From Lasiodiplodia sp. COLG20 (Eukaryota > Ascomycota > Dothideomycetes > Botryosphaeriales > Botryosphaeriaceae): a stretch of DNA of 64,000 nucleotides. The translations under genes were made by a program, and so were the position numbers. Below, piece by piece: positions 1 through 64,000 of this stretch (position 1 is the first letter of the stretch; each line of letters begins with the position of its first letter). The notes beneath the pieces are model-generated. The model was not told the DNA's origin, ran no database searches, and worked only from the letters and a program-made list of their open reading frames with translations. The stretch is from assembly GCA_009801085.1 (NCBI GenBank), contig VNWV01000003.1:496001-560000 (forward strand), in the 5' to 3' direction.

Positions 1-537
1 CTGCTGGGCATCACGCCTTACCGGCAATATCTTCTCGAGGTCATCAAGAAGTGCCCTGATACTTTCAAGTAGCGCCATAAAGTGTCCCCTCTCATAAAGC
101 GCCCACTTTGTCTTCCTTGTCAAGCCAACTTTCTTCTGCCGCGCTTGCGCCAGGCTGCGCATATGCTCGTGGAGAACCAGCATCTGTCTCTCCATGTCGC
201 TGTTTGGATCGCACGCTGCTAGTTCTGTCGCCGGGCCAGCCCTTTTCTTGAACTTTTCCGAGACTCCCTCTGCTTGAGCAAAGAGGACCAGAATTTGGCC
301 GATCGTTTTCTTGGCTTGCTCGAGTTCACCTGGCGGGAGGCTATCCTCATTCTCCTTGATATGGACGGCTTCGCCCCACCGTGTAAGGCGGAGGCGAGCA
401 TTATCCAGTTGCAGCTGGCTGGTACCAAATTCCGTGCCGAAATCGCGGCCGAGCTGGACGAATTCGAAGCAGTCGACGGCGTTGTTGAAGAGGCCGGCGA
501 GGCCAAAGGCCCCGATGCCTAGGCTGACGGGCTCCAT
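1..537 (-). CDS. HeLo-domain protein (HET-S-like), N-terminal part, runs off the window
   Basis: The minus strand is open from an ATG at 537 to the window edge (179 codons). The start reads MEPVSLGIG, followed by GLFNNAVDCFEFVQLGRDFG (about residues 14-33) and RWGEAV, then amphipathic helices to about residue 172. This is the hallmark N-terminus of the HeLo domain (prion-inhibition and propagation family) of HET-S. In that family the helical bundle targets the membrane and kills the cell when a C-terminal prion-forming motif seeds it. A GT-type donor (GTAAGG) follows codon 172 at position 21, so the visible exon may end at 22. The C-terminus is outside the window, so I cannot tell whether a prion motif is present. 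A decayed NB-ARC receptor is divergently transcribed next to it. The domain call is strong; killing activity is inference. Confidence 0.85.
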   Translation of the reverse strand, partial: MEPVSLGIGAFGLAGLFNNAVDCFEFVQLGRDFGTEFGTSQLQLDNARLRLTRWGEAVHIKENEDSLPPGELEQAKKTIGQILVLFAQAEGVSEKFKKRAGPATELAACDPNSDMERQMLVLHEHMRSLAQARQKKVGLTRKTKWALYERGHFMALLESIRALLDDLEKILPVRRDAQQ

Positions 538-987
538 GTTTGAGTGAGCTGATTTCCGTGTGCTTCTATCGCACTTTCATCTCTTGAAGATGTGTGGCAG
601 GTATATATGAGTTGAATGATCTCTTGAAGACGGGTTTACCGAGTAGTAGGTATATAAACAACGCCGGCGGCTGTCGTAACTGTCTACTCTATCAGAGCGG
701 CAATGGCCAGACAGTCGATAGGCCCTACTCTCGCTTTACCTGCCATATGAGCCATTTCTATACGAGATGAAGGCTGAGTTTGCTGTTGTGTAACAGTAAT
801 CATTTCTTGGCTCAAGGCTGTACTACCAATCACGCCTTAAATTTGAGCTCCTCCCCCACTTTCTGACATAAACATGTCTGCGCCGTAGGCAAGTCATCGC
901 TCAAAAATGTAATTCTTGCAGGATTGCTGAAACGTGTGTGTGGATATTTCGTCAAGTAGCTGGCAAGGCTGGGTATGAAAGGGCCGT
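538..987. promoter_or_regulatory. Divergent intergenic region between the HeLo gene and the receptor relic
   Basis: No supported gene. It should hold the HeLo promoter on the minus side and the 5' end of the receptor on the plus side. No in-frame ATG exists for the receptor directly upstream of 988, so an upstream exon or lost sequence may lie here. I see no clear TATA box or repeat. Confidence 0.35.
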
Positions 988-3705
988 TTGTCCATTCCTA
1001 CTTTCCCTGACCTACGCCATCAAAGACTGCTCTTTCCGGGAGTCGCTGCAGGCATAAGGCTGTACAGTTTTCTGAGCTCCACCAGTGTCCATCAAGAGTT
1101 TGTGCTGAAATCCTTTTCCGTCGTTACTATTGGCGAGTCCACGGTCTCAGAGCTACCCAAAAGGCTGCTTGAGCCTGACGGCGAATCATGTCTCACGCTG
1201 TTGGTTTCTCGGGGGAGCAAAACTGCGGAGTCCAGATTGCACATAACTCAGGGTTTGTCGGATTTGGTCGCACTTCCGGTAATGTCACAATCCAGTAGGA
1301 AAGGCGCAAGACTGATAATTCTTGCAGATGCACTCCGGCCTCCGTACCCAGAACCCTTTTCGAATGTACCGTTTCGCCGGAACCCTGACTTTGTTGACCA
1401 CGGAAACATATTACCGTCGATTGAAAATGCGCTGGCTCTGTCCGACGCCGCACGTTTTGCGCTTACAGGTCTCGGCGGCATCGGGTGAGATATGCTTCTT
1501 CCTGTGAATCAGAAAATTATGATTTACGGTGATTCAGGAAGTCTCAGTTGGCTATCGAATATGCATACCGGCGTCGCAAACGCCTTTCCGACATCGGATC
1601 ACCCGAATTTTGCTTTTGGGTGGATGCCGGTAGCCAGTCTCGATTCGAAAGTTCCTTCATGGACATTGCTGTCCGGCTTAAATTGGCGCAACGTGTAGAA
1701 GGTACTGGGAGACAACAAGATATTCTGCAGACTATGAAGGACTGGCTTGTTGATGAGAGAAACGGAGATTGGATATTGATTGTCGACAACGCGGATGACC
1801 TCTCCGTTCTGTTTGCGCCAGACACCGAAACTGATAGCACTGGACATACGAAGAGGAATCTCGCGGACTTTCTACCCCAGTCTCCGAACGGCAAAGTTCT
1901 GATTACTTCGAGGTCTAAGACTCTGGCACTCAGACTTGTCGGATACCGACCCGCAGATCTTCTGGAAGTACAACCGATGCCAGACGCACAAGCCCTTGAA
2001 TTGATGCGGAAAAAACTCTCCGTTGATTATTCCGACGAGGCATCCGCTTTCGCGCTACTGAAAGCCTTGGATTTTGTCCCTTTAGCAATTGTCCAGGCGT
2101 CAGCCTACATCAACCAAAGGAGACCCTTCACATCTATACACAAATACCTCCAGGGCTTGCGTGAAAATGGACACTCAGCCCGCCATCTTCTCGAACACAA
2201 AACTGGGGATCTAGATCTTGCCCGTTCTAGATCAATTCTATCAACTTTGAAGTTCTCGTGGGACTTCATTAGGAAACAGGCGTAATACCGCTGTACGACT
2301 ACTCTCATTGATGGCGTTCTTCAATTGCCAGGGTGTTCAAACATCCCTCCTTCTTCGGCACCGGTGCCAGTACGCTTACGACTGCAAAGTGCGCCATCAT
2401 AATCGGCTTCGCGACACGACAATGGGACGCTCCTATAATTCAAATATCCCTCACAGACCACAGTCTAACATTGACGTGATCATGAGAGGGCCTCTCACGG
2501 AATCTTCCATTTCGGCAACAAATTTGCAAATCCCAATAATGGAGGAAAGCCTTCATCTCCATTGTTGCAAAGATCCAGCACTGAATAATGAAGATGATTT
2601 TACAGAAGATTTACATTATCTTCAAGATTTCTCATTGGTCTCGTGCAGCGCAGATGGATCAGCGCTGCAGATGCACTCCTTGGTTCGGGCTGCCATTCGA
2701 GCGTGGCTTAAAAAAACAGGAGAAGATAAGAAGTGGGAATATTTGAGTTTCCAAGTACTAGCAGAGGAGTTTCCACTTGAGACTGAACTCGAGTCTTTGA
2801 AATTTTTGCAGCAGCTAAACACGCACGTGGAACTCGACGCCAAGTCGCCGCCCTATGGGAATGCTTTCAAAGACTGGGCTCAGATAATCGTTGCAATCGG
2901 ATCTTATGCGTCCGATCGAAGCGATAAGTGCCTTGAGCGCAAAGCAAGTGGGAAGGCGTTACAATTTGTAAAAGAACACGGGCGTGAGGCATTCCACAAA
3001 GATGTTGCTTTCCAAGCCATAGGAAATTTGGCTTTCCAATTGGCACAATCCGGGAATTGTGCAGATGCCGAAGATCTGCTAAGCAACCTGGAAGACGACC
3101 GCCAAACCCTACCCGCACATCATCCCGACATGTGCCGCGACTTGAAATTTCGAGCATATGTCTCCTGCAAATCAGGCAATATCGATGAAGCAGAGGTGTT
3201 GCTCCGCGAAGCAGTCAAGAGTTGGAGTAGCATTGATGGAGAAAATGGATCACGAACTCTAGACGCAAAGTTTAGTCTTGGTTCTGTTCTCATTGACAAA
3301 GAACGGTATGAAGAAGCAAGGATCATACTGAGCTCGCTCGAAGGAACATTTGAAAGACTTCAGGGTGAGAGGAGTTCTAAAACGCTGAAGACTAGGTTTC
3401 ATCTTGCACATGCTCTATATGGGCTTGCACAATTCGAAGCTTCTGCGAGTCTTTTCCAGAGGGTTTTGGATCTCTGCAGGGAAGTACTTGGTGAAAAATG
3501 CACTTTGGCAATGAAAACCGCCATTGGTTTGGGTGCGGTACGCCTAAAGCAAGGAAAATGTGACGAAGCCGAAACGCTGTTCCGCCAAACATTGGAACAG
3601 TTTGAAGACATATTTGGCAAAGAAGATCCTGACATGGAGGCATGCAGGGAAAACTTGAAAGCAGCGCTGAGATCGCAAACCAATGGAAGGACACCGCAGA
3701 GCTGA
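988..3705 (+). pseudogene. NB-ARC/TPR NLR-type receptor, frameshifted
   Basis: Three consecutive pieces form one fungal NLR. Piece one (988-1484) ends with a typical linker (VPFRRNPDFVDHG) and GLGGIG. A 53-bp intron (1485-1537) interrupts the P-loop, and splicing restores GLGGIGKSQLAIEYAYR. Piece two (1538-2279) holds Walker B (LIVDNADD), a sensor (VLITSRSKT) and a GLPL-like motif (VPLAIVQASAY). Piece three (2281-3705) opens with LLSLMAFFNCQGV, then a winged-helix region ending QMHSLVRAAIRAWL, then TPR-like repeats (EARIILSSL, EAETLFRQTLEQF). The second and third pieces meet exactly at CAG/CGT if one G near 2280 is removed. As read, the frame hits TAA at 2283. No intron can remove one base. 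The 5' end has no ATG; residues before the linker faintly resemble the end of an alpha/beta hydrolase domain. Around 2380-2570 the protein looks scrambled. Best called a pseudogene unless the extra G is a sequencing error. Confidence 0.75.
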
Positions 3706-4777
3706 CTTGACGTGGGGGAGCGCACGATGGTCTCATCAGGAACTTTGTTGTCTGTGGAAATGTATCGCCAATTCCGATAGCTAAGTCTGATAATTGCGAT
3801 TTTGTCTAGATATAGGATGGAATAGCGGCATTGCCTGCTTATCCCCATTGATTCGTCTAACTTCATTTTGTTCATTATCTGCTATATTGTTGAGCATATT
3901 ATGCTGCAATGCTTTTCACACTTGAAATGGAGGGGTGCGGGAGAGCGTGGGGCTGTCTTCAAGAATTGCGGCACCAGAGTCTTTGCTCGAAGCTACGAAT
4001 TGCTGCATCAGGTTGTGCTTGACTCCGAGATACTAACTAAGAAAAGCGATGTATAGACCAAAAAGGAACAATTTGTTTGGCACTCTGGAACGAAGATGAA
4101 TGCGGTGCTAAACATTATCCTTTTCGCAATGACATCCGATTTTTGGTACCGAAGCCGACTGGGTTGGGATGCTCTTGGGCTATTGGAATTGGAAATCTCA
4201 ACATCTGCACCTATCTCTGCTAGACCTGCTAAGTCAGTGACTACGCCCCTTTTCAAAAGGTTGCTTGGTATGCATGGTGGGGGCCTGAGTATCGAGGGTC
4301 TTGGAAGGTCGGACGTGAGCCAGCTGGACGGGGCCGGGGGCACTTGGAAGCAAAAAATAGACTTATCGAATTCCACCAGTTCTATTGATTGGCCAATCCA
4401 GTTTCACTCGTGCAGCTCAGAGGTGCTTATTGCGGATAGTTACTGGACGGATGGTCGAGAGAACTGGGAACGCGGACGCTGCCTTGAAACAAACAAGAAA
4501 AGCCTTCTCGCTATTCTTCGCCATGGTGTAAGCATACACCCCAGCCAGAGGGTTGTCAATGCTTTCATGGTTGCAGCAGAATCTGCCGTGGACCCGGCGA
4601 GCACATTAACTGTTTGCTTGGTAGCATCGAACGAAGCTCGTATTGCACCCACACCTCGCAGCCACTGACGTTCAGGGAAGCTCTCTCCGAAAGACGGAGG
4701 CACTCAGAAACTCTGCACCAAAGCCTCCTGAAGCCAGTTTTTGCCCGCGGCTCTGTTTGATGTGTCGCGATGTTTCC
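3706..4777. other. Gene-poor interval
   Basis: Over 1 kb without a convincing gene. A 190-codon plus-strand frame at 4096-4668 has no recognisable domain, no intron-consistent extension and unremarkable composition, so I do not annotate it. Possibly decayed sequence downstream of the receptor relic. Confidence 0.4.
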
Positions 4778-5290
4778 AAAAAGAAAGAAGGGCCTTCTCT
4801 CGGAGCTCGGGAGGGGGGGCAGGGACAATGCCGGAAAGAGTAAGCCGCAAGCCAGATTCTGTTTACCCGCAGCCAAGTTTTCCCGGATGGAGTAACCCTG
4901 GGGGATCTGATGCAGCGGTCGCGCAGCTCAGCGGCGCAGAGTGGTCCATGTTCGGCACACCGGGACGAGGCCGCCTCGGCCTGCGGCAATCACGAGCTCT
5001 AGGTGCGTTGTTCTGGCAAGACTATTTTAGTCGAAGGGGTTGCTTGAAAAGGAAAGGCGATGACAGTTGTTTGATGAGGTCGAGGCGGCTGAAACGGGAA
5101 TAAGATTCAGCCAAGGGGCGCGCCTTGCCCGAACAGGCAACGCGATCGACCAGGCGAGCCCTTAGGCTGCCAAACCCGCTCGACGACAACAACACCACCC
5201 GGTACCTGAAACAATAATCCACAACACCATCGAAGTAGCCCCCATCGAAGCACGTACCCGCTCGTGGCCGGCCGGCAGGGTCTGGCTCGA
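4778..5290 (-). ncRNA. Candidate structured RNA with an RNase P-like CR-V motif
   Basis: Minus strand 4862-4849 reads ACAGAATCTGGCTT and continues GCGGCTTAC. This fits the conserved CR-V core of RNase P RNA (ACAGAAnnnGGCUU). A run of five T on the minus strand at 4782-4778 could be a Pol III terminator about 70 nt downstream. A 9-nt minus-strand segment at 5289-5281 (CGAGCCAGA) can pair with UCUGGCUUG and so mimic helix P4, but it lacks the usual GGAA of CR-I. No conserved protein is visible here on either strand. Ends are unknown; the listed range spans the terminator to the proposed P4 partner. This is a motif match only; chance similarity remains possible. Confidence 0.33.
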
Positions 5291-5602
5291 CGACAGTGTG
5301 GCCGTGGTGACATCTGATCAGTTGGCGTTTGCATACACACACTTCTCAATTCGCATGTATATATCTACCGCAGCAACCTCGCCGTCAATGTAGCTTTTCG
5401 TTCCATCAACCACACTCTCACTTCCCTCTTCACGTACTGGTACACCCGCCTTTTTTCCTCCCTTACTATCGTTACTACACAGCCAGGCTTCGCTGTTCCG
5501 TTTCTCCAAAAACACTTCCCAATAACTCTCCTATCGTTTAAAAAACCACTACATCAAACAACATCTCTTTACCCCCTTACATTCAAATCTCAACTTTCCA
5601 AA
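5291..5602 (+). promoter_or_regulatory. Promoter and 5' leader of the glycine-rich protein gene
   Basis: A TATA-like run (TATATATC) lies near 5356-5363. A strongly pyrimidine-rich stretch at about 5440-5600, with CAAA-rich sequence directly before ATG, is typical of well-expressed ascomycete genes. The start context is CCAAAATGG. Confidence 0.45.
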
Positions 5603-8470
5603 ATGGTCTACTCCAAAAACCTCCTCGCCATCTCCCTCATGGCCGCCGCCGCCACCACTGCCCGCGCCTCCCCAACCTTCGGCCTGCTCAGCGGTTCTGC
5701 CTCCGGCTCTGGCTCTGGTTCAGCTGACGGCAGCGTCTCCGGCGACGCCAGCCTGGGCGCCAACGTCTCTGGCGGCGCGAACATCGGTGCTGGGCTGGGA
5801 GCGGACATCGGCGCGGGTCTGGGCGGCGCCGCGGGTGCTGCGGGCAGCTTGATTGGTGATATCGCGGGCGGTTTGTCGGGCTTGGCTGGTGGGCATGGTG
5901 GGCTGGGCGTCGGTGGTGGCGCGGGCGTTGGTGCGGGTGTGGGTGGCGATGCGAGCATTGGTGGGGGAGCAGATGCAGGCATCGGGGGCAGTGGCTCTGC
6001 GGGAGCGGGAGCGGATGGCAGTGCCGAGGGTGAGGGAGAAGGTTATGGTGAAGGTGAGGGTGAGGGAGAGGGCGAGGCGAGTGGGTCTGCTTCTGGTATG
6101 TGGTTGAACTGATACTCCGATCTTTTTCCTGGTTGGCTTGATGAGCTGGCTGGTTTTGATGGACTTTTGGCTGACTGTTGAATAGGCGAAGCGGGCGCTG
6201 GAACTGGTGGTATGTCTCAAAAGTTTGGTGATTCGATGGATTATTCTGATAAGAGTTTTAGGTGATGCCGGTATCGGTGGCGGTATTTCTGGTGGTGTAT
6301 CCGGTAAGTATTGCATTTGGCACACGCTCAGATGGAACTCTCGACTGATTTATTTCTGAAAGGCGGTGCCGGTGCTGATGGAAGCATCTCAGGTGGTGCT
6401 GGTGCCGACGGAAGCGTCTCAGGGGGTGCCGGGGCAGATGGAAGCATCTCGGGAGGCGCTGGAGCAGATGGAGGCGCATCCGGTAAGCTTCCACAATCCA
6501 CTCCTTACATTCGGAGTTTTCTGACTTAGTAAAAAGGCGAAGCAGGTGCTGGAGCCGGTGTCGGTGGATCCGCCTCTGGTAAGAAACCCACGTCTCCCGA
6601 GCCCTGCAAAAGTTCAATCTGACTGGTCTTGTTTAGGCGACGCTGGACTGGGTGGCTCAGTCGGCGGTGGCGTTTCAGGAGGTCTGGGAGGCAGCGTTGG
6701 CGGTAAGCTGCTTCATTCCTTGCAATCCTCCCAGCGCTTCTGCTAACAACATTCGTATAGGCGATGCGGGGGCCGACGGCTCGATTTCAGGTGGCGCCGG
6801 AGCGGGTGCTGGAGGTGCGCTCCGATCTCCCAAAGACTATTGATCTCACTTTTCTGACATTTTCTAGGTGATGCAGGCATCGGCGGTTCAGCAGGTCTCA
6901 GCGGTTCAGCGGGTCTGGGAGGGTCCGCAGGCGGCCAGGCTGGAGGCTCAGCATCAGGTGAAGGTAAGCCATCTCCATGCTCCTTTGCTGCACAACCACA
7001 TACTGATTCCTCTTTTAGGAAGCGTGAGCGGTGAGACGGGAGGCGAAGGCTCAACCTCTGGAGGCGTGGGGGCAGGCATTGGTGGTGAGTATCCTAGCAC
7101 TCATCCCAAGACAAAAATTTCGATCATTACTAACGGTTTTCCAGGCGATGCCGGTCTTGGCGGCTCAGCAGGCGTTGGTGGCTCTGTTGGCGCCGGTGGG
7201 TCTGCTGGTGCCGGTGGCTCCGCGGGCGCTGGTGGCTCTGCAGGAGTTGGCGGTTCTGCGGGCGCTGGTGGTTCTGCCGGTGCTGGTGGCTCAGCGGGCG
7301 GCGAAGCGGGTGGTTCCGCCTCAGGTGAAGGTGCGTTGGCTATGCATTATTCCCGATGATGGCCTTGCTGATCTCTTTAAATAGGCAGCGTGAGCGGTTC
7401 GACTGGTGGCGAGGGGGAGGGCGAAGGGTCGGGAGAATCGTCGGGTGAGAGCTCAGGCGAAGGCTCAGCCGAGGCCGGTGGTAAGTTATTAAATTTCAAG
7501 CTTCTTGAGATGCCCCCCTAACGTCTTTCCAGGTTCTGCAGGCGCTGGTGGATCGATTGGTGGTGGCATTTCGGGTGGAGTCGGCGGTGAAGCTGGTGGT
7601 GAGCAGCCTCTTCGATCAGAACTCTTCCGGCTTTTTCTAACCAAGTCTTTAGGTGATGCCGGTCTCGGTGGATCCATTGGTGGTGGTCTGGGGGGCTCTG
7701 CGGAAGGTATGCTCTTGAAAATCTCCTCTCTTTGATCAACTCGTTTTCTAACAAAAGATTCAAGGCGGCGCGAGCGGTGAAGGCGAAGCAGGCAGTTCGG
7801 GCTCAGGAGAAGGCAGCGGATCAAATGGCAGCTCGGGCTCTGGTGAAAGCTCTGGCGAGAGCTCGGGCGAGGCTGGCGGTACGTTGTGAAAGTTCAGTTG
7901 CAACCAAATGTTCGTTACTGATGACTCGACAGGCTCAGCTGGTGCTGGTGGTTCGATCGGTGGTGGTATCGAAGGCGGAGCTGGTAGTAGTTCGGGCTCT
8001 GGAGAGACTGGTTCTGGCTACGGCACTCCTCCTGGCGAGGGAAGCGCGGAAGGTAGCTCCTCCGGTATGTGAAGACTCCTCTTCCCTTCATACATTCATA
8101 CTGACAATTTCACCAAGGCGGCGATGATACTGGCAGCGATGATTCTGGCGACGGCTCTAACTCAGGCGAGGACTGTGGATGCGACACTGCGGTCACCTAC
8201 ACCAGCAGCTTCGTTGTCACGCCCACGCCTCCTGCTGGCGGCCCTGCTGGCACGGCCACGGTCGACGGTGTTGGCGCTACGCCGCCCGCCGATGCCGGGA
8301 GTGGCCCGAACTACGGCTACGCTCGCGGCGTCACTTACGGCGCGATCGGAACTCCCTACTCTACTCCCACGCCCACTCCCACCTCCGTCCAGTACGAAGG
8401 CGCCGCTAGCAAGACTACCGTTTCTGGTGTTCTTATTGCCGGTCTTGGTCTGCTCTTCACCCTGTTCTAA
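5603..8470 (+). CDS. Glycine-rich, GPI-anchored secreted protein with 16 exons
   Basis: My splice model: exons 5603-6095, 6186-6209, 6262-6303, 6363-6482, 6537-6578, 6637-6702, 6761-6814, 6868-6963, 7019-7084, 7145-7330, 7385-7480, 7533-7598, 7653-7706, 7765-7878, 7933-8064 and 8118-8470, giving 667 aa. The N-terminus (MVYSKNLLAISLMAAAATTA) is a signal peptide. Most of the body is low-complexity Gly with Ala/Ser/Asp/Glu in GAGADGS, GGSAG and GEGEGE-type repeats. The C-terminus has a Pro/Thr-rich segment (TPTPTPTS) and a hydrophobic tail (GVLIAGLGLLFTLF) after Ser/Lys, which is a GPI-anchor signal. Every intron falls in phase 1 inside a Gly codon, and all 14 internal exons are multiples of 6 bp (24 to 186). 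Likely a cell-wall or surface protein; no enzymatic domain. Introns are 52-60 bp except the first (90). Exon 7's donor (GTGCGC) is weak, so small errors are possible. Confidence 0.8.
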
Positions 8471-9228
8471 GCGCCCTGTTCGTGGAAGGCGCTCATGTGG
8501 TGGAATTTCATTCACACAGTAATACTGTACGGTTGTCTTGTGTACCGTTCTTGTTTTTGATTTAGCATCAGTAATAATGCCCATTTGCTTTTTATAGAGT
8601 CCAGTGCTCACTGGTATACATAGTAAATAGTCAGACTTGTCGTTAAGGATTCAGAATGTCTATGAATCATTTAGGAGCAGAACCGTGAAACAACTAAATA
8701 TCATTTCACCTAAAGGTGAGCATTATAGCCCAAGACCAGCACAAACAACAGCAATGTTCAGGACAGGGTTACAATTCTCTTGGCCAGGGTGGACAACACA
8801 AAGAAATAGCCTTTCGCAGCTTTCTTTATAAATATTTGACTTGCATACGGAGTTGAAGCTATCGTCCCGATGAAGATGTACAATTATTAATTTTACGTTC
8901 CCGTCAGGATGATAGCTTCAAGTACCCATGGCACGAGCTTGGATAGGTGTCTGTACACAAAGAGAAAATGCTAGCTTTTGGCTGCAGTATCCCTCTCTGT
9001 TTCACAGATTCATGTGTTCAGGAATGAGATGATGGTATTGACGACCGAGGAAATTCCAGGAGTCACGAGGGCATACACGACCAAATTTACCATTCATGGT
9101 TGATAAACCTCCGTGATTTTTCATGTTTCTACTTCATGTTCTCAAGTAACTCAGCTCCACGTTGAGTCGAGTCGCTGTCTGCTGTTTTGTATGAATAGCT
9201 ATCTGTATCAAAGTCTGAGAAAAGAAGC
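8471..9228. other. Intergenic region between convergent genes, containing one palindromic element
   Basis: No gene is supported. It holds the 3' end of the glycine-rich gene and, at 8846-8928, a diverged copy of the 83-bp palindromic element described separately. Confidence 0.5.
8846..8928. repeat. 83-bp palindromic (MITE-like) element, copy C, diverged
   Basis: The left arm begins TACGGAGTTGAAGCTATCG. The right arm, read in reverse complement, begins TGGGTACTTGAAGCTATCA. The arms are imperfect inverted repeats around an AT-rich centre. Length and arm sequence match the two copies near 17.6 kb. No open frame; no clear target-site duplication. Confidence 0.65.
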
Positions 9229-11373
9229 CTAATGCGGCATGATGGTCTCGCCATTCTCAAATTTCCACAACACCTCTTCCACCCACGTAGCTTGCTTCAA
9301 TTCCACCAGATAATCCGCCAGAAGCGTGAATAGCTTCTCATCTTTTTCATCGTAGTAGGCCCACGACGTAACTTTGTGATCCGAGAGGCCTCCCATGCCG
9401 ATCCTCTGGAGATACTCAGCGAAGAGCTTGCTCTTGTCCTTTTTCTTGTCGCGAGGTAACATGAAGTGGATGACGTGAGTCACGTTGACCATCTTCACAC
9501 CCAGGGCAAGACTTCCGGTGGTGACGAGGATCTGGCATTGCCCGCGCTTCAGACTTTCGACGTTAACTTCTTGCTGGCGTGGACTCATGTTGTTGCTCCT
9601 CGCCCTAACTTTACGAACCCCATCATCAATTCGGCGGGAGAGTAGATCTTCAAGGACATCACAGTCTTCGGCGGTTTCCGTGAATATAACAGCCCTAACC
9701 TTATCGTTCCTGTACAACGCTTTTGTAAGTCTGCTGACAAGATCCATGTAAGGATTATCGAATTTTAAGAAATGCTGGTCAACCAGTTCGCCAGTGAACG
9801 GCTCAATGTCGAAATCTGGGGTTATGTATCTTGGATGGTCCGGACCGTACCACGCCACAGATCCAATGAGATGTTTGTAGTTCTGCTTCATGTCCGTAGT
9901 GAAGTCTTCGTCGCCGAAAAGACACCTGAACTTGGTATTGCAGTCAGCAGCGCCATTATCGTAGAGAAGGCGATGAAGAACCCTGCGTGAACAATCCTGA
10001 AGCATGTCGGAAGCTTGTTCGATTACCACGTATTGAGCGGGTCCTGTCATTCGGTCTGTGGCAATCCGGTTAAGCTTTCCTGTGGTGCCGATGAGAATGT
10101 CGCCAACGGTGAGATCGTCATTGCCGTCAATTGAGAGTACGGGCTTGACGTTAGTGTTGCAGCATAGGTACCAGGCTTTTCTGAAGATTTCGATAGCCAG
10201 GTCGCGCGTCGGACATACGATGATGGCAAAGGGTGCTCTGCAGCTCCGTCCTTGCGCTTCGGCGAAATCTCCCGGGGACCTGTAGGCAATGGCTGCCGTG
10301 TCATTCTTGATAGAGGCTTTCATAATTAAGCCTAGCAGGACTGCCGTCGACTTCCCGCTGTTGACTGAAGAAAAGACTATAGCATCGACATCGTCGTACT
10401 TTGTTTCCTCGAAGAGCTCAAGTATTTCCATCTGTACCTCGGTTAAACCGTCGATGCTCAAGGCTCGGAGATTTCTGGTCAGCTGTACCATCGAGCGAAC
10501 AGGTCCAAACAAGTAGTCCGATACCGGAAAGGTTGGCATATGGTCAACCACGGTGCATGTGACGCTGCCTTTGTATTGCAGCCGCTCCTCTTCAAGCAGA
10601 ATTGAATCTTCAGGGCTGAGCAACGAGTAGGTAGTGCATGTGGGTAACGTATGGGCAGACCGAAAGCGACGGATTGACTTCTCGACACGGAAGAAGAACC
10701 CTGGGATATACTCGTCGGGCATATTGAGCTTCTCTCCTTCACCAATGGGGAACACCCATTGATCTAAGGTGTGCGTATCTCCATAACACCACTTGTCGTT
10801 CGTATAGCAGGTTCGACAGAGCACAAAAATGCCGGTTGAGCATTGGCTGCAGTGGAACCAGCCGGAGCGTGTCTTAGCGAATCCATGATCGCATACCGAG
10901 CACTTCAGGTCTTGCAGAAAGAACTCAGACAAAGCATTTTCGGCTGAGGAAGAGTCTGTTGCCGTCAATTTCTGAGGTGGAGCGGACTCGATGTACGGCT
11001 TGCGTGTCGCCTCAGGGCCATCCCAGGGACAGTGCAAATAGCAAGGCGGACCGTCGTTCTCACCCGAGGAAGGTTCCACATGGCAAGAAGATGTGATAGA
11101 AGGTGCTGAAACGGTGGCAGTTATCATGGCGTGATTACCGGGCTCCAGTGGCTTGGCGGTGCTTGTACCTTGAATGGTGAACGAACGGAGCTTCTTGCGG
11201 GGGAGGTGATCCATAGCTACGGCGAATTCGTTGGAGTCAGAGTCGCAGTCGAGAGCACGGGCGAGTGCGGGCTTCTTTGAGCTTGACATCAACGTGGTAT
11301 GGTGAGGATTTGCGGGTATGGGGGAGGAGGGCGAAGCGGCATCGTTGCGCTCAGAGTCGTCAGCAGTGTCCAT
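9229..11373 (-). CDS. DEAD-box-like protein with a Cys-rich finger and degenerate ATPase motifs
   Basis: A single 714-codon exon. Residues 157-195 carry three C-x2-C pairs (CSVC, CSQC, CRTC), a ZZ-like zinc-binding pattern. A DEAD-box helicase fold follows: Q-motif-like LTEVQMEILE (about 310), a P-loop altered to SSVNSGKST (334-342), motif Ia PTRDLAIEI (388), motif Ib TTGKL (430), motif II changed to IEQASDM where DEAD is expected (451), motif V-like ILVTTGSLALGV (615) and motif VI altered to QRIGMGG (656). The Lys of the P-loop remains but the Walker B Asp-Glu pair is lost, so ATP hydrolysis is doubtful. Residues 1-150 are disordered. The start is the first ATG after a probable 5'-UTR intron whose acceptor TATAG lies just upstream on the minus strand. 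It could act as an RNA-binding pseudohelicase; this is inference. Confidence 0.72.
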   Translation of the reverse strand: MDTADDSERNDAASPSSPIPANPHHTTLMSSSKKPALARALDCDSDSNEFAVAMDHLPRKKLRSFTIQGTSTAKPLEPGNHAMITATVSAPSITSSCHVEPSSGENDGPPCYLHCPWDGPEATRKPYIESAPPQKLTATDSSSAENALSEFFLQDLKCSVCDHGFAKTRSGWFHCSQCSTGIFVLCRTCYTNDKWCYGDTHTLDQWVFPIGEGEKLNMPDEYIPGFFFRVEKSIRRFRSAHTLPTCTTYSLLSPEDSILLEEERLQYKGSVTCTVVDHMPTFPVSDYLFGPVRSMVQLTRNLRALSIDGLTEVQMEILELFEETKYDDVDAIVFSSVNSGKSTAVLLGLIMKASIKNDTAAIAYRSPGDFAEAQGRSCRAPFAIIVCPTRDLAIEIFRKAWYLCCNTNVKPVLSIDGNDDLTVGDILIGTTGKLNRIATDRMTGPAQYVVIEQASDMLQDCSRRVLHRLLYDNGAADCNTKFRCLFGDEDFTTDMKQNYKHLIGSVAWYGPDHPRYITPDFDIEPFTGELVDQHFLKFDNPYMDLVSRLTKALYRNDKVRAVIFTETAEDCDVLEDLLSRRIDDGVRKVRARSNNMSPRQQEVNVESLKRGQCQILVTTGSLALGVKMVNVTHVIHFMLPRDKKKDKSKLFAEYLQRIGMGGLSDHKVTSWAYYDEKDEKLFTLLADYLVELKQATWVEEVLWKFENGETIMPH

Positions 11374-12273
11374 GACGATGGCGCCCGGTGTGCAGTCTAT
11401 AAAAGTGGGCGTGTCAGCGCATGGCAGTACAGAGGCGATCGGAAACTTACGCCCTTGAGACTTGTCCTAAGTTTCGGTGAGCGAGGATGGAACAAAGGTG
11501 AGGAAGAGGAAGAGGTTGTGGTCGGGGTGCGGGCGGCCGGTAGCTTAACACCATGCACACACGTGCTTCGGGCAGCTTCCCTGCGCCGGTTTCGGCAGCT
11601 ACGTGATTCACCGAGGCGGTGCGTGGCATAATTTTCCGTACAGCTAGATATATATGACGCGCCTCTAAAGGTCACGCAGGACAACCTACCACCAGCTAGA
11701 GTTATACCCTCCAGCAAATCTCGCCTAACAAGCCCTAAGATACGCGATGGAAACCGGATGCCTGTCGATTCAGCAACTCCATTTTTTTCTACAGCGGAAA
11801 CTATACTCAGCATCACTGCGGTTGTGGGTGCGGGAAAGCGGAGCAATCTGGCTCGGCTACACTTGACTGGACTTAACTATAATGACTCGAACGCAGACTA
11901 TGGTGAGCTTTCACGAGTTTCTCAAGATACTAGGTTCTTCATAGATGGGATATCTAAAGCAGATATCTCGTTCTGTTGCGAAATTCAGAAATATGCAGCA
12001 GTATCTCTATGCCCAAAGTTGAACTACCCGGTGACGCAGAACGAGGTCCTGTAACGACAATTCACAATGACTGTGGGGGAAATAAGTCTCACTTGGCTTC
12101 GGAGGCTAGGTGAGGTGTTATGCCAGCACTTGGGGCTCAGCTGCCATGGAATATCTTGACCATCACCTTCGACGCACGGTCCACATAGACGACCAATATC
12201 ACTGTTCACTTCTTCGAGCCCGTCCTGCACCTTTTCCTTCTTCACCATCGGCTCGACCTGCGTTTCCGCAAAG
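11374..12273. promoter_or_regulatory. Divergent intergenic region, with likely 5'-UTR intron of the minus gene
   Basis: On the minus strand GTAAGTTTCC (about 11449) to TTTTATAG (about 11398) looks like an intron just upstream of the 11373 start, so the leader probably extends to about 11.5 kb. The rest holds the 5' flank of the BTB gene. A 98-codon plus-strand frame at 11758-12054 has no support. Confidence 0.4.
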
Positions 12274-14965
12274 ATGGCTCCCAGCGACGCGACCATGTCG
12301 CAGATGTTCCAGCGCATCGTCCACGTCAAGGTGGGCAAGGAAGAGGAGATATTCTCCATCCACGCCGACCTGATGGTCCAGCACATGTTCTACTTTGCGC
12401 GAGTCCTCGAGACTGGCCCGGCTATCACGTCCTGGTCGCTTCCGACCGTCACTCCGCGCAGCTTTCACCTCCTCCTCGACTACGTGTACGGCGGACCGCT
12501 CAAGCTGAGCTGGGCCAACGTCAAGGACCGTCCCGACCTCGTCGACGCCTGGGTCCTGGGCGACATGGTCGGCGCAACCAGGTTCTCCAACATGATCATC
12601 GAGACAATAGCCACCAACGCGACGCGTCCCGGTCCGCGCAAGTTGCTTCCCGACAACGTCTGCATCAACCACGCCTACACTCCGAACGTCACCGAGAAGA
12701 ACGCGCCCATGCGCACCCTCTTCGTCGACCTCTACGTCCACTTCGGCACGCCCGACACGCTGAACGAGCTTCTGGCAGGCCCGCACAATCTCCGCGACTT
12801 CTGGTTCGACTACTGCAGCCGCAGCCGCAAGAGAGACGATCACGACACGCTCGCCCGCAAGCGCGGCACTGCGCTGCACATGTTCAATCCGAGCAGCTAC
12901 TCCAACAAGCATCCGCACTACGCCACCCCGGAGCCCATCTCCGTCACGCGCCCCGGCACCAAGGCCTACCTTTGCCACTACAACGGCGTCAACACCATCG
13001 TCGTCGAGGACGGCGGCCAGCCCCTGTTCATCCACCGCGAGCTGTCCGAGCTGCGCCGGGACATCCTGCTGAAGTGTCCGCCGCGCGACATCGTCTTCCC
13101 GGCCGGCTGGCGCAACGCCGCCGTCATCTTCCTCAAGTGGCTGTACTTTGGCCGAGTGACCCAAGAGTAAGTCCCTCCCCCCTCCCCCAAACCTTTCTAG
13201 AGACCCCCCACGAGTGCTAACCCCCAGCGACACCAGGACCCACCACCTCAAAGACTTCATCCGCGCCTACGCCCTCGGCCTGACCCTGCTCAACCCGCAG
13301 TTCCGCGACGACATCCTCACGGCCATCATCTCGTACTGCACGCGCAACCAGATCCTGCCCTCCGCCTCTGAACTCGCCCTCGCCTACACCTCCACCACCG
13401 GCCCGGCCCTCGAACCGCACCACAGCCCGCTCCGCCACCTCCTCGTGTGCTGGACCCTCACGCACCGCCACCACCTCGACGCCGCGGCGCTGGCCATGCC
13501 GCTCAACCCGGCCTCCCTACCCATGGATCCGGCGCTGCGCGAGGCGCTGGCACGCGATTTGGGCGCCGAGCGGGAGGCGCGGACGACGAGCATGATTGCG
13601 GATATGGCGGTCATGCGGAAGCTCGCGGAGGAGGGGAGGGAGCACCCGAGGCCGTATGCGGATGAGAGGTTTGCGGGGGATGTGGCGCTGGGAGGGGTGG
13701 TGAGGGGCGCGGCGCCGTATTATGGGGATGATGTGTGCAGGTTTCATGCGGCGCATCCGTATTTTGGGTATAGTGCGCCGTTGGCGAATAAGGATAGGGA
13801 GGTTAATGGTGGGGTTGGTGCGGTTGCTGAGAGCAGTGGTGCGCTGGGTGCTGCTGCTGCTGCTGCTGGTGGAGGGAGGGGACTGGCGGCGGCGGCGGCC
13901 AAGGGCGGCGTGGAGCATGATAGGGTTGCTGCGCTGCTGGGGTTCAACACGAAGGTGAAGGCCGAGGAGGGGTCGTCGTCGAAGCAGCCGGCGCAGAAGA
14001 TGAAGAGCAGCGCGGCGACGGGATGGAAGAACCCGGCCAACGACATGCAGAGCGAGGAGGCAGCGGTCGAGAACAACCCGTGCCACGCGCTGCTCTGGAA
14101 GAGGAACTGCTACGGTGCCGTCGTGGTCGGATACAGGCCGAAGCCCATCTGGCCCGAGACGACTAACGGTATCGGAGACAGCGTCACTTCCTCCACGGAA
14201 AGCCAGGACAAGAGCAAGAGCCAAGCTGCCACGGAGCCGTTAATCGCGAAGAGGGAAGAAGGCTACGCGAAGGACCCAGAGATCCTGGCCATGCTGGCCG
14301 AGGTCGAGGACAGGCTCAACAGCGTCTCCCTCACCACCACCAACCTCCGCCCTGCTTCTCCCCCTCCCCCGCCGCCGACGCCTCAGCACCACCAGCAACA
14401 GCGTCCTCCTCCGGCCTTGAACACCGGCCCCATGATGCAGCACCAGGCTCGCGCCGCCGGCCAGATGCCCACTCCCTACACGTCCCCCACAGCACCGCAC
14501 TTCACCGCCGGCTTCCCGCAGCCGCAATACGACGTCGGCTACAACAACCACAACCTCAGCGGCAGCAGCGCCGATGACGGCTACGAAGACACTGAGCAGA
14601 ACCGAGTCGCCGCGTTCAATGCTCTGCGTCTCCCGCCTGGCTGGCAGCAGCGCCGCTGCGTCGATGGCCGCGCCTACTGGGTGCGCCTGATGCCTGGCTC
14701 GCAGATGAAGACCGAGGCGACGTGGGTCGATCCGCGCGAGGCGGTTGTCTGGCGGAGGAGCGACGAGGTGTCGTTCGTGCCTGCTATGGGATGGGGTTTT
14801 GAGGAGGGCACGGAGACGGAGGCGGATGATGAGAGTGATGGTGGCCAGGATACGGATGAGGAGATGGCTGACCAGCAGAGTGAGGAGGAGAAGAAGGATG
14901 ATGGTGGGGGCACCGATGTCCGGGATTTCGAGCCTGCGGTGGTGGAGATGGCCGAGGCGGAGTGA
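12274..14965 (+). CDS. BTB/POZ-type protein with a C-terminal WW-like motif
   Basis: Two exons, 12274-13166 and 13228-14965 (GTAAGT donor, CCCCAG acceptor, 61-bp intron), encode 876 aa. Residues about 12-75 resemble a BTB core (VHVKVGKEEEIFSIHADLM, then FHLLLDYVYGG). A second BTB-like stretch surrounds the exon junction (TIVVEDGGQPLFIHRELSEL, FLKWLYFGRVTQ, then a helical region ending ILTAIISYC). The C-terminal half is low-complexity: an Ala/Gly run near residue 215 and a Pro/Gln-rich run near 375. Near residue 770 LPPGWQQR ... TWVDPRE resembles a WW domain, with 28 rather than about 22 residues between the tryptophans. The tail is acidic (DESDGG, DTDEEM). BTB proteins often mediate dimerisation or Cul3 recruitment; a role here cannot be assigned. 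It lies between two degenerate DEAD-box-like genes. Confidence 0.75.
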
Positions 14966-15556
14966 AGGCTTTGAACTGACGGTCTGATTCTGAGAAAACG
15001 ACTCATAACGAGAAAAACGATTGCGAATGAGCGGAGTTGGTGGATACTGGATTCAAGACCAGGATAAGGTTTGTTTATCACGGAGGTTCCGATGGATGGT
15101 ACTGCATAAAGAGCGGCTCTGCGGAGCACTATGACTGATGGATTCACGACTGACGGGTTTCATGACCACCAAGGTTGAGCTGAAGCTCATTTTCTTTCCT
15201 ATAGCGCTGCATAGTCTCAATTTGTGCTACACGCCCAAGGGATAGATAGCTTAAAAAGCATATTGAGACAACTGGTACCTGAACTATGCGCACTAATGTG
15301 TAACCCATGCAATGCCTGGGAGAACTTATCTGGAGCTTGCCGCATCTCCCATCACGCGGTCAAGCGCGTGGAGTTCGGGCACTTACGTCATTCACTTTCT
15401 CCGCGCCTTCTAAGGTAGGAAGGAGCTGGCGCATAAAATATCAAAATATCTTGCGCACAACCCGCTCACCCTCCACAATCAAAACTCCTCCTCCACCGCG
15501 GAACACCTCCGCCACCAACTTCAGCCCTTGTGTCGCCTCGTGTGTCTCGCGCGGAA
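14966..15556. promoter_or_regulatory. Intergenic region upstream of the second DEAD-box-like gene
   Basis: No gene supported. A CT/CA-rich leader (about 15465-15550) precedes the ATG at 15557. Otherwise unremarkable. Confidence 0.35.
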
Positions 15557-17383
15557 TCATGGCTCTTCAAGCTCAGGTACGTTCATTTGCCACGGCACCA
15601 GTTTGCGCCGCGCATACTGATATATGAGACACAGCACGACGGTCGCGTCGAAGAGGTACAGCACCTAGTGCTCACGCCCGACGACTACATTGTCAACGAT
15701 GCTACACTTATTCCTTGCGCTATCTTCGATACTTTGCGATGCCTATCCCAAGATACCGACGTCATGCGTGCCAGCGAAATGATCCAGCGCAATCCACATG
15801 GTAACATGAACGCCGCCGCTCGCTTTGAACGCCTCCTTGCGAACGCCGAACAATGGATCCACGGTGGACTCTCCTACTTGTCCGTCTTCGAAAAGGCCTG
15901 TATCTGGCACGGTCTGGTCGATTATCGAAGGCGCTTGGCTGGCCTGGAGCTGTCCGATCCGCAGTCCCTCTCCACTTCGCCCCAGCAGAACATCATCGCC
16001 GAGTACTATGTTCCCTGGCATGCGCCGAAGCCTACAAGTGATGACTCCATCTGGCCGGCTGACTCGCTGGTGGGAAACCTCAAGCTTCGCGCAAACCTTC
16101 AGGCGCTCTTTGAGTCCACGAGAAGGTTTCAGAACCAGTTGACACCTCTGGCGGTCCACACACTTCCCTACCTTATGAACCAGAACGTCATGGTCTGCTC
16201 TGGGTCGCGTAAGCTCCGATCATGTTGTCGATTGAAACACCCTGTTCTAAAAATTTGTACAGATTTCGAGAAAACACTGGCCTTGGCCATCAGCGTCGTC
16301 GATTTTGTCGCCAGATTCGCTCAATCTCCCTCCTCCCGCATCGCACCAAAGGCCCTGATCATCCTTCCATCCAACCACTATTTCTTCGAGCTCCACCACT
16401 ATCTGGTACAGTTGGCGCAGAGGAAGCACGACTTAAAGATCAAGATCGGTGGCATATCCACATGGGAGAACACTGCGTGCCAGGAGGTTGACAGTCTGAC
16501 CACCGGAATCGACATCATGCTGGCCACGCCCGGAAAGCTCGAGAGGGCCGACAGCTACGGACGCATTGACTGGTCCCACTTGATGCTCGTCGCCATCCAC
16601 GAATTCGAGGAAATGGCCCTCGACATCCCCCACTACCTACCACCAAGCGTGCTCGACCCCGTACACGGCTCAATCGGCAAGACGGCCAGGGCCTGCGGCA
16701 CGCACTACAAGCTGCTCATCACCTCGGACAGAGGTTCCAACCACGGCGCCCTCCTCACCGCCATGAAGTCGCTGATGCTGACCGAGGCGCCACTGTACCA
16801 CATATCCGCGGGCTGCCCGGCCGATGATATCCCCAACATAACCTACCACTTCCACAAAGCGTGCAACACGACCGTAAGTCACCTAGCTCGCGAGGCGTAC
16901 GAGATCATCCAACAACAAGGTGGCACCACAGCTACCATCTTGTGGTCAACAAGCGAGCGGGCCGCGGCAGCCCACAGCCTGTACAAGGCTGCTCTACCTT
17001 CTAACAACCTCTGGTTCGTCCACTCCGGCATGAAAGACAACGACAAGCTGACCGCCCTGCGCGACTTCCGCCAACACGCACCTAACCGCGGTGGATGCGT
17101 GCTGAACATGACGGTCGACTTGGCGTCCGAGCTACGTGGCAAGTCGAACTACCTGATCATCCACGCGGACTTGCCGTCTACTACTAGTTCGGACTTGTAC
17201 CCGGCTTGGTACAAGTGGTTCGAGGCGTCGATAAGCGCCGGCAAGACGCCTCCCGGCATGGTACGCACTTATTGCACCCTGGTTCCGGAGGCGGAGCAGG
17301 ACATGGCCTGGGGAATGGCCCAGGTCCTTCGGGACTACCGTAAGGAGGTCCCTGGCGTGCTTGCGGAGATTGCGGGTCTCTGA
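15557..17383 (+). CDS. Degenerate DEAD-box-like protein
   Basis: Three exons: 15557-15574 (MALQAQ), 15635-16208 and 16263-17383, 570 aa. The first intron is 60 bp. The second is 54 bp, in frame and stop-free, so it could be retained. Splicing it yields CSGSHFEKTLALAI at about residue 194, the position of the P-loop. A Q-motif-like segment (LTPLAVHTLPYLM) precedes it. Further landmarks are ALIILPSNHYFFEL (motif Ia position), IDIMLATPGKLER (Ib, well kept), LVAIHEFEEM (motif II; HEFE instead of DEAD), LLITSD (III, normally SAT), ATILWSTSERA (IV) and WFVHSGMKD. The P-loop lacks GxGK, so ATP binding is unlikely. The fold resembles a helicase core whose chemistry has decayed. It is a distant counterpart of the 9.2-11.4 kb gene without the zinc finger. 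The start is chosen because it is the only ATG that splices into the conserved frame. Confidence 0.68.
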   Translation, partial: SWLFKLRYVHLPRHQFAPRILIYETQHDGRVEEVQHLVLTPDDYIVNDATLIPCAIFDTLRCLSQDTDVMRASEMIQRNPHGNMNAAARFERLLANAEQWIHGGLSYLSVFEKACIWHGLVDYRRRLAGLELSDPQSLSTSPQQNIIAEYYVPWHAPKPTSDDSIWPADSLVGNLKLRANLQALFESTRRFQNQLTPLAVHTLPYLMNQNVMVCSGSRKLRSCCRLKHPVLKICTDFEKTLALAISVVDFVARFAQSPSSRIAPKALIILPSNHYFFELHHYLVQLAQRKHDLKIKIGGISTWENTACQEVDSLTTGIDIMLATPGKLERADSYGRIDWSHLMLVAIHEFEEMALDIPHYLPPSVLDPVHGSIGKTARACGTHYKLLITSDRGSNHGALLTAMKSLMLTEAPLYHISAGCPADDIPNITYHFHKACNTTVSHLAREAYEIIQQQGGTTATILWSTSERAAAAHSLYKAALPSNNLWFVHSGMKDNDKLTALRDFRQHAPNRGGCVLNMTVDLASELRGKSNYLIIHADLPSTTSSDLYPAWYKWFEASISAGKTPPGMVRTYCTLVPEAEQDMAWGMAQVLRDYRKEVPGVLAEIAGL

Positions 17384-17537
17384 GTGAGACGTGAGACTGG
17401 TTGGTTACGAGCTTGCTTCTGGGTAGTGTAAGAGTAGTAGATAGGTGAATTGCTTAATACATGCAAGTTGGTAATAAGAATTACCTCCCCGTTTTTTTCC
17501 TTTTCAAAAATTCATCATGAGAAATAGTACCATTACG

Positions 17538-17620
17538 TGGGTACTTGAAGCTAACGTCCGGACGTGAGTGTCGAATTAAAAATTGAACAAATGCGTCCGG
17601 ACGTTAGCTTCAAGTACCCA
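17538..17620. repeat. 83-bp palindromic (MITE-like) element, copy A
   Basis: A perfect 27-bp inverted repeat: the left arm 17538-17564 begins TGGGTACTTGAAGCTAACG and ends CCGGACG; the right arm is 17594-17620. The arms flank a 29-bp AT-rich centre. No coding capacity. No convincing target-site duplication is visible. Confidence 0.8.
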
Positions 17621-17718
17621 TATATGGCGGATTTCTATGGCCCTAAATTACCACAAGCATAAAAGAGTGAAAGAGATTAACACATATCCGATTTACCATA
17701 AGAAATAGTACCATTCTA

Positions 17719-17801
17719 TGGGGAGTTGAAGCTAACGTCCGGATGCACTTGTTTAATTTTTAAATCGACATCTGCGTCCGGACGTTAGCTCCAACTACCC
17801 A
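17719..17801. repeat. 83-bp palindromic (MITE-like) element, copy B
   Basis: Same length and arm sequence as copy A with three mismatches between arms over 28 bp (left TGGGGAGTTGAAGCTAACG, right arm reverse complement TGGGTAGTTGGAGCTAACG). The loop is AT-rich and unrelated in detail. Confidence 0.78.
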
Positions 17802-18313
17802 CGCATGTCAAATTTGCGTGGTCTTGAATCATCACTAACGAAATATCAGGCGGATTCCATAATATTCACTTCTCTTCGTTTGCTGTTTGTTAGCTACTGG
17901 CGTGCGTATATATTCTACGCTGGCCCAAGATTGGCTCACGGATCATCTTATGCATTTCATCAATCACAAGCATCACAAAGCAGTGGAAAGAGATAATACA
18001 TGTCCGATTACCAATAACTATGCATGCTTCGCTCGACAAAAGATGAGAAACAATAAAGCAAAAACTCAGTAAAAAAAAAGAAAAGAAGACGCTCAATCCC
18101 CTAACACCGCGCCAAGGGTCCACCGACCCATATGTATGTTTATGCTCGTGATATCGTATACTCGACTTTTTCTCTTTTGTCGCAAGTCGGTCGCCGCTCA
18201 AACTCGTACAAGGAACCAGAAAACTGAGACCAAAAAAAAAAAGAAATAGAACAAAGGTGGGTCATCACGCCTCCACAAGGCGAAAGAAGAAGAAGAAGAG
18301 AGAAAAAAAAGAA

Positions 18314-21300
18314 TCACACCCGTCTCACCTCCGTCACTCCGACACTAAAGCCCCCCTTCTTCCTCGGCCCCGGCCCCTCCTTCTCTTGGACCTTCTTCTC
18401 CTCCAACACCAAACTCTCCCCTCCCACTTCCACCACACCAGCAGCACCACCACTCCCCCCCTTCTTCCTCACCACCCCCAACTTAACCAACCGCTCCCAC
18501 ACCTCATCCCTCCGCATACACTCCTCGCGCCTGAACGCAAGTCCATCGAGCGACTTAACCCCCTTACACGCGCTCGCAACGAGCATCTCGTACACGCGCC
18601 TGCGCAACTTCGTATCCGCATCCAACCGCGACAGGTACGCACGATCGCGATCCTCATCCGCCGACGGCAAAACCAGGTGCTGCGGCTGGCGCTGCTGCTC
18701 ATTTTCCTGCTCGAGCAACGAGTTCTCCACCGGCAGCGTACTAGCGTCACAGTCCTCATCCACCCCAGCGCGAGAAACGCGGCGGTCAGCCGAGGGCGGC
18801 GGGTAGAAGCCGACGTTGAACGCGTTGTTGCGCAAGTCGAGGCGGCGCAGACTCTTGACCTTGCCGAGCACGAGCACGTTGCGGCGCAGGCGGCTGAGGC
18901 GGTTGCCGGCGAGGTCGAGGCGGGCCAGCTTCTTGCTGTTGAGCAAGGGCCGCAGGTCCTTGAGCGCGTTGAAGTTGAGATTGAGGCTGCGGATGTTGGG
19001 CGCCGCGGCGCCGAACTTGTCGGGCAGCGTGTGGAGGCCGCACGACGCGAGTTCTAGGCGCTGGAGGTTGAGGAAGGGCGTCGTGGTGCCGGTGGCTTCG
19101 TCGGTGGGGAAGGCGATGGTCGGGATGGTGTTGGAGGAGAGGTAGAGCTCCGAGATGTCGGCGTTGGCTAGGAAGCTTGCCGTGTCGAAGTCGCCGGATG
19201 CGGGGTGCTGGTCGCGGGCGGAGAGGACGCGGAGGTGTTTGAGCCTGGCGATGCCGGAGATGGAGGAGAGGCTGTTTGAGTCGGCTGCCAGGGTCTCCAG
19301 AAGCGGGAAGAATGATGCATCGAGCTTAGTCAAGGTGTTGCGGTTCAGGCTCAGACGCTTGACCTTCGATACACGCTCAGAAGAAAATGTAGAGAGCTCG
19401 TTGTCATCCAGATTGAGAGTCTCCAAAGACTTCAGGGTTTCAAGAGAACGGACACTGTTTATCTCGTTGTCCGACAAGTCCAGCTCGGTCAGACGCTCAC
19501 TGCCATTGGTTAGAATTGTCAACGATGCAAATGCAGGAAGAAAATAACTTACAGATAAGCTCCCTGAAAGTCGACCTTTTTGATCTTATTGCCCTTCACG
19601 CTCAACTTGAGCAGACCATCCAGCTCCATTATTCCGTCGAGACTATCGATCTCGTTCTCATCGGCCTTAAGCTCTCTCAGGTGAATCAGCATGGAGAAAC
19701 CCTTGAGGCTGTCAATGGCGTTTCCGGACACGTTCAGATACTGAAGGTTGGTGAGATGGCTCCAACTCGTCAGGCTGTTCAAGCAGTTGTTGCTGATGTT
19801 CAATCGCCTGAGGGTAGTTGGTGCACCGGCCAGCTGAGCAATGTGGTTGTTCGAAACATCCAAGGCTTCAATGCGATAGCAGAGTTCATCCAGGCGGTTC
19901 AGGGTTGGTAGATCCTTTTGTTGCAAGTCAAGGCGACGGAGGTCCTCCCAGAAAGGTTCTTCCGGCTCATTATCCTGAAGTGCTTTGATCAACTCCATCG
20001 TACCCTGCGCGTACCTGTCCTAAAGGACATTGACTGTTTCAGTGCCATTGCGCTTCACAAGCGTACGGTTGGGCAGTTCGTGCTCATCCTCTCCGCTGAT
20101 TGTGAAGGGAGGAAGCTCGCTCAGCACAAATGTCACGTCCGCAAAACCAACAGGGTTGTTGCTGTACGGGTTGGCGGGAGATTGAGTGGCAATTGCCGGA
20201 GAACGGCCCTGCCGGGAGACGCTGACTTGGAATCTCATCCTTCGCTGCTCGGAGTCAGGGTGCTTGACCATTGACATCTCGTTGTCGCGAGCGGGAGAAG
20301 GTGATGGGCTGAAATCAGTAACTGTTTGCTTCGTGGCTCGGCGATATCCGTTGAACTTGGACCTGGGTGTGATGAAGTCATTCTTCAAGGGCGTAGGCAT
20401 ATCATGGGCTTCATCATCAAAGGCACCAAGCCGAGAGAGTGCGTTCGGACCAGGAGAATTCATCCTAGGGGATTCTTCACCATCATCATGCTCGTCTCTG
20501 TTCGAATGGAAAGAGAAATTGCTAGGCTTGGGCGGAGCATCGTCATCGAAAGACTTGAAGTCGTGATCGTAGTCTTCGTCGAGATGAGGAGACGAAATTT
20601 CCGGAATCGTTTCCTCCCGGCGAATATGCTTGGGGATGTAGTTCGCGTGTCTGTCGCTCATGGAGGTTGCGCGAGTCTCAGCCTGAGTTACGCTTGAAGA
20701 GAAGTGGCTCGAGAACTTGGAGGGGACGCTGTTTGTATCTGAAGGTGGAATTTCAGCTCCTTCGCGCGTCCTTGGCCTAGTTGGATCCGAAGAAGATTCA
20801 GCCGGCTTGTGGGAGCTAGTTGGTTCAGCAAAGTCATCGAAGAAGACGTCATCTTCGTCCCGGGGATGTTGGAGATCATCGGAATGGGGCGGAGTCCGCC
20901 TCATACGTCTCCGCTCTTTGACTTCGTCGACAGTCAAGTCAGGAATGTTCCTAAGCGGGTCTTCCTCACTAGTCATGTGGCTGACATCCATCGTAGTAGA
21001 TAGTCCCCCAGCACTCCGGCTCTTGATCCAGATGCCTTTATCGCGGTCAAAGCTCATACCAGCGATCTCTTGCGGGATGAGATGCGCAACAGCTTCGGGA
21101 GGGAGCGTGGCTACATTGTCAGACCGACGAGAGAAAGTGGTCAGGTTGGTCTTACCAAACGACGACTCCATTGTCGAAGGACGTGACTGAGCAGAATCAC
21201 CATGACCAGCAGACTCCCTCGAGTCGGGTCGTGTGGCATTCGACTGTCCCCTTTCCCGGCGGCGCTGCGTGAGATGGTTGGTCAAGATGCGAATGTCGGG

Positions 21301-24267
21301 CGACTGGCCTTGGAAGAAATCGCTTTCCTCCTGGGTCCTATCCTCCAGTTGCTTTACATTAAGTGAGCGGAAACTTGAGGCCATGAAGTCATCACCGTCA
21401 TCTTCCCTAAACTTTCTGAGATGGCTTGCGATACGCGGGTTCTCCGCGGAAGTACCAGGGTTCCGCCAGCCACTTCTGGAGCCTTCGCGACTCGGAGGCC
21501 TTGAAAATGTCAACGGTGAATCGGGGACTGCAAGCATGTTGTAGTTGGAGTTCTCGTGAATTGGGCTTTCGCCTCCGGATTCCGCCAGGCTTTGCAGCGC
21601 GCTGTTTGGCCTGCCTTTGGCACGAATGTGATCCATGATGAATCGAGCCTCGTCAAGAAAATCCTGGGTCGTGACGGATCTCTTGCGGTCCTCGTCTCTC
21701 ATGCCCTGGCGCAGCTTGATTGAGAAAGCCGCGATCTGGGTTGCCACTGCCCTCTCATCCTCGGCATATGTCGACCGGTCGCGAGCTTTAGGGCTTTCGA
21801 GGTGCTCCTGGATAACTTGGAGCTCTTTGGGAGAGTTGTGCAGATAGGCTTCCGTTGCTTCGAGAATGTCGGCTTGAATCTGCTCGCGCCTGCGTTGACT
21901 TGGCGTTGGGTTGCGGGGACGAAGGAACCTTCTAGGAGGATGAAGGTCTGGGTTCCCAGAGTGCAACTGTCTGTCGAAGCGGGTCTCCTGGCTTCTCTTC
22001 CTGTACCCAGAACGCGATCTCTCACGGCTTCTTTCACGGGAAGGCGGGATGTTCTCACGTTCTTCCATATCCATGGCGAGTAAGGTCCGACGTCGCTTTG
22101 CGCTCGGGTTTTTGAATGGTGAAGGGGGAGCTCGCTTCCCTTCTGCTTGCTCAAGGTCGCCACGAGCAGCAAGCGCTCTTCTAAGCCCGATTCTGGGCGA
22201 TTTGGGTATCTTAATGGAATCTCTGTTCGTAACGGTCGTAGTCCAGCTCTTGACACTATGTCTGGAGAGCTTTCGTTTGGTGTGGATGCTTTGTCGCGGT
22301 GTGCCATCGTTCAAACTGAACTGGAAGCGAGGTGCAGATCCAGGCGGTGGAGAGCCCGATCGATCATCGTCGTCGTAGACAGGCTCCTGGGATGACTGTT
22401 GGGAGTTGCCGAATGAATCCGGGAAAGGATAGTCGTCGAGGTCGCCGCGGCCGAAGTAGCTGCTTGCAGATTCTCCAAAGCCTGGGCGCGCGCCCTCTTC
22501 TTCCGAGTCCGACTCGAAGTCATCGTCATCATCTTCATAGTCAGCGCCCGGTTGCTGGAAGCTGGCCTCCTCCACGGAAGGCAATCGGAGGTGATCGAGG
22601 TGGTCCATGCGCCTTGCGACGCCGCCTCCGCTCTGCCTTCTGCTCTCTGCAGCGTGCTCCTCCTGGAAGAGGGTATCTTCTAACTGGCTCATCCGGCGCT
22701 GGAGCTTGTTCGCGGTGAAGGTGTCGTGGTCGCCGAACAGTTTTAGTGGGCTGCTCGAAGATTGTGGCCTTTCCGGGTGAAGGAACACAGGGTTTGCACG
22801 ACGGGCTGGAGTGCTTGGTGACAGAGGAGGGCTGGAGTGACGGGGCATAAACTGATATCGCAACCGGCTGTGGGGCCTTTCGAAAGTTGAGGGGTTTGAT
22901 CCGCTGGAGTTGCTGCCCGCATTCGAGTTCTTCCGACCCCGAGGTGACGGGCTGTGTGGACGGTTCTTGAAAGGTTCATCGGTTGAGAAGTCTCCCCGCT
23001 TCATACCAACGTAGTCGGGGGCCGTCATCTGGTCGGGAGTGCCGGTTGGCAGATCTTCGGGCATTGGCTGCGAGCCTAATGAGCCGTAGCTATGCAGGCT
23101 TTCACCGAAATTTGATTGTTGTGGCTGTTGTTCGGCAGACGGGTTCCGCATTTTCTCCAGCTCCGACTTGGATAGATCAACGGCAGCGTATTCCACGTTA
23201 CCATCTTCCGTTCTGTGCTTTGTGATATAGACAGGGCCGAAGCTGTCATCGGTCAGCTCCGTGTGGCCACTCACCGCGCGGGATTTCTGGGCGGAGGACG
23301 TGTTGATTGCCGGAAGGCGACCAAACGCAGATTCGCGGTCCACTCTAGGCGTGTCGCTGTGTGTCTTTATTTCCGGGAGAGACGCGTCCTGGCTGTCATG
23401 TTTAATGTGATGAGATTGCCGCGCTTCTGGAATGTGCTCTGCAGCATCTTCCTCGGCAGGAGGATGGCGCACTTCGGATCCGGTATCAGACACATTATCA
23501 TCTTCGTTCTCCGACATAGCCTCTTCTTCCCTCTCAGACCCATCATCATTATCATTCTCAGACATGTTTTCCTCCGATTCAGAACCATAACCAATATCAG
23601 GATTCAAGGCGCCGCTGTTCAGGTTCCAGCGCAAGCTATTCCTTGCAGGCGAGCTTCGGGACTGTGCAAGCTGTGACGGCCACGGCGGCGGGCTTGAAGG
23701 CATGGCGAAGCTGTCTTTGATGGCCGATATACCAGTTCTCCTCTTGGACACGGGCGACGAGCGAGCCAGTGTTGGCGGTTGGAACATGTTCTCCAGACCC
23801 ATGGGGCTGAATAGATCCTTCTGATCGCCGTAGCCCATTTTGCCATGCAACAGCCTTCTCTTCCACTCCGGCGTATCCTGAAGCTTCTTTCCGCGCGTGG
23901 GTGACGAGGGCGAAGGTTTTATTTCTACGGTGCCGTGCTGGACTACGGAGCCTGTTGATGATGCGGACACGGAGCGGGAGTGAGAGTCATCGGCGGCGTT
24001 GTTGAGGATGTTGTTGTCGCTGTTTGTGCGCTCGGCGAGGGCTACTTTGCGCTTGCCGGGGAGAGGCTTGCTGGGGCTCGGAGAGCTGGTTGGTGCTGGG
24101 AGGTCGCTATTTAGCACAGTTGCCAGAGCAGGCGAGCTTGGTAGACGCGGAATGCGACCACTGGCGGGAATCTTGTTCGGAGTTTCGAGGATAGGCGGCG
24201 GCGATGAGAAAGGCGGGCGGTCGTCCCAATCCTCGGAGAGATCGTCCAGCCATGGCTGCGACGACAT
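18314..24267 (-). CDS. Septation initiation network scaffold, Cdc11/Nud1-like
   Basis: A large gene on the minus strand. Exon 1 starts at 24267 with MSSQPWLDDLSEDWDD, the characteristic N-terminus of fungal Cdc11/Nud1-type scaffolds. About 1,400 residues are disordered and rich in Ser, Pro and charged residues. The C-terminal part is a leucine-rich repeat array (LRRLDLQQKDL, YLNVSGNAIDSL, LTELDLSDNEI, ARLDLAGNRL). The last intron is clear: 19552-19500, GTAAGT to GGCAG, 53 bp. Near 20022 an in-frame TAG interrupts exon 1. A 54-bp in-frame intron (20058-20005, GTGAAG to GCGCAG) would remove it and give a 1,948-aa protein. Without that intron the stop is real. In the family the protein sits at the spindle pole body and recruits SIN/MEN kinases for septation. 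Identity is well supported; the 20.0-kb junction is not settled. Confidence 0.8.
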
Positions 24268-24939
24268 GGCTGTTGTGATTGCCCGTAAATTGCGGTACTG
24301 GCGATCTTACGTAGTTGACGGCGGCATAGGGTGGCCACTGCTTGGCTGGGATTGTTGACGAGATTAGCAGGCGGGGGATGGTTGTCGTCGAGAGGTGAAG
24401 CTCCAGCGCGCTCACTTCTGCAGGTGAGGGACAAACGAATGTCGTGCAGGGAAACAAGAGCCTCGAGATCGCGCGTCGATCAAACCTCAGCGCGGTGGAT
24501 ATGTAGCTTGCACACAGACTCGCGCGTTCGTGGAGACAACGGCCCAAGGCGGCCAGTAAAAGTTGGCAACGCGGGGTTGGCCCAGCAACGCCCAATCGCG
24601 TCGCGCTGTCGCGCTTCACGCACGCACCACCAACGCCGGCCCAGCCCGTCGTATGCTTCGACAGCAACTCGACCCCACCTCGCCATTGCCTGCAGCCCGG
24701 AGTGAAATGCCTGCATAACTGGCCCCAGAACAGCTTTGCGCCATCTGTGCTGGGAAACCAACTCCGAAGTGCCCGCATCCGCTCGTCAGGACAACTTCTG
24801 AGTTGTCTCTCTCTGCTGCTGCGCACTTCCAACACCCAACTCTCGCCCATCCCTTGCGTCTAGCACTCTGGCCGCCCTCCGCTAGTGTCACGTAGACTAT
24901 GTCGCGGTCGCGCACCGCCACTTGCCGCCAGAGCTCGTC
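24268..24939. promoter_or_regulatory. Bidirectional promoter region
   Basis: About 670 bp separate the divergent starts of the Cdc11-like gene (24267, minus) and the basic disordered protein (24940, plus). GC-rich, no repeats, no supported gene. Short frames on both strands overlap each other and are not conserved-looking. Confidence 0.4.
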
Positions 24940-27810
24940 ATGGCGATCCGACGGCGACACCCGCTCTTTACCCCGCTAACCTTTGAACCGTTCGAGATTG
25001 ACGACGAGGAGCTTGGAGCCGACACACCCCAGCGTGCGGCGAAGCGACGCCGCATTGAGGCCAACGCAAACCGTTATTTGCAGGGCTCCACTCTCTTTAT
25101 CCAGACCGCTTCCCTCAGAGGCCCTTTTACAAACGCTTGGCAGAACCCATGGGCTAAGAAGAAGCCCATTGACTCTAAAGCTACCGCACGTCACCACAGG
25201 CAGGCAACTCGAGAGCCCTCTTTAGCCCCGGAATCTACCGATCACCAGTTCGCGCGTCCTCCTCGCTTCAAACACACCGCGATAAATGCGAATCCCAGAC
25301 TAAAAGAGCGGCAAGCGAGAGCTGAAGCGGAACACGTAGAACAGGAAAGGAGAAAGGCAAAAGCTGAACGGAGGGAGCAGCGGCGGCAGGAGCTGAGGAA
25401 ACGGGAAGAAAAGGCTGCTGAGCTGCTCAAGGATGGTCGCGGGAAGAATACAGCACAACCGGTGGATCTGGTGGGAGAGTCTTTCAATACTCGTCTCACG
25501 GCAGAAGCATTGGGCGATGATCGTCCTGTCGCAGTAAACGCTGAACAAGAAGACATTACGAGGAGCATGGGATATGGATCAAGAGAAATACGCAGCAGCT
25601 TTACGGATGATTGGCTCACCCGCCTTCGCTCACCTGCGAAGACGCCTGAGCTGTCTCCTGTGCACATCGCTGCATTCGAAAAGCAGATGGACACGCTTGA
25701 GGCTATGACTCCAACTAAGCGGCCATCACAGCGCTCCCATATCGACGACAATGGTAATGCCGCGTCTAGATTTAATGTCAAACCCCGGTCTGAGCGTCAG
25801 AGGTCCCTCGTGCCAGAGAGCCGCCATCCCAGCGGATCAAATAGAAGGAAGGGCTCCCATCATGGCGAAGCTTCAATTTCAGAGAAAGCTCCGGGCGTTA
25901 GAAAGACTTCAACTGCTCCGTCGTCGTCTTTTCCAAGACCGCAAGATCTGCCCTTAAAGCCACAAATCAGCGGGTCTCAAGAAAGAACCAGACATGCTAG
26001 AGAGCGCTCTAATGCTCCGAATCCGGCGCGAGCCAAGACTGGCATGCCCCCGCCGTTGCAAGTAGATCTTAACGAAGAACTTCTACTCAAGAAACCCTCT
26101 TCAGGAAATCATGAGCGCGTGGATTACATTCCAGCAAACATTCCTGGTACAGCAGCACAACGAGGAATTGGGCTTGTATCCGCTCCCGCTCCTGAAGAGG
26201 TATCGTCTCGTCCAGCCCCTCGACACCGAAAGCACACTGGCGGATTCACACCTATAAATCAACGCTTCTCATCTCCCCCAGCTGAACCTTCAGAACCAGC
26301 CGTGAGCACTACTCCTCCAGGACGCCCAGTCTTGGGAGTAAAGACAGCCACGAACAATGTCAATCCGGCAGGTCTAACCCGTGCACCTTTTCATCCGAGA
26401 AATGAGGACATCCAAGTGTTGTCTGCTGGTGAGATACGGCTTGACAACGGGCCACATTACCCACTCAGTGGGGCTCTTCAAGAACAGGAGAACAAAGCTC
26501 GTAACGATGAGAACAAGATTTCCGGGCAATTACCTTTGAAGGAGGCTCTCGTGCAGTCTGCTAAGAAATGCGTGACCCGAAAACGCAGAAGAGATCATCC
26601 GTTGAATGCCTCGCCGACTGCCACGAATTCCCCGGGCTTTTCTTACCGCAGAGCCTCTAATCCTACGGTCAATGCTCCGAAGCTTCAACCCACGGATCAG
26701 GTCAACAAGGAAGCGGGCACACGGAAGAAGAAGAAGAGGGCCCGCCTGATGACTTTTGACTCTCTGCCTTCCCTGCCAGTCGAGGAAGTTCCACAGGAAG
26801 AACACCAGCCTACGACTGCTGGGGTACCTGGAGGGGGGCGCAGCGAAGCAGTAGTAGGAAGCCAGGCAGCTAAAGAAAAATATTGCAGCCCAGTCCGCGA
26901 TCTTTCCACTCAAGCAGCTTTCGCTTTTGCTCAAAAGGAGTTTCAGCGGGAATTCCGGTCCCCTCTAAGGAATGCAATCACAGCATCTCCGGAGAAAGTT
27001 GCAGGCTCGCAGCAAACCAGAACTAGCACACCTCCACCCTCTCAACCGCCGGCTGAGTACACCGCCATCACTCCATTCAAAGTCTTTAACAAGGGCAGAC
27101 CATTCCTCGCCGAAAACCAGTCTCAGCTCGAACCTGCACCAGTGAGCACTCAAGAGCTTTTCAATACCGCTACACCGCTCGCATTCAGCACGGTAAAGAA
27201 AGAAAAGAGCGCACGGAAGAGAGTTAGCATGGCAGTCTCACCCTTGAAGTCCGCCAATAATGACGGCACAGGCATCAATGCCAGAAAAGACGAGGGTGCC
27301 GCTCAAACGGGCGGCGAAGGTGAAACAACAGTGGCCGAAGTCACCTTTGCCGATCTATCCACAACACCCCCGACGCCGAACTTCCCGCTATTTTCCCAGC
27401 GCGCACCACCCTCGGCGCTGAAACCGCCATCCCTCATTCCGGCTATATTGTCTTCCCTCAAGCCCAGGAATCCGAGCTTCACGGCGGCTTCTCGCACCAC
27501 CAGCCAGGCCAATTCGTCCTTCTCGCGACTCGTTCCACCGCCGTCGTCCGCACCGGTATCAAGCCACCCCGTCCGCCAGGAGTATCGCCGAGTGCTCTCC
27601 CAAGGCCACAGGCACAGCCGCAGCCCGAGCCAGAGCTCCCAACAGCAGCAGCGCTCGTCGCAGCAACTAGCGCAGAGGCACCCGGCCCTCTTAGACGATG
27701 TCGACCTCGATTCGGCTATGGATGCTGCGGATTCGTTTCTAGATACGGCGAATCTTGATGTAGATTTGAAGGGGCCGACGGGGGGGAGTGGCGCAGGAAG
27801 GACTCGATAG
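24940..27810 (+). CDS. Basic, largely disordered nuclear-type protein of unknown function
   Basis: A single-exon frame of 956 aa from the ATG at 24940 (MAIRRRHPLFTPLTFEPFEI). The frame extends upstream only to non-ATG codons. Residues about 25-35 are a basic cluster (RAAKRRRIE) like a nuclear localisation signal. Residues about 55-75 carry FTNAWQNPWAKKK, a short motif that looks constrained. Residues about 105-165 are Lys/Arg/Glu-rich and probably coiled coil. The rest is Ser/Pro-rich, with a second basic cluster (TRKKKKRARLMTFD). A short ordered patch near 670 reads AFAFAQKEFQREF. The C-terminus has Gln runs and an acidic helix (DDVDLDSAMDAADSFLD). No catalytic domain. The two short motifs and the length make it a genuine gene. 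Function not assigned. Confidence 0.7.
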   Translation: MAIRRRHPLFTPLTFEPFEIDDEELGADTPQRAAKRRRIEANANRYLQGSTLFIQTASLRGPFTNAWQNPWAKKKPIDSKATARHHRQATREPSLAPESTDHQFARPPRFKHTAINANPRLKERQARAEAEHVEQERRKAKAERREQRRQELRKREEKAAELLKDGRGKNTAQPVDLVGESFNTRLTAEALGDDRPVAVNAEQEDITRSMGYGSREIRSSFTDDWLTRLRSPAKTPELSPVHIAAFEKQMDTLEAMTPTKRPSQRSHIDDNGNAASRFNVKPRSERQRSLVPESRHPSGSNRRKGSHHGEASISEKAPGVRKTSTAPSSSFPRPQDLPLKPQISGSQERTRHARERSNAPNPARAKTGMPPPLQVDLNEELLLKKPSSGNHERVDYIPANIPGTAAQRGIGLVSAPAPEEVSSRPAPRHRKHTGGFTPINQRFSSPPAEPSEPAVSTTPPGRPVLGVKTATNNVNPAGLTRAPFHPRNEDIQVLSAGEIRLDNGPHYPLSGALQEQENKARNDENKISGQLPLKEALVQSAKKCVTRKRRRDHPLNASPTATNSPGFSYRRASNPTVNAPKLQPTDQVNKEAGTRKKKKRARLMTFDSLPSLPVEEVPQEEHQPTTAGVPGGGRSEAVVGSQAAKEKYCSPVRDLSTQAAFAFAQKEFQREFRSPLRNAITASPEKVAGSQQTRTSTPPPSQPPAEYTAITPFKVFNKGRPFLAENQSQLEPAPVSTQELFNTATPLAFSTVKKEKSARKRVSMAVSPLKSANNDGTGINARKDEGAAQTGGEGETTVAEVTFADLSTTPPTPNFPLFSQRAPPSALKPPSLIPAILSSLKPRNPSFTAASRTTSQANSSFSRLVPPPSSAPVSSHPVRQEYRRVLSQGHRHSRSPSQSSQQQQRSSQQLAQRHPALLDDVDLDSAMDAADSFLDTANLDVDLKGPTGGSGAGRTR

Positions 27811-28347
27811 TCCGCGAGTGTCTATATATTCTTTTTCCTTCTCGTTTCGGGGGCATTCTGGTCTATATTTTCATTCGGCGGGGGCGCTGGTGGGTTCTTT
27901 AATTTCCTGAATATGGCTTGTCGAGTACATGATATGGGAACCGGGCATTGCTAGGGAGTCTGAGTGTTGGGTGATGTGGATGGGGCGAGGAGTTGGGCGG
28001 TGAATGGGGTATTTGTCTTCCATAGCTCTCTGTATTTTTTCTTCATGAGGGCTTGCATTTCAGTGAGGCCATCCATGACGTAGAAGGCAGTTCCAATCAG
28101 AGAATCGGATATGTGTGGATACAGCTTCCTATTGAGGACTTCACCGGTAGGCATGTGGTGGTAAGGACATGGAATAAATGACAATTAACGCCTTAAAATG
28201 CTGAAGTAGCCGTGATCGGGGGGTCGTGTTTGACCACGCCCCGTATGCAGTAAAGGATTTAGAAACACCAGAAGCGCTTATGCTCATGCAATAAAATGAG
28301 AGATATTGCGGCTTCCACAAAGAAGAAAGTGAAAGCCGCTCAGTACT
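27811..28347. other. Intergenic region between convergent genes
   Basis: Holds 3' flanks. A 77-codon minus-strand frame at 27951-28184 has protein-like composition but no partner exon or recognised domain, so it is not called. Confidence 0.4.
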
Positions 28348-29439
28348 CTAGACGGTGTCCTCTGGACCTCGAAGCTGTTGCCTGTTGCGCTGACGCTTGA
28401 AAGCCAGAGACACCAAGAATGCTGCAAGCGAGGCACAGGCAGCTACCAAAGTGACTGCATCTTCATTCTTCAGCATCTGGACAACAGGAGATAAAGTCAT
28501 CAGATACGCGGTGAGGGCAAGGACAAGAACCATGTACCTAGACAGCTCCGGATTAGCTAAGTGATGCGTTTCAGGTAGGAAGTTTTAACATACAATTTGC
28601 CGTGGTCAGTGCCGACAGCAACATCTGAGATGAAAACTGTCGCAGAAAACATCCATACCGCAAAGATGCTGAATAATATGAACAATCAGCATATACTTCG
28701 CTCGGATCAATGGCAATGGCAAGCAGAAATACCTCCAAGCTGCTGTGGCTGGTACTGCCGGATCCGCTTTAGTAGTCATCCAGACAAAGCATGAGGTTGC
28801 CATCGAAGCTCCAGATACGGTTCGTCTGTTTCCATAGGCAAACAAGAAGGGAGTGGCAATGGACCAGAATAAGTTAGTGCAGCCTCTTTGTGCATCTTCA
28901 ATCTGACTGGCTTCAACCACAGGCAGCGCCGAGGCCAGACTGAAGAGAGCAAATCCATAAAGAGTCTTACGGAAGCATTCTTCGTAGATTCTGTTCTTGT
29001 GCATTGTACCTCTTGGCTGCTCTGCGCTATCGGGGAGCCCGGAATCCTTACCAAGATCATCCCTCCTACCAGGCGCCCGAGAAAATTTCATAGACGCATC
29101 GCTCATCTCGCGCCAGGAATGGCAGCTGGAGTCGCCAATTAAGGAAATAGTGTCCAATGAGCTGGGGAAGGCATGGTGGTCATTGCCCAAAACGTCCGCC
29201 AATATAGCACCGGCGGCGTTCAGCATGATAAGGACGGTAGCGGAGGTAGCAGGGGTAGCGTTGCCGCCTTGCGACACTGGAGAACAAATTCGCAGCAGCC
29301 TAGTAGCCACGGTTATGTGGGCGTTCGTTCCGGTGCGGTCTGTAGTTATAGTCAGCCGTCAAGTCCACCACATTTAAAGATACGGCACACTTAGTCGTCT
29401 GGTCGGCAACGGAGCCTGGGCATAGGTGCTGTCGCTCAT
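28348..29439 (-). CDS. Small multi-pass membrane protein of unknown function
   Basis: Four exons on the minus strand by my model: 29439-29391, 29339-28733, 28668-28594 and 28537-28348, 306 aa. Introns are 51, 64 and 56 bp with GT and AG ends, and all joins keep frame (for example AW|SIFAVW and K|LYMVLVL). The N-terminal third is soluble and Ser/Asp-rich. The C-terminal 170 residues contain four or five hydrophobic helices (TLYGFALFSLASALPVV, LFWSIATPFLFAYG, SIFAVWMFSATVFI, YMVLVLALTAYLMTL, VTLVAACASLAAFLVSLAF) and a basic tail (KRQRNRQQ). The start MSDSTYAQ is chosen as the ATG closest to the first junction; one at 29718 is also in frame. Exon 1's donor (GTGTGC) is weak. A divergent membrane gene lies 0.9 kb away. 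I do not recognise the family. Confidence 0.55.
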
Positions 29440-30325
29440 TTGCCTTTGGTCTCCCTGCAAACTAACAGACCCAGAGATCCACCCGTATAAAAACGCAAAT
29501 TCAGGTGCCTCCGCTTTATCTTCAGTGAGACGGATAACGGCTATTCTTCGTTTTTCGGTGGGTGATCTGGAGATGATACATGGTGGGTGCGCACGCTCGT
29601 GAAGGGGATCGAGGAGGTCGGAAGTGAAAATCCCAGTTCTCGAAGGTGTAGATGCAGGAGCATCCTTTTCACTTCCTGAGAAGCGATGGCGCTTGAGCGA
29701 TCCAAAGCACATCACCATTGCCTGCCTTTCAAGAGAAAGAGAAGTCTGAGAACAGCTCGAGTTGAATGAGTAGTAGGTTTAGCCTCGCCAGTGGGGAAGG
29801 ATGACGCTGAGCATGTTTTCCAGAGGGGGGTCCACGCGCTAGCATCCATTGTAAGCCAGCCTTGCGATCGCCCTGACAAGATTGGTTCCAAAGGAGGGCT
29901 TGATCTTGTGGCTATGCCGCGTTGACATTTGACCTCAGAGTCCGAAAGCCTTCCTGATATGCTGACGTGGCTATGCCAGACTGTGCATAAAATTGCTCGG
30001 CATCAAAAAGTTGCGTTGGGCTGCAGGGATCGTAAAGCGAAGGATTATAGCTTATTCGTCTTCTATTACCGCTGTGTAACAACATTTCACAACCTAATGC
30101 AAGCCACGTTTTTTGAGATGACGTGGTCAGGCCTTCAGTCTGGCTTTGAAAGTTCAGCCTCATGGAGTCTAGCAATCGGGCAGTTCGGCCGTCCCTCACT
30201 CCCGACAACCTCGACAAAGTTCAAATTTGATTTCAATCATGATTTCGTACGTATACCTCGAAGTTAGCGCAATAAATCCTATATTGTTGACCACCTACAG
30301 CTACAGAGAAAGGGTATGGAGCCTC
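29440..30325. other. Divergent intergenic region between two membrane-protein genes
   Basis: No supported gene. The minus-strand frame continues upstream to 29718, which may be extra coding sequence or leader. The remainder presumably holds both promoters. Confidence 0.35.
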
Positions 30326-31135
30326 ATGAGCCCCTCTCACGAAAAGCAGGATAACCATACCATGGACAACAAGGGAACGCCGAGACGGCAGTCTACAACT
30401 TTCAGCATAGATAACTTGCCCGTGACTGAACCAGCTCCTGTATGTGCTTCTTGTACGCAGGAAAAGGTCGGCATGCGCTGCACCAAGTTTGAGCGGAATG
30501 GTGAAACTCTCATGAGCGAGGCTCGGGCCTTACCAGAACACTTGATGGGTTTGCTTAAGGCTAGCAAAGCAGAGGTTCAAGGGTGAGCACGAGCGCCCCA
30601 CAACAGTGGCAAGCATTTCTGAGAGTCTTGCAGGTCGCATCCGGATATCGAACCCTACAACATGCTCGTGGCAAGCGGTGATCGGGAATCCAGTTATACC
30701 CACCATCCATATCGTGAGAGTATACCGGTGCGCTCCTGTCTGAGTTCACTTGGACCAAACCTCGCACTCGTACTAGTGCTCATTGCGTCAAGCTATAACA
30801 TCAGCAGATACCGACTGCAAGAGCCAATACCGGAAGCTTGGAGCGGGGAGAGGTTTCTCAACCCAGATGGTATCTGGGATCCGTCTCCATGGCAGTTCTA
30901 CAGCTCTTGCGGGATCTGGACAGTGGCTGTGGTGCTATGGCTCCATAAGCATCGCAACGAAGAGCATCAGACTCTTGTTCTCGCATGTGGTATCCTGTCT
31001 GCAATTTGTGTTGGGGCGACATTAAACATGAGCCTCGAGCAGATGGGCCGGCAGGCGATGCCGTGGTGTGTCATTGTGTCGTTGTTCCTTAGCGCGATGG
31101 TTCGCCTAAGTTTTAGCTCTGAAGAAGGTAAATGA
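30326..31135 (+). CDS. Small four-helix membrane protein of unknown function
   Basis: Two exons, 30326-30582 and 30634-31135, 252 aa. The 51-bp intron (GTGAGC to TTGCAG) joins VQG|SHPDIEPYNML in frame. The soluble N-terminus has a Cys pair and a later Cys (CASCTQEKVGMRC) that might bind metal. Four hydrophobic segments follow: PNLALVLVLIASSYNI, GIWTVAVVLWLHKH, TLVLACGILSAICVGATL and WCVIVSLFLSAMVRL. The protein ends FSSEEGK. A possible 3' intron would change only the last residue. It resembles the divergent neighbour in layout (soluble N-terminus, helices at the C-terminus) but I cannot show homology by eye. Unrecognised family. Confidence 0.5.
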
Positions 31136-31804
31136 AGATCGAAACTCATTTGTAAGTCAAAAACAACTAACGACTGGTTGTAGGATAACTTCTTCGAGTG
31201 TCTTCTGCTGATCATCCGATAGCCACAGAGGTGCCAGTGTGGTTAAGGTAGTAAAGAGAAGTTGTTTGTGAGGATGAAGTGGTAATTTCTGGGGTTGGTG
31301 TATTGAAGAGGCCCCTTCGTAGTGGCCGTCTTGTCTTCAATACATCGATACGGCTATTACGGACTCAGGTAAAGTTTTTCATGCTTCTCATTTTGTTGGT
31401 TCATGGTCCTCTGTTGCAGAGCAACGGGGTAACGGGTTTTTATCTGTCAGTAGATAAACCCTGCGTCCCAGGTCAGATGCTTGCGGTGGCATTTGACCTG
31501 GGACGGGATCTATGTCCTTCAGATTTTGAGATGACGTTTTTCACCAAACACAATTGTGAATACACTCAGTTCTGTTGTGCTGTACAACCCTCCTGCTCCG
31601 TTTGCATTTGTAGGTCGTGATTCACCACGCGTCATTGATGCACACTATGCGGGGCTCCTCTATAGCAGCAATCCGGGCAACTGATCGACAGTCCCACATA
31701 GCTACTCCGCATTTCATCATTTGCCTACGAAAACATGTAACACAACACCATCTCGTTCTGAGAGACTCTTTCCTTCCCCCTGCAGAGCCCAACCGCCTAT
31801 CAAT
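31136..31804. other. Intergenic region upstream of the FAD-dependent dehydrogenase
   Basis: A 113-codon frame at 31279-31620 is Cys-rich at its end but has no signal peptide, start context or splicing support. No gene called. The leader before 31805 is CA/CT-rich. Confidence 0.35.
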
Positions 31805-33605
31805 ATGGCATCGCTACCAGATCGCTGCACCGTCCTCGTCATCGGCAGCGGCAATGCCGGTCTCAGTGCTGCCATCTCGGCCGCCCAGAACGGGGCCGAA
31901 TCTGTGCTTCTCGTGGATAAATGTACGCATCCACCTACAAGGCGTCCGTTTTCTTAGTATCGTAATAGAAGATGGGCAGAATCGTCCATGCAGACAAGAG
32001 CTTTAATCCCACGACTCGTGGACCGGCCCTGAACTCCCACCAACACCTCCACCAACCAACTAAAACAACACAGGTCCCCCCGACTGGGCCGGCGGCAACA
32101 CGTACTTCACAGCCGGCGCCTACCGCACCACGCACGCCGGCCTCCCCACGCTCCTCCCACTCGTCAACAACGCGCCCGCCGACGCCTCCCCCGCCAGCAT
32201 CTCCATCGACCCGTACCCTACCTCCGCCTTCGCCGCGGACCTGCACCGCGTCACAGACGGCCGCAGCTCCCCCGAACTCGGCGCCATCCTCGTCCAGGAC
32301 TCGCTCCCAGCCGTCCAGTGGCTCAAGGCCCTCGGCGTGCGCTTCCAGCTCTCTTTCCACCGGCAAGCGTACCAAGAAGACGTTCCAACTTCCTCCCCTG
32401 CCTCGTCCTCTTCTTCTCCAGCTCCCCCAACCCCGCGCCGCTGGCGCTTCTGGGGCGGCCTCGCCCTCGCCACGCAAGACGGCGGCAAAGGCCTCGTCGC
32501 CGACCTGCTCTCCGCCGCCGCCATACACGGCGTACAGATCGCGTGGTCGACGCCGCTCGTCCGCCTGCTCACCTCCACCTCGCCCACCGACCCTACCCGC
32601 GTCGTCGTCGTCGGCGCGATCATCCGCCACAACGACGTCGAGACGCCCGTCCACGCCACCGGCGGCGTCGTCCTCGCAGCCGGCGGCTTCGAAGCGAGCG
32701 GCGCACTACGCTCCCAGCACCTGGGCGCCGCGTGGGGCACGCACGCGCTGGTGCGGGGCACGCCGTTCAACACGGGCGACGGGCTCTCGGCCGCCACCCG
32801 GGACGCGGACGCGGCGACGGCGGGCGACTGGGCCGGGTGCCACGCCGTCGCGTGGGACGCGAACGCGCCGCGGGAAGGCGGGGATAGGGGATTGACGAAC
32901 GAGTTCACGAAGAGCGGGTATCCGCTGGGCATCATGGTGAATGTGGATGGGGAGCGGTTCGTGGATGAGGGGGTGGATTTTCGGAATTATACGTATGCGC
33001 GGTTTGGGAAGGCCGTGTTGGGGCAGGTGGGGGGCGTGGCGTTTCAGGTTTGGGATAAGGTCGGGGCCGGGATGTTGAGGGGGGAGGAGTATAGGGCGGA
33101 GGTGGTGGAGAGGATTGAGGCGGGGAGTGTGGAGGAGTTGGCGGAGAGGTGTGGGGAGAAGGGGTTGAGGAGGCCGGGCGCGTTGGTGGAGACGGTGCGG
33201 AGGTACAATGACGCGGCGAGGAAGCAGAGAGAGAGGTGTCCCGAGAGGGTGTTCAATCCGGCGGTCAAGGATGGCGTTGCGACGGAGCCTGGGATGCTGG
33301 ATCCGCCGAAGTCGAACTGGGCGTTGCCGATTGAGGAGCCGCCATTCCTAGCGGTCAAGGTCGGGTGTGGGATTACTTTTACTTTTGGTGGGTTGGCTGT
33401 CGAGCCGGAAACGGCGGCTGTTCTGTCGAAAGCCACGGGGAAGCCGATAGACGGCTTGTATGCTGTTGGTGAGATGTTGGGAGGTCTCTACTATGGTAAT
33501 TACCCCGGTGGTAGCGGATTGACTGCAGGGACCGTCTGGGGAAGAAGAGCTGGAAAGGATGCAGCGAAGAGAGCACAGGAAAAGAAGGGCAATGCGCACC
33601 TGTGA
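31805..33605 (+). CDS. FAD-dependent dehydrogenase, fumarate reductase/tricarballylate dehydrogenase (TcuA) type
   Basis: Two exons, 31805-31922 and 32074-33605, 549 aa. The 151-bp intron joins LLVDK|CPPDWAGGNTYFTAGA in frame, restoring the conserved start of this family. The dinucleotide-binding motif VIGSGNAGLSAA is at residues 11-22. Other landmarks are KFWGG-like RFWGGLALATQDGGKGL, TGGVVLAAGGFEASG, GYPLGIMVNVDGERFVDEG, a Gly-rich catalytic-core stretch (GCGITFTFGGLAVEP) and the C-terminal FAD segment YYGNYPGGSGLTAG. Members oxidise or reduce dicarboxylic/tricarboxylic acids or 3-oxosteroids; the substrate here is unknown. A Ser/Pro-rich insertion (about residues 185-207) sits where relatives run straight from HRQAYE to WGG, and could hide a small unrecognised intron. 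Convergent with the first zinc-cluster gene, 48 bp apart. GC content is markedly high in the middle. Confidence 0.85.
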
Positions 33606-33653
33606 GTTGAAGTGGATTGTCAGCACATATCATACGAAGATATACCGTAGTTT

Positions 33654-34250
33654 CTACTCCTTAGCATCCCAATTCTCCCAAGTCATCTCACCACCTCGTA
33701 AAAGCAGCGAGCGTCCTTCGCCGAATTCAGTCCTCTTGACACGCAAGGCCTCATCGACCACATGATCCCCACTTCGGCATCCAACGTGACCAGCCTCTCC
33801 CCCACAACAGGACCATCGGAATCCAGGCATATTCCATTCCGCTGCGTCTTTCGCGCTGGGCAGCATGATGCTTCGATACCCGGACCAGACTGAATCTCTA
33901 TGCCAAAGTTTCAAACAACCTGAAAAAAAAAACCACGAATTAGCATGTGTATCTTCCATGGAAGGGGTGATGTGAGTGTACGTACCAGTGTGCCACCTGC
34001 AGCCAGTGCGGTCCGAGTTCCTCAGATCGATCTCGCATTTACAATTGTGGCAGGCGACGTATCTGGGATGGCGGATTTTCTTTGGTGGAGTTGTGTTTGA
34101 CGAAGAAGAGCCGTTAGGACTTGCGATTTCCATGAGAAGTTCGTCAGCAACTAGTTGTCGACCTTTGAGATCCATGATCACCTTCATTAGCGTGCGCTGG
34201 AGCCGCTCTGGTTCAACTTGAAAAATCGCTTGTGTGAGTGCGTCTGGCAT
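33654..34250 (-). CDS. CHORD-like zinc protein, cluster copy 1
   Basis: Exons 34250-33986 and 33919-33654, 176 aa. The start MPDALTQAIF matches the other copies; an ATG at 34262 is also in frame. Helical N-terminus with RLQRTLMKVI and QLVADELLM. First zinc half: C-x2-C (CHNC) and C-x2-H (CRWH). The 66-bp intron splits the Gly codon after WHTG. Second half: FRWSCCGGEAGHVGC-x4-H. That gives six Cys and two His in CHORD order. This copy has the longest linker between halves and a longer C-terminus (ends ENWDAKE). Intron-free translation also stays open, so retention is possible. Function unknown; zinc binding is inferred from ligand pattern. Confidence 0.72.
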   Translation of the reverse strand: MPDALTQAIFQVEPERLQRTLMKVIMDLKGRQLVADELLMEIASPNGSSSSNTTPPKKIRHPRYVACHNCKCEIDLRNSDRTGCRWHTGTYTHITPSMEDTHANSWFFFSGCLKLWHRDSVWSGYRSIMLPSAKDAAEWNMPGFRWSCCGGEAGHVGCRSGDHVVDEALRVKRTEFGEGRSLLLRGGEMTWENWDAKE

Positions 34251-34570
34251 GACTTCGTGCAAATATGAAAATAAAGGCGGAGAAAAAAGACAGGAATTTC
34301 AAAGGTTTGAAACAAAAGTAAAAAGAGTTGTCGTCAATATAATCGTGTTGTTGCCTGGTTGCCACCGGATGGCTGCCTGCTGCCGGAATCGGACGCTCGA
34401 GCCAACCAAATGTTTCATGTAGCTGGAAGAAGACGGCGAAAACCCCCTTTACATATCCCTCGAAGTGTAAAGCAATTAGCTCTATGTCAAACAACATTCT
34501 CCATATTAACAGATATTTCGGATAGGCGCAATGGGCCGCATTACAAAGTGCCGAGATTTTTTGAAGCTAA

Positions 34571-35065
34571 TTAGGCACACGCTCTCTTCGCTTTGACGCA
34601 CTCTTTGTGAAATCCCTCCTCACAACCCCCAGCATCCGCGGCTCCGTTACAACAAGTCCAGTAAAAGCCGTCAGGAAACTCCTGTCGGTTCTCTTCAGTG
34701 TCGACCGGGCCATGGATTTTCTCCTCGGTGTCGTCCCATTCGCCGGAGTCCCAGTCAACCTCGCATTCACCTAATCGATGCATTAACATTGAGGTCTGGC
34801 ACAGAGGAAACTCCAAGCAACTACCGCTGTGCCAGACACATTCATACTCCTTTGCCTTGGCGTATTCGAATTCCTCGCCACACTGGGCACAGATCTCATA
34901 TCTGTTGCGCTTTTTCGGACGTTCCTCAGTGTTGTTGGATGGAACCAGAAGCTCGCTTTCCACGAGTTCCTTGCCGCGTGGATCGGCGGTGATGGCCATC
35001 AAGGTCTTGCGGAGGCGTTCATTGTCCGCGGAGTTGATGGCGTGGACGATTGGTGATGATGACAT
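34571..35065 (-). CDS. CHORD-like zinc protein, cluster copy 2
   Basis: Exons 35065-34825 and 34770-34571, 146 aa. N-terminus MSSSPIVHAINSADNERLRK, then GKELVESELLV. Zinc module: YEICAQC, CVWHSG, then after the intron ECEVDWDSGEWDD, FYWTCC and GGCEEGFH. The 54-bp intron (GTAGTT to GATTAG) splits the Gly codon after WHS, exactly as in the other copies. It is in frame and stop-free. The acidic linker between the zinc halves (DTEEK, DTEENRQEFPDG) resembles copies 4, 5 and 6. About 320 bp separate it from copies on each side, all on the same strand. Confidence 0.75.
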   Translation of the reverse strand: MSSSPIVHAINSADNERLRKTLMAITADPRGKELVESELLVPSNNTEERPKKRNRYEICAQCGEEFEYAKAKEYECVWHSGSCLEFPLCQTSMLMHRLGECEVDWDSGEWDDTEEKIHGPVDTEENRQEFPDGFYWTCCNGAADAGGCEEGFHKECVKAKRACA

Positions 35066-35393
35066 GGTGATTTGCGTGTGCTGAAGAGAAGATGGTTTGC
35101 CGCGGGCCGCGTCGTTTAAAATTCGCTGGCACCCATGTCGCTTACGTTGCCGTTGCGACGAATGCCGTGGTTGTATGACGTTTGGAAGAAACTCTTCCCG
35201 TACATCATTCGATACATAGGCCACTCTTGCAGCGGAATGGCGGCGCGAAGGTTGGGAAATTTGACAACAAGGGGGGTCGGGCTTGGCGAGGGGATGTGAC
35301 AGGTCGCGGTCGCGGCTGTCAATAAAAAAGCAACTTCGCGCTAGAGTTCCGCCGGAAGAGGCTGCTGTAGCCGCCGAAGTAGGTGCGGAAGTA

Positions 35394-35959
35394 TCAAGAG
35401 CGGTTTTTCTTCTGAGATGTTGTGCAAGCCTTATGATGACCGGCCATGCAGCCTTCGGTATCACTGGGCTCCAAGCAGCAGCTCCAGAGGAACGATTCCG
35501 GGTCTTTTTCGCGGTGCTCCTGGGCGTTGAAGTTTTGCTGCTTGTAAATCCAGTCGTAGGACTCTGAAGGGTTGACGATCAAGTATCCTGTATAAAATCA
35601 GCAGAGGATTCTTACGAGTATCATTGTAGTTGCGGATCAATACCGGAGTGCCAAACGCAATGGCTGTGCCCATTGGCGGTAACGTCAAACTCTCGCTCAC
35701 ATTGTTCGCAGCGTTCGAACCGCTTCCGCTTTGTTGATTTTGCTGAAATATCAAAGGTTGGTTGTTGGGGGCTGTCTGTTTTCTCAATGGCGGCTTCTTC
35801 GGCGAGGCGAAGTTCTTCCTCGAGGCGAAGCTCTTCCTCAAGTTCGTCCTCGACAAGATCCCTGCCGTACTCGCTTTCAAGGCAATTCAACAGAATAAAT
35901 TGCAGCCGCTCCAGGTTGGCGGCAAGAACGGCTTCTCGCATGGCATCAGTGCTAGACAT
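35394..35959 (-). CDS. CHORD-like zinc protein, cluster copy 3
   Basis: Exons 35959-35644 and 35587-35394, 169 aa. N-terminus MSSTDAMREAVLAANLERLQ. An acidic repeat (ELEEELRLEEELRLAEEA) is unique to this copy and predicts a charged helix. Zinc module: FERCEQC, CVWHSG, 56-bp intron (GTATTG to TATACAG) in the Gly codon, then YLIVNPSESYDWIYK, FLWSCC, EGCMAGHH. Ends KKNRS, a basic tail. Confidence 0.75.
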
Positions 35960-36135
35960 GTTGAATAGTGAGAGTGAGGAGAAGAAAGGGATGTGAATTG
36001 CGAAGTCGGATGAGGGTGTTGCAGAGCCTTGTTCTTTTGGTGCACTTGTCTCGCTTGTTGTCGGGCCGACGAGCACGACAGGACTTTTCATCAAACCAAG
36101 TACGTGCATCGTAAGAACAGAAATCAAATTTGAGC

Positions 36136-36699
36136 TCAGCTGCGGCGCTTCTTTGCGGTGAAGGGGGCGGCGACGTGCTCGCTGACCTCGCAACCTTTGG
36201 CCGAGCCCCTCTGCTCGCAACAGCCTTCCCATATGAAGCCGTCGGGGTAGTCTTTTCTCATCTCTTCAGTGTCAATTTCTCCATGGCAATCTTCGTCATG
36301 ATCGGCCCAAAAGTCCCCATAGACATCCACCTCCAGATCACCTAAGGTAAAACGATCGCCGTCAGTTTCCGGGCTCTCGGCTGGCTGTGGGTCACCTACC
36401 GCTGTGCCAGACGCAAGCGTCACTCGAATTTTTAGTCGTGTCGAATTCCTTATGGCACTGCTCGCACATCTCATATCTCTTCCGCTTGGTGCTAGCAGGC
36501 GCATCAACGTTCACCTCCGGGAGAGGAAGGCAATCATTCCCGCCAGTAGTGGGGGCATCCTCGGGCACCAAAAGCGCTTTTTCGAAGAGCTCCCGCGTGT
36601 GCTTGTCTTTCGTAACCAAGTCGATCAACGTGTCCTGAAGCCGCTCATGGGTCGCAGACAGAATTGCGGTCGTAATCGGCTCAAGCTGGGGTGGCTCAT
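36136..36699 (-). pseudogene. CHORD-like zinc protein, cluster copy 4, start out of frame
   Basis: Exons end at 36400 and run 36341-36136. Zinc module: YEMCEQC, CVWHSG, 58-bp intron in the Gly codon, DLEVDVYGDFWADHDED, then WEGCC (one residue more than the W-x-CC of the other copies) and GCEVSEH. Upstream of the conserved helix (TAILSATHERLQDTL) no ATG is in frame before a TGA near 36760. The only suitable ATG, at 36699, is one base out of frame. Restoring a single base between it and 36680 would give a start like those of the other copies and an exon length of the same phase. So a one-base loss is the simplest reading. A 5' intron or a sequencing error are alternatives. Confidence 0.6.
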
Positions 36700-36890
36700 G
36701 CCGGGGTGCTATGACGCCTGCTGTATTGCAAAGAATTTGGCGATACGTCCGTACGAAGGTTCAACGTGTCGCGAGAAAAAAGTTCCCTAGTTCGCGTCGG
36801 CGCGTCACGCGTTCTCGGGCCGATGACCTCATCGCCGCTTCCCGCTCGGTGTTTGCAAATTTCCCAATACAGTAACTGCAGGCTGTCTTT

Positions 36891-37492
36891 CTACATCTCC
36901 ATCGAATCACCTTCACCGGACTGGCACACTCTCTTATCTGAATACCCCTGCTCTGCATGGTGGCCCGTCTGGCATCCTGCATCTTTGACGTCTCCTTGCA
37001 TTCCGCAACAACTCCACAGGAACCTCTCCGGGAACTTCTGGCGCGACTCTGCCGAATCAATCGCCCCGTCTCGCTCTTCCCTGTGATACTTCCAGAATCC
37101 AGTGTTCCAATTTACCACCAAGGCCCCTACGCAAGCACGCTCATCAGTTCCAGTCCAAATGACGACCAGACGGAAATACGAAGAAACTCACCCGGATGCC
37201 ACCGGCACGCCTCGCCATCGTTCTTCGTGACGTCGTATTCCCTCTCGCACCTGGCGCAGCATTCGTACCGCCGCCGCTTGGTTGACGAGCTACGCACCTG
37301 GCTCGGTGCTGAGCCGTCCCAACTCAACCTCGAGAATGACGACTGCACCGTCTGCACCAGGAACTCTTGCTCAACGGCTTCGCGGCACGGCCGGTCAACG
37401 AAAGCAATGCGTAGCAGGATTTCGCGCAGCAGCTCCGGCGAGGCGGCGTGGATGGCGTCGACGAGAGTCTGTTGCGATGAAGGCGAAGACAT
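36891..37492 (-). CDS. CHORD-like zinc protein, cluster copy 5
   Basis: Exons 37492-37192 and 37126-36891, 178 aa. N-terminus MSSPSSQQTLVDAIHAASPE, then REAVEQEFLV. Zinc module: YECCARC, CRWHPG, 65-bp intron (GTGAGT to GCGTAG) in the Gly codon, ALVVNWNTGFWKYHREERDG, FLWSCC, AGCQTGHH. The WHPG sequence is the closest of the set to the canonical CHORD C-x-x-H-P-G. Clear start context and a strong donor make this the cleanest model in the cluster. Confidence 0.78.
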
Positions 37493-38553
37493 TGCTGGTA
37501 TAAGACTTGATTTGAGATGAATGGAGAAGGATGAGTGGTTCAAGTCTGACGATAAGCGGGTGGTGTTCTTGAGATGGGTCTGAGACGGACGTTGCCGGGT
37601 CAACGGGCGGTGTTCGCAGACGGAAAGATATGCTCTGAAGTCTCACCACTTGCATGAAGTGGGTGGAGCTCCGGATGAGGTGTGGAGATGAGTTTCAGTC
37701 TCCAGGTGGTTCCGTCTTGTCACGGGTGCGACTAAGGGACGGCCGCCACTCTTTCCTTCCATGGTGTTCTCGTCTAAACTCCTGCCGGTTGCCAAGTCTC
37801 CTGGCTCAGTACGGACCTCCAGCTTCTTCGACCACTGCAACTCATCGAGGAGTCACTCTTTGCATCAACTTCATGAAGACGGATTCAACATCTTAAGGCC
37901 CAGACAGGAAGGATGCGATAATCCGCCACCGGCATCGATTGGCGTTATCGCCAAGGCGCTCAAAGACATACTTTTGCCTTGAGACATTGCTGGGCCGTGC
38001 TGCAACTCGGGACACGTCAAGCTCTGCCCGGTGCAGGAGCATTTTGATATCATGCGATGTCGAGGGGTAGAAAGAGACGAGAAGAGTAGGGGTGGGGGTC
38101 CGATCGGAGCAGCCCGATAGCCGAACACGTGTTGCCCTGCGATCCCGGCCCGGACTCAGGTTGAATGCCCTCAGCCGGCTCTCTGATTTGCGCGCCTTTG
38201 TTACGGCCGCACGTGAAACGTATCATTGTCCCAAAGCCTCCCGCGTCCTGCGCTTTCGTCAATCCAGCGCATCCCTGCCAACGAAGGCGCCAGCAACGTG
38301 CAGACTGTCGTGAGGCCAGACCCGGCTTGCTGCATCATTCCAGGGGGGTCAGGGGTTTCAGAAAAACAAAATCACGCGCGCACCGATCCAACCCCATTGT
38401 CTGCGATCACAACCGCCTTTTCTACCCCAGCCCCAGCATTCTTCGGCCCAGCGATCGCCATCACGACCCGTCTAACAGCCCAGCCCTACGGCACCACCAA
38501 CACGAACCGAACCCCGGATTTTCTGTCTCCTGCAAGCCTCCCCAAAAGGAACA
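37493..38553. promoter_or_regulatory. Divergent region between cluster copies 5 and 6
   Basis: About 1.06 kb between opposite-strand paralogues. No domain-bearing frame. It should hold both promoters. Short frames on both strands overlap and are not supported. Confidence 0.35.
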
Positions 38554-39194
38554 ATGACTTCCAGGGCCCTGCACGAAGCCATTGATTACGCAAGCCATGA
38601 GCGCCTGAGAATGACCCTCAAGGCCATCTGCGAAAAGTCGGCCATCGTCCGCGAGCTCGTCGGCCACGAACTCATGGTCGATTCGCGCAGCAGCAGCGAG
38701 GAGCCCATCTTCCATGCATCATCTGCTACTTCTTTTCCTTCTGTTCTTCCCATGACGGCAATGCTTGGAGGCGCAAATGGTGTCGCGCCAAGCCGCAAAC
38801 GCCCAAGCGTCCAGTACGTCGAATGCACCCGGTGTAACAGGAAATTCGAAACCGCCTCTGATAAACCCAGCGAGTGCGTTTGGCATGACGGTGCGTTTTG
38901 GCTCACATACTCTTGTCTTGTTGTTTCATAAAACTAGCCGTTTCATGATGGATCAGCTGATATCATTCTTTGCCACCAGGACCGCTTGCTGTCGACTTCA
39001 ACCACGAGGTTTGGGCAGACTGGTGCGACAGAACGTTCGGTTCGCTCGATAGTGAAGAGAACATGAGAGCAAACTATCCCGACCACCCTGAAGGCTTCTT
39101 TTGGAGATGTTGCGGTGGCCGGGGCGACTCCAACGGCTGCCGCAGAGGACCTCATCAACAACGGGAAGGTTCCGTCAAAAGAATGAGGGTTTAA
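38554..39194 (+). CDS. CHORD-like zinc protein, cluster copy 6, inverted
   Basis: Exons 38554-38890 and 38980-39194, 183 aa, plus strand, opposite to copies 1-5. N-terminus MTSRALHEAIDYASHERLRM, then RELVGHELMV, as in the others. Zinc module: YVECTRC, CVWHDG, intron in the Gly codon, PLAVDFNHEVWADWCDR, FFWRCC, NGCRRGPH. Its 89-bp intron (GTGCGT to CACCAG) is the longest in the family. Ends with a basic tail (KRMRV). Confidence 0.75.
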
Positions 39195-40848
39195 TCTCCT
39201 GCAGCATATCCCCAACAAGCTTTCGACATGCGAGTCATTGGGCCATGGCGGGATCACCAGCAATCATACCAATGGACCGGACCGGAAGGAATCCATCACA
39301 GGACCTTTTGGTATGATTTTTCCTGGATCCATCCATCGCGTTGCCATCTCTCCCGGCTTGACCAGTGTCCAGGATATCACAGGCTTCCATCCAAGGACCA
39401 TTACCGGCCTGGCCGTTGGCTGCTCGAAGGTTACCGTTCGAACCCTGTATTAACTCTGAGCTTACCGAGCTCACCTTCTGAGCTTATGTACTTGTCCTTC
39501 GGCGCAGGAAAGCGAAACCCCCTCACTACATCGAGAAAAAACCATGTTACCAACGACTCTTAACTGTACGGACCAGGCGTTTCAGACTTTTTGGAGCAAA
39601 GCATGCTGAGCGTGGCATTGAGAACGGCGTTTCTGGCACATACTATACAAGCAGGCGTTTGATGATCATTTTTGTCTCTCTCATGTACAGTATGGATTCG
39701 GCAGGCTAACTGTCTAGGTAATTTGACGCATTAGTATGACGGCTGTCTTGCAGGCAGTGATCACGTCAGCATTCATGATACTTCATTCTGACCTTCTTTG
39801 GCAGGTTTGGGCTGGCGAATTCCATATCAGGGAAGGTGGAAGTTGAGAGCGCATTTCCCTCACATATGTTTTGGAGGTGCAAGATCCAGTGGGATGGCTA
39901 CTCTTCTCGAGTGTTTTCCTTTGACGGGAAAATTGAATCGATGCACACTTTATGGGAAACTCAAATTGATACATTTAGCAGGCAATCCTCCACCCAAGGC
40001 GTTTCTTTCCAGCACACCATATCCACTCCACAATCACCTATCTCGCCGAGCACCGGTAGCCAGCTGGATTTTGTCTTCATTGGGGATGGGAAGGGGCAAT
40101 ATCTGGCCTTAATGCGGAACGAATGCCGCTGTGGCGTTCTCCACTGCTTCCCAACCCACCGCTAAGACTGCGAAACGATGTCACCACCCTCTAGTCCTTG
40201 AACACTCGGCGGCCCGAATCTTGAACGGGTACGAGACGAAGCGCTTGTCTGCCGCGTAAGCGTCATGATCAATATCTTTTCAAGGCTTAAGATCCTTTCG
40301 TTCGCCTACCAATACCGACGTCGACTCCTGCCCTGAAGAAAAAGGGACGAGTCAAGCGTGCGTCTGAGAACCCTAGATTATGAACGGGTGGAAGTCAGTC
40401 ATAAGGAATCAGCACTGGAAATAATAGGAGGAGAGTGCCAACAAGATCTTTGGGTGTCAACCCCATTATATTAGCTAGCAATATATCTCTGCGGCATTGT
40501 ACAGCGGTAGCTGTATCGTGCGGACGTTCGGAGAATTCCAATAACCACACCCATCTTTCGTTCTACAATACAAGAGTTATGTTTCAGTAATTGATGACAG
40601 AAGACGAGGTCGAGGTCTATCAACTTCAAAGACAATAGGTATGTACACACAAATGAAAGAAGCGCCGGAAAATCCCCGTATAACTCCAAACAAGAGCAAA
40701 TATTGCCGCCCATCATCCATTGCTTCACCGCTCACAGGTGTAAGCTGATTCCCGAACCGGTCCACCTACGCCAATTCAAATCAAGAAGGTAAAACGTTAC
40801 AAGGAAGGACCGCTTCGAGATCAAGCATTACATGCACTGTCCCTCATT
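39195..40848. other. Gene-poor interval
   Basis: About 1.65 kb with no supported gene. Short frames at 39228-39563 and 39836-40165 show no domain, splice partner or start context. Possibly decayed sequence beyond the zinc-protein cluster. Confidence 0.4.
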
Positions 40849-42201
40849 CTATAGGTGCAAGATAGGTGTTGAGCGCGAATGTCTTTCTTGATAGGAGAAC
40901 ACTTTCGTTATGGTATTTGTTTCGGTTCCCGTGGAGTTCTTGGACAGCTTGTCAGTGCTGCTCTCAATTTGCTGCGACCACCTGGACAGCTCTTTTGCGA
41001 GGATTCCGAAGCCAGATGCCCCCCCTTCTACTTTGAAATTCGCCAATCCTCGATGTTCGTCACTGATCCCGTAGGCTTGAATGGGTTTCGAGTATGGTGT
41101 GATTGCAAATTCCGGAGAAATCCGCTGCGTGGAAGTTAGTTCACTTTCGTTCATCCATTATTTTTTTTGGGGGGGCAGAAGTTTGACTAACATGGTCATC
41201 GACTACGGCTTTCGCATCCTTCCAAGGCTCTCTTGCTTCAAAACAGCTGACGACTTTAATTCGATCCCTTTCTGATGTCTCCGAAGCGAGGTCGGCTGCT
41301 TCGACCATTCGACGAAACGAACGCTGCCGTTCCACGATATTATCCACGTCATTCTCGACCTTTTTCCGGATGTTTACGACCTCCTTCTTGGCAAGGCCCA
41401 TGGATCTGGCTGATATTGCCGCCCACTGTGCTAATCCGGCGCGTGAGTGGGGTGTAGCCAAGAGTATTACTCCATGAACAAGTTGAGCTGTTTTCTTCAG
41501 ATGATGGTCCTCTTTCCGAAATGTAGTAGCCTAAAACTACGTTATCTAATTTTTCTTACGACCGTATCATAGTCGTGAACTTACATGTTGGCAGATAAGA
41601 CCACCAAGACCATGGGCCACAAACACTATCGGTCGACTCTTTCAGGTAGTTAGATTCTCAGCCCTCTGCATGGTTGGGATTATACCTACGGGATTCCAAT
41701 TGGGTGTACTCTTTTTCCGATCTTTATCCACATCCTCCAACAACTTTTCAGCGAGCTCATCGATTTCCTGCTCCAAGGGAGTATTCAGAAGTGTCTCCCG
41801 ACGTATCTTATAACCGTATACAAGCATACGGCACTTTAGAAGCTGATTTGCTAGTGACAACTCAGGCCATAGCTTATTATCAGCGGTTGTCCATGTTCCT
41901 TTTGGGTCACCTTCAAGGCCGTGGACGCAGACGATACTGGTGCAAAAGTAATGTTATCAGCTTTTCTATTCAACAACAGAAGCGCTGCGTCCATATTCAA
42001 CGATAGGGGATAAACTTGGGTACAAGGCAGTGCCTGGACATACTCGAAAAGGGCTTCTTCAGGTGGTCTGTGCGTTTCTTGGATGCCAGTGGACCCTGCT
42101 TGAGTCCCGAATTTCAGTGGAGGCTTGCTTTTCGTTCGGCGCCAGGGTAATCTCCAGCGCTTTGGCTGCGGGATGCCATTCATGGCCACAGGGCCCTCCA
42201 T
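40849..42201 (-). CDS. Alpha/beta hydrolase (PGAP1/SERAC1-like lipase) with Gly at the nucleophile position
   Basis: Five exons on the minus strand: 42201-42044, 41936-41690, 41638-41585, 41530-41192 and 41124-40849, 357 aa. All introns are GT-AG (107, 51, 54, 67 bp) and every join restores family sequence: LF|DIVCVHGLEGDPKGTW, NP|SRPIVFVAHGLGGL, QH|ATTFRKEDHH, DDH|RISPEF. Landmarks are the oxyanion loop VCVHGLEG, CRMLVYGYKI, the nucleophile elbow VAHGLGGL, GVILLATPHSRAG and the catalytic His region SDEHRG (about residue 290). Relatives read AHSLGG; here residue 145 is Gly, so serine hydrolase activity should be lost. The same fold often forms the N-terminus of fungal NLR proteins, but here it stands alone: the stop follows directly and no NB-ARC is downstream. 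Confidence 0.8.
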
Positions 42202-44045
42202 AGCTCCCGGAAGGTCTTTGCTCTTGTTGATGATGGCTGTGATAGGTTCGGGAGCGGGAGAGCGATGCGTTTTTGAGGACAGGGCTGGGTTACATCTGTC
42301 TGCCTCAGGCTCATGTCATCCAAGGCCTCCTTGCTTTGTCTGGCTGTGTTCACAGTCCGCACTCCCAGCCATCAGGCGCGGGGGTGTCTCAGCCTTGTCC
42401 GAAACCAAGACCCGACAACCATATTCCGTTTGCGTCATCCGAGTTGGGTCTGTCTTGCATCCGACGCTAATGCGGGGTCAAGTGTTTTCGTTCGTGTTCT
42501 CAGCAGGCTGCACATCGGAATGCGTTGTAGCGCGAGAAAAAGAAAATTGGCCACGCGGGAGCCGGACGAAGATCAACGATTTTTGGCTCTATACCAGCAA
42601 TTATTCACTTAACAAGTGGCACTGTTAATGAGAATGTATGTACTTTCCCTTGCACAAACCCAAACACGATATCTCTAAGACTAAGTACATTGACTGCTAG
42701 CTTTAGAAAGTCAAAAATGCTTTATCTACAAGCGGAGCCTCATGCCGCGAATAAGCGGATCAGGCGGGAGTCACATGTGCTACTCGATCGAACCATAATC
42801 AGGCTCAGCGAGACACCGGGGCCTATGACCCATCCGATCCATTTTCCTTTCTTTTTCTTGTTTAAGGCGTAGTTGGTTTCACTTTCTTTTTATATTATTT
42901 AAGGCGCAGCAGCTTTCTTTCCTTTTTCTTGGGGGTACACTAACATGTTACTTCTTCTCCGTCACTCGCTCTTCCGAGACGCTTCTAGGAAGCTACTGAC
43001 TGGCTGTAGTTATATTAGCGATCGTAAGCCTTCGTTATAATGCTTGTGACAAATACACATGTGATTTATGTTGTATTATCTTTTACGCTAAAACACTGGG
43101 CAATAAAATTGCATGATATGCTAATATTGCTATTCCAAGCCCATGCGTAGCCAAAACTAAATACTTCTGTTAAATGAGAGGTTAGAAAAACTTTATTAAC
43201 TCTCGCTGTAGTGATTGGTAATGGTTAAGAAATTGAAGCTCTTCACCCCGTCCGTTGTGCCGAGAATCCCACATGATTCGAGGTATTGGCCACGTAGCGC
43301 TCTTGTATTCTATTAGCCTGAGGCTCTGTATAAGGGAATAATTGTAGGCGATTGGTGACGTTGTCATTAGATATTAAATAAGCAGAGATACTTCAGTAAT
43401 ATTAGTGATATAACTCGGGGTTAGTAGAATCACACAGACATAGAGAAAAACAACTTCACAGTAGCACTCGGTCGTAAAGCCCTCCTGTGAGTCCACCCGG
43501 ACAGTATGTCTGACTACATCAGCTGGGCCCATCTTTATTTGGGAGGATCTAAGACAAAAGGCTCACGGTAGTTCTCAGGTGTATGTGGCGGGACTATACA
43601 TCATCTTCGTACAACTGATGGCTAGCTCGAGGCTTTTTCTCACGGGTCCAGGGCCTTGGCAATTACCGAATGCAATAATACAAGATGGGTCCATCTTATC
43701 ATATCGGAAGAACAGCTGCGGGAGCCCCTTGCTCCACGACACTGCCGATCTTCGCGCCAGCCACCAGCTGCAACAGGAGGGTGTACATATCCGTACTTCG
43801 CAGCTGTTTTGTAGAAGCAGAAGCCACCCGCTCTGTCAATGCCGTAGAATTCTTTTTGATATCGGAAATGACTATCGCAGCCTTCATATGCATTCTGCAA
43901 GCTGGAGATGACAATGTGTTGTACAATACAATTGAGCCGCCTGAAAAGTGGCTCCATCCTTCAGAGCACATTCATACATCTTATCTTATTCGCACACATG
44001 CACCTCAGCAACCCTCGTCCTAAGTCTTATAGTCGAACTATTGAG
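42202..44045. other. Long intergenic region with an A+T-rich block
   Basis: About 1.84 kb. From about 42860 to 43440 the sequence is much richer in A+T than its surroundings and has no long frames; a short motif (TTAAGGCG) recurs at about 42864 and 42900. This may be a decayed, possibly mutated repeat. Elsewhere no gene is supported. Confidence 0.4.
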
Positions 44046-45580
44046 ATGGACGAAGTCCCGCAGGCCCACGGAAGGAAGAAGAAGCTTATAATCTGCTGTG
44101 ACGGTACAGCGTGCAGAGAATCACTCGAAACGAATTTGACCAACGTATCACGAATTTCGCAATGCATCAGCGGTTCAGATTACAACGGAATCCCCCAGAT
44201 CAAACTTTACCAGCCAGGTGTCGGCACTGACCCACACAATCCTTTGAGATCTGTGGATCAGGCTACTGGAGCCGGTGTGTTGGGCTTTTCTTCTCTCTTT
44301 CTCCCTCACACACACTCTCCTTAGTAATCTAACAATTTCTTAGGTATCGATGAGAATATTCAAGAGGCATACACCTTCATTTGCCAAAACTATGGATGCG
44401 CAGACGACGAAATATATCTCATTGGCTTCTCAAGGGGGGCTTTCACGGTGAGATGTATAGCACAGCTGATCGATCAGATTGGGCTGCTCACCATGACGCA
44501 CCTCCGCCGCTTACCGGATCTCTTTCGCGATTGGAGGAGCGGGCAACTTGACCATACGCTGTTGAGTCAGCTGCATCAACGAGACCCTTTTCGGAGTCCT
44601 GCGGCCGTTCGTATTCAGGTGTGTGCCGTATGGGATACAGTCAGCACTATTGGCCTGCGTGATTCCCTTTCGCAACATTTGACACATCGACTACGCTTCG
44701 TCAATTCCGACCTTTGTCGTAATATCAACCACGCTTTCCAAGCTCTTTCTCTACATGAGAGGCGGTTAACGTTTCGCCCTATAGTGTGGAGAACCCGCGA
44801 TCATGGGGATGATACAAACCTTGAAGAGGTTGGAGGCTTTCAGAATGTCCCAGATCTACAACAGTGCTGGTTTCTAGGCTACCACAGCGACATCGGCGGC
44901 GGCCAAGAGAAGGACAGCCTTGCGCAACTCGCGCTGATATGGATGATCTCAAAGCTGAAGGCCTACCTACGCTTCGACTTCACCCCTATATGGGATGAAT
45001 ATGACCCCCCCTCGGAAGATGGAAAAAGGCCAACCTGGAGAATCGCCCATAAGACCATGCGAGACTATGGAGAGGACTGTGAGATTAAGACAAGTTCAAT
45101 GCACCAACTCAATGGACGTCTACTGACAATTCTGAAGTCAACAACAGGCTAAGAGATTCCAAGAGAGGCATTTTTCGCTTTCTGTTTTCCGCACATCGAA
45201 TACCACGCTGTCAGTTTTGGTCCCCCCAAGGCTTTCAAGAGACGGACCCGAGCAACACCTCCAGTGAAAGTATGCATTACACTGTGCGCATGCTTTTAGA
45301 ACGGCCGACGGTTCCAAAATGCAAGAATTTGGAGAATGGAGACATTATAAGGCATCATGAGAACGGGTGGGTCTGGACACTCCGGCCTGGTAGGCCGGTT
45401 GCGGAATATAGAATCACGGAGCACACGCTGGACGAGTTTGAGAAAGACCTTCTTCGCAGATGGTTGACCCGGGAGCTCATTTATATACAAGATCATGCTG
45501 GGCAGAGTGATCGAGACCCGGGAACAATCATTGCCGAACTGCTTGATTTCCTTCGGCGCGAGGATGACCGACCGGTATGA
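44046..45580 (+). CDS. DUF2235-family alpha/beta hydrolase
   Basis: Exons 44046-44274, 44344-45078 and probably 45156-45580, about 462 aa. The start segment KKLIICCDGTA is the family signature. The nucleophile motif IGFSRGAFT is intact (Ser106). VWDTVSTIG and WFLGYHSDIGGG carry the presumed Asp and His. DUF2235 includes the catalytic domain of type VI secretion phospholipase effectors (Tle1) and many fungal proteins of unknown substrate. The first intron (69 bp) is firm. The second is inferred: frame 1 stops at 45152, while the conserved continuation (KRGIFRFLFSAHRIPR, then MHYTVRMLLERPTV) is in another frame. GTGAGA at 45079 to AAGAG at 45155 connects them, but a frameshift is possible. It neighbours the Ser-less hydrolase on the opposite strand. 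Confidence 0.75.
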
Positions 45581-46428
45581 CTTTTACTTGAAAATGGTCG
45601 CATAGCTATTGTATTCTATCATTTACCAATATCTTATAGATCTGGCTGTCATTTTCTTGGTACCTTCTGGAAGTTTGTCGGTTTGTTCCCGGCTTGATTT
45701 TCCAGTCATTTGGGTTACTCATGCTCCGTACAAGTCATATAATAGTAACCCACCTTGTTGAAGTTTTCCTGTAGGACATCAATTTGCAAATCAATACGGA
45801 CGATACGAACTGTATATGCTGGCCTTCGACTGCAACACCGATATGCAATCACGGGGCACACTTTAGTTCCCGTCCATATTGAGCATTTGCGTAGTGCTTT
45901 GTACATTACGTATTCCCGCAATGCTGCGGCCCAATTTGAAACGGCATCACAATTACACGTAAAGCAAAATAAGGATGCATCATCTCTTAGCACGTCATCC
46001 TATGCACTGTATTTCATCACTCTTTTCCCCACCACACCATCTCCAGGAATACCTTTTGCGTAATGCCCGAGGAAAGAAAAAGGAAAACAATCAAAGAAGC
46101 AGCGCTAGATCCCATTTACCTCGCTCAGCAATCCTCCGTCCATACCCGCACCATCTCTGAGCACCTATAGCAAGCTCAGAGAGGCGGAGTAAGAATAAGA
46201 AAAGCACGAAAAAAAGAATAAGAGCTAAGCTAGGACAAGACGCATTCCCTCGCACACAAATGCAACCCAGCAAGCAGTTATATGAACGCCCTTGCCACGT
46301 AAGCACCGCCACCCCACGCTTTCGCTAGCCTAATGTACACGCCTTTTGGAAAATAGAAGAAGGGAGTCCCTAAGAGAACGAGTTAGCCGAGGAATCGCGA
46401 TACAGCAACGAAGCCAAAGCGTTTCCGC
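45581..46428. other. Intergenic region between convergent genes
   Basis: About 850 bp with no supported gene. Some A-rich runs at 46075-46210. It contains 3' flanks only. Confidence 0.4.
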
Positions 46429-49400
46429 TCACAGCTCCGTGTCCATATCGCCATCCTCATTGTTCGCAGGACGTTGCTGATCGACAACACCCAGGATACG
46501 GGCGTAAGGGACTGTGATGCGCTGAAGGTCGCGGTGTTTGCCTGTTTGAAGACATGGTTAGTTCAGGCTCGCAGCATATTGGCAAGAGGATGGGAAAACT
46601 TACCGAGAACCACCACGACCTCTTTCAGCAGCTCTTCCCGCTTCCAGCCTACGAGCTCGTCCTTTGGAGCCTGTGACGACGACCCGTTCGCTTGGGCGCC
46701 ACCGCTTTCCCCTTCGCCGTTCTTCTCGTCCTCGTCCTCAAAGATGTTGCCCATAAGACTCCGCAGCAACTCTTCGATCTTGCCCTTCAATCCTTCTGCA
46801 CCCAGTCGCTTCGCGTACATGAGCAGATAGATCTTGAATTCTTCTCGAGCACCTAGCGTCATTGCAGCCGCCACTCTGTTTTCCAGATGGGCAACGCTGA
46901 TACTCGACTCCAAGTTTTCGAAGCCTTCTGCGGATAGTAACGCCTTGATGAGGCGTTGCAGGTAGAAAGCACGGCCGCGAATGAGCACATTGTTTGATGT
47001 GTTGCGCTCGAGCTGTGGAATGATACCAGCCGATATGTTCTCGGGTGCAACCTCGTCGATATCTTTCTCCTTGGCCTTGTCGTTCTTGGTCGATGATATG
47101 GTAGAGGTGAGATTGCTGACGGAAGAGTCCGTCGTATTCCAGTACTGCGAACCCACTGCCCACCAAGGTTCCGTGAGCCGCTGCCAGACGTAGAGCATCG
47201 GGGAGTATGCATATCCATCGCCGTTGGTGAGAGCCACGATGATACGACCCTGTGAGTTCAGGCGCGCAAACACGATTCCGGGAGTGTTGACGAGGTGGGG
47301 GCCTTGTGAATGTATCGCTACATCGAGTATAGGGGCGACTGAGATCGGAGGATGAGGGGCAGAGAGAGTCTGGATGTTCCAGACGTAGCAAGTGCCTACA
47401 GCAGTGATGCAGAGCAGCCACCATCCTCTGCAGTCCATGATGACTGGCTGGGCTTCAAGCGTCAACGGATTGAGCAACCGACGCCCGGCAGGTGTCCAGA
47501 CATGTACCGTTCCATCCTCGGATGCTGCAGCCCAGAAGTTCGGGTTTCCAGTCACAAGCATGACCGGCTTTGGGAGGAAGTCTTGCCACAGGGTCTGTCC
47601 CTTTTTCGTGCATGTGATACGCGTAGGATCTCGATCTTGTGGTCTTCCTGTTCTTGATGGTGACGTTGCGTTTTTCGCTTCTAGGATTAGGAGGTCCTCC
47701 TTAGAGACATCGCCAGCCGGTGGCGGTTCACTGCCATCAACCGTCCGAACAATGACAGTGCGAATCATTGGCACCGCCAGCCTCAACTGACTCACGGATA
47801 GGCTTGGATTTACAATTGCCGGTCGTAGAGGCTCAGGAACCTCTATTTCGGATGGCCTTTCGGAGGTTTTTGGCGGCATCAATCCATCGGCAGTGTTGAC
47901 CAGTATGGGAGCAGCGCCGTTTGCGGTGGCTTTCGCAAATCTCTTCTCGGTCTTATGCTCTGAATCTCCCTCGATCTCGGCAAATTTCCGTTTGTTTCCA
48001 AGCAGAAGACCAGCCAATCCTCCCCTCGGGAATCCATCAAAGGGTTTTGACAGATCCAGAATATTATGGGGGCTGTCGTTTCGAGCGCCTGGGCCGCTTC
48101 TGGTCTGTTGTGCGGAAACGAGTTGTGTCTGTGGCAAGGAAGATTCCGCCAAGCCAGAAGATGCAGATACGAGAAGAGGAGCGATTCTCTTCTTTCCATC
48201 TTTGGTAACGGTTACACGCTGTTTGAGTTTGTCGACTCTGGGATCCCCAGATGACGCGGGAGCTGCTGGTGCCTGGGCAGCGGAGCTCTGTCCGTTTGTG
48301 GGTGTAGACTGAGCATTTGGCTGAGAGGCAACAGAACCATTCGTTTGAGCCGGAGTTGTGACACCGTTAGTAGTTGCGGCCGCCGGAGCTCCATCGCCCA
48401 TCAGTTCACCCATGCGGCCTTGTACGCCCTTCAATTCTCCTGCTTTGCTTCCTTCCTCCAGGAGAAGCGCATCTGTGCCTTCGACCATGCCGAGTCTTCG
48501 ACCAGCACCAAATTTCTGCAAAGCTTTATCACTCTCAGAAAGTGGTGCAACATAACCCAGTTCGCCTGGCTCGAAGACAGCACCCATGATGCTCCCATCA
48601 AGGCTGGTAAGGAATAGCTTCTCCCCGTCCGGCGACCATGCAAGGTCAGAAATAGACTTGCTTGAGAGCTCCTGAGTGATAACAAAGGGTCGCGCAAAGC
48701 TAGTGTTCCATATACTTAGCGTCTTGTCCTGTCCAGCGCAAGCGATGACAGTGACTGAAGGAAGGTTAGTATTCCCATTGGCGTCTTTATGGGCGTCGGT
48801 AAGAGGCTCTCTGTAGAACATTCTTGGCGAGAACGCGCAAACTTCAACGGGACCTTCGTGACCGATCAGGTTGATGTCGCTCTCCCAAGATCCTCTATTA
48901 ATGATAGCCACAGAGCTCACCGGTCCATTGGTGGCGTTTGCCGCAGCTATATGGTTTCCATCCGGAGACCATGAGCACCGCCGGAAGTATGTTGTAAGCG
49001 GAGAAGTGACAAACGGAGCGACGATGGTGGTCTCGAGCACAAAGTTACCCACAGAGTCCTGAGAAGTCGCGTTCGGGGCAGGTGGCGTGAAACGAAAGAG
49101 CTTGATGGTACGGTCATCACTGGCGGTTGCGAAATACTTGTTCGCTGGGTCGAACGTGATGCCTTTAATGTGACTCTGGTGGCTGTTGATTGTCTTGAGC
49201 TTCTCGAACGTGTGCCCTGACCAGACCACAACCTTCGAGTCCAAGCCCACTGAAACCAATATCGACGAGTCGTACGACCACCCTAGATCTTGGACGTCGT
49301 TGTCGTGGCCTATCAGACGCCGCAGGACGCGCCAGTTCTCAACAGGCGGCTCCTCGTTGCTTCCTATGATATATCTCAGTCAAGCTGGCCAATTCCAGTG

Positions 49401-49905
49401 TATGATATTCCGTACCGAAAGTGGAGTGCGAAACCGGATTAGGGTCCAAGACATAGACGCATACCACCCTGTCGTCTGCGCCCGAGGCAAGGTATTTGCC
49501 GTTGCTGGAGAAGCGCACGGTGTGGATGGTGCCTGAGTGGTTGCTGACGGCAGCGAGCTGCCTGGGCTTCTTGAACTCTGGATTCGCAGAATTCATAATA
49601 GCCTCCGTTGACCAAATCCGGACGTGACCGTCTGTGCAAAGTGTTCAGTACTCCGGGCGTGAAGGTAGGAGTTGCCCGAAGGCTACGAGTTCGAGTGCGA
49701 AAGGTCGACATACCTCCGGCAGCGGTAGCGAGTCTGCTGCCATCGGGCGAGACATGGCAGCTGTAGACCTCAAAATCCTTCAGCTCGCCTGTGAGGACGC
49801 GCGAATTAGTCGTGGTTCGGAAACGCGACAGCGCGCGGGAAAGCCAGCAGCTGCGCGGAGGAGCTTACCGGGATGCGTCAACCAGATGGGCTTGACAATG
49901 TGCAT
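46429..49905 (-). CDS. HIR1: Histone chaperone Hir1/HIRA
   Basis: Five exons: 49905-49869, 49788-49714, 49631-49416, 49363-46604 and 46541-46429, 1,066 aa. It starts MHIVKPIWLTHPG and continues DGHVRIWSTEAI and HTVRFSSNGKYLASGADD. The N-terminal WD40 propeller spans about residues 1-390 (RLIGHDNDVQDLGWS, GITFDPANKYFATASDD). A disordered, Ala/Thr/Gln-rich linker follows. The HIRA C-terminal domain includes GNPNFWAAASEDGTVHVW, WWLLCITAVGTCYVWNI and the end GKHRDLQRITVPYARILG. Hir1 is the core of the HIR complex, which deposits H3-H4 outside replication and represses histone genes. The length agrees with the family. The last exon is needed; reading through its intron would end at an unrelated NMLRA tail. 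Confidence 0.95.
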
Positions 49906-50343
49906 GTTGGCGATGCGCTTCGGAGCGCTTCCTCATAATCGAGCCGGGGGCAGATCGAGGAGGGCGCGATGCGGGGCGGGGGTTGCGGTTGTGGTGCGCA
50001 AGGTGCTGTTGCAAGTGAAGCCGGAGCTGGTGAACGCGCGCGCCTCACAAGCGGCGGAAGCCCGCCCATGCGCTTGGCGCGTCTCCGGGCGGTGACGTCT
50101 CGGCCAGGCACAATCGTTCATGCACCCCGAGTTCTGCTGCCGCTATTCGCCGCGCAACTTGTTCAACAGTAGTTGGTCCATATTGATGATACTACTGGCC
50201 AATTGGTCGCAAATTCAGCTGGCTATCCGCAGAAAGTCACAAGGAGACGGTGTTCCCAGTGCAGATGCTCAGCAAGGAATATAGTATTTTGCAAGGGACA
50301 GATGCTCATCTTGTCCATTTTACCAGCCCACTGACTTTCCAGG
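49906..50343. promoter_or_regulatory. Region upstream of HIR1
   Basis: About 440 bp between the HIR1 start and the stop of the next minus-strand gene. GC-rich nearest HIR1, AT-richer further away. No gene supported. Confidence 0.4.
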
Positions 50344-51594
50344 CTACTGCATGCCCTCCATGAGCTCCACCTTGTCCAGCACCATTCCTCTCAAGCCTGC
50401 CCATTCCCTCAACTCCTCCCACTCCTCACCTTCCTCCTCACCCTTCCTGTTGGCATCCTTGAAGCCCCACGCTTGCGCGACCCTATCCACAGCCGCTCGC
50501 TCCTCCTCTCTTAGATATCTCTCCGACAACGCCATCCCCATTGCCCAAGAAATTCTGTCCATTTGGTCATTTGCCGTAGTGACGGCCACGACACCAATCG
50601 TGGACACCGCCCCCACGTATGTCATTATGCCAACCATGGCCATTTGCGTAGCCGACTGCGGGTTTACTACCTGCTGGTAGTGCGCAAATTTGGAAGCCAA
50701 GACGTAAGCAGCTCCGGGCGCAAGAGCAAGGCCCATGAGTGGTGGCATAATCTTCCGAATTATGAGTGCACGACGGTAAGCAGGCTGCCGAAAAGTAAGC
50801 TCAACAATGGACAGCGCCAGGTGCAAGTCCTTGATTTTGATTGCTGCGTCAAGTGCGCGGTTTGCGACATCGGACGGCACGGCAGCTGAGGCACTGTTCG
50901 GGCTTGGCTTGTTGTATTTGACGGGCGTCGTATTCGACGTTGCGACGGGCTTATTTGCATACAAGTGCAGAACTTCCGGGAAGCTTTCAGGCTGCTCGAG
51001 AAGGGACTGAGTCGTGATATAGCCATCCAAGACCTTAGGAGAAATGAAAACAGGTGGGTATTTCATCAGCTTGTACAGCAATGTCGACAGCGTCTCAACT
51101 GGGTCGGAGCTATCAGCCGAATGCGGCTCCAAATCCAGCAATACCGAGTTTGCTGTTGATGGCTTTCCAGAACCAACTGGTCGCTGTTGTTGGCCATCCT
51201 GTGCAGCCAAGTACCTGGCTGCTCTCTCTGCAACGCCGAGGACCTCCAAAAGGGTATCTTCTGAAGGCACAGATTCCCTGTTGAGGATAGCTAAGATTGC
51301 CTCTTGCGCCTTCTCGACATCCGCCGCAGTAGGCACCGATGTGGCCGCATTGGTAGTGCTGACTGCACGGACAAGGAAGTGGCTCGTAATTGACGGAGAC
51401 GCGCGTGCGTGTGAGGTTGGAGCCTTGCGAGGAGTTCGCTGCGGAGGCTGATTTCGAGGAAGGGTCCGGGAGGCGAGTGCGGAGCTCAATGGACGCCGTT
51501 GCTGCCACTTAGGTTGTCGGGGAGTGTGCTGACATAGCTGGCATGGCGACGCCGGCGCAGGACGTGCGCGGAGAAGTCGCGAGGAGTTGTTCAT
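50344..51594 (-). CDS. Conserved mitochondrial membrane protein, unknown function
   Basis: A single exon of 416 aa from the ATG at 51594 (MNNSSRLLRARPAPASP). Another ATG at 51693 is in frame but lies in a region that reads as leader. The first 80 residues are rich in Arg, Ser, Ala and Gln without acids, as in a mitochondrial presequence. A conserved-looking middle holds TLLYKLMKYPPVFISPKVLD and SFPEVLHLYANKP. Two hydrophobic segments follow: IMPPLMGLALAPGAAYVLAS and MAMVGIMTYVGAVSTIGVVA, suggesting the inner membrane. The C-terminus is charged (EEEGEEWEELREW). I recognise it as a widespread fungal protein by its style but cannot name a function. Confidence 0.75.
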   Translation of the reverse strand: MNNSSRLLRARPAPASPCQLCQHTPRQPKWQQRRPLSSALASRTLPRNQPPQRTPRKAPTSHARASPSITSHFLVRAVSTTNAATSVPTAADVEKAQEAILAILNRESVPSEDTLLEVLGVAERAARYLAAQDGQQQRPVGSGKPSTANSVLLDLEPHSADSSDPVETLSTLLYKLMKYPPVFISPKVLDGYITTQSLLEQPESFPEVLHLYANKPVATSNTTPVKYNKPSPNSASAAVPSDVANRALDAAIKIKDLHLALSIVELTFRQPAYRRALIIRKIMPPLMGLALAPGAAYVLASKFAHYQQVVNPQSATQMAMVGIMTYVGAVSTIGVVAVTTANDQMDRISWAMGMALSERYLREEERAAVDRVAQAWGFKDANRKGEEEGEEWEELREWAGLRGMVLDKVELMEGMQ

Positions 51595-51880
51595 GGCGGA
51601 TGTTGCGGGATTAAAGCGGCGGCGGCCAAAGGTTTGCCGCCGCGAGCATGACGATTCGCAACGCGCGGTGGCTGTGCGCTCAGCGCGAGCCACAGCTTAG
51701 CAGCCCAAGCCCGACCCGACCGACATCATTCGCTCGCGCCAAGTTGCTCACTCCTCTGCATCATCCCTCGCCCTCATTCTAACGCACTCTGAGGCGCCAA
51801 CCTTCCAACAACCTCGCTGTGTTGACATCTCCAGGGGATCTCGACACGCCCAGTTTTACCGCGCACACGATAGCTCCGCC
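51595..51880. promoter_or_regulatory. Short bidirectional promoter
   Basis: 286 bp between the divergent starts of the mitochondrial protein and the verprolin-like gene. CT-rich on the verprolin side. Confidence 0.45.
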
Positions 51881-53258
51881 ATGCCCGCGCCGCCTCCACC
51901 ACCTCCCCCTCCGCCGCCGCCAGGCGCTGCTGGTGGTCCCCCTCCTCCACCGCCGCCTCCGCCAGGCGGATTGCCGAAGAAGTCTGCAGGCGGTGGTCAG
52001 AGCAGAGTGAGTGCTTTGTGCACTATGAAATCCTCAACATGAGAGCTGCTACTAATGACGCAAACAGGGAGCACTGCTTGGTGATATCCGGTCAGGCGCA
52101 AAGCTCAAGAAAGTTTCCCAAGTCAACGACCGCTCCGCGCCGCAGGTTGGCAAAGTTCTCGATGGCCCCGCCGGCCCTCCAATGGGCGCACCGCCTGTTC
52201 CCGGCGGCGCACCGAAGCCCCCCGGTGGACTTGCACCGCCCGTTCCAGGCGGCAACCGAGTAAGGAGCAACAGTGAGACTGGGGATAGTTCAGGAGGAGC
52301 GGCAGCCGGTGCTGCGCCGCAGCTAGGAGGGCTCTTTGCTGGAGTGGGCATGCCCAAGTTGCGGAAGACCGGAAAGAGCGGGGTAGACACAGGAGCAGAC
52401 AAGGCCGATTCGCCATATCTGTCAGATCCGGAGACGACGCGTTCACGGGCAGCACCAAGACCTCCCACCGGTGCAGCACCACCTCCTCCCTCAGCTCCCA
52501 GACCTCCTGGAGGTGCTCCGCCGCCGCCTCCGCCCAACGTAGCAGCGCTCAAGAACTCTCTGCGGCCTTCGTCGTCACACGGCGCACTTGGCGGAAAACC
52601 AAAGCCACCGCCGCCTATAGGCAAGAAGCCACCTGTTCCTCCACCATCATCACGGAAGCCCTCGACTCCCGCACCACCGCCTCCTGCCTCGTCGGCGCCC
52701 GCGCCTCCGTCCGCACCACCTCCACCTCCAGCTTCCGCTCCGCGACCGCCTTCCCGCGCTACACCACCGCCTCCGCCCGGTCCACCTCCGCCACCAACCA
52801 ATGGCCACACGCCCTCTTTGGCCGAACAAGCCGCCCGCAATGCGTTTGGCCGCTCGTCTCCCGCCGCTCCTCCACCGCCGCCACCTGCTTCACCACCGAG
52901 AGCACCCTCCATAGCCGCTCCGCCGCCGCCTCCGTCCGCTCCGTCCGCCCCACCTCCACCGCCCGGCGCACACCCAGTCAAGGCACCGACCATGGCTATA
53001 CCTCCTCCTCCACCCCCTTCATCGGCACCGCCGCCCCGCGCTGCGACAATGGATCCCAGCGCGTTCACGCTGTCAAACGGCGGCTCGGCGAGGAGCTCAG
53101 CACCCGCCAGCCCGGGCATGCTTCGTATCAACGATGGCCGCTGGAAGTTCCAGGGTGACGATCAACTGCCAAAGCCGCGTGACTTTTCCGGTGGACCGAA
53201 GAAGTACAGAGCTGGCCGCGGTAGCAGTGTACCGCTTGACCTGAGCGCGTTCGAATAA
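51881..53258 (+). CDS. Verprolin/WIP-like actin-regulatory protein
   Basis: Exons 51881-52006 and 52068-53258, 438 aa. The N-terminus is MPAPPPPPPPPPPPG, a poly-Pro profilin-binding stretch. The 61-bp intron joins QSR|GALLGDIRSGAKLKKV in frame, forming a canonical WH2 actin-monomer-binding motif (residues about 42-60). The rest is Pro/Ala/Ser-rich with many SH3-type PxxP motifs. The end (LRINDGRWKFQGDDQLPKP, then SGGPKKYRAGRGSSVPLDL) matches the WASP-binding tail of verprolin/WIP. In yeast and moulds this protein works with WASP (Las17) and myosin I at endocytic actin patches. Identity is strong. A 34-nt T run lies 62 bp after the stop. Confidence 0.9.
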
Positions 53259-53318
53259 GCCAGTATCAACAATTATCAAACGAACGACCGCTACAGCCGT
53301 GCATTGCTGGCACTGCAA

Positions 53319-53354
<36 letters not shown>

Positions 53355-54030
53355 CATTTGTGAACATTGCATGGAGTTGGGAGACGGTCGGGGTTTGTTC
53401 GCGCGCAGTGAATTTTTGGGTAACCTCTTCCATCCTCCCATCAGACGGAAGAGCGGATGGAATAGGACATATTTCTTTTGTTCCCTTCCAAAATAAGGGG
53501 TGAGATCCGGCTTCTACACGCTTGAAAAAAGACGATCCTTTCTATTTCTCTTCTGATGCAACACAAAAGCCGTGTTTTCTCGAATGGTTCAAGGTTTAAC
53601 CCACATACCCCTGTCGTCTTGCTTTTTTTTTATTTTCTTTGTTTGCTTGTTCATTCGCCTCTCGCGCTTGTCGTGTTGATGAAGAACGAGGGGTTGAGGC
53701 AGTAGAAACTATCAAATCAACAGATCACTAGATCAACAGTATGTGTTTTGAGAACGTGATGAACTTGAGAGAAGATATATTCCATGCATGCTGATCCTAT
53801 ACCGCCTCCGCATAAGCATAGGCAGCAAAGCTATACCGAATCGACGATGCCACCAGAAGTGGAGTGTCTACAACCCTTTTGCATCGCTCCAAAAACAATC
53901 ACCTGTAATAACTTTTGCGGCCTTACACGGCCGCTAAGACATCCACACAAAGGTATGATTTCCGTAATTCGCCCTTACCAACGATGAGCCATCATTCATA
54001 GCAGCTGTTTTCTTTTGTTCATCCGTCCGC
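53259..54030. other. Intergenic region between convergent genes, with a poly-T tract
   Basis: No gene. Contains the T34 tract at 53321-53354 and shorter T runs (about 53620). These are probably 3'-UTR or low-complexity sequence. Confidence 0.5.
53321..53354. repeat. Uninterrupted T34 homopolymer
   Basis: Thirty-four consecutive T on the plus strand, just past the verprolin-like stop. Its length may be inexact because homopolymers are prone to sequencing and replication slippage. Confidence 0.9.
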
Positions 54031-55846
54031 TCACTCATCCTTCCTGACGACAAACGTCTTCTGTAGGAACCCCATTTCCTTCTTCTTCTCCTGTTCCCGC
54101 CTCCTCCTCTCACCAACTTGCCACTTCAACGCTCCAGCTGCAGCAATACCAGTGGTGTAGCCGCCCAAGTGGGCAACGTGGTCCATGCCCGTCTGGCCGC
54201 GGCGGGTGAGGCCCCAAATCTCATAAGCGAGACAGGCACCGAGCAGAGCGCTCGACGAGACGGGGATCTTGTACTCGGGGAAGAAGGGCAGGGTGAAGGA
54301 GTCGGAGTTCTTGAGCAGCAGGAGGGCGCCGATGGTGGCGGCGAGGGCGCCGGACGCGCCGAGGGTGGAGGAGGCGAAGTTGCGGGCGGCGACGCTGACG
54401 ACGAGCGAGGCCAGCGAGCCGAGCACGCCGCCGGCCAGGTAGACGGCGAGGAAGTTGGCGCGGCCGATCAGCTCGTGCAGCTGCGGGCCGGCGCCCATGA
54501 GGATCAGCATGTTCATGAACAGGTGCTTCGGGTCCTGGTGCGAGAAGACGTTGCCTAGCACTGACGCTGCTGTCGGGTAGCCCGGCGTCTGCAGCAGGTA
54601 CTTGTTCATCGTCCGCCAGAGCTGCGGGAAGCGCCACGCGAGGAAGATGAAGAGGTTGATGTTGAGCAGCGCGAAGCAGGTGGCGAGGGCTGGAGGCGTG
54701 TCGGGCCAGAGGCGTGCGGAGGCGGCTGGGGGCGTGTACTTCTCCGTAAGGACGTAGGCGCCAGCGAGGACGAGGGCGGCGACGAGAGCCGAAGGGAGGA
54801 TGCGTGCGGCCTGGGTAAATAGCATGATCAGGTTCTGAATCTGAGTGGTTGGAGGTGCTGGAAGCTTACAGCGCTCATCTTAGGAGCCTGCTTTTCTTTC
54901 CGAATTATGGCCTGCTCTTCATAGTACTTGACCCATTCAGACTTTTCCTTCTTGCCTGTATGTCATTTATCAGTCACGATGTTATTGACAGTGTCCACGA
55001 GCTTCACTTACGTAGCTCTGTCTTGGCCTTGACCGGACCTAAAGTACCGCTCTTCCCGGAATTTTCCTTCTTTTCTTGAGCTTCTTTGCGTCGCTCTTCC
55101 TCTTCCTTTTGCTGTTCATAGGCTTCCTCGTTTCTTCTTCTCAAGGCTTCCAGTTCGCTGTGCCCATAGACACTACCAAGCGTTTGCTCCGGTTCCGCTT
55201 TCTTGTATAGTCTCAGATCCTGGGCTCGTTGAATTAGCTCGCCTTCCAGGCGCTGAGCCTCCTTCTGGGCCCATTCTGCCGCCGCCGCTTCTTCGTCGAC
55301 GGGGTACTTGCTGCGCAGATATTCGAGCGCGTTCAGGGCACGTTCTTTGGGGAAAGCAGTTGGTCCTTCGAAATTGACACCTTTTTCAGCCAGACTGCCA
55401 GTAACGCGACGGTGTTGTAGAGCACGAAGAAATTTGTTGCCTTCTTTCACCGAGGTTCCAGGCCCAAATATTTTGGTTATATTGTCTTGAGGCAAATCTC
55501 CTCCAGGGAGCGGCGTGTCCTCCTTTCCTTCTGCATCCTGGGATGCTTCCTTGCGGACTTCCGATGGAGGTGTAGGGGCGGATTTCTTCGACGTAGACGA
55601 TCCACGAGCAAAGGCAATTGTGGACGTGGTAAACTGGCGATGGTCAAGCAGGCGAAGGAGTGGCGGGCGTAAGCTGTAGCATTTAGGTTGTGCTGTGCCG
55701 AGGCGTGAAATGTGTGAAGAGAGTGTTCTCGGCGATGCAGGACGAGCCGCGGCAACGGCGGAGGCAATTGACCAGGTTGGGAGGGCGAGCGAGGACGAGC
55801 GTAGCCCAGAGAATGGCCTACAAGCTACGATCCACGCATTGCTCAT
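54031..55846 (-). CDS. PCP1: Mitochondrial rhomboid protease, Pcp1/PARL type
   Basis: Exons 55846-55012, 54955-54870 and 54810-54031, 566 aa. N-terminus MSNAWIVACRPFSGLRSSSL is a mitochondrial presequence; an ATG at 55900 is an alternative. A long charged matrix region follows (EEAYEQQKEEEERRKEAQ). Joins: ELR|KKEKSEWVKYYEEQA (56-bp intron) and KMSA|AARILPSALVA (59-bp intron). The rhomboid core has FLAWRFPQLW, FSHQDPKHLFMNMLIL, the catalytic LGASGAL (Ser about 460) and MDHVAHLGGY (His about 521). Mitochondrial rhomboids cleave inner-membrane substrates such as the OPA1/Mgm1 dynamin and cytochrome c peroxidase. Shorter acceptors exist for intron 2 (29 or 35 bp) but are too short to be likely. 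Identity is strong; symbol given by analogy with yeast. Confidence 0.88.
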
Positions 55847-56044
55847 TGCTGTGGACGTGGGGGGAGGCGCGTATAGTAGCAAGGCGCGGAAGTGACGCAC
55901 ACGCGCGGGTAGAAAGCATCGCCGCCCGCCGCCCGCCTCGAAGCTCCCCGCTGCGCGTCATCAAAAAAAATCACAGACGCCAACTTCACGCCAAACAACC
56001 TAAACTGCAGCTCAGAACTAACGGCTCGCCCCAACCCACACACC
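55847..56044. promoter_or_regulatory. Compact bidirectional promoter
   Basis: Only 198 bp separate the rhomboid start and the next plus-strand start. GC-rich with no obvious TATA box. Confidence 0.45.
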
Positions 56045-56515
56045 ATGTCCGCCGACTCGCTGCCCATCACGCCGGCCGCGTTCGCCGAAGCCATCAAGGA
56101 ACTGACACTGCCGTCGCTGCACGCCAAAGCTGCTGAGCTGCGCAACTCGATCTACCATCTGCGGCGCTCGAACGTGCAGCTGCAGCCTTTTGCGGACGAG
56201 GGCGACCGCGACTGCGCCGAGGCGATCAGGGAGAACGAAGAGGTCATGGCGCGCATGGAGGATCGCATCGAGCTGCTGAAGCTGGAGGTCGAGGTGAATC
56301 GCGGAATGCTTTGGGTCGACGACGCCAAGGCAGATGATGCGACCAAGGAGCAAGTCAACGGTGGAGCACAGCATAACGGCGAGCAGAGGAGCGAGGGCAG
56401 TGCGCAAAACCAAGGTGCGACAGAGCCCACCGAGGCTGCTGGGGCTGCCTCGGCGAACAGTGCGACTCATGCAGAGAGTGAGGCGCAGGACGAGCAAGAG
56501 GGCGTCTTCCTCTAG
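56045..56515 (+). CDS. Small coiled-coil protein, unknown function
   Basis: A single exon of 156 aa. Residues 1-95 look ordered and helical: LPITPAAFAEAIKELTLPSL, KAAELRNSIYHLRRSN, EAIRENEEVMARMEDRIELL. The pattern of Leu/Ile and charged residues suggests a coiled coil or helical hairpin. Residues 100-156 are disordered, rich in Ala, Glu and Gln, ending EQEGVFL. Good start context (CACCATG). The style fits a conserved fungal complex subunit, but I cannot name it. Confidence 0.7.
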   Translation: MSADSLPITPAAFAEAIKELTLPSLHAKAAELRNSIYHLRRSNVQLQPFADEGDRDCAEAIRENEEVMARMEDRIELLKLEVEVNRGMLWVDDAKADDATKEQVNGGAQHNGEQRSEGSAQNQGATEPTEAAGAASANSATHAESEAQDEQEGVFL

Positions 56516-58055
56516 GCTCGGGGGGAGAGGAGCTGATTCGGCGTGTTCTGCTATACGAGGCCCAATTAAAAAAACACACGAGACACTATCGTCGACTACC
56601 GAACGCGGTAGACTTATTAGGAGGCTATTGATAGCATGAGCAGAGCCAACGGGTGACAGGGGTGTGTTGGAAGACCAAAGCCGCTTCGAACTACCGATTT
56701 CAACCCCGCAGTCCGGTGAGGCTGGTCCCCTGCCCTTTCCCTGCCTGTGCGGTTGGCATGCGCCGTGGAGGACGCCGGACATCAGCAGACACAGCGGAAA
56801 CCTCCATGACTGGACGACGATCGGTCATTCCGCACTGCGCCGGTGCTTCTCACGGCGCCGTCAGATGGGCGCAGCGGTCTCGAGCCAGCCACGGGAGGGC
56901 TGGACGGCATGCGCAGAGCGCCCGCGGACACCGCGGAGCCATTCTCACCATCAAACCTGCCAAGCGAGCTTAGCAGAGTGCCAGCAGCGCGCCGACGCAG
57001 GGGTTGCTTCAGCTGCGGCAGCAGCACCCGAAGGCGGTAACACGAGCAAGAGTCGGCTCAAGCTCCAGTCCGCTCTTAAAATCTGAAAGCCACCGTGCTA
57101 CCTAGACCCTCTTCGAGCTCGTGTTCTACGCTAGCGTTCTTTTATCTTTCTACCCATCTGTGGACCCTGCGGCTTTGGCGGCGCGGAGCTTCGTTCCTGG
57201 CGCTGCATCCAATACGACCCGGCCCAAGTGCCCAGCTGAAAGCGCATTGGCCGATGCCCTATCACCAATTGCGTGATCCCACATCTTGATCACAACAACC
57301 CGAGAGTCAATCTCCACTGGAAAGTCTATCCTCGCATCGAGTGCCGTGCTAGCTTTGCGCTTGCATCATTACCCACACCGTACCTCGCCATTACTCAATG
57401 CTTGGCGCTGAAGCCTATTTGCTCTACATAATCACTCGCACCTCCCGGTCCGCGTGAAAGAAACAAAGCCTGGTTTCTCCATTGTACGCGCTAGGGAGTC
57501 GTATTGATCCTGCCAACTGCCCAGTGAATTTCATCCGCCTGATCTGCAAACGCCCCGAAGGTAGCCTACCACCGCTCCGTCCCGTGTTGCCGCCAACACC
57601 AAGCTAACCATGACGTCTTAAAAGGCCCCGATCATCCCGCTGGACCCGAATCCCCCCAATCCCTGCGACTTGCCGGACCCATTCTTAAACTCGCCATCGA
57701 CAATCGCAACTCCAAACTCGACGAATCCTCTTAACTCACTTCCTTCCTTGAGTCTTGTGCCAGACCACCCACGTGAACGACCTACCGGGCACCAATTGCC
57801 TCACTTATTTGGACCCGGCATCCTGCTTCACCTTACCTGCTGAGCACTCAGTCTGCATAGCTGCTCGTGTCGTGCAACCTTCCAATAAGCACGCCATTCC
57901 AAAACGGAAGTTCGGATTGCTCGCCTGTTTATCGCGTCATACACCGTGGAACATTGCGCCAACCGGACTCCTACTTTAGCCTCAGCTCAACCAAAACTTG
58001 GGGAACTTCCAAGACATTCAGCCCTTTCCTGTGCAACAAGATTCCACCCGCCATC
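56516..58055. other. Long region upstream of the tail-anchored protein gene
   Basis: About 1.54 kb without a supported gene. Frames such as 56664-57086 overlap others and lack domains. The segment from about 57640 to 58050 is CA/CT-rich and may be a long 5' leader of the next gene. Confidence 0.4.
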
Positions 58056-58553
58056 ATGGAACACCAGAACGAGCAGTCATCCTCCCAGCCCTGGGCTCTT
58101 ACTGACAGCCTCCGCGACGCTCTGGACACTCGCGTCCAGTCCTTCCTGGAGACACTCGACTCTTCCAAGACCATGAATGCTTGGGGTGTCACCCCTCGCC
58201 GCGATTCCATTGTATCCGAATCAGCAGAATCCTCGGCCGCCGCTGAAGAGCGTGCAAAGACCGATCCGGAGGCCGCCTCTACGACGGATCTTACTCTTGA
58301 TGCAGACCATTCTATCGACACTCAAATCATGCTTGCCGAAACTGTTATCCCAAGGTCAGCTGAAAAGGCGGAAGTTGAGCAGAAGGAGCAGCGAAAGGTA
58401 ACCAACCTCACCTCTACATCAACCACCTTGCTTGGAATAGTTCACTGACTTTTACAGGTCCATTCCTGCACCGTCGACGGCGCATGTCTTCGCGACCTGT
58501 GGCTACGGGGTCTGGTGACCGCCGCAGGTGCCGCGCTGCTCCTCCTTATCTGA
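58056..58553 (+). CDS. Small tail-anchored membrane protein, unknown function
   Basis: Exons 58056-58397 and 58458-58553, 145 aa. The 60-bp intron (GTAACC to TTACAG) joins EQRK|VHSCTVDGACLRDL in frame. The N-terminal 115 residues are acidic, Ser/Thr/Ala-rich and probably disordered, with one helical patch (SLRDALDTRVQSFLETLD). The new C-terminus carries WLRGLVTAAGAALLLLI as a single hydrophobic helix at the very end, the layout of a tail-anchored protein of the ER or mitochondrial outer membrane. Without splicing the frame ends in a soluble tail. Small size and lack of known domains keep confidence moderate. Confidence 0.55.
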
Positions 58554-59717
58554 AGTGATCGAAACGACTTAAACAAACAATCAAACAAACGGAACACGCG
58601 AAACGACCGAACCAAAACAACTCTTGTCACTCTGACGACCTGGTCTTCCATTCAAGTCCTTCGTTCCAACAACCTCTCACAACAACACCAGACCCGCCGG
58701 TCATCTCGACACGGCTTTAGTTCTTCTCCATCGCCATGTGCGACCTCAGTCCCACAACCTTTCCGAGACTCGACAAGGGGCGACTTGAGCTTCTTCAAGC
58801 GTTCGCGCCGACAACGCGGAATGCTGGACAGACGATGCCTTTTCCACAACCCTCCCGCTCGAACGCGCGCGCGCGCCTGTTGGTACCTTCGACTCATCGA
58901 CACCGCCCCCGACCGAACGATGTTGTGAATAGGCAACACCGGCCCCCGCTACCGCTCCGTCGGAACACTGCCGTTTTCAGCAGCTGCGCCACCGCTGGCC
59001 CCCCGGCCCCTCCCTTCATCGCCATTCGTCCAACTGAAACCTCCCCACCGCTGTTCATCTCGCCAACGGAAACGCAGCGAAATCCAATGCTGTGGGGCTA
59101 GCTGCCCGCGCCTTCGGCTGATACCGGCAGGAATGGGGGCTGGGTTGTCGGAATGCAGGGCGGTTATTGCGGAGGATCGTGGCACGGTTGCGATGCGGGT
59201 GTGCGGAAATGGCGGAAAAAGCGCGTCGGATAAGGAGAGAGGGCTAGGGTGTTGCTATTATCTTTCGACGAACCTTTTCTAAGAACCCAACGGCAGATCT
59301 TTATTTTTTGTAGATAGTTGGTTTCCGGCGTGATGAGAGAGGGACACGCTGTGGATGGTCTGGATGATGAGATACCCATTCGTTGTAGATATACACTCGA
59401 ATAACCAGACTTTGAGGCAATCTCTGGTCTTTTCATGCTCAAATGTGTCAGTGCAAGTAAGCGCTGTGTTGAGACTCGATAGAGTCGTTCGCTTTAGGCA
59501 GTCCTGCGAGGAGGCGCTGCACGCCTCCCTCACGGGGCAGTTGAAGCAAAATCTGGATGCAGGGTGTGCAACAGAATGGAATGACATGGTCTTCCGTGAT
59601 TCACTCGGCTCCTCTTAACGTAGTGTGTTCATTCACACGTCCTGATAAAATTTTTCGCCCCTTCTTTGGGTCGGACTCTCAAATTGCTCTCCTCCAGACG
59701 CTCTGGTCTCCATATCT
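58554..59717. other. Gene-poor interval
   Basis: About 1.16 kb. A 121-codon frame (58736-59101) is Pro/Arg/Thr-rich without other support. The rest is 3' flank of the genes on either side. Confidence 0.4.
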
Positions 59718-60834
59718 CTAGGCACGAACTATGTCCCACTTCAGATCCTTGATGCTGACCTCTTCGCCCGCCTTCTCGTCGTAGTCGAACCAGTCGCCTT
59801 CAGTCAAGTCGATCTGGTCGAACTTGCTGCCAGATTCGAGGCCTGTGGCGGACCATTCGCCCTATATAAACGAAATCAAATCAGTCTGAGGCCCTACGAA
59901 GGAGGGAAGAAAATCTGCAAGGTGCTTGAGTTGTGTGCTGCTCAAGGGCAAGACGTGTTTCTGGATGAATGAGTGAAGGGTCAAGGGGTAGATACGGCTG
60001 ATGTGTAGGGTGTCATTGATGATGAGATATCTAAGGAAGGAGGGATAGAAGAGAATTTAGGAGACAAGGTGAGACTGATTTGTTACAGTCTGCAGGTGCC
60101 ATGTCGCCTGTTCAAAGAGTCATAGAATGATTGATCTTATATGTTTTTTCGAAGCCCTCTCGAGCAGAGTGGCATAATAGAACGAAAAAACCTTGGAAGA
60201 AAATGATAAAAAGAAACAGTGCTTACATCAGGCTTGAACTCGACAAATTCAAGGCCGCGGCAGTCGAACGTGATGATCTTCTGGCTCTTCGGCGGCGACT
60301 GCTGGGGGTAGGACTTCGGGGCTTCGGTAATGTTGGCAGAATGTTCTCTCTGGCAAGTAGTTAGTATTACTTGATCGGGGAATTGGTGCATTGACAGGGA
60401 TTGCATAATTGCTGTGTGAAATTCAACTACTAAATGTCGTTCATGCAGAAACAGAGGCCGAGAAAGAGAAAAAGTAAAATCGGGTGGAGAGTTTTCTACC
60501 TTGCAGTTCTTGCACTTCCAAACGAAGTTGGCCTCGCCTCTGCTACCGCTTTGTTCGTTTTGTTCCTATGTGCAAGGATTAGGAATCTAGCATTCATAGC
60601 CGTGAGGAAGAGTGGACTTTGGACTCACAAAGCGACTCACGCTCACCCAGTTAGGATGAATCTCGCGGCACGAGGTGCATTGGACCTTGAAAGTGTAGTA
60701 GAAAGGGTTCTCTTGGGTGTCGTTGGGCTTCAGATCCGTCACGCTGCATTTTCTGTGAGCATTTACTGGCTGCTTTAGCGGACTCCGGAGCGATCTTACC
60801 CCTCCAGTTCGGCGGTCAAGGTGAGAGCCAACAT
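59718..60834 (-). CDS. UPF0587 (DUF866) CXXC zinc-binding protein
   Basis: Five exons on the minus strand: 60834-60800, 60743-60629, 60565-60500, 60349-60227 and 59861-59718, 160 aa, the usual family length. It starts MLALTLTAELEG. Joins give EG|VTDLKPNDTQENPFYYTF, VSRF|EQNEQSGSRGEANFVWK, CKNCK|REHSANITEAP and FKPD|GEWSATGLESG. Two CxxC pairs (CTSC and CKNC) are the family's zinc ligands. The conserved end reads DWFDYDEKAGEEVSI. Introns are 56, 63, 150 and 365 bp; the last is far longer than others here. Function of the family is poorly known. Confidence 0.9.
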
Positions 60835-61208
60835 GGTGCTTGAATTTGTTAGGCGACGACGTCGGAGGAGATGGAGGGGCAAAGGTGAAGCTCTAGGCGG
60901 GGCAGGCAGGACTGCGCTTGGCCGCCCGCCCGCCGGCGCGACGCGCAGGGATCTTTCGTGGAGATCAGCTCACGCAGAAATGCACCCACAGAGAGCCACG
61001 CCCATCACCACCACACCGCCCTATCACGCGAGCCGCGCAGCTGCAGCGCGTCTCCTCGACCTCAATTGACGCCCTCGCTCCTCAAGCACGCCCACGTCCG
61101 CCGGTTCCTCCCCCCGATCACGTCACACTCCGAGCGGTCATCCGGACGAGCGAATTTCCGCGAGCCCTGAGAGCGTTCGGCGGACAATGTCACGACGGTA
61201 GCCGAATA
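60835..61208. promoter_or_regulatory. Bidirectional promoter region
   Basis: 374 bp between divergent starts of the UPF0587 and PPR genes. GC-rich. The plus-strand frame extends upstream of 61209 without an ATG, so the 61209 start is preferred. Confidence 0.45.
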
Positions 61209-63410
61209 ATGCAAACCCTCTGGTCGAGAACGCTGCGGGCAACAAAATGCGCCTGCCGCTGCCAACAATGCCTCTCCTACTCGACCGCCGTCGCCCGCCG
61301 CTCGACCACTGCTTTTCGGAAGCGCCTGTCAGCAATCCCAAGTTCAACAATCATCTACTCGGCCATATTCGCATGTGCCGCGGTTGCCGATGGCCGCGCA
61401 AAGCAGCAACGCAGGGACAAATGGGACCATGCCATTCAAGAGGTCAAAGACGAACTGAAGCCCGGCGATGCGGATGTGCGAACGCGCGAAGGGCGGGAGG
61501 CTGGCCAGACGCGGGATGGGAAGCGGGTAAAGGACAAGACCAACCCTTCGATGCTCAAGAAAGACATAGAAGAATTCGAGCTCGAAGGAAAAGATGCCGA
61601 GGACCTGGCAGAATGGCTGAAGAAGGGGGTTGAGGGTGTCAAGGACCCCGAGGCCGCAGAAGCTATCATGCGCGAGAAGCTGGACAAGGCGAAAAGGCGT
61701 AGCTTTCAACGTATGACGGACGACGAGGAGGACGTATCGAAACCTCGAGACATCTTGGAATGGGAGGATGCGCAGCGGTACACCATGACGAGTTCAGGAC
61801 AACCGGAATGGCCTGAGAATATTGGGCCGTCTTTCAACCCCCACGATTTCCCTCCGCAGTCGGTATATGCCACGGATAGTCGGAAAATAGAAGGACTAGA
61901 GTCTCGCTGGACCCGTCGAAAGCTACAGACCATGAATTTATCCATGGCCAAGCTGGTGCTATTCATGGTTGAGGCAGCACACCTGCATAAGTATCCGAAT
62001 AGAAGAGAATGGGACGACAAATTGTCTGAATGCTGGCTGCCAGACAACGTGTACTGGATAGCCATGAAGGGGGAGCAGTCCAAGGAGAGGTTCGTCAGGA
62101 GTATCGAAAATTTCCTCCAACGGACCAAAATGCCGAAAAATCAGGACCGCGTCCCGGAAGTCAAGCCGATATTTGGGCAGTATCCGTACTATGAGCAGGA
62201 CCCCGATGGCCAATTCCACCGAAAATGCCACGCCATGAACGAACGGATATTCGAAAGCTTCGATCAGTGTTTCCGTGGCGAACTCAACTTTCCCACCCTT
62301 GTCGGGACCATCTGCGAGGAGCTCCTCACCTCTTCTGCCCCGCCCAACATCACGACCTACAACGCGCTGCTCCTGGGCTTCAGCCGTCTCAAGCGGCACG
62401 ACATATGCTCCATGGTCATCAAATCTCTCCACGAAGTCCACATGCGGCCAGACGAGATCACTTGCAGCGCAGCACTCTCCCACCACATCAACACCAACGA
62501 CTCCCGCGGCTTCGTAAGGTTCGTGCAGCTCATGACGGGCATAAGTACGGACAGCTACGCACTGATGCTGGCCAACCCGACGCTCCCGCTCTCGCACCCC
62601 TCGACGCTATACCGGCTGCAGAACCGCGTGGTGCGGCACCCACGCAAACCGGAGCGGCTGGTGCAGAAGGTGCACCCGACGCCGCGCGTGATGAGCTCGA
62701 TCGTCGCGGGGCTGCTCAAGTTCCACGGGCTGGAGCGCGCGGCCGACATCTGCAGCACGCTGGCCGCCGACGGCTGGGGCTTCGACGCCGACGCGCTGAC
62801 GCGCTTCCTGCACGCCTGCGCGCAGCAGCGCGACTGGGCCTCGGGCGTCGCCATCTGGCAGCAGCTGCAGGAGCTGCGCGCCCAGCGGCCCGCCTCGCGC
62901 CCGCTCGACCGCGCCTCGTACATCCAGATGCTCGGCCTCTGCTACCGCTGCGACCGCCCGGACATCTTCGACCAGGTCATGCGCGAGGCCGAACACGCCG
63001 GCGGCTACCGCGCCCGCGCTCTCGAAAAGGACTTCAAGAAGATGCTCGGCCGCGGCGACAGCGCCTTCGACGAGACCGAGTCTCGTCGCCAAGATTGGCT
63101 TCTGCGCTCTGAGATGACCCAGCAGTTCAACGCTCAGAGCGCGTTCTTCGCAAAGCAGGCTGCCGCCGACGCTGCTGCTGCTACTGCTGAGGCCGATTCC
63201 GAGGCTGTTGCCGCCGCCGCCGCTGCCGCTGCTGCTAAAGCTGGTGCTGCGGTCGACGAAGAAGCTGTCATCCAGAAGATCCTGGACGATTTCGTCGCGC
63301 AGCCTGAAACCGAGCTTGCCTCGACCGGAAAACCGCCGGGGCCCGCGGAGAAGAAAACGTTCATGAGTTCGAATGACAAGGATAGGCCGCAGAACTGGAC
63401 GCTGGACTGA
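61209..63410 (+). CDS. Mitochondrial pentatricopeptide-repeat (PPR) protein
   Basis: A single exon of 733 aa from MQTLWSRTLRATKCACRCQQ. The Arg/Ser/Ala-rich N-terminus without acids is a mitochondrial presequence, followed by a hydrophobic patch (TIIYSAIFACAAVADG). PPR-like helical pairs occur around residues 375-600: ITTYNALLLGFSRLKRHDIC, PDEITCSAALSHHINTND, VMSSIVAGLLKFHGLERAAD, SYIQMLGLCYRCDRPDIFDQ. PPR proteins bind organellar RNA and support mitochondrial RNA stability or translation. The C-terminus has an Ala run (VAAAAAAAAAKAGAAV) and ends RPQNWTLD. The exact RNA target cannot be read. Confidence 0.8.
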   Translation: MQTLWSRTLRATKCACRCQQCLSYSTAVARRSTTAFRKRLSAIPSSTIIYSAIFACAAVADGRAKQQRRDKWDHAIQEVKDELKPGDADVRTREGREAGQTRDGKRVKDKTNPSMLKKDIEEFELEGKDAEDLAEWLKKGVEGVKDPEAAEAIMREKLDKAKRRSFQRMTDDEEDVSKPRDILEWEDAQRYTMTSSGQPEWPENIGPSFNPHDFPPQSVYATDSRKIEGLESRWTRRKLQTMNLSMAKLVLFMVEAAHLHKYPNRREWDDKLSECWLPDNVYWIAMKGEQSKERFVRSIENFLQRTKMPKNQDRVPEVKPIFGQYPYYEQDPDGQFHRKCHAMNERIFESFDQCFRGELNFPTLVGTICEELLTSSAPPNITTYNALLLGFSRLKRHDICSMVIKSLHEVHMRPDEITCSAALSHHINTNDSRGFVRFVQLMTGISTDSYALMLANPTLPLSHPSTLYRLQNRVVRHPRKPERLVQKVHPTPRVMSSIVAGLLKFHGLERAADICSTLAADGWGFDADALTRFLHACAQQRDWASGVAIWQQLQELRAQRPASRPLDRASYIQMLGLCYRCDRPDIFDQVMREAEHAGGYRARALEKDFKKMLGRGDSAFDETESRRQDWLLRSEMTQQFNAQSAFFAKQAAADAAAATAEADSEAVAAAAAAAAAKAGAAVDEEAVIQKILDDFVAQPETELASTGKPPGPAEKKTFMSSNDKDRPQNWTLD

Positions 63411-64000
63411 TGAGGGTGATGATGATGGTGGTGGCTCAGGTGGTTGTATATATGCACACGTTTCGGCTGGACTGTGTGCTCCTTCTGTACGATTGTCATT
63501 GTGCTACATATGCATTTGTTTCTGCGGTGGGACAAGGCGTTTATTTGGTGGGAGCGGTTATTTGGGTTACTACTGTATGAAGAGGTGTCTTTGCCTTTTG
63601 GGGGCGATAAGGGGGTATTTGGGTATAGAAGAAGTACGTGTATGATGTGGGAATCATGAAGACACCCGAAGAAACCAATCATAAGATGGTGGCACACGCC
63701 AAGTTTGACGGCAGATATGCTCACGATTGGCAATAGACCGCTTTGTCACTGAATCAAGAGCATACAACCAAAAAAAAGAAAGCAAGTCATGCCATGGCTT
63801 TCGCATTCGCCTGGAAACCGGGTATTTCATTCCTCATTCAACCAGCTCGATGGAGAGATCAAGCACCCTTCTGCGGGAACCTCACCTCGTTTGCTGCAAA
63901 GGCAAATCGGCATTCCCAAACAAGCGCAAGCAAGGTGATGAACCAGGGTTACGAGTGACCGCATCGATATCATTCAAAGAAACTGCCGCTCCTTTGCAAT
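63411..64000. other. 3' flank to the window edge
   Basis: About 590 bp with no supported gene. A short T/G-rich stretch follows the PPR stop. Confidence 0.4.

Follow-up and report, generated by a model that had tools for sequence, protein, structure and literature searches.

The single-zinc C2H2 finger is defined by the motif C-x2-4-C ... H-x3-5-H and the Btk-type finger (PF00779) by the ligand set H...CC...C; the latter is reportedly related to the CHORD domain (PF04968), as Kaur and Subramanian are said to have proposed in 2018. Judging from the available portions of the literature, CHORDs are known from few types of protein and have been best studied as HSP90 co-chaperones. In RAR1 CHORD2, one zinc is held by H181, C196, C197 and C213 and the other by C159, C164, C178 and H218 (PMC2935968). 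Residues F187, H188, D189, F204 and F207 contact HSP90 or its nucleotide, W217 and E170 contact SGT1 (PMC2935968 and PMC3896489), and His188 is called invariant in CHORDs (PMC2935968). Finally, the Rex3/REXO1 exonucleases are described as carrying a single structure-detected CHORD and a three-helix KIX domain, followed by a DEDDh nuclease (PMC12129344).

We analysed a 64,000-nucleotide window (contig C23:496001-560000) of the 43.5 Mb genome of Lasiodiplodia sp. COLG20. An earlier note on this DNA had described six small genes at 33654-39194, A to E on the minus strand and F on the plus strand, and our spliced models bear out both the coordinates and the strands (Table 1). All six genes are modelled, by prediction from the sequence, as two exons joined at GT-AG splice sites across a single phase-1 intron of 54-89 bp, which always falls at the same place, inside the Gly codon of C-x-W-H-x-G. 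The predicted proteins have 146-183 residues (at least 167 in the case of D). Each begins with a module of three short helices and continues through a basic linker into a presumed two-zinc domain. The motif order read by the note, C-x2-C / C-x-W-H-x-G / W-x-CC / GC-x4-H, is present in all six genes, with W-x2-CC in D; an alignment of the six proteins has 20 invariant columns, all eight Cys/His ligands among them, and the other cluster proteins are 31-45% identical to gene B. Over the aligned 69%, F shares 98% identity with a protein of L. theobromae. At 36697, where comparison with the other genes places the start of gene D, its frame has no ATG, the residue there being Ile in this genome and Met in the L. 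theobromae model P0002 (an apparent fusion); the gene may have an upstream exon or an alternative start, or may be damaged. In the public Lasiodiplodia models P0001 and P0002 the first exon of gene E is apparently fused to gene D, and the published gene models of the cluster may be unreliable.

Table 1. Cluster genes and other features of the window (positions count from its first nucleotide; exons in order of transcription)
Feature	Exons or position	Span	Strand	Protein	Intron	Remarks
Gene A	34250-33986 + 33919-33654	33654..34250	minus	176 aa	66 bp, phase 1	spliced model; relative P0005
Gene B	35065-34825 + 34770-34571	34571..35065	minus	146 aa	54 bp	L. theobromae relative P0004, 90% identical
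Gene C	35959-35644 + 35587-35394	35394..35959	minus	169 aa	56 bp	Diplodia relatives P0007, P0008
Gene D	36697-36400 + 36341-36136	36136..36697	minus	at least 167 aa	58 bp	exon-wise self-match
Gene E	37492-37192 + 37126-36891	36891..37492	minus	178 aa	65 bp	Diplodia seriata relative P0003
Gene F	38554-38890 + 38980-39194	38554..39194	plus	183 aa	89 bp	relatives in Macrophomina, Neofusicoccum, Diplodia
HeLo-domain gene	1-576					window left end; possibly NLR-like
TPR gene	2251-3702					window left end; possibly NLR-like
Tle1-like (PF09994) lipase domain	44328-45149					E 3.6e-55

Protein search and DNA pattern together, run over the whole genome, give a total of seven copies. C-x-W-H-x-G followed by a splice donor occurs as a DNA pattern at 17 places in the 43.5 Mb (the reversed control pattern at 10), and at 6/17 of these W-x-CC...GC-x4-H follows within 400 bases downstream; these six places are the cluster genes. 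The seventh copy, at C23:2522699-2523209, has its intron at the same place and shares the ligand order C,C,C,H,C,C,C,H with the six. Since its core reads C-K-S-H-D-G, the Trp of C-x-W-H is dispensable, and what the copies have in common reduces to C-x2-H-x-G. Four extra protein queries at E<=1 returned one more place in the search for further copies, with E 0.95 and two internal stops.

Three protein searches, the third with a consensus-like query, found 95 relatives. Relatives of the cluster genes in the same frame occur in other Botryosphaeriaceae genomes, the genera with relatives being Lasiodiplodia, Diplodia, Botryosphaeria, Macrophomina and Neofusicoccum; among other Pezizomycotina they are found in, for example, Elsinoe, Bipolaris, Parastagonospora, Gaeumannomyces, Fusarium, Trichoderma, Xylaria, Colletotrichum and the lichen Ramalina. 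Non-fungal relatives come from the cryptophyte Hemiselmis andersenii and the liverwort Calypogeia fissa, and many relatives, the short forms described below above all, from metagenome contigs. The Calypogeia protein (P0064, P0066) is encoded on a 12 Mb contig and, N-terminal helices included, has the full form seen in fungi; both gene transfer and endophyte DNA are possible. Many relatives bear the UniRef name 'C2H2-type domain-containing', and PF26782 is listed for 2/95. The cluster proteins belong to a large, apparently undescribed eukaryotic family.

Local duplication, which the earlier note had expected, is plausible for the six paralogs, but the cluster is at least partly old. In a tree of 44 domains and 84 columns, which has many weak forks and long branches, genes C, E and F, like the seventh copy, fall together with sequences from further genera of Botryosphaeriaceae (Diplodia, Botryosphaeria, Macrophomina and Neofusicoccum for C, E and F), gene A groups only with another genome and gene B only with L. 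theobromae, and D stands alone. C- and F-type genes are close by locus tag in Diplodia corticola (BKCO1_4000201/203) and D. intermedia (SLS58_009257/254), and B- and F-type genes are likewise close in L. theobromae (BFW01_g11921/g11918), which dates the cluster, at least in its C-F part, to before the Diplodia/Lasiodiplodia split. Strong divergence of the linkers holds between paralogs, but between putative orthologs the linker is conserved better than, worse than or equally to the zinc domain, depending on the gene (linker vs domain identity: A 90% vs 93%, B 100% vs 84%, E 91% vs 91%, F 64-80% vs 67-70%, C 37-63% vs 59-61% and the seventh copy, G, 47% vs 63%). In the domain, gene E and Diplodia seriata P0003 are identical at 72/79 residues.

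The CHORD likeness proposed in the note finds support in predicted structure and ligands, but not in the Pfam model. The six genes matched no Pfam family above its cut-off, and CHORD gave no match to them up to E 10. Among 42 relatives scanned, 5 matched CHORD weakly (best E 0.085) and 9 matched PHD_P300 (best 0.023), while the best E-value among the 25 families listed for these relatives, 0.0007, belonged to an unrelated repressor family. P0080 reached 15.1 bits against CHORD (E 0.037), and the CHORD cut-off of 24.6 bits was reached by none of the six genes or the relatives scanned. The predicted fold of a relative matches the CHORD fold (compared with RAR1 CHORD2, 2xcm, and CHORDC1, 2yrt), and ligand order and the presumed zinc-site partition point the same way.

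A complete H-x-G...W-x-CC...GC core is present in 69/95 relatives; the other 26 are fragments or lack the pattern, as does the Hemiselmis protein, whose first repeat has no GC. Fifty of these 69 relatives were scored as full forms (in P0082 the last His comes one residue early), and in 15 the N-terminal C-x2-C...C is absent jointly with the last His; in these short forms the C-lobe ligands are retained by definition of the search pattern. As for the remaining 4/69, the pattern mis-scored P0016 and P0091, neither of which misses any of the eight ligands (there is a long spacer in P0091), the third Cys is replaced in P0062, and P0081 is a fragment without the N side. Given this joint absence, the short forms are without a counterpart of the C159/C164/C178/H218 set of RAR1, and by sequence comparison their pattern fits the CHORD zinc partition as published. 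The missing N side was noticed and tabulated before the comparison with RAR1, and the counting (15 of 69) was done after it. In the shared lobe, hhalign of 26 repeats from 14 short-form proteins against 42 full-form rows gave 100% over 52/52 columns: as profiles compare, short and full forms are one family. Direct profile comparison of the short forms with CHORD was not significant. One tandem short form, P0030, is joined to an HMG box.

We consider it fairly probable that the six genes are tandem paralogs of a eukaryotic zinc-domain family with the CHORD fold, acting as adaptors with partners other than HSP90 and SGT1. In this reading C-x2-C, C and the final H would hold the N-lobe zinc, H-x-G, CC and GC would hold the C-lobe zinc, and the domain would form a zinc-stabilised protein-binding surface. 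The N-terminal helices could bind a partner or dimerise; together, the three helices, the basic linker and the presumed two-zinc domain suggest a binding module, and the divergent paralogs may differ in partner. The proteins would be intracellular, possibly nuclear adaptors, a role that is the weakest step of this explanation. Family scans of the cluster proteins revealed no catalytic signature. Short basic runs occur in 7/7 copies of this genome, and the motif [VI][VIA][DE]LT, which we take to be SUMO-interacting-like, in 11/95 relatives (9 of these within seven residues of the start) and 0/7 copies of this genome.

The note's link to RAR1, SGT1, HSP90 and NLR receptors receives no support. 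In favour of true CHORD co-chaperones that would bind HSP90 and SGT1 and chaperone fungal NLR-like receptors, as RAR1 does in plants, are the predicted fold match and the possibly NLR-like HeLo-domain and TPR genes some 30 kb away. However, F-H-[DE] near H-x-G, F-x2-F between CC and GC, and a Trp before the last His (scored as F187-H188-[DE]189, F204/F207 and W217) are found in 0/86 cores, 79 in relatives and 7 in this genome; His188, called invariant in CHORDs, has no counterpart. The genome already owns an ordinary two-CHORD gene (L001, C23:468653-469318), which shares the cluster's contig at a distance of 60 kb, and both its CHORDs carry F-H-[DE] and F-x2-F; nothing but distance connects it to the cluster. 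We therefore regard a co-chaperone function as very improbable. Of the NLR-related genes claimed for the window, the HeLo and TPR genes stand as possibly NLR-like, but NB-ARC and NACHT had no match in the frames scanned (20/28 listed open frames of >=180 residues, unspliced). An FAD_binding_2 gene adjoins the cluster, and farther to its right lie the Tle1-like lipase, an HIR1-like WD40 protein, a WH2 protein and a rhomboid. No common function emerges from this neighbourhood.

The 'C2H2-type' names would make the proteins DNA-binding zinc-finger transcription factors, in keeping with their basic runs, the HMG box of P0030 and weak matches between the C-x2-C half and C2H2 fingers, the best PDB hit among them. 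Yet the C2H2 motif is absent, the third and fourth ligands forming C-x2-H rather than H-x3-5-H, and the listed alignments cover the first half only, leaving the invariant second half without a counterpart; we find this quite improbable. Convergence, by which an independent binuclear zinc domain, possibly an enlarged Btk-type finger, reached the CHORD ligand order, seems unlikely to us, since the agreement with CHORD in predicted topology, presumed ligand partition and profile score exceeds that of shuffles; in its favour, the sequence link to CHORD sits mainly in the N-lobe, a CHORD-Btk relation is said to have been proposed, and 7/13 short forms match BTK weakly (best E 0.0074; listed scores 11.0-14.9 bits, under the cut-off of 24 bits).

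We retain the CHORD-fold adaptor family as our preferred reading. Some short forms are protist and have the C-lobe site only, and fungal members have both sites, with 52/52 shared columns, which would imply that the two-lobed CHORD arose or shrank by one unit. Tentatively, and with some doubt, we propose that the family survives as a link connecting Btk-type fingers with CHORD domains, in which the N-lobe C-x2-C...C and the returning His were gained or lost as a unit, and that its fold serves nuclear, possibly SUMO-linked adaptors, not HSP90. The one-site members would offer a direct test of the origin of the two-lobed domain. A large CHORD-fold family without the HSP90 surface would show the fold's role outside chaperoning, and many fungal proteins could be freed of the misleading 'C2H2-type' label.

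Compared with CHORDs, the cluster family has the same predicted fold, the eight ligands in the same order, H-x-G, W-x-CC and the terminal C-x4-H. It differs in the first Cys pair, C-x2-C here, as the note had pointed out, and C-x4-C in CHORDs; in the CC-to-C spacing (8 residues in 6/7 own copies and 10 in gene E, vs 15 in four CHORDs compared); in the distance from H-x-G to W-x-CC (33-40 residues vs 10); and in lacking the F-H-[DE], F-x2-F and Trp of CHORDs. The cluster proteins have one domain plus N-terminal helices and score under the Pfam CHORD cut-off. Btk-type fingers resemble the short forms, which have one presumed site H...CC...C and the weak BTK matches, whereas in the fungal full form another zinc site is presumed. 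C2H2 fingers are alike in C-x2-C and the weak first-half alignment, but here the invariant CC/GC/H half is extra. Rex3/REXO1 (PMC12129344) likewise pair a three-helix domain with a single CHORD, although their helices form a KIX domain and they go on to a DEDDh nuclease, which the cluster proteins do not have; we read this as a parallel in architecture rather than a demonstrated kinship.
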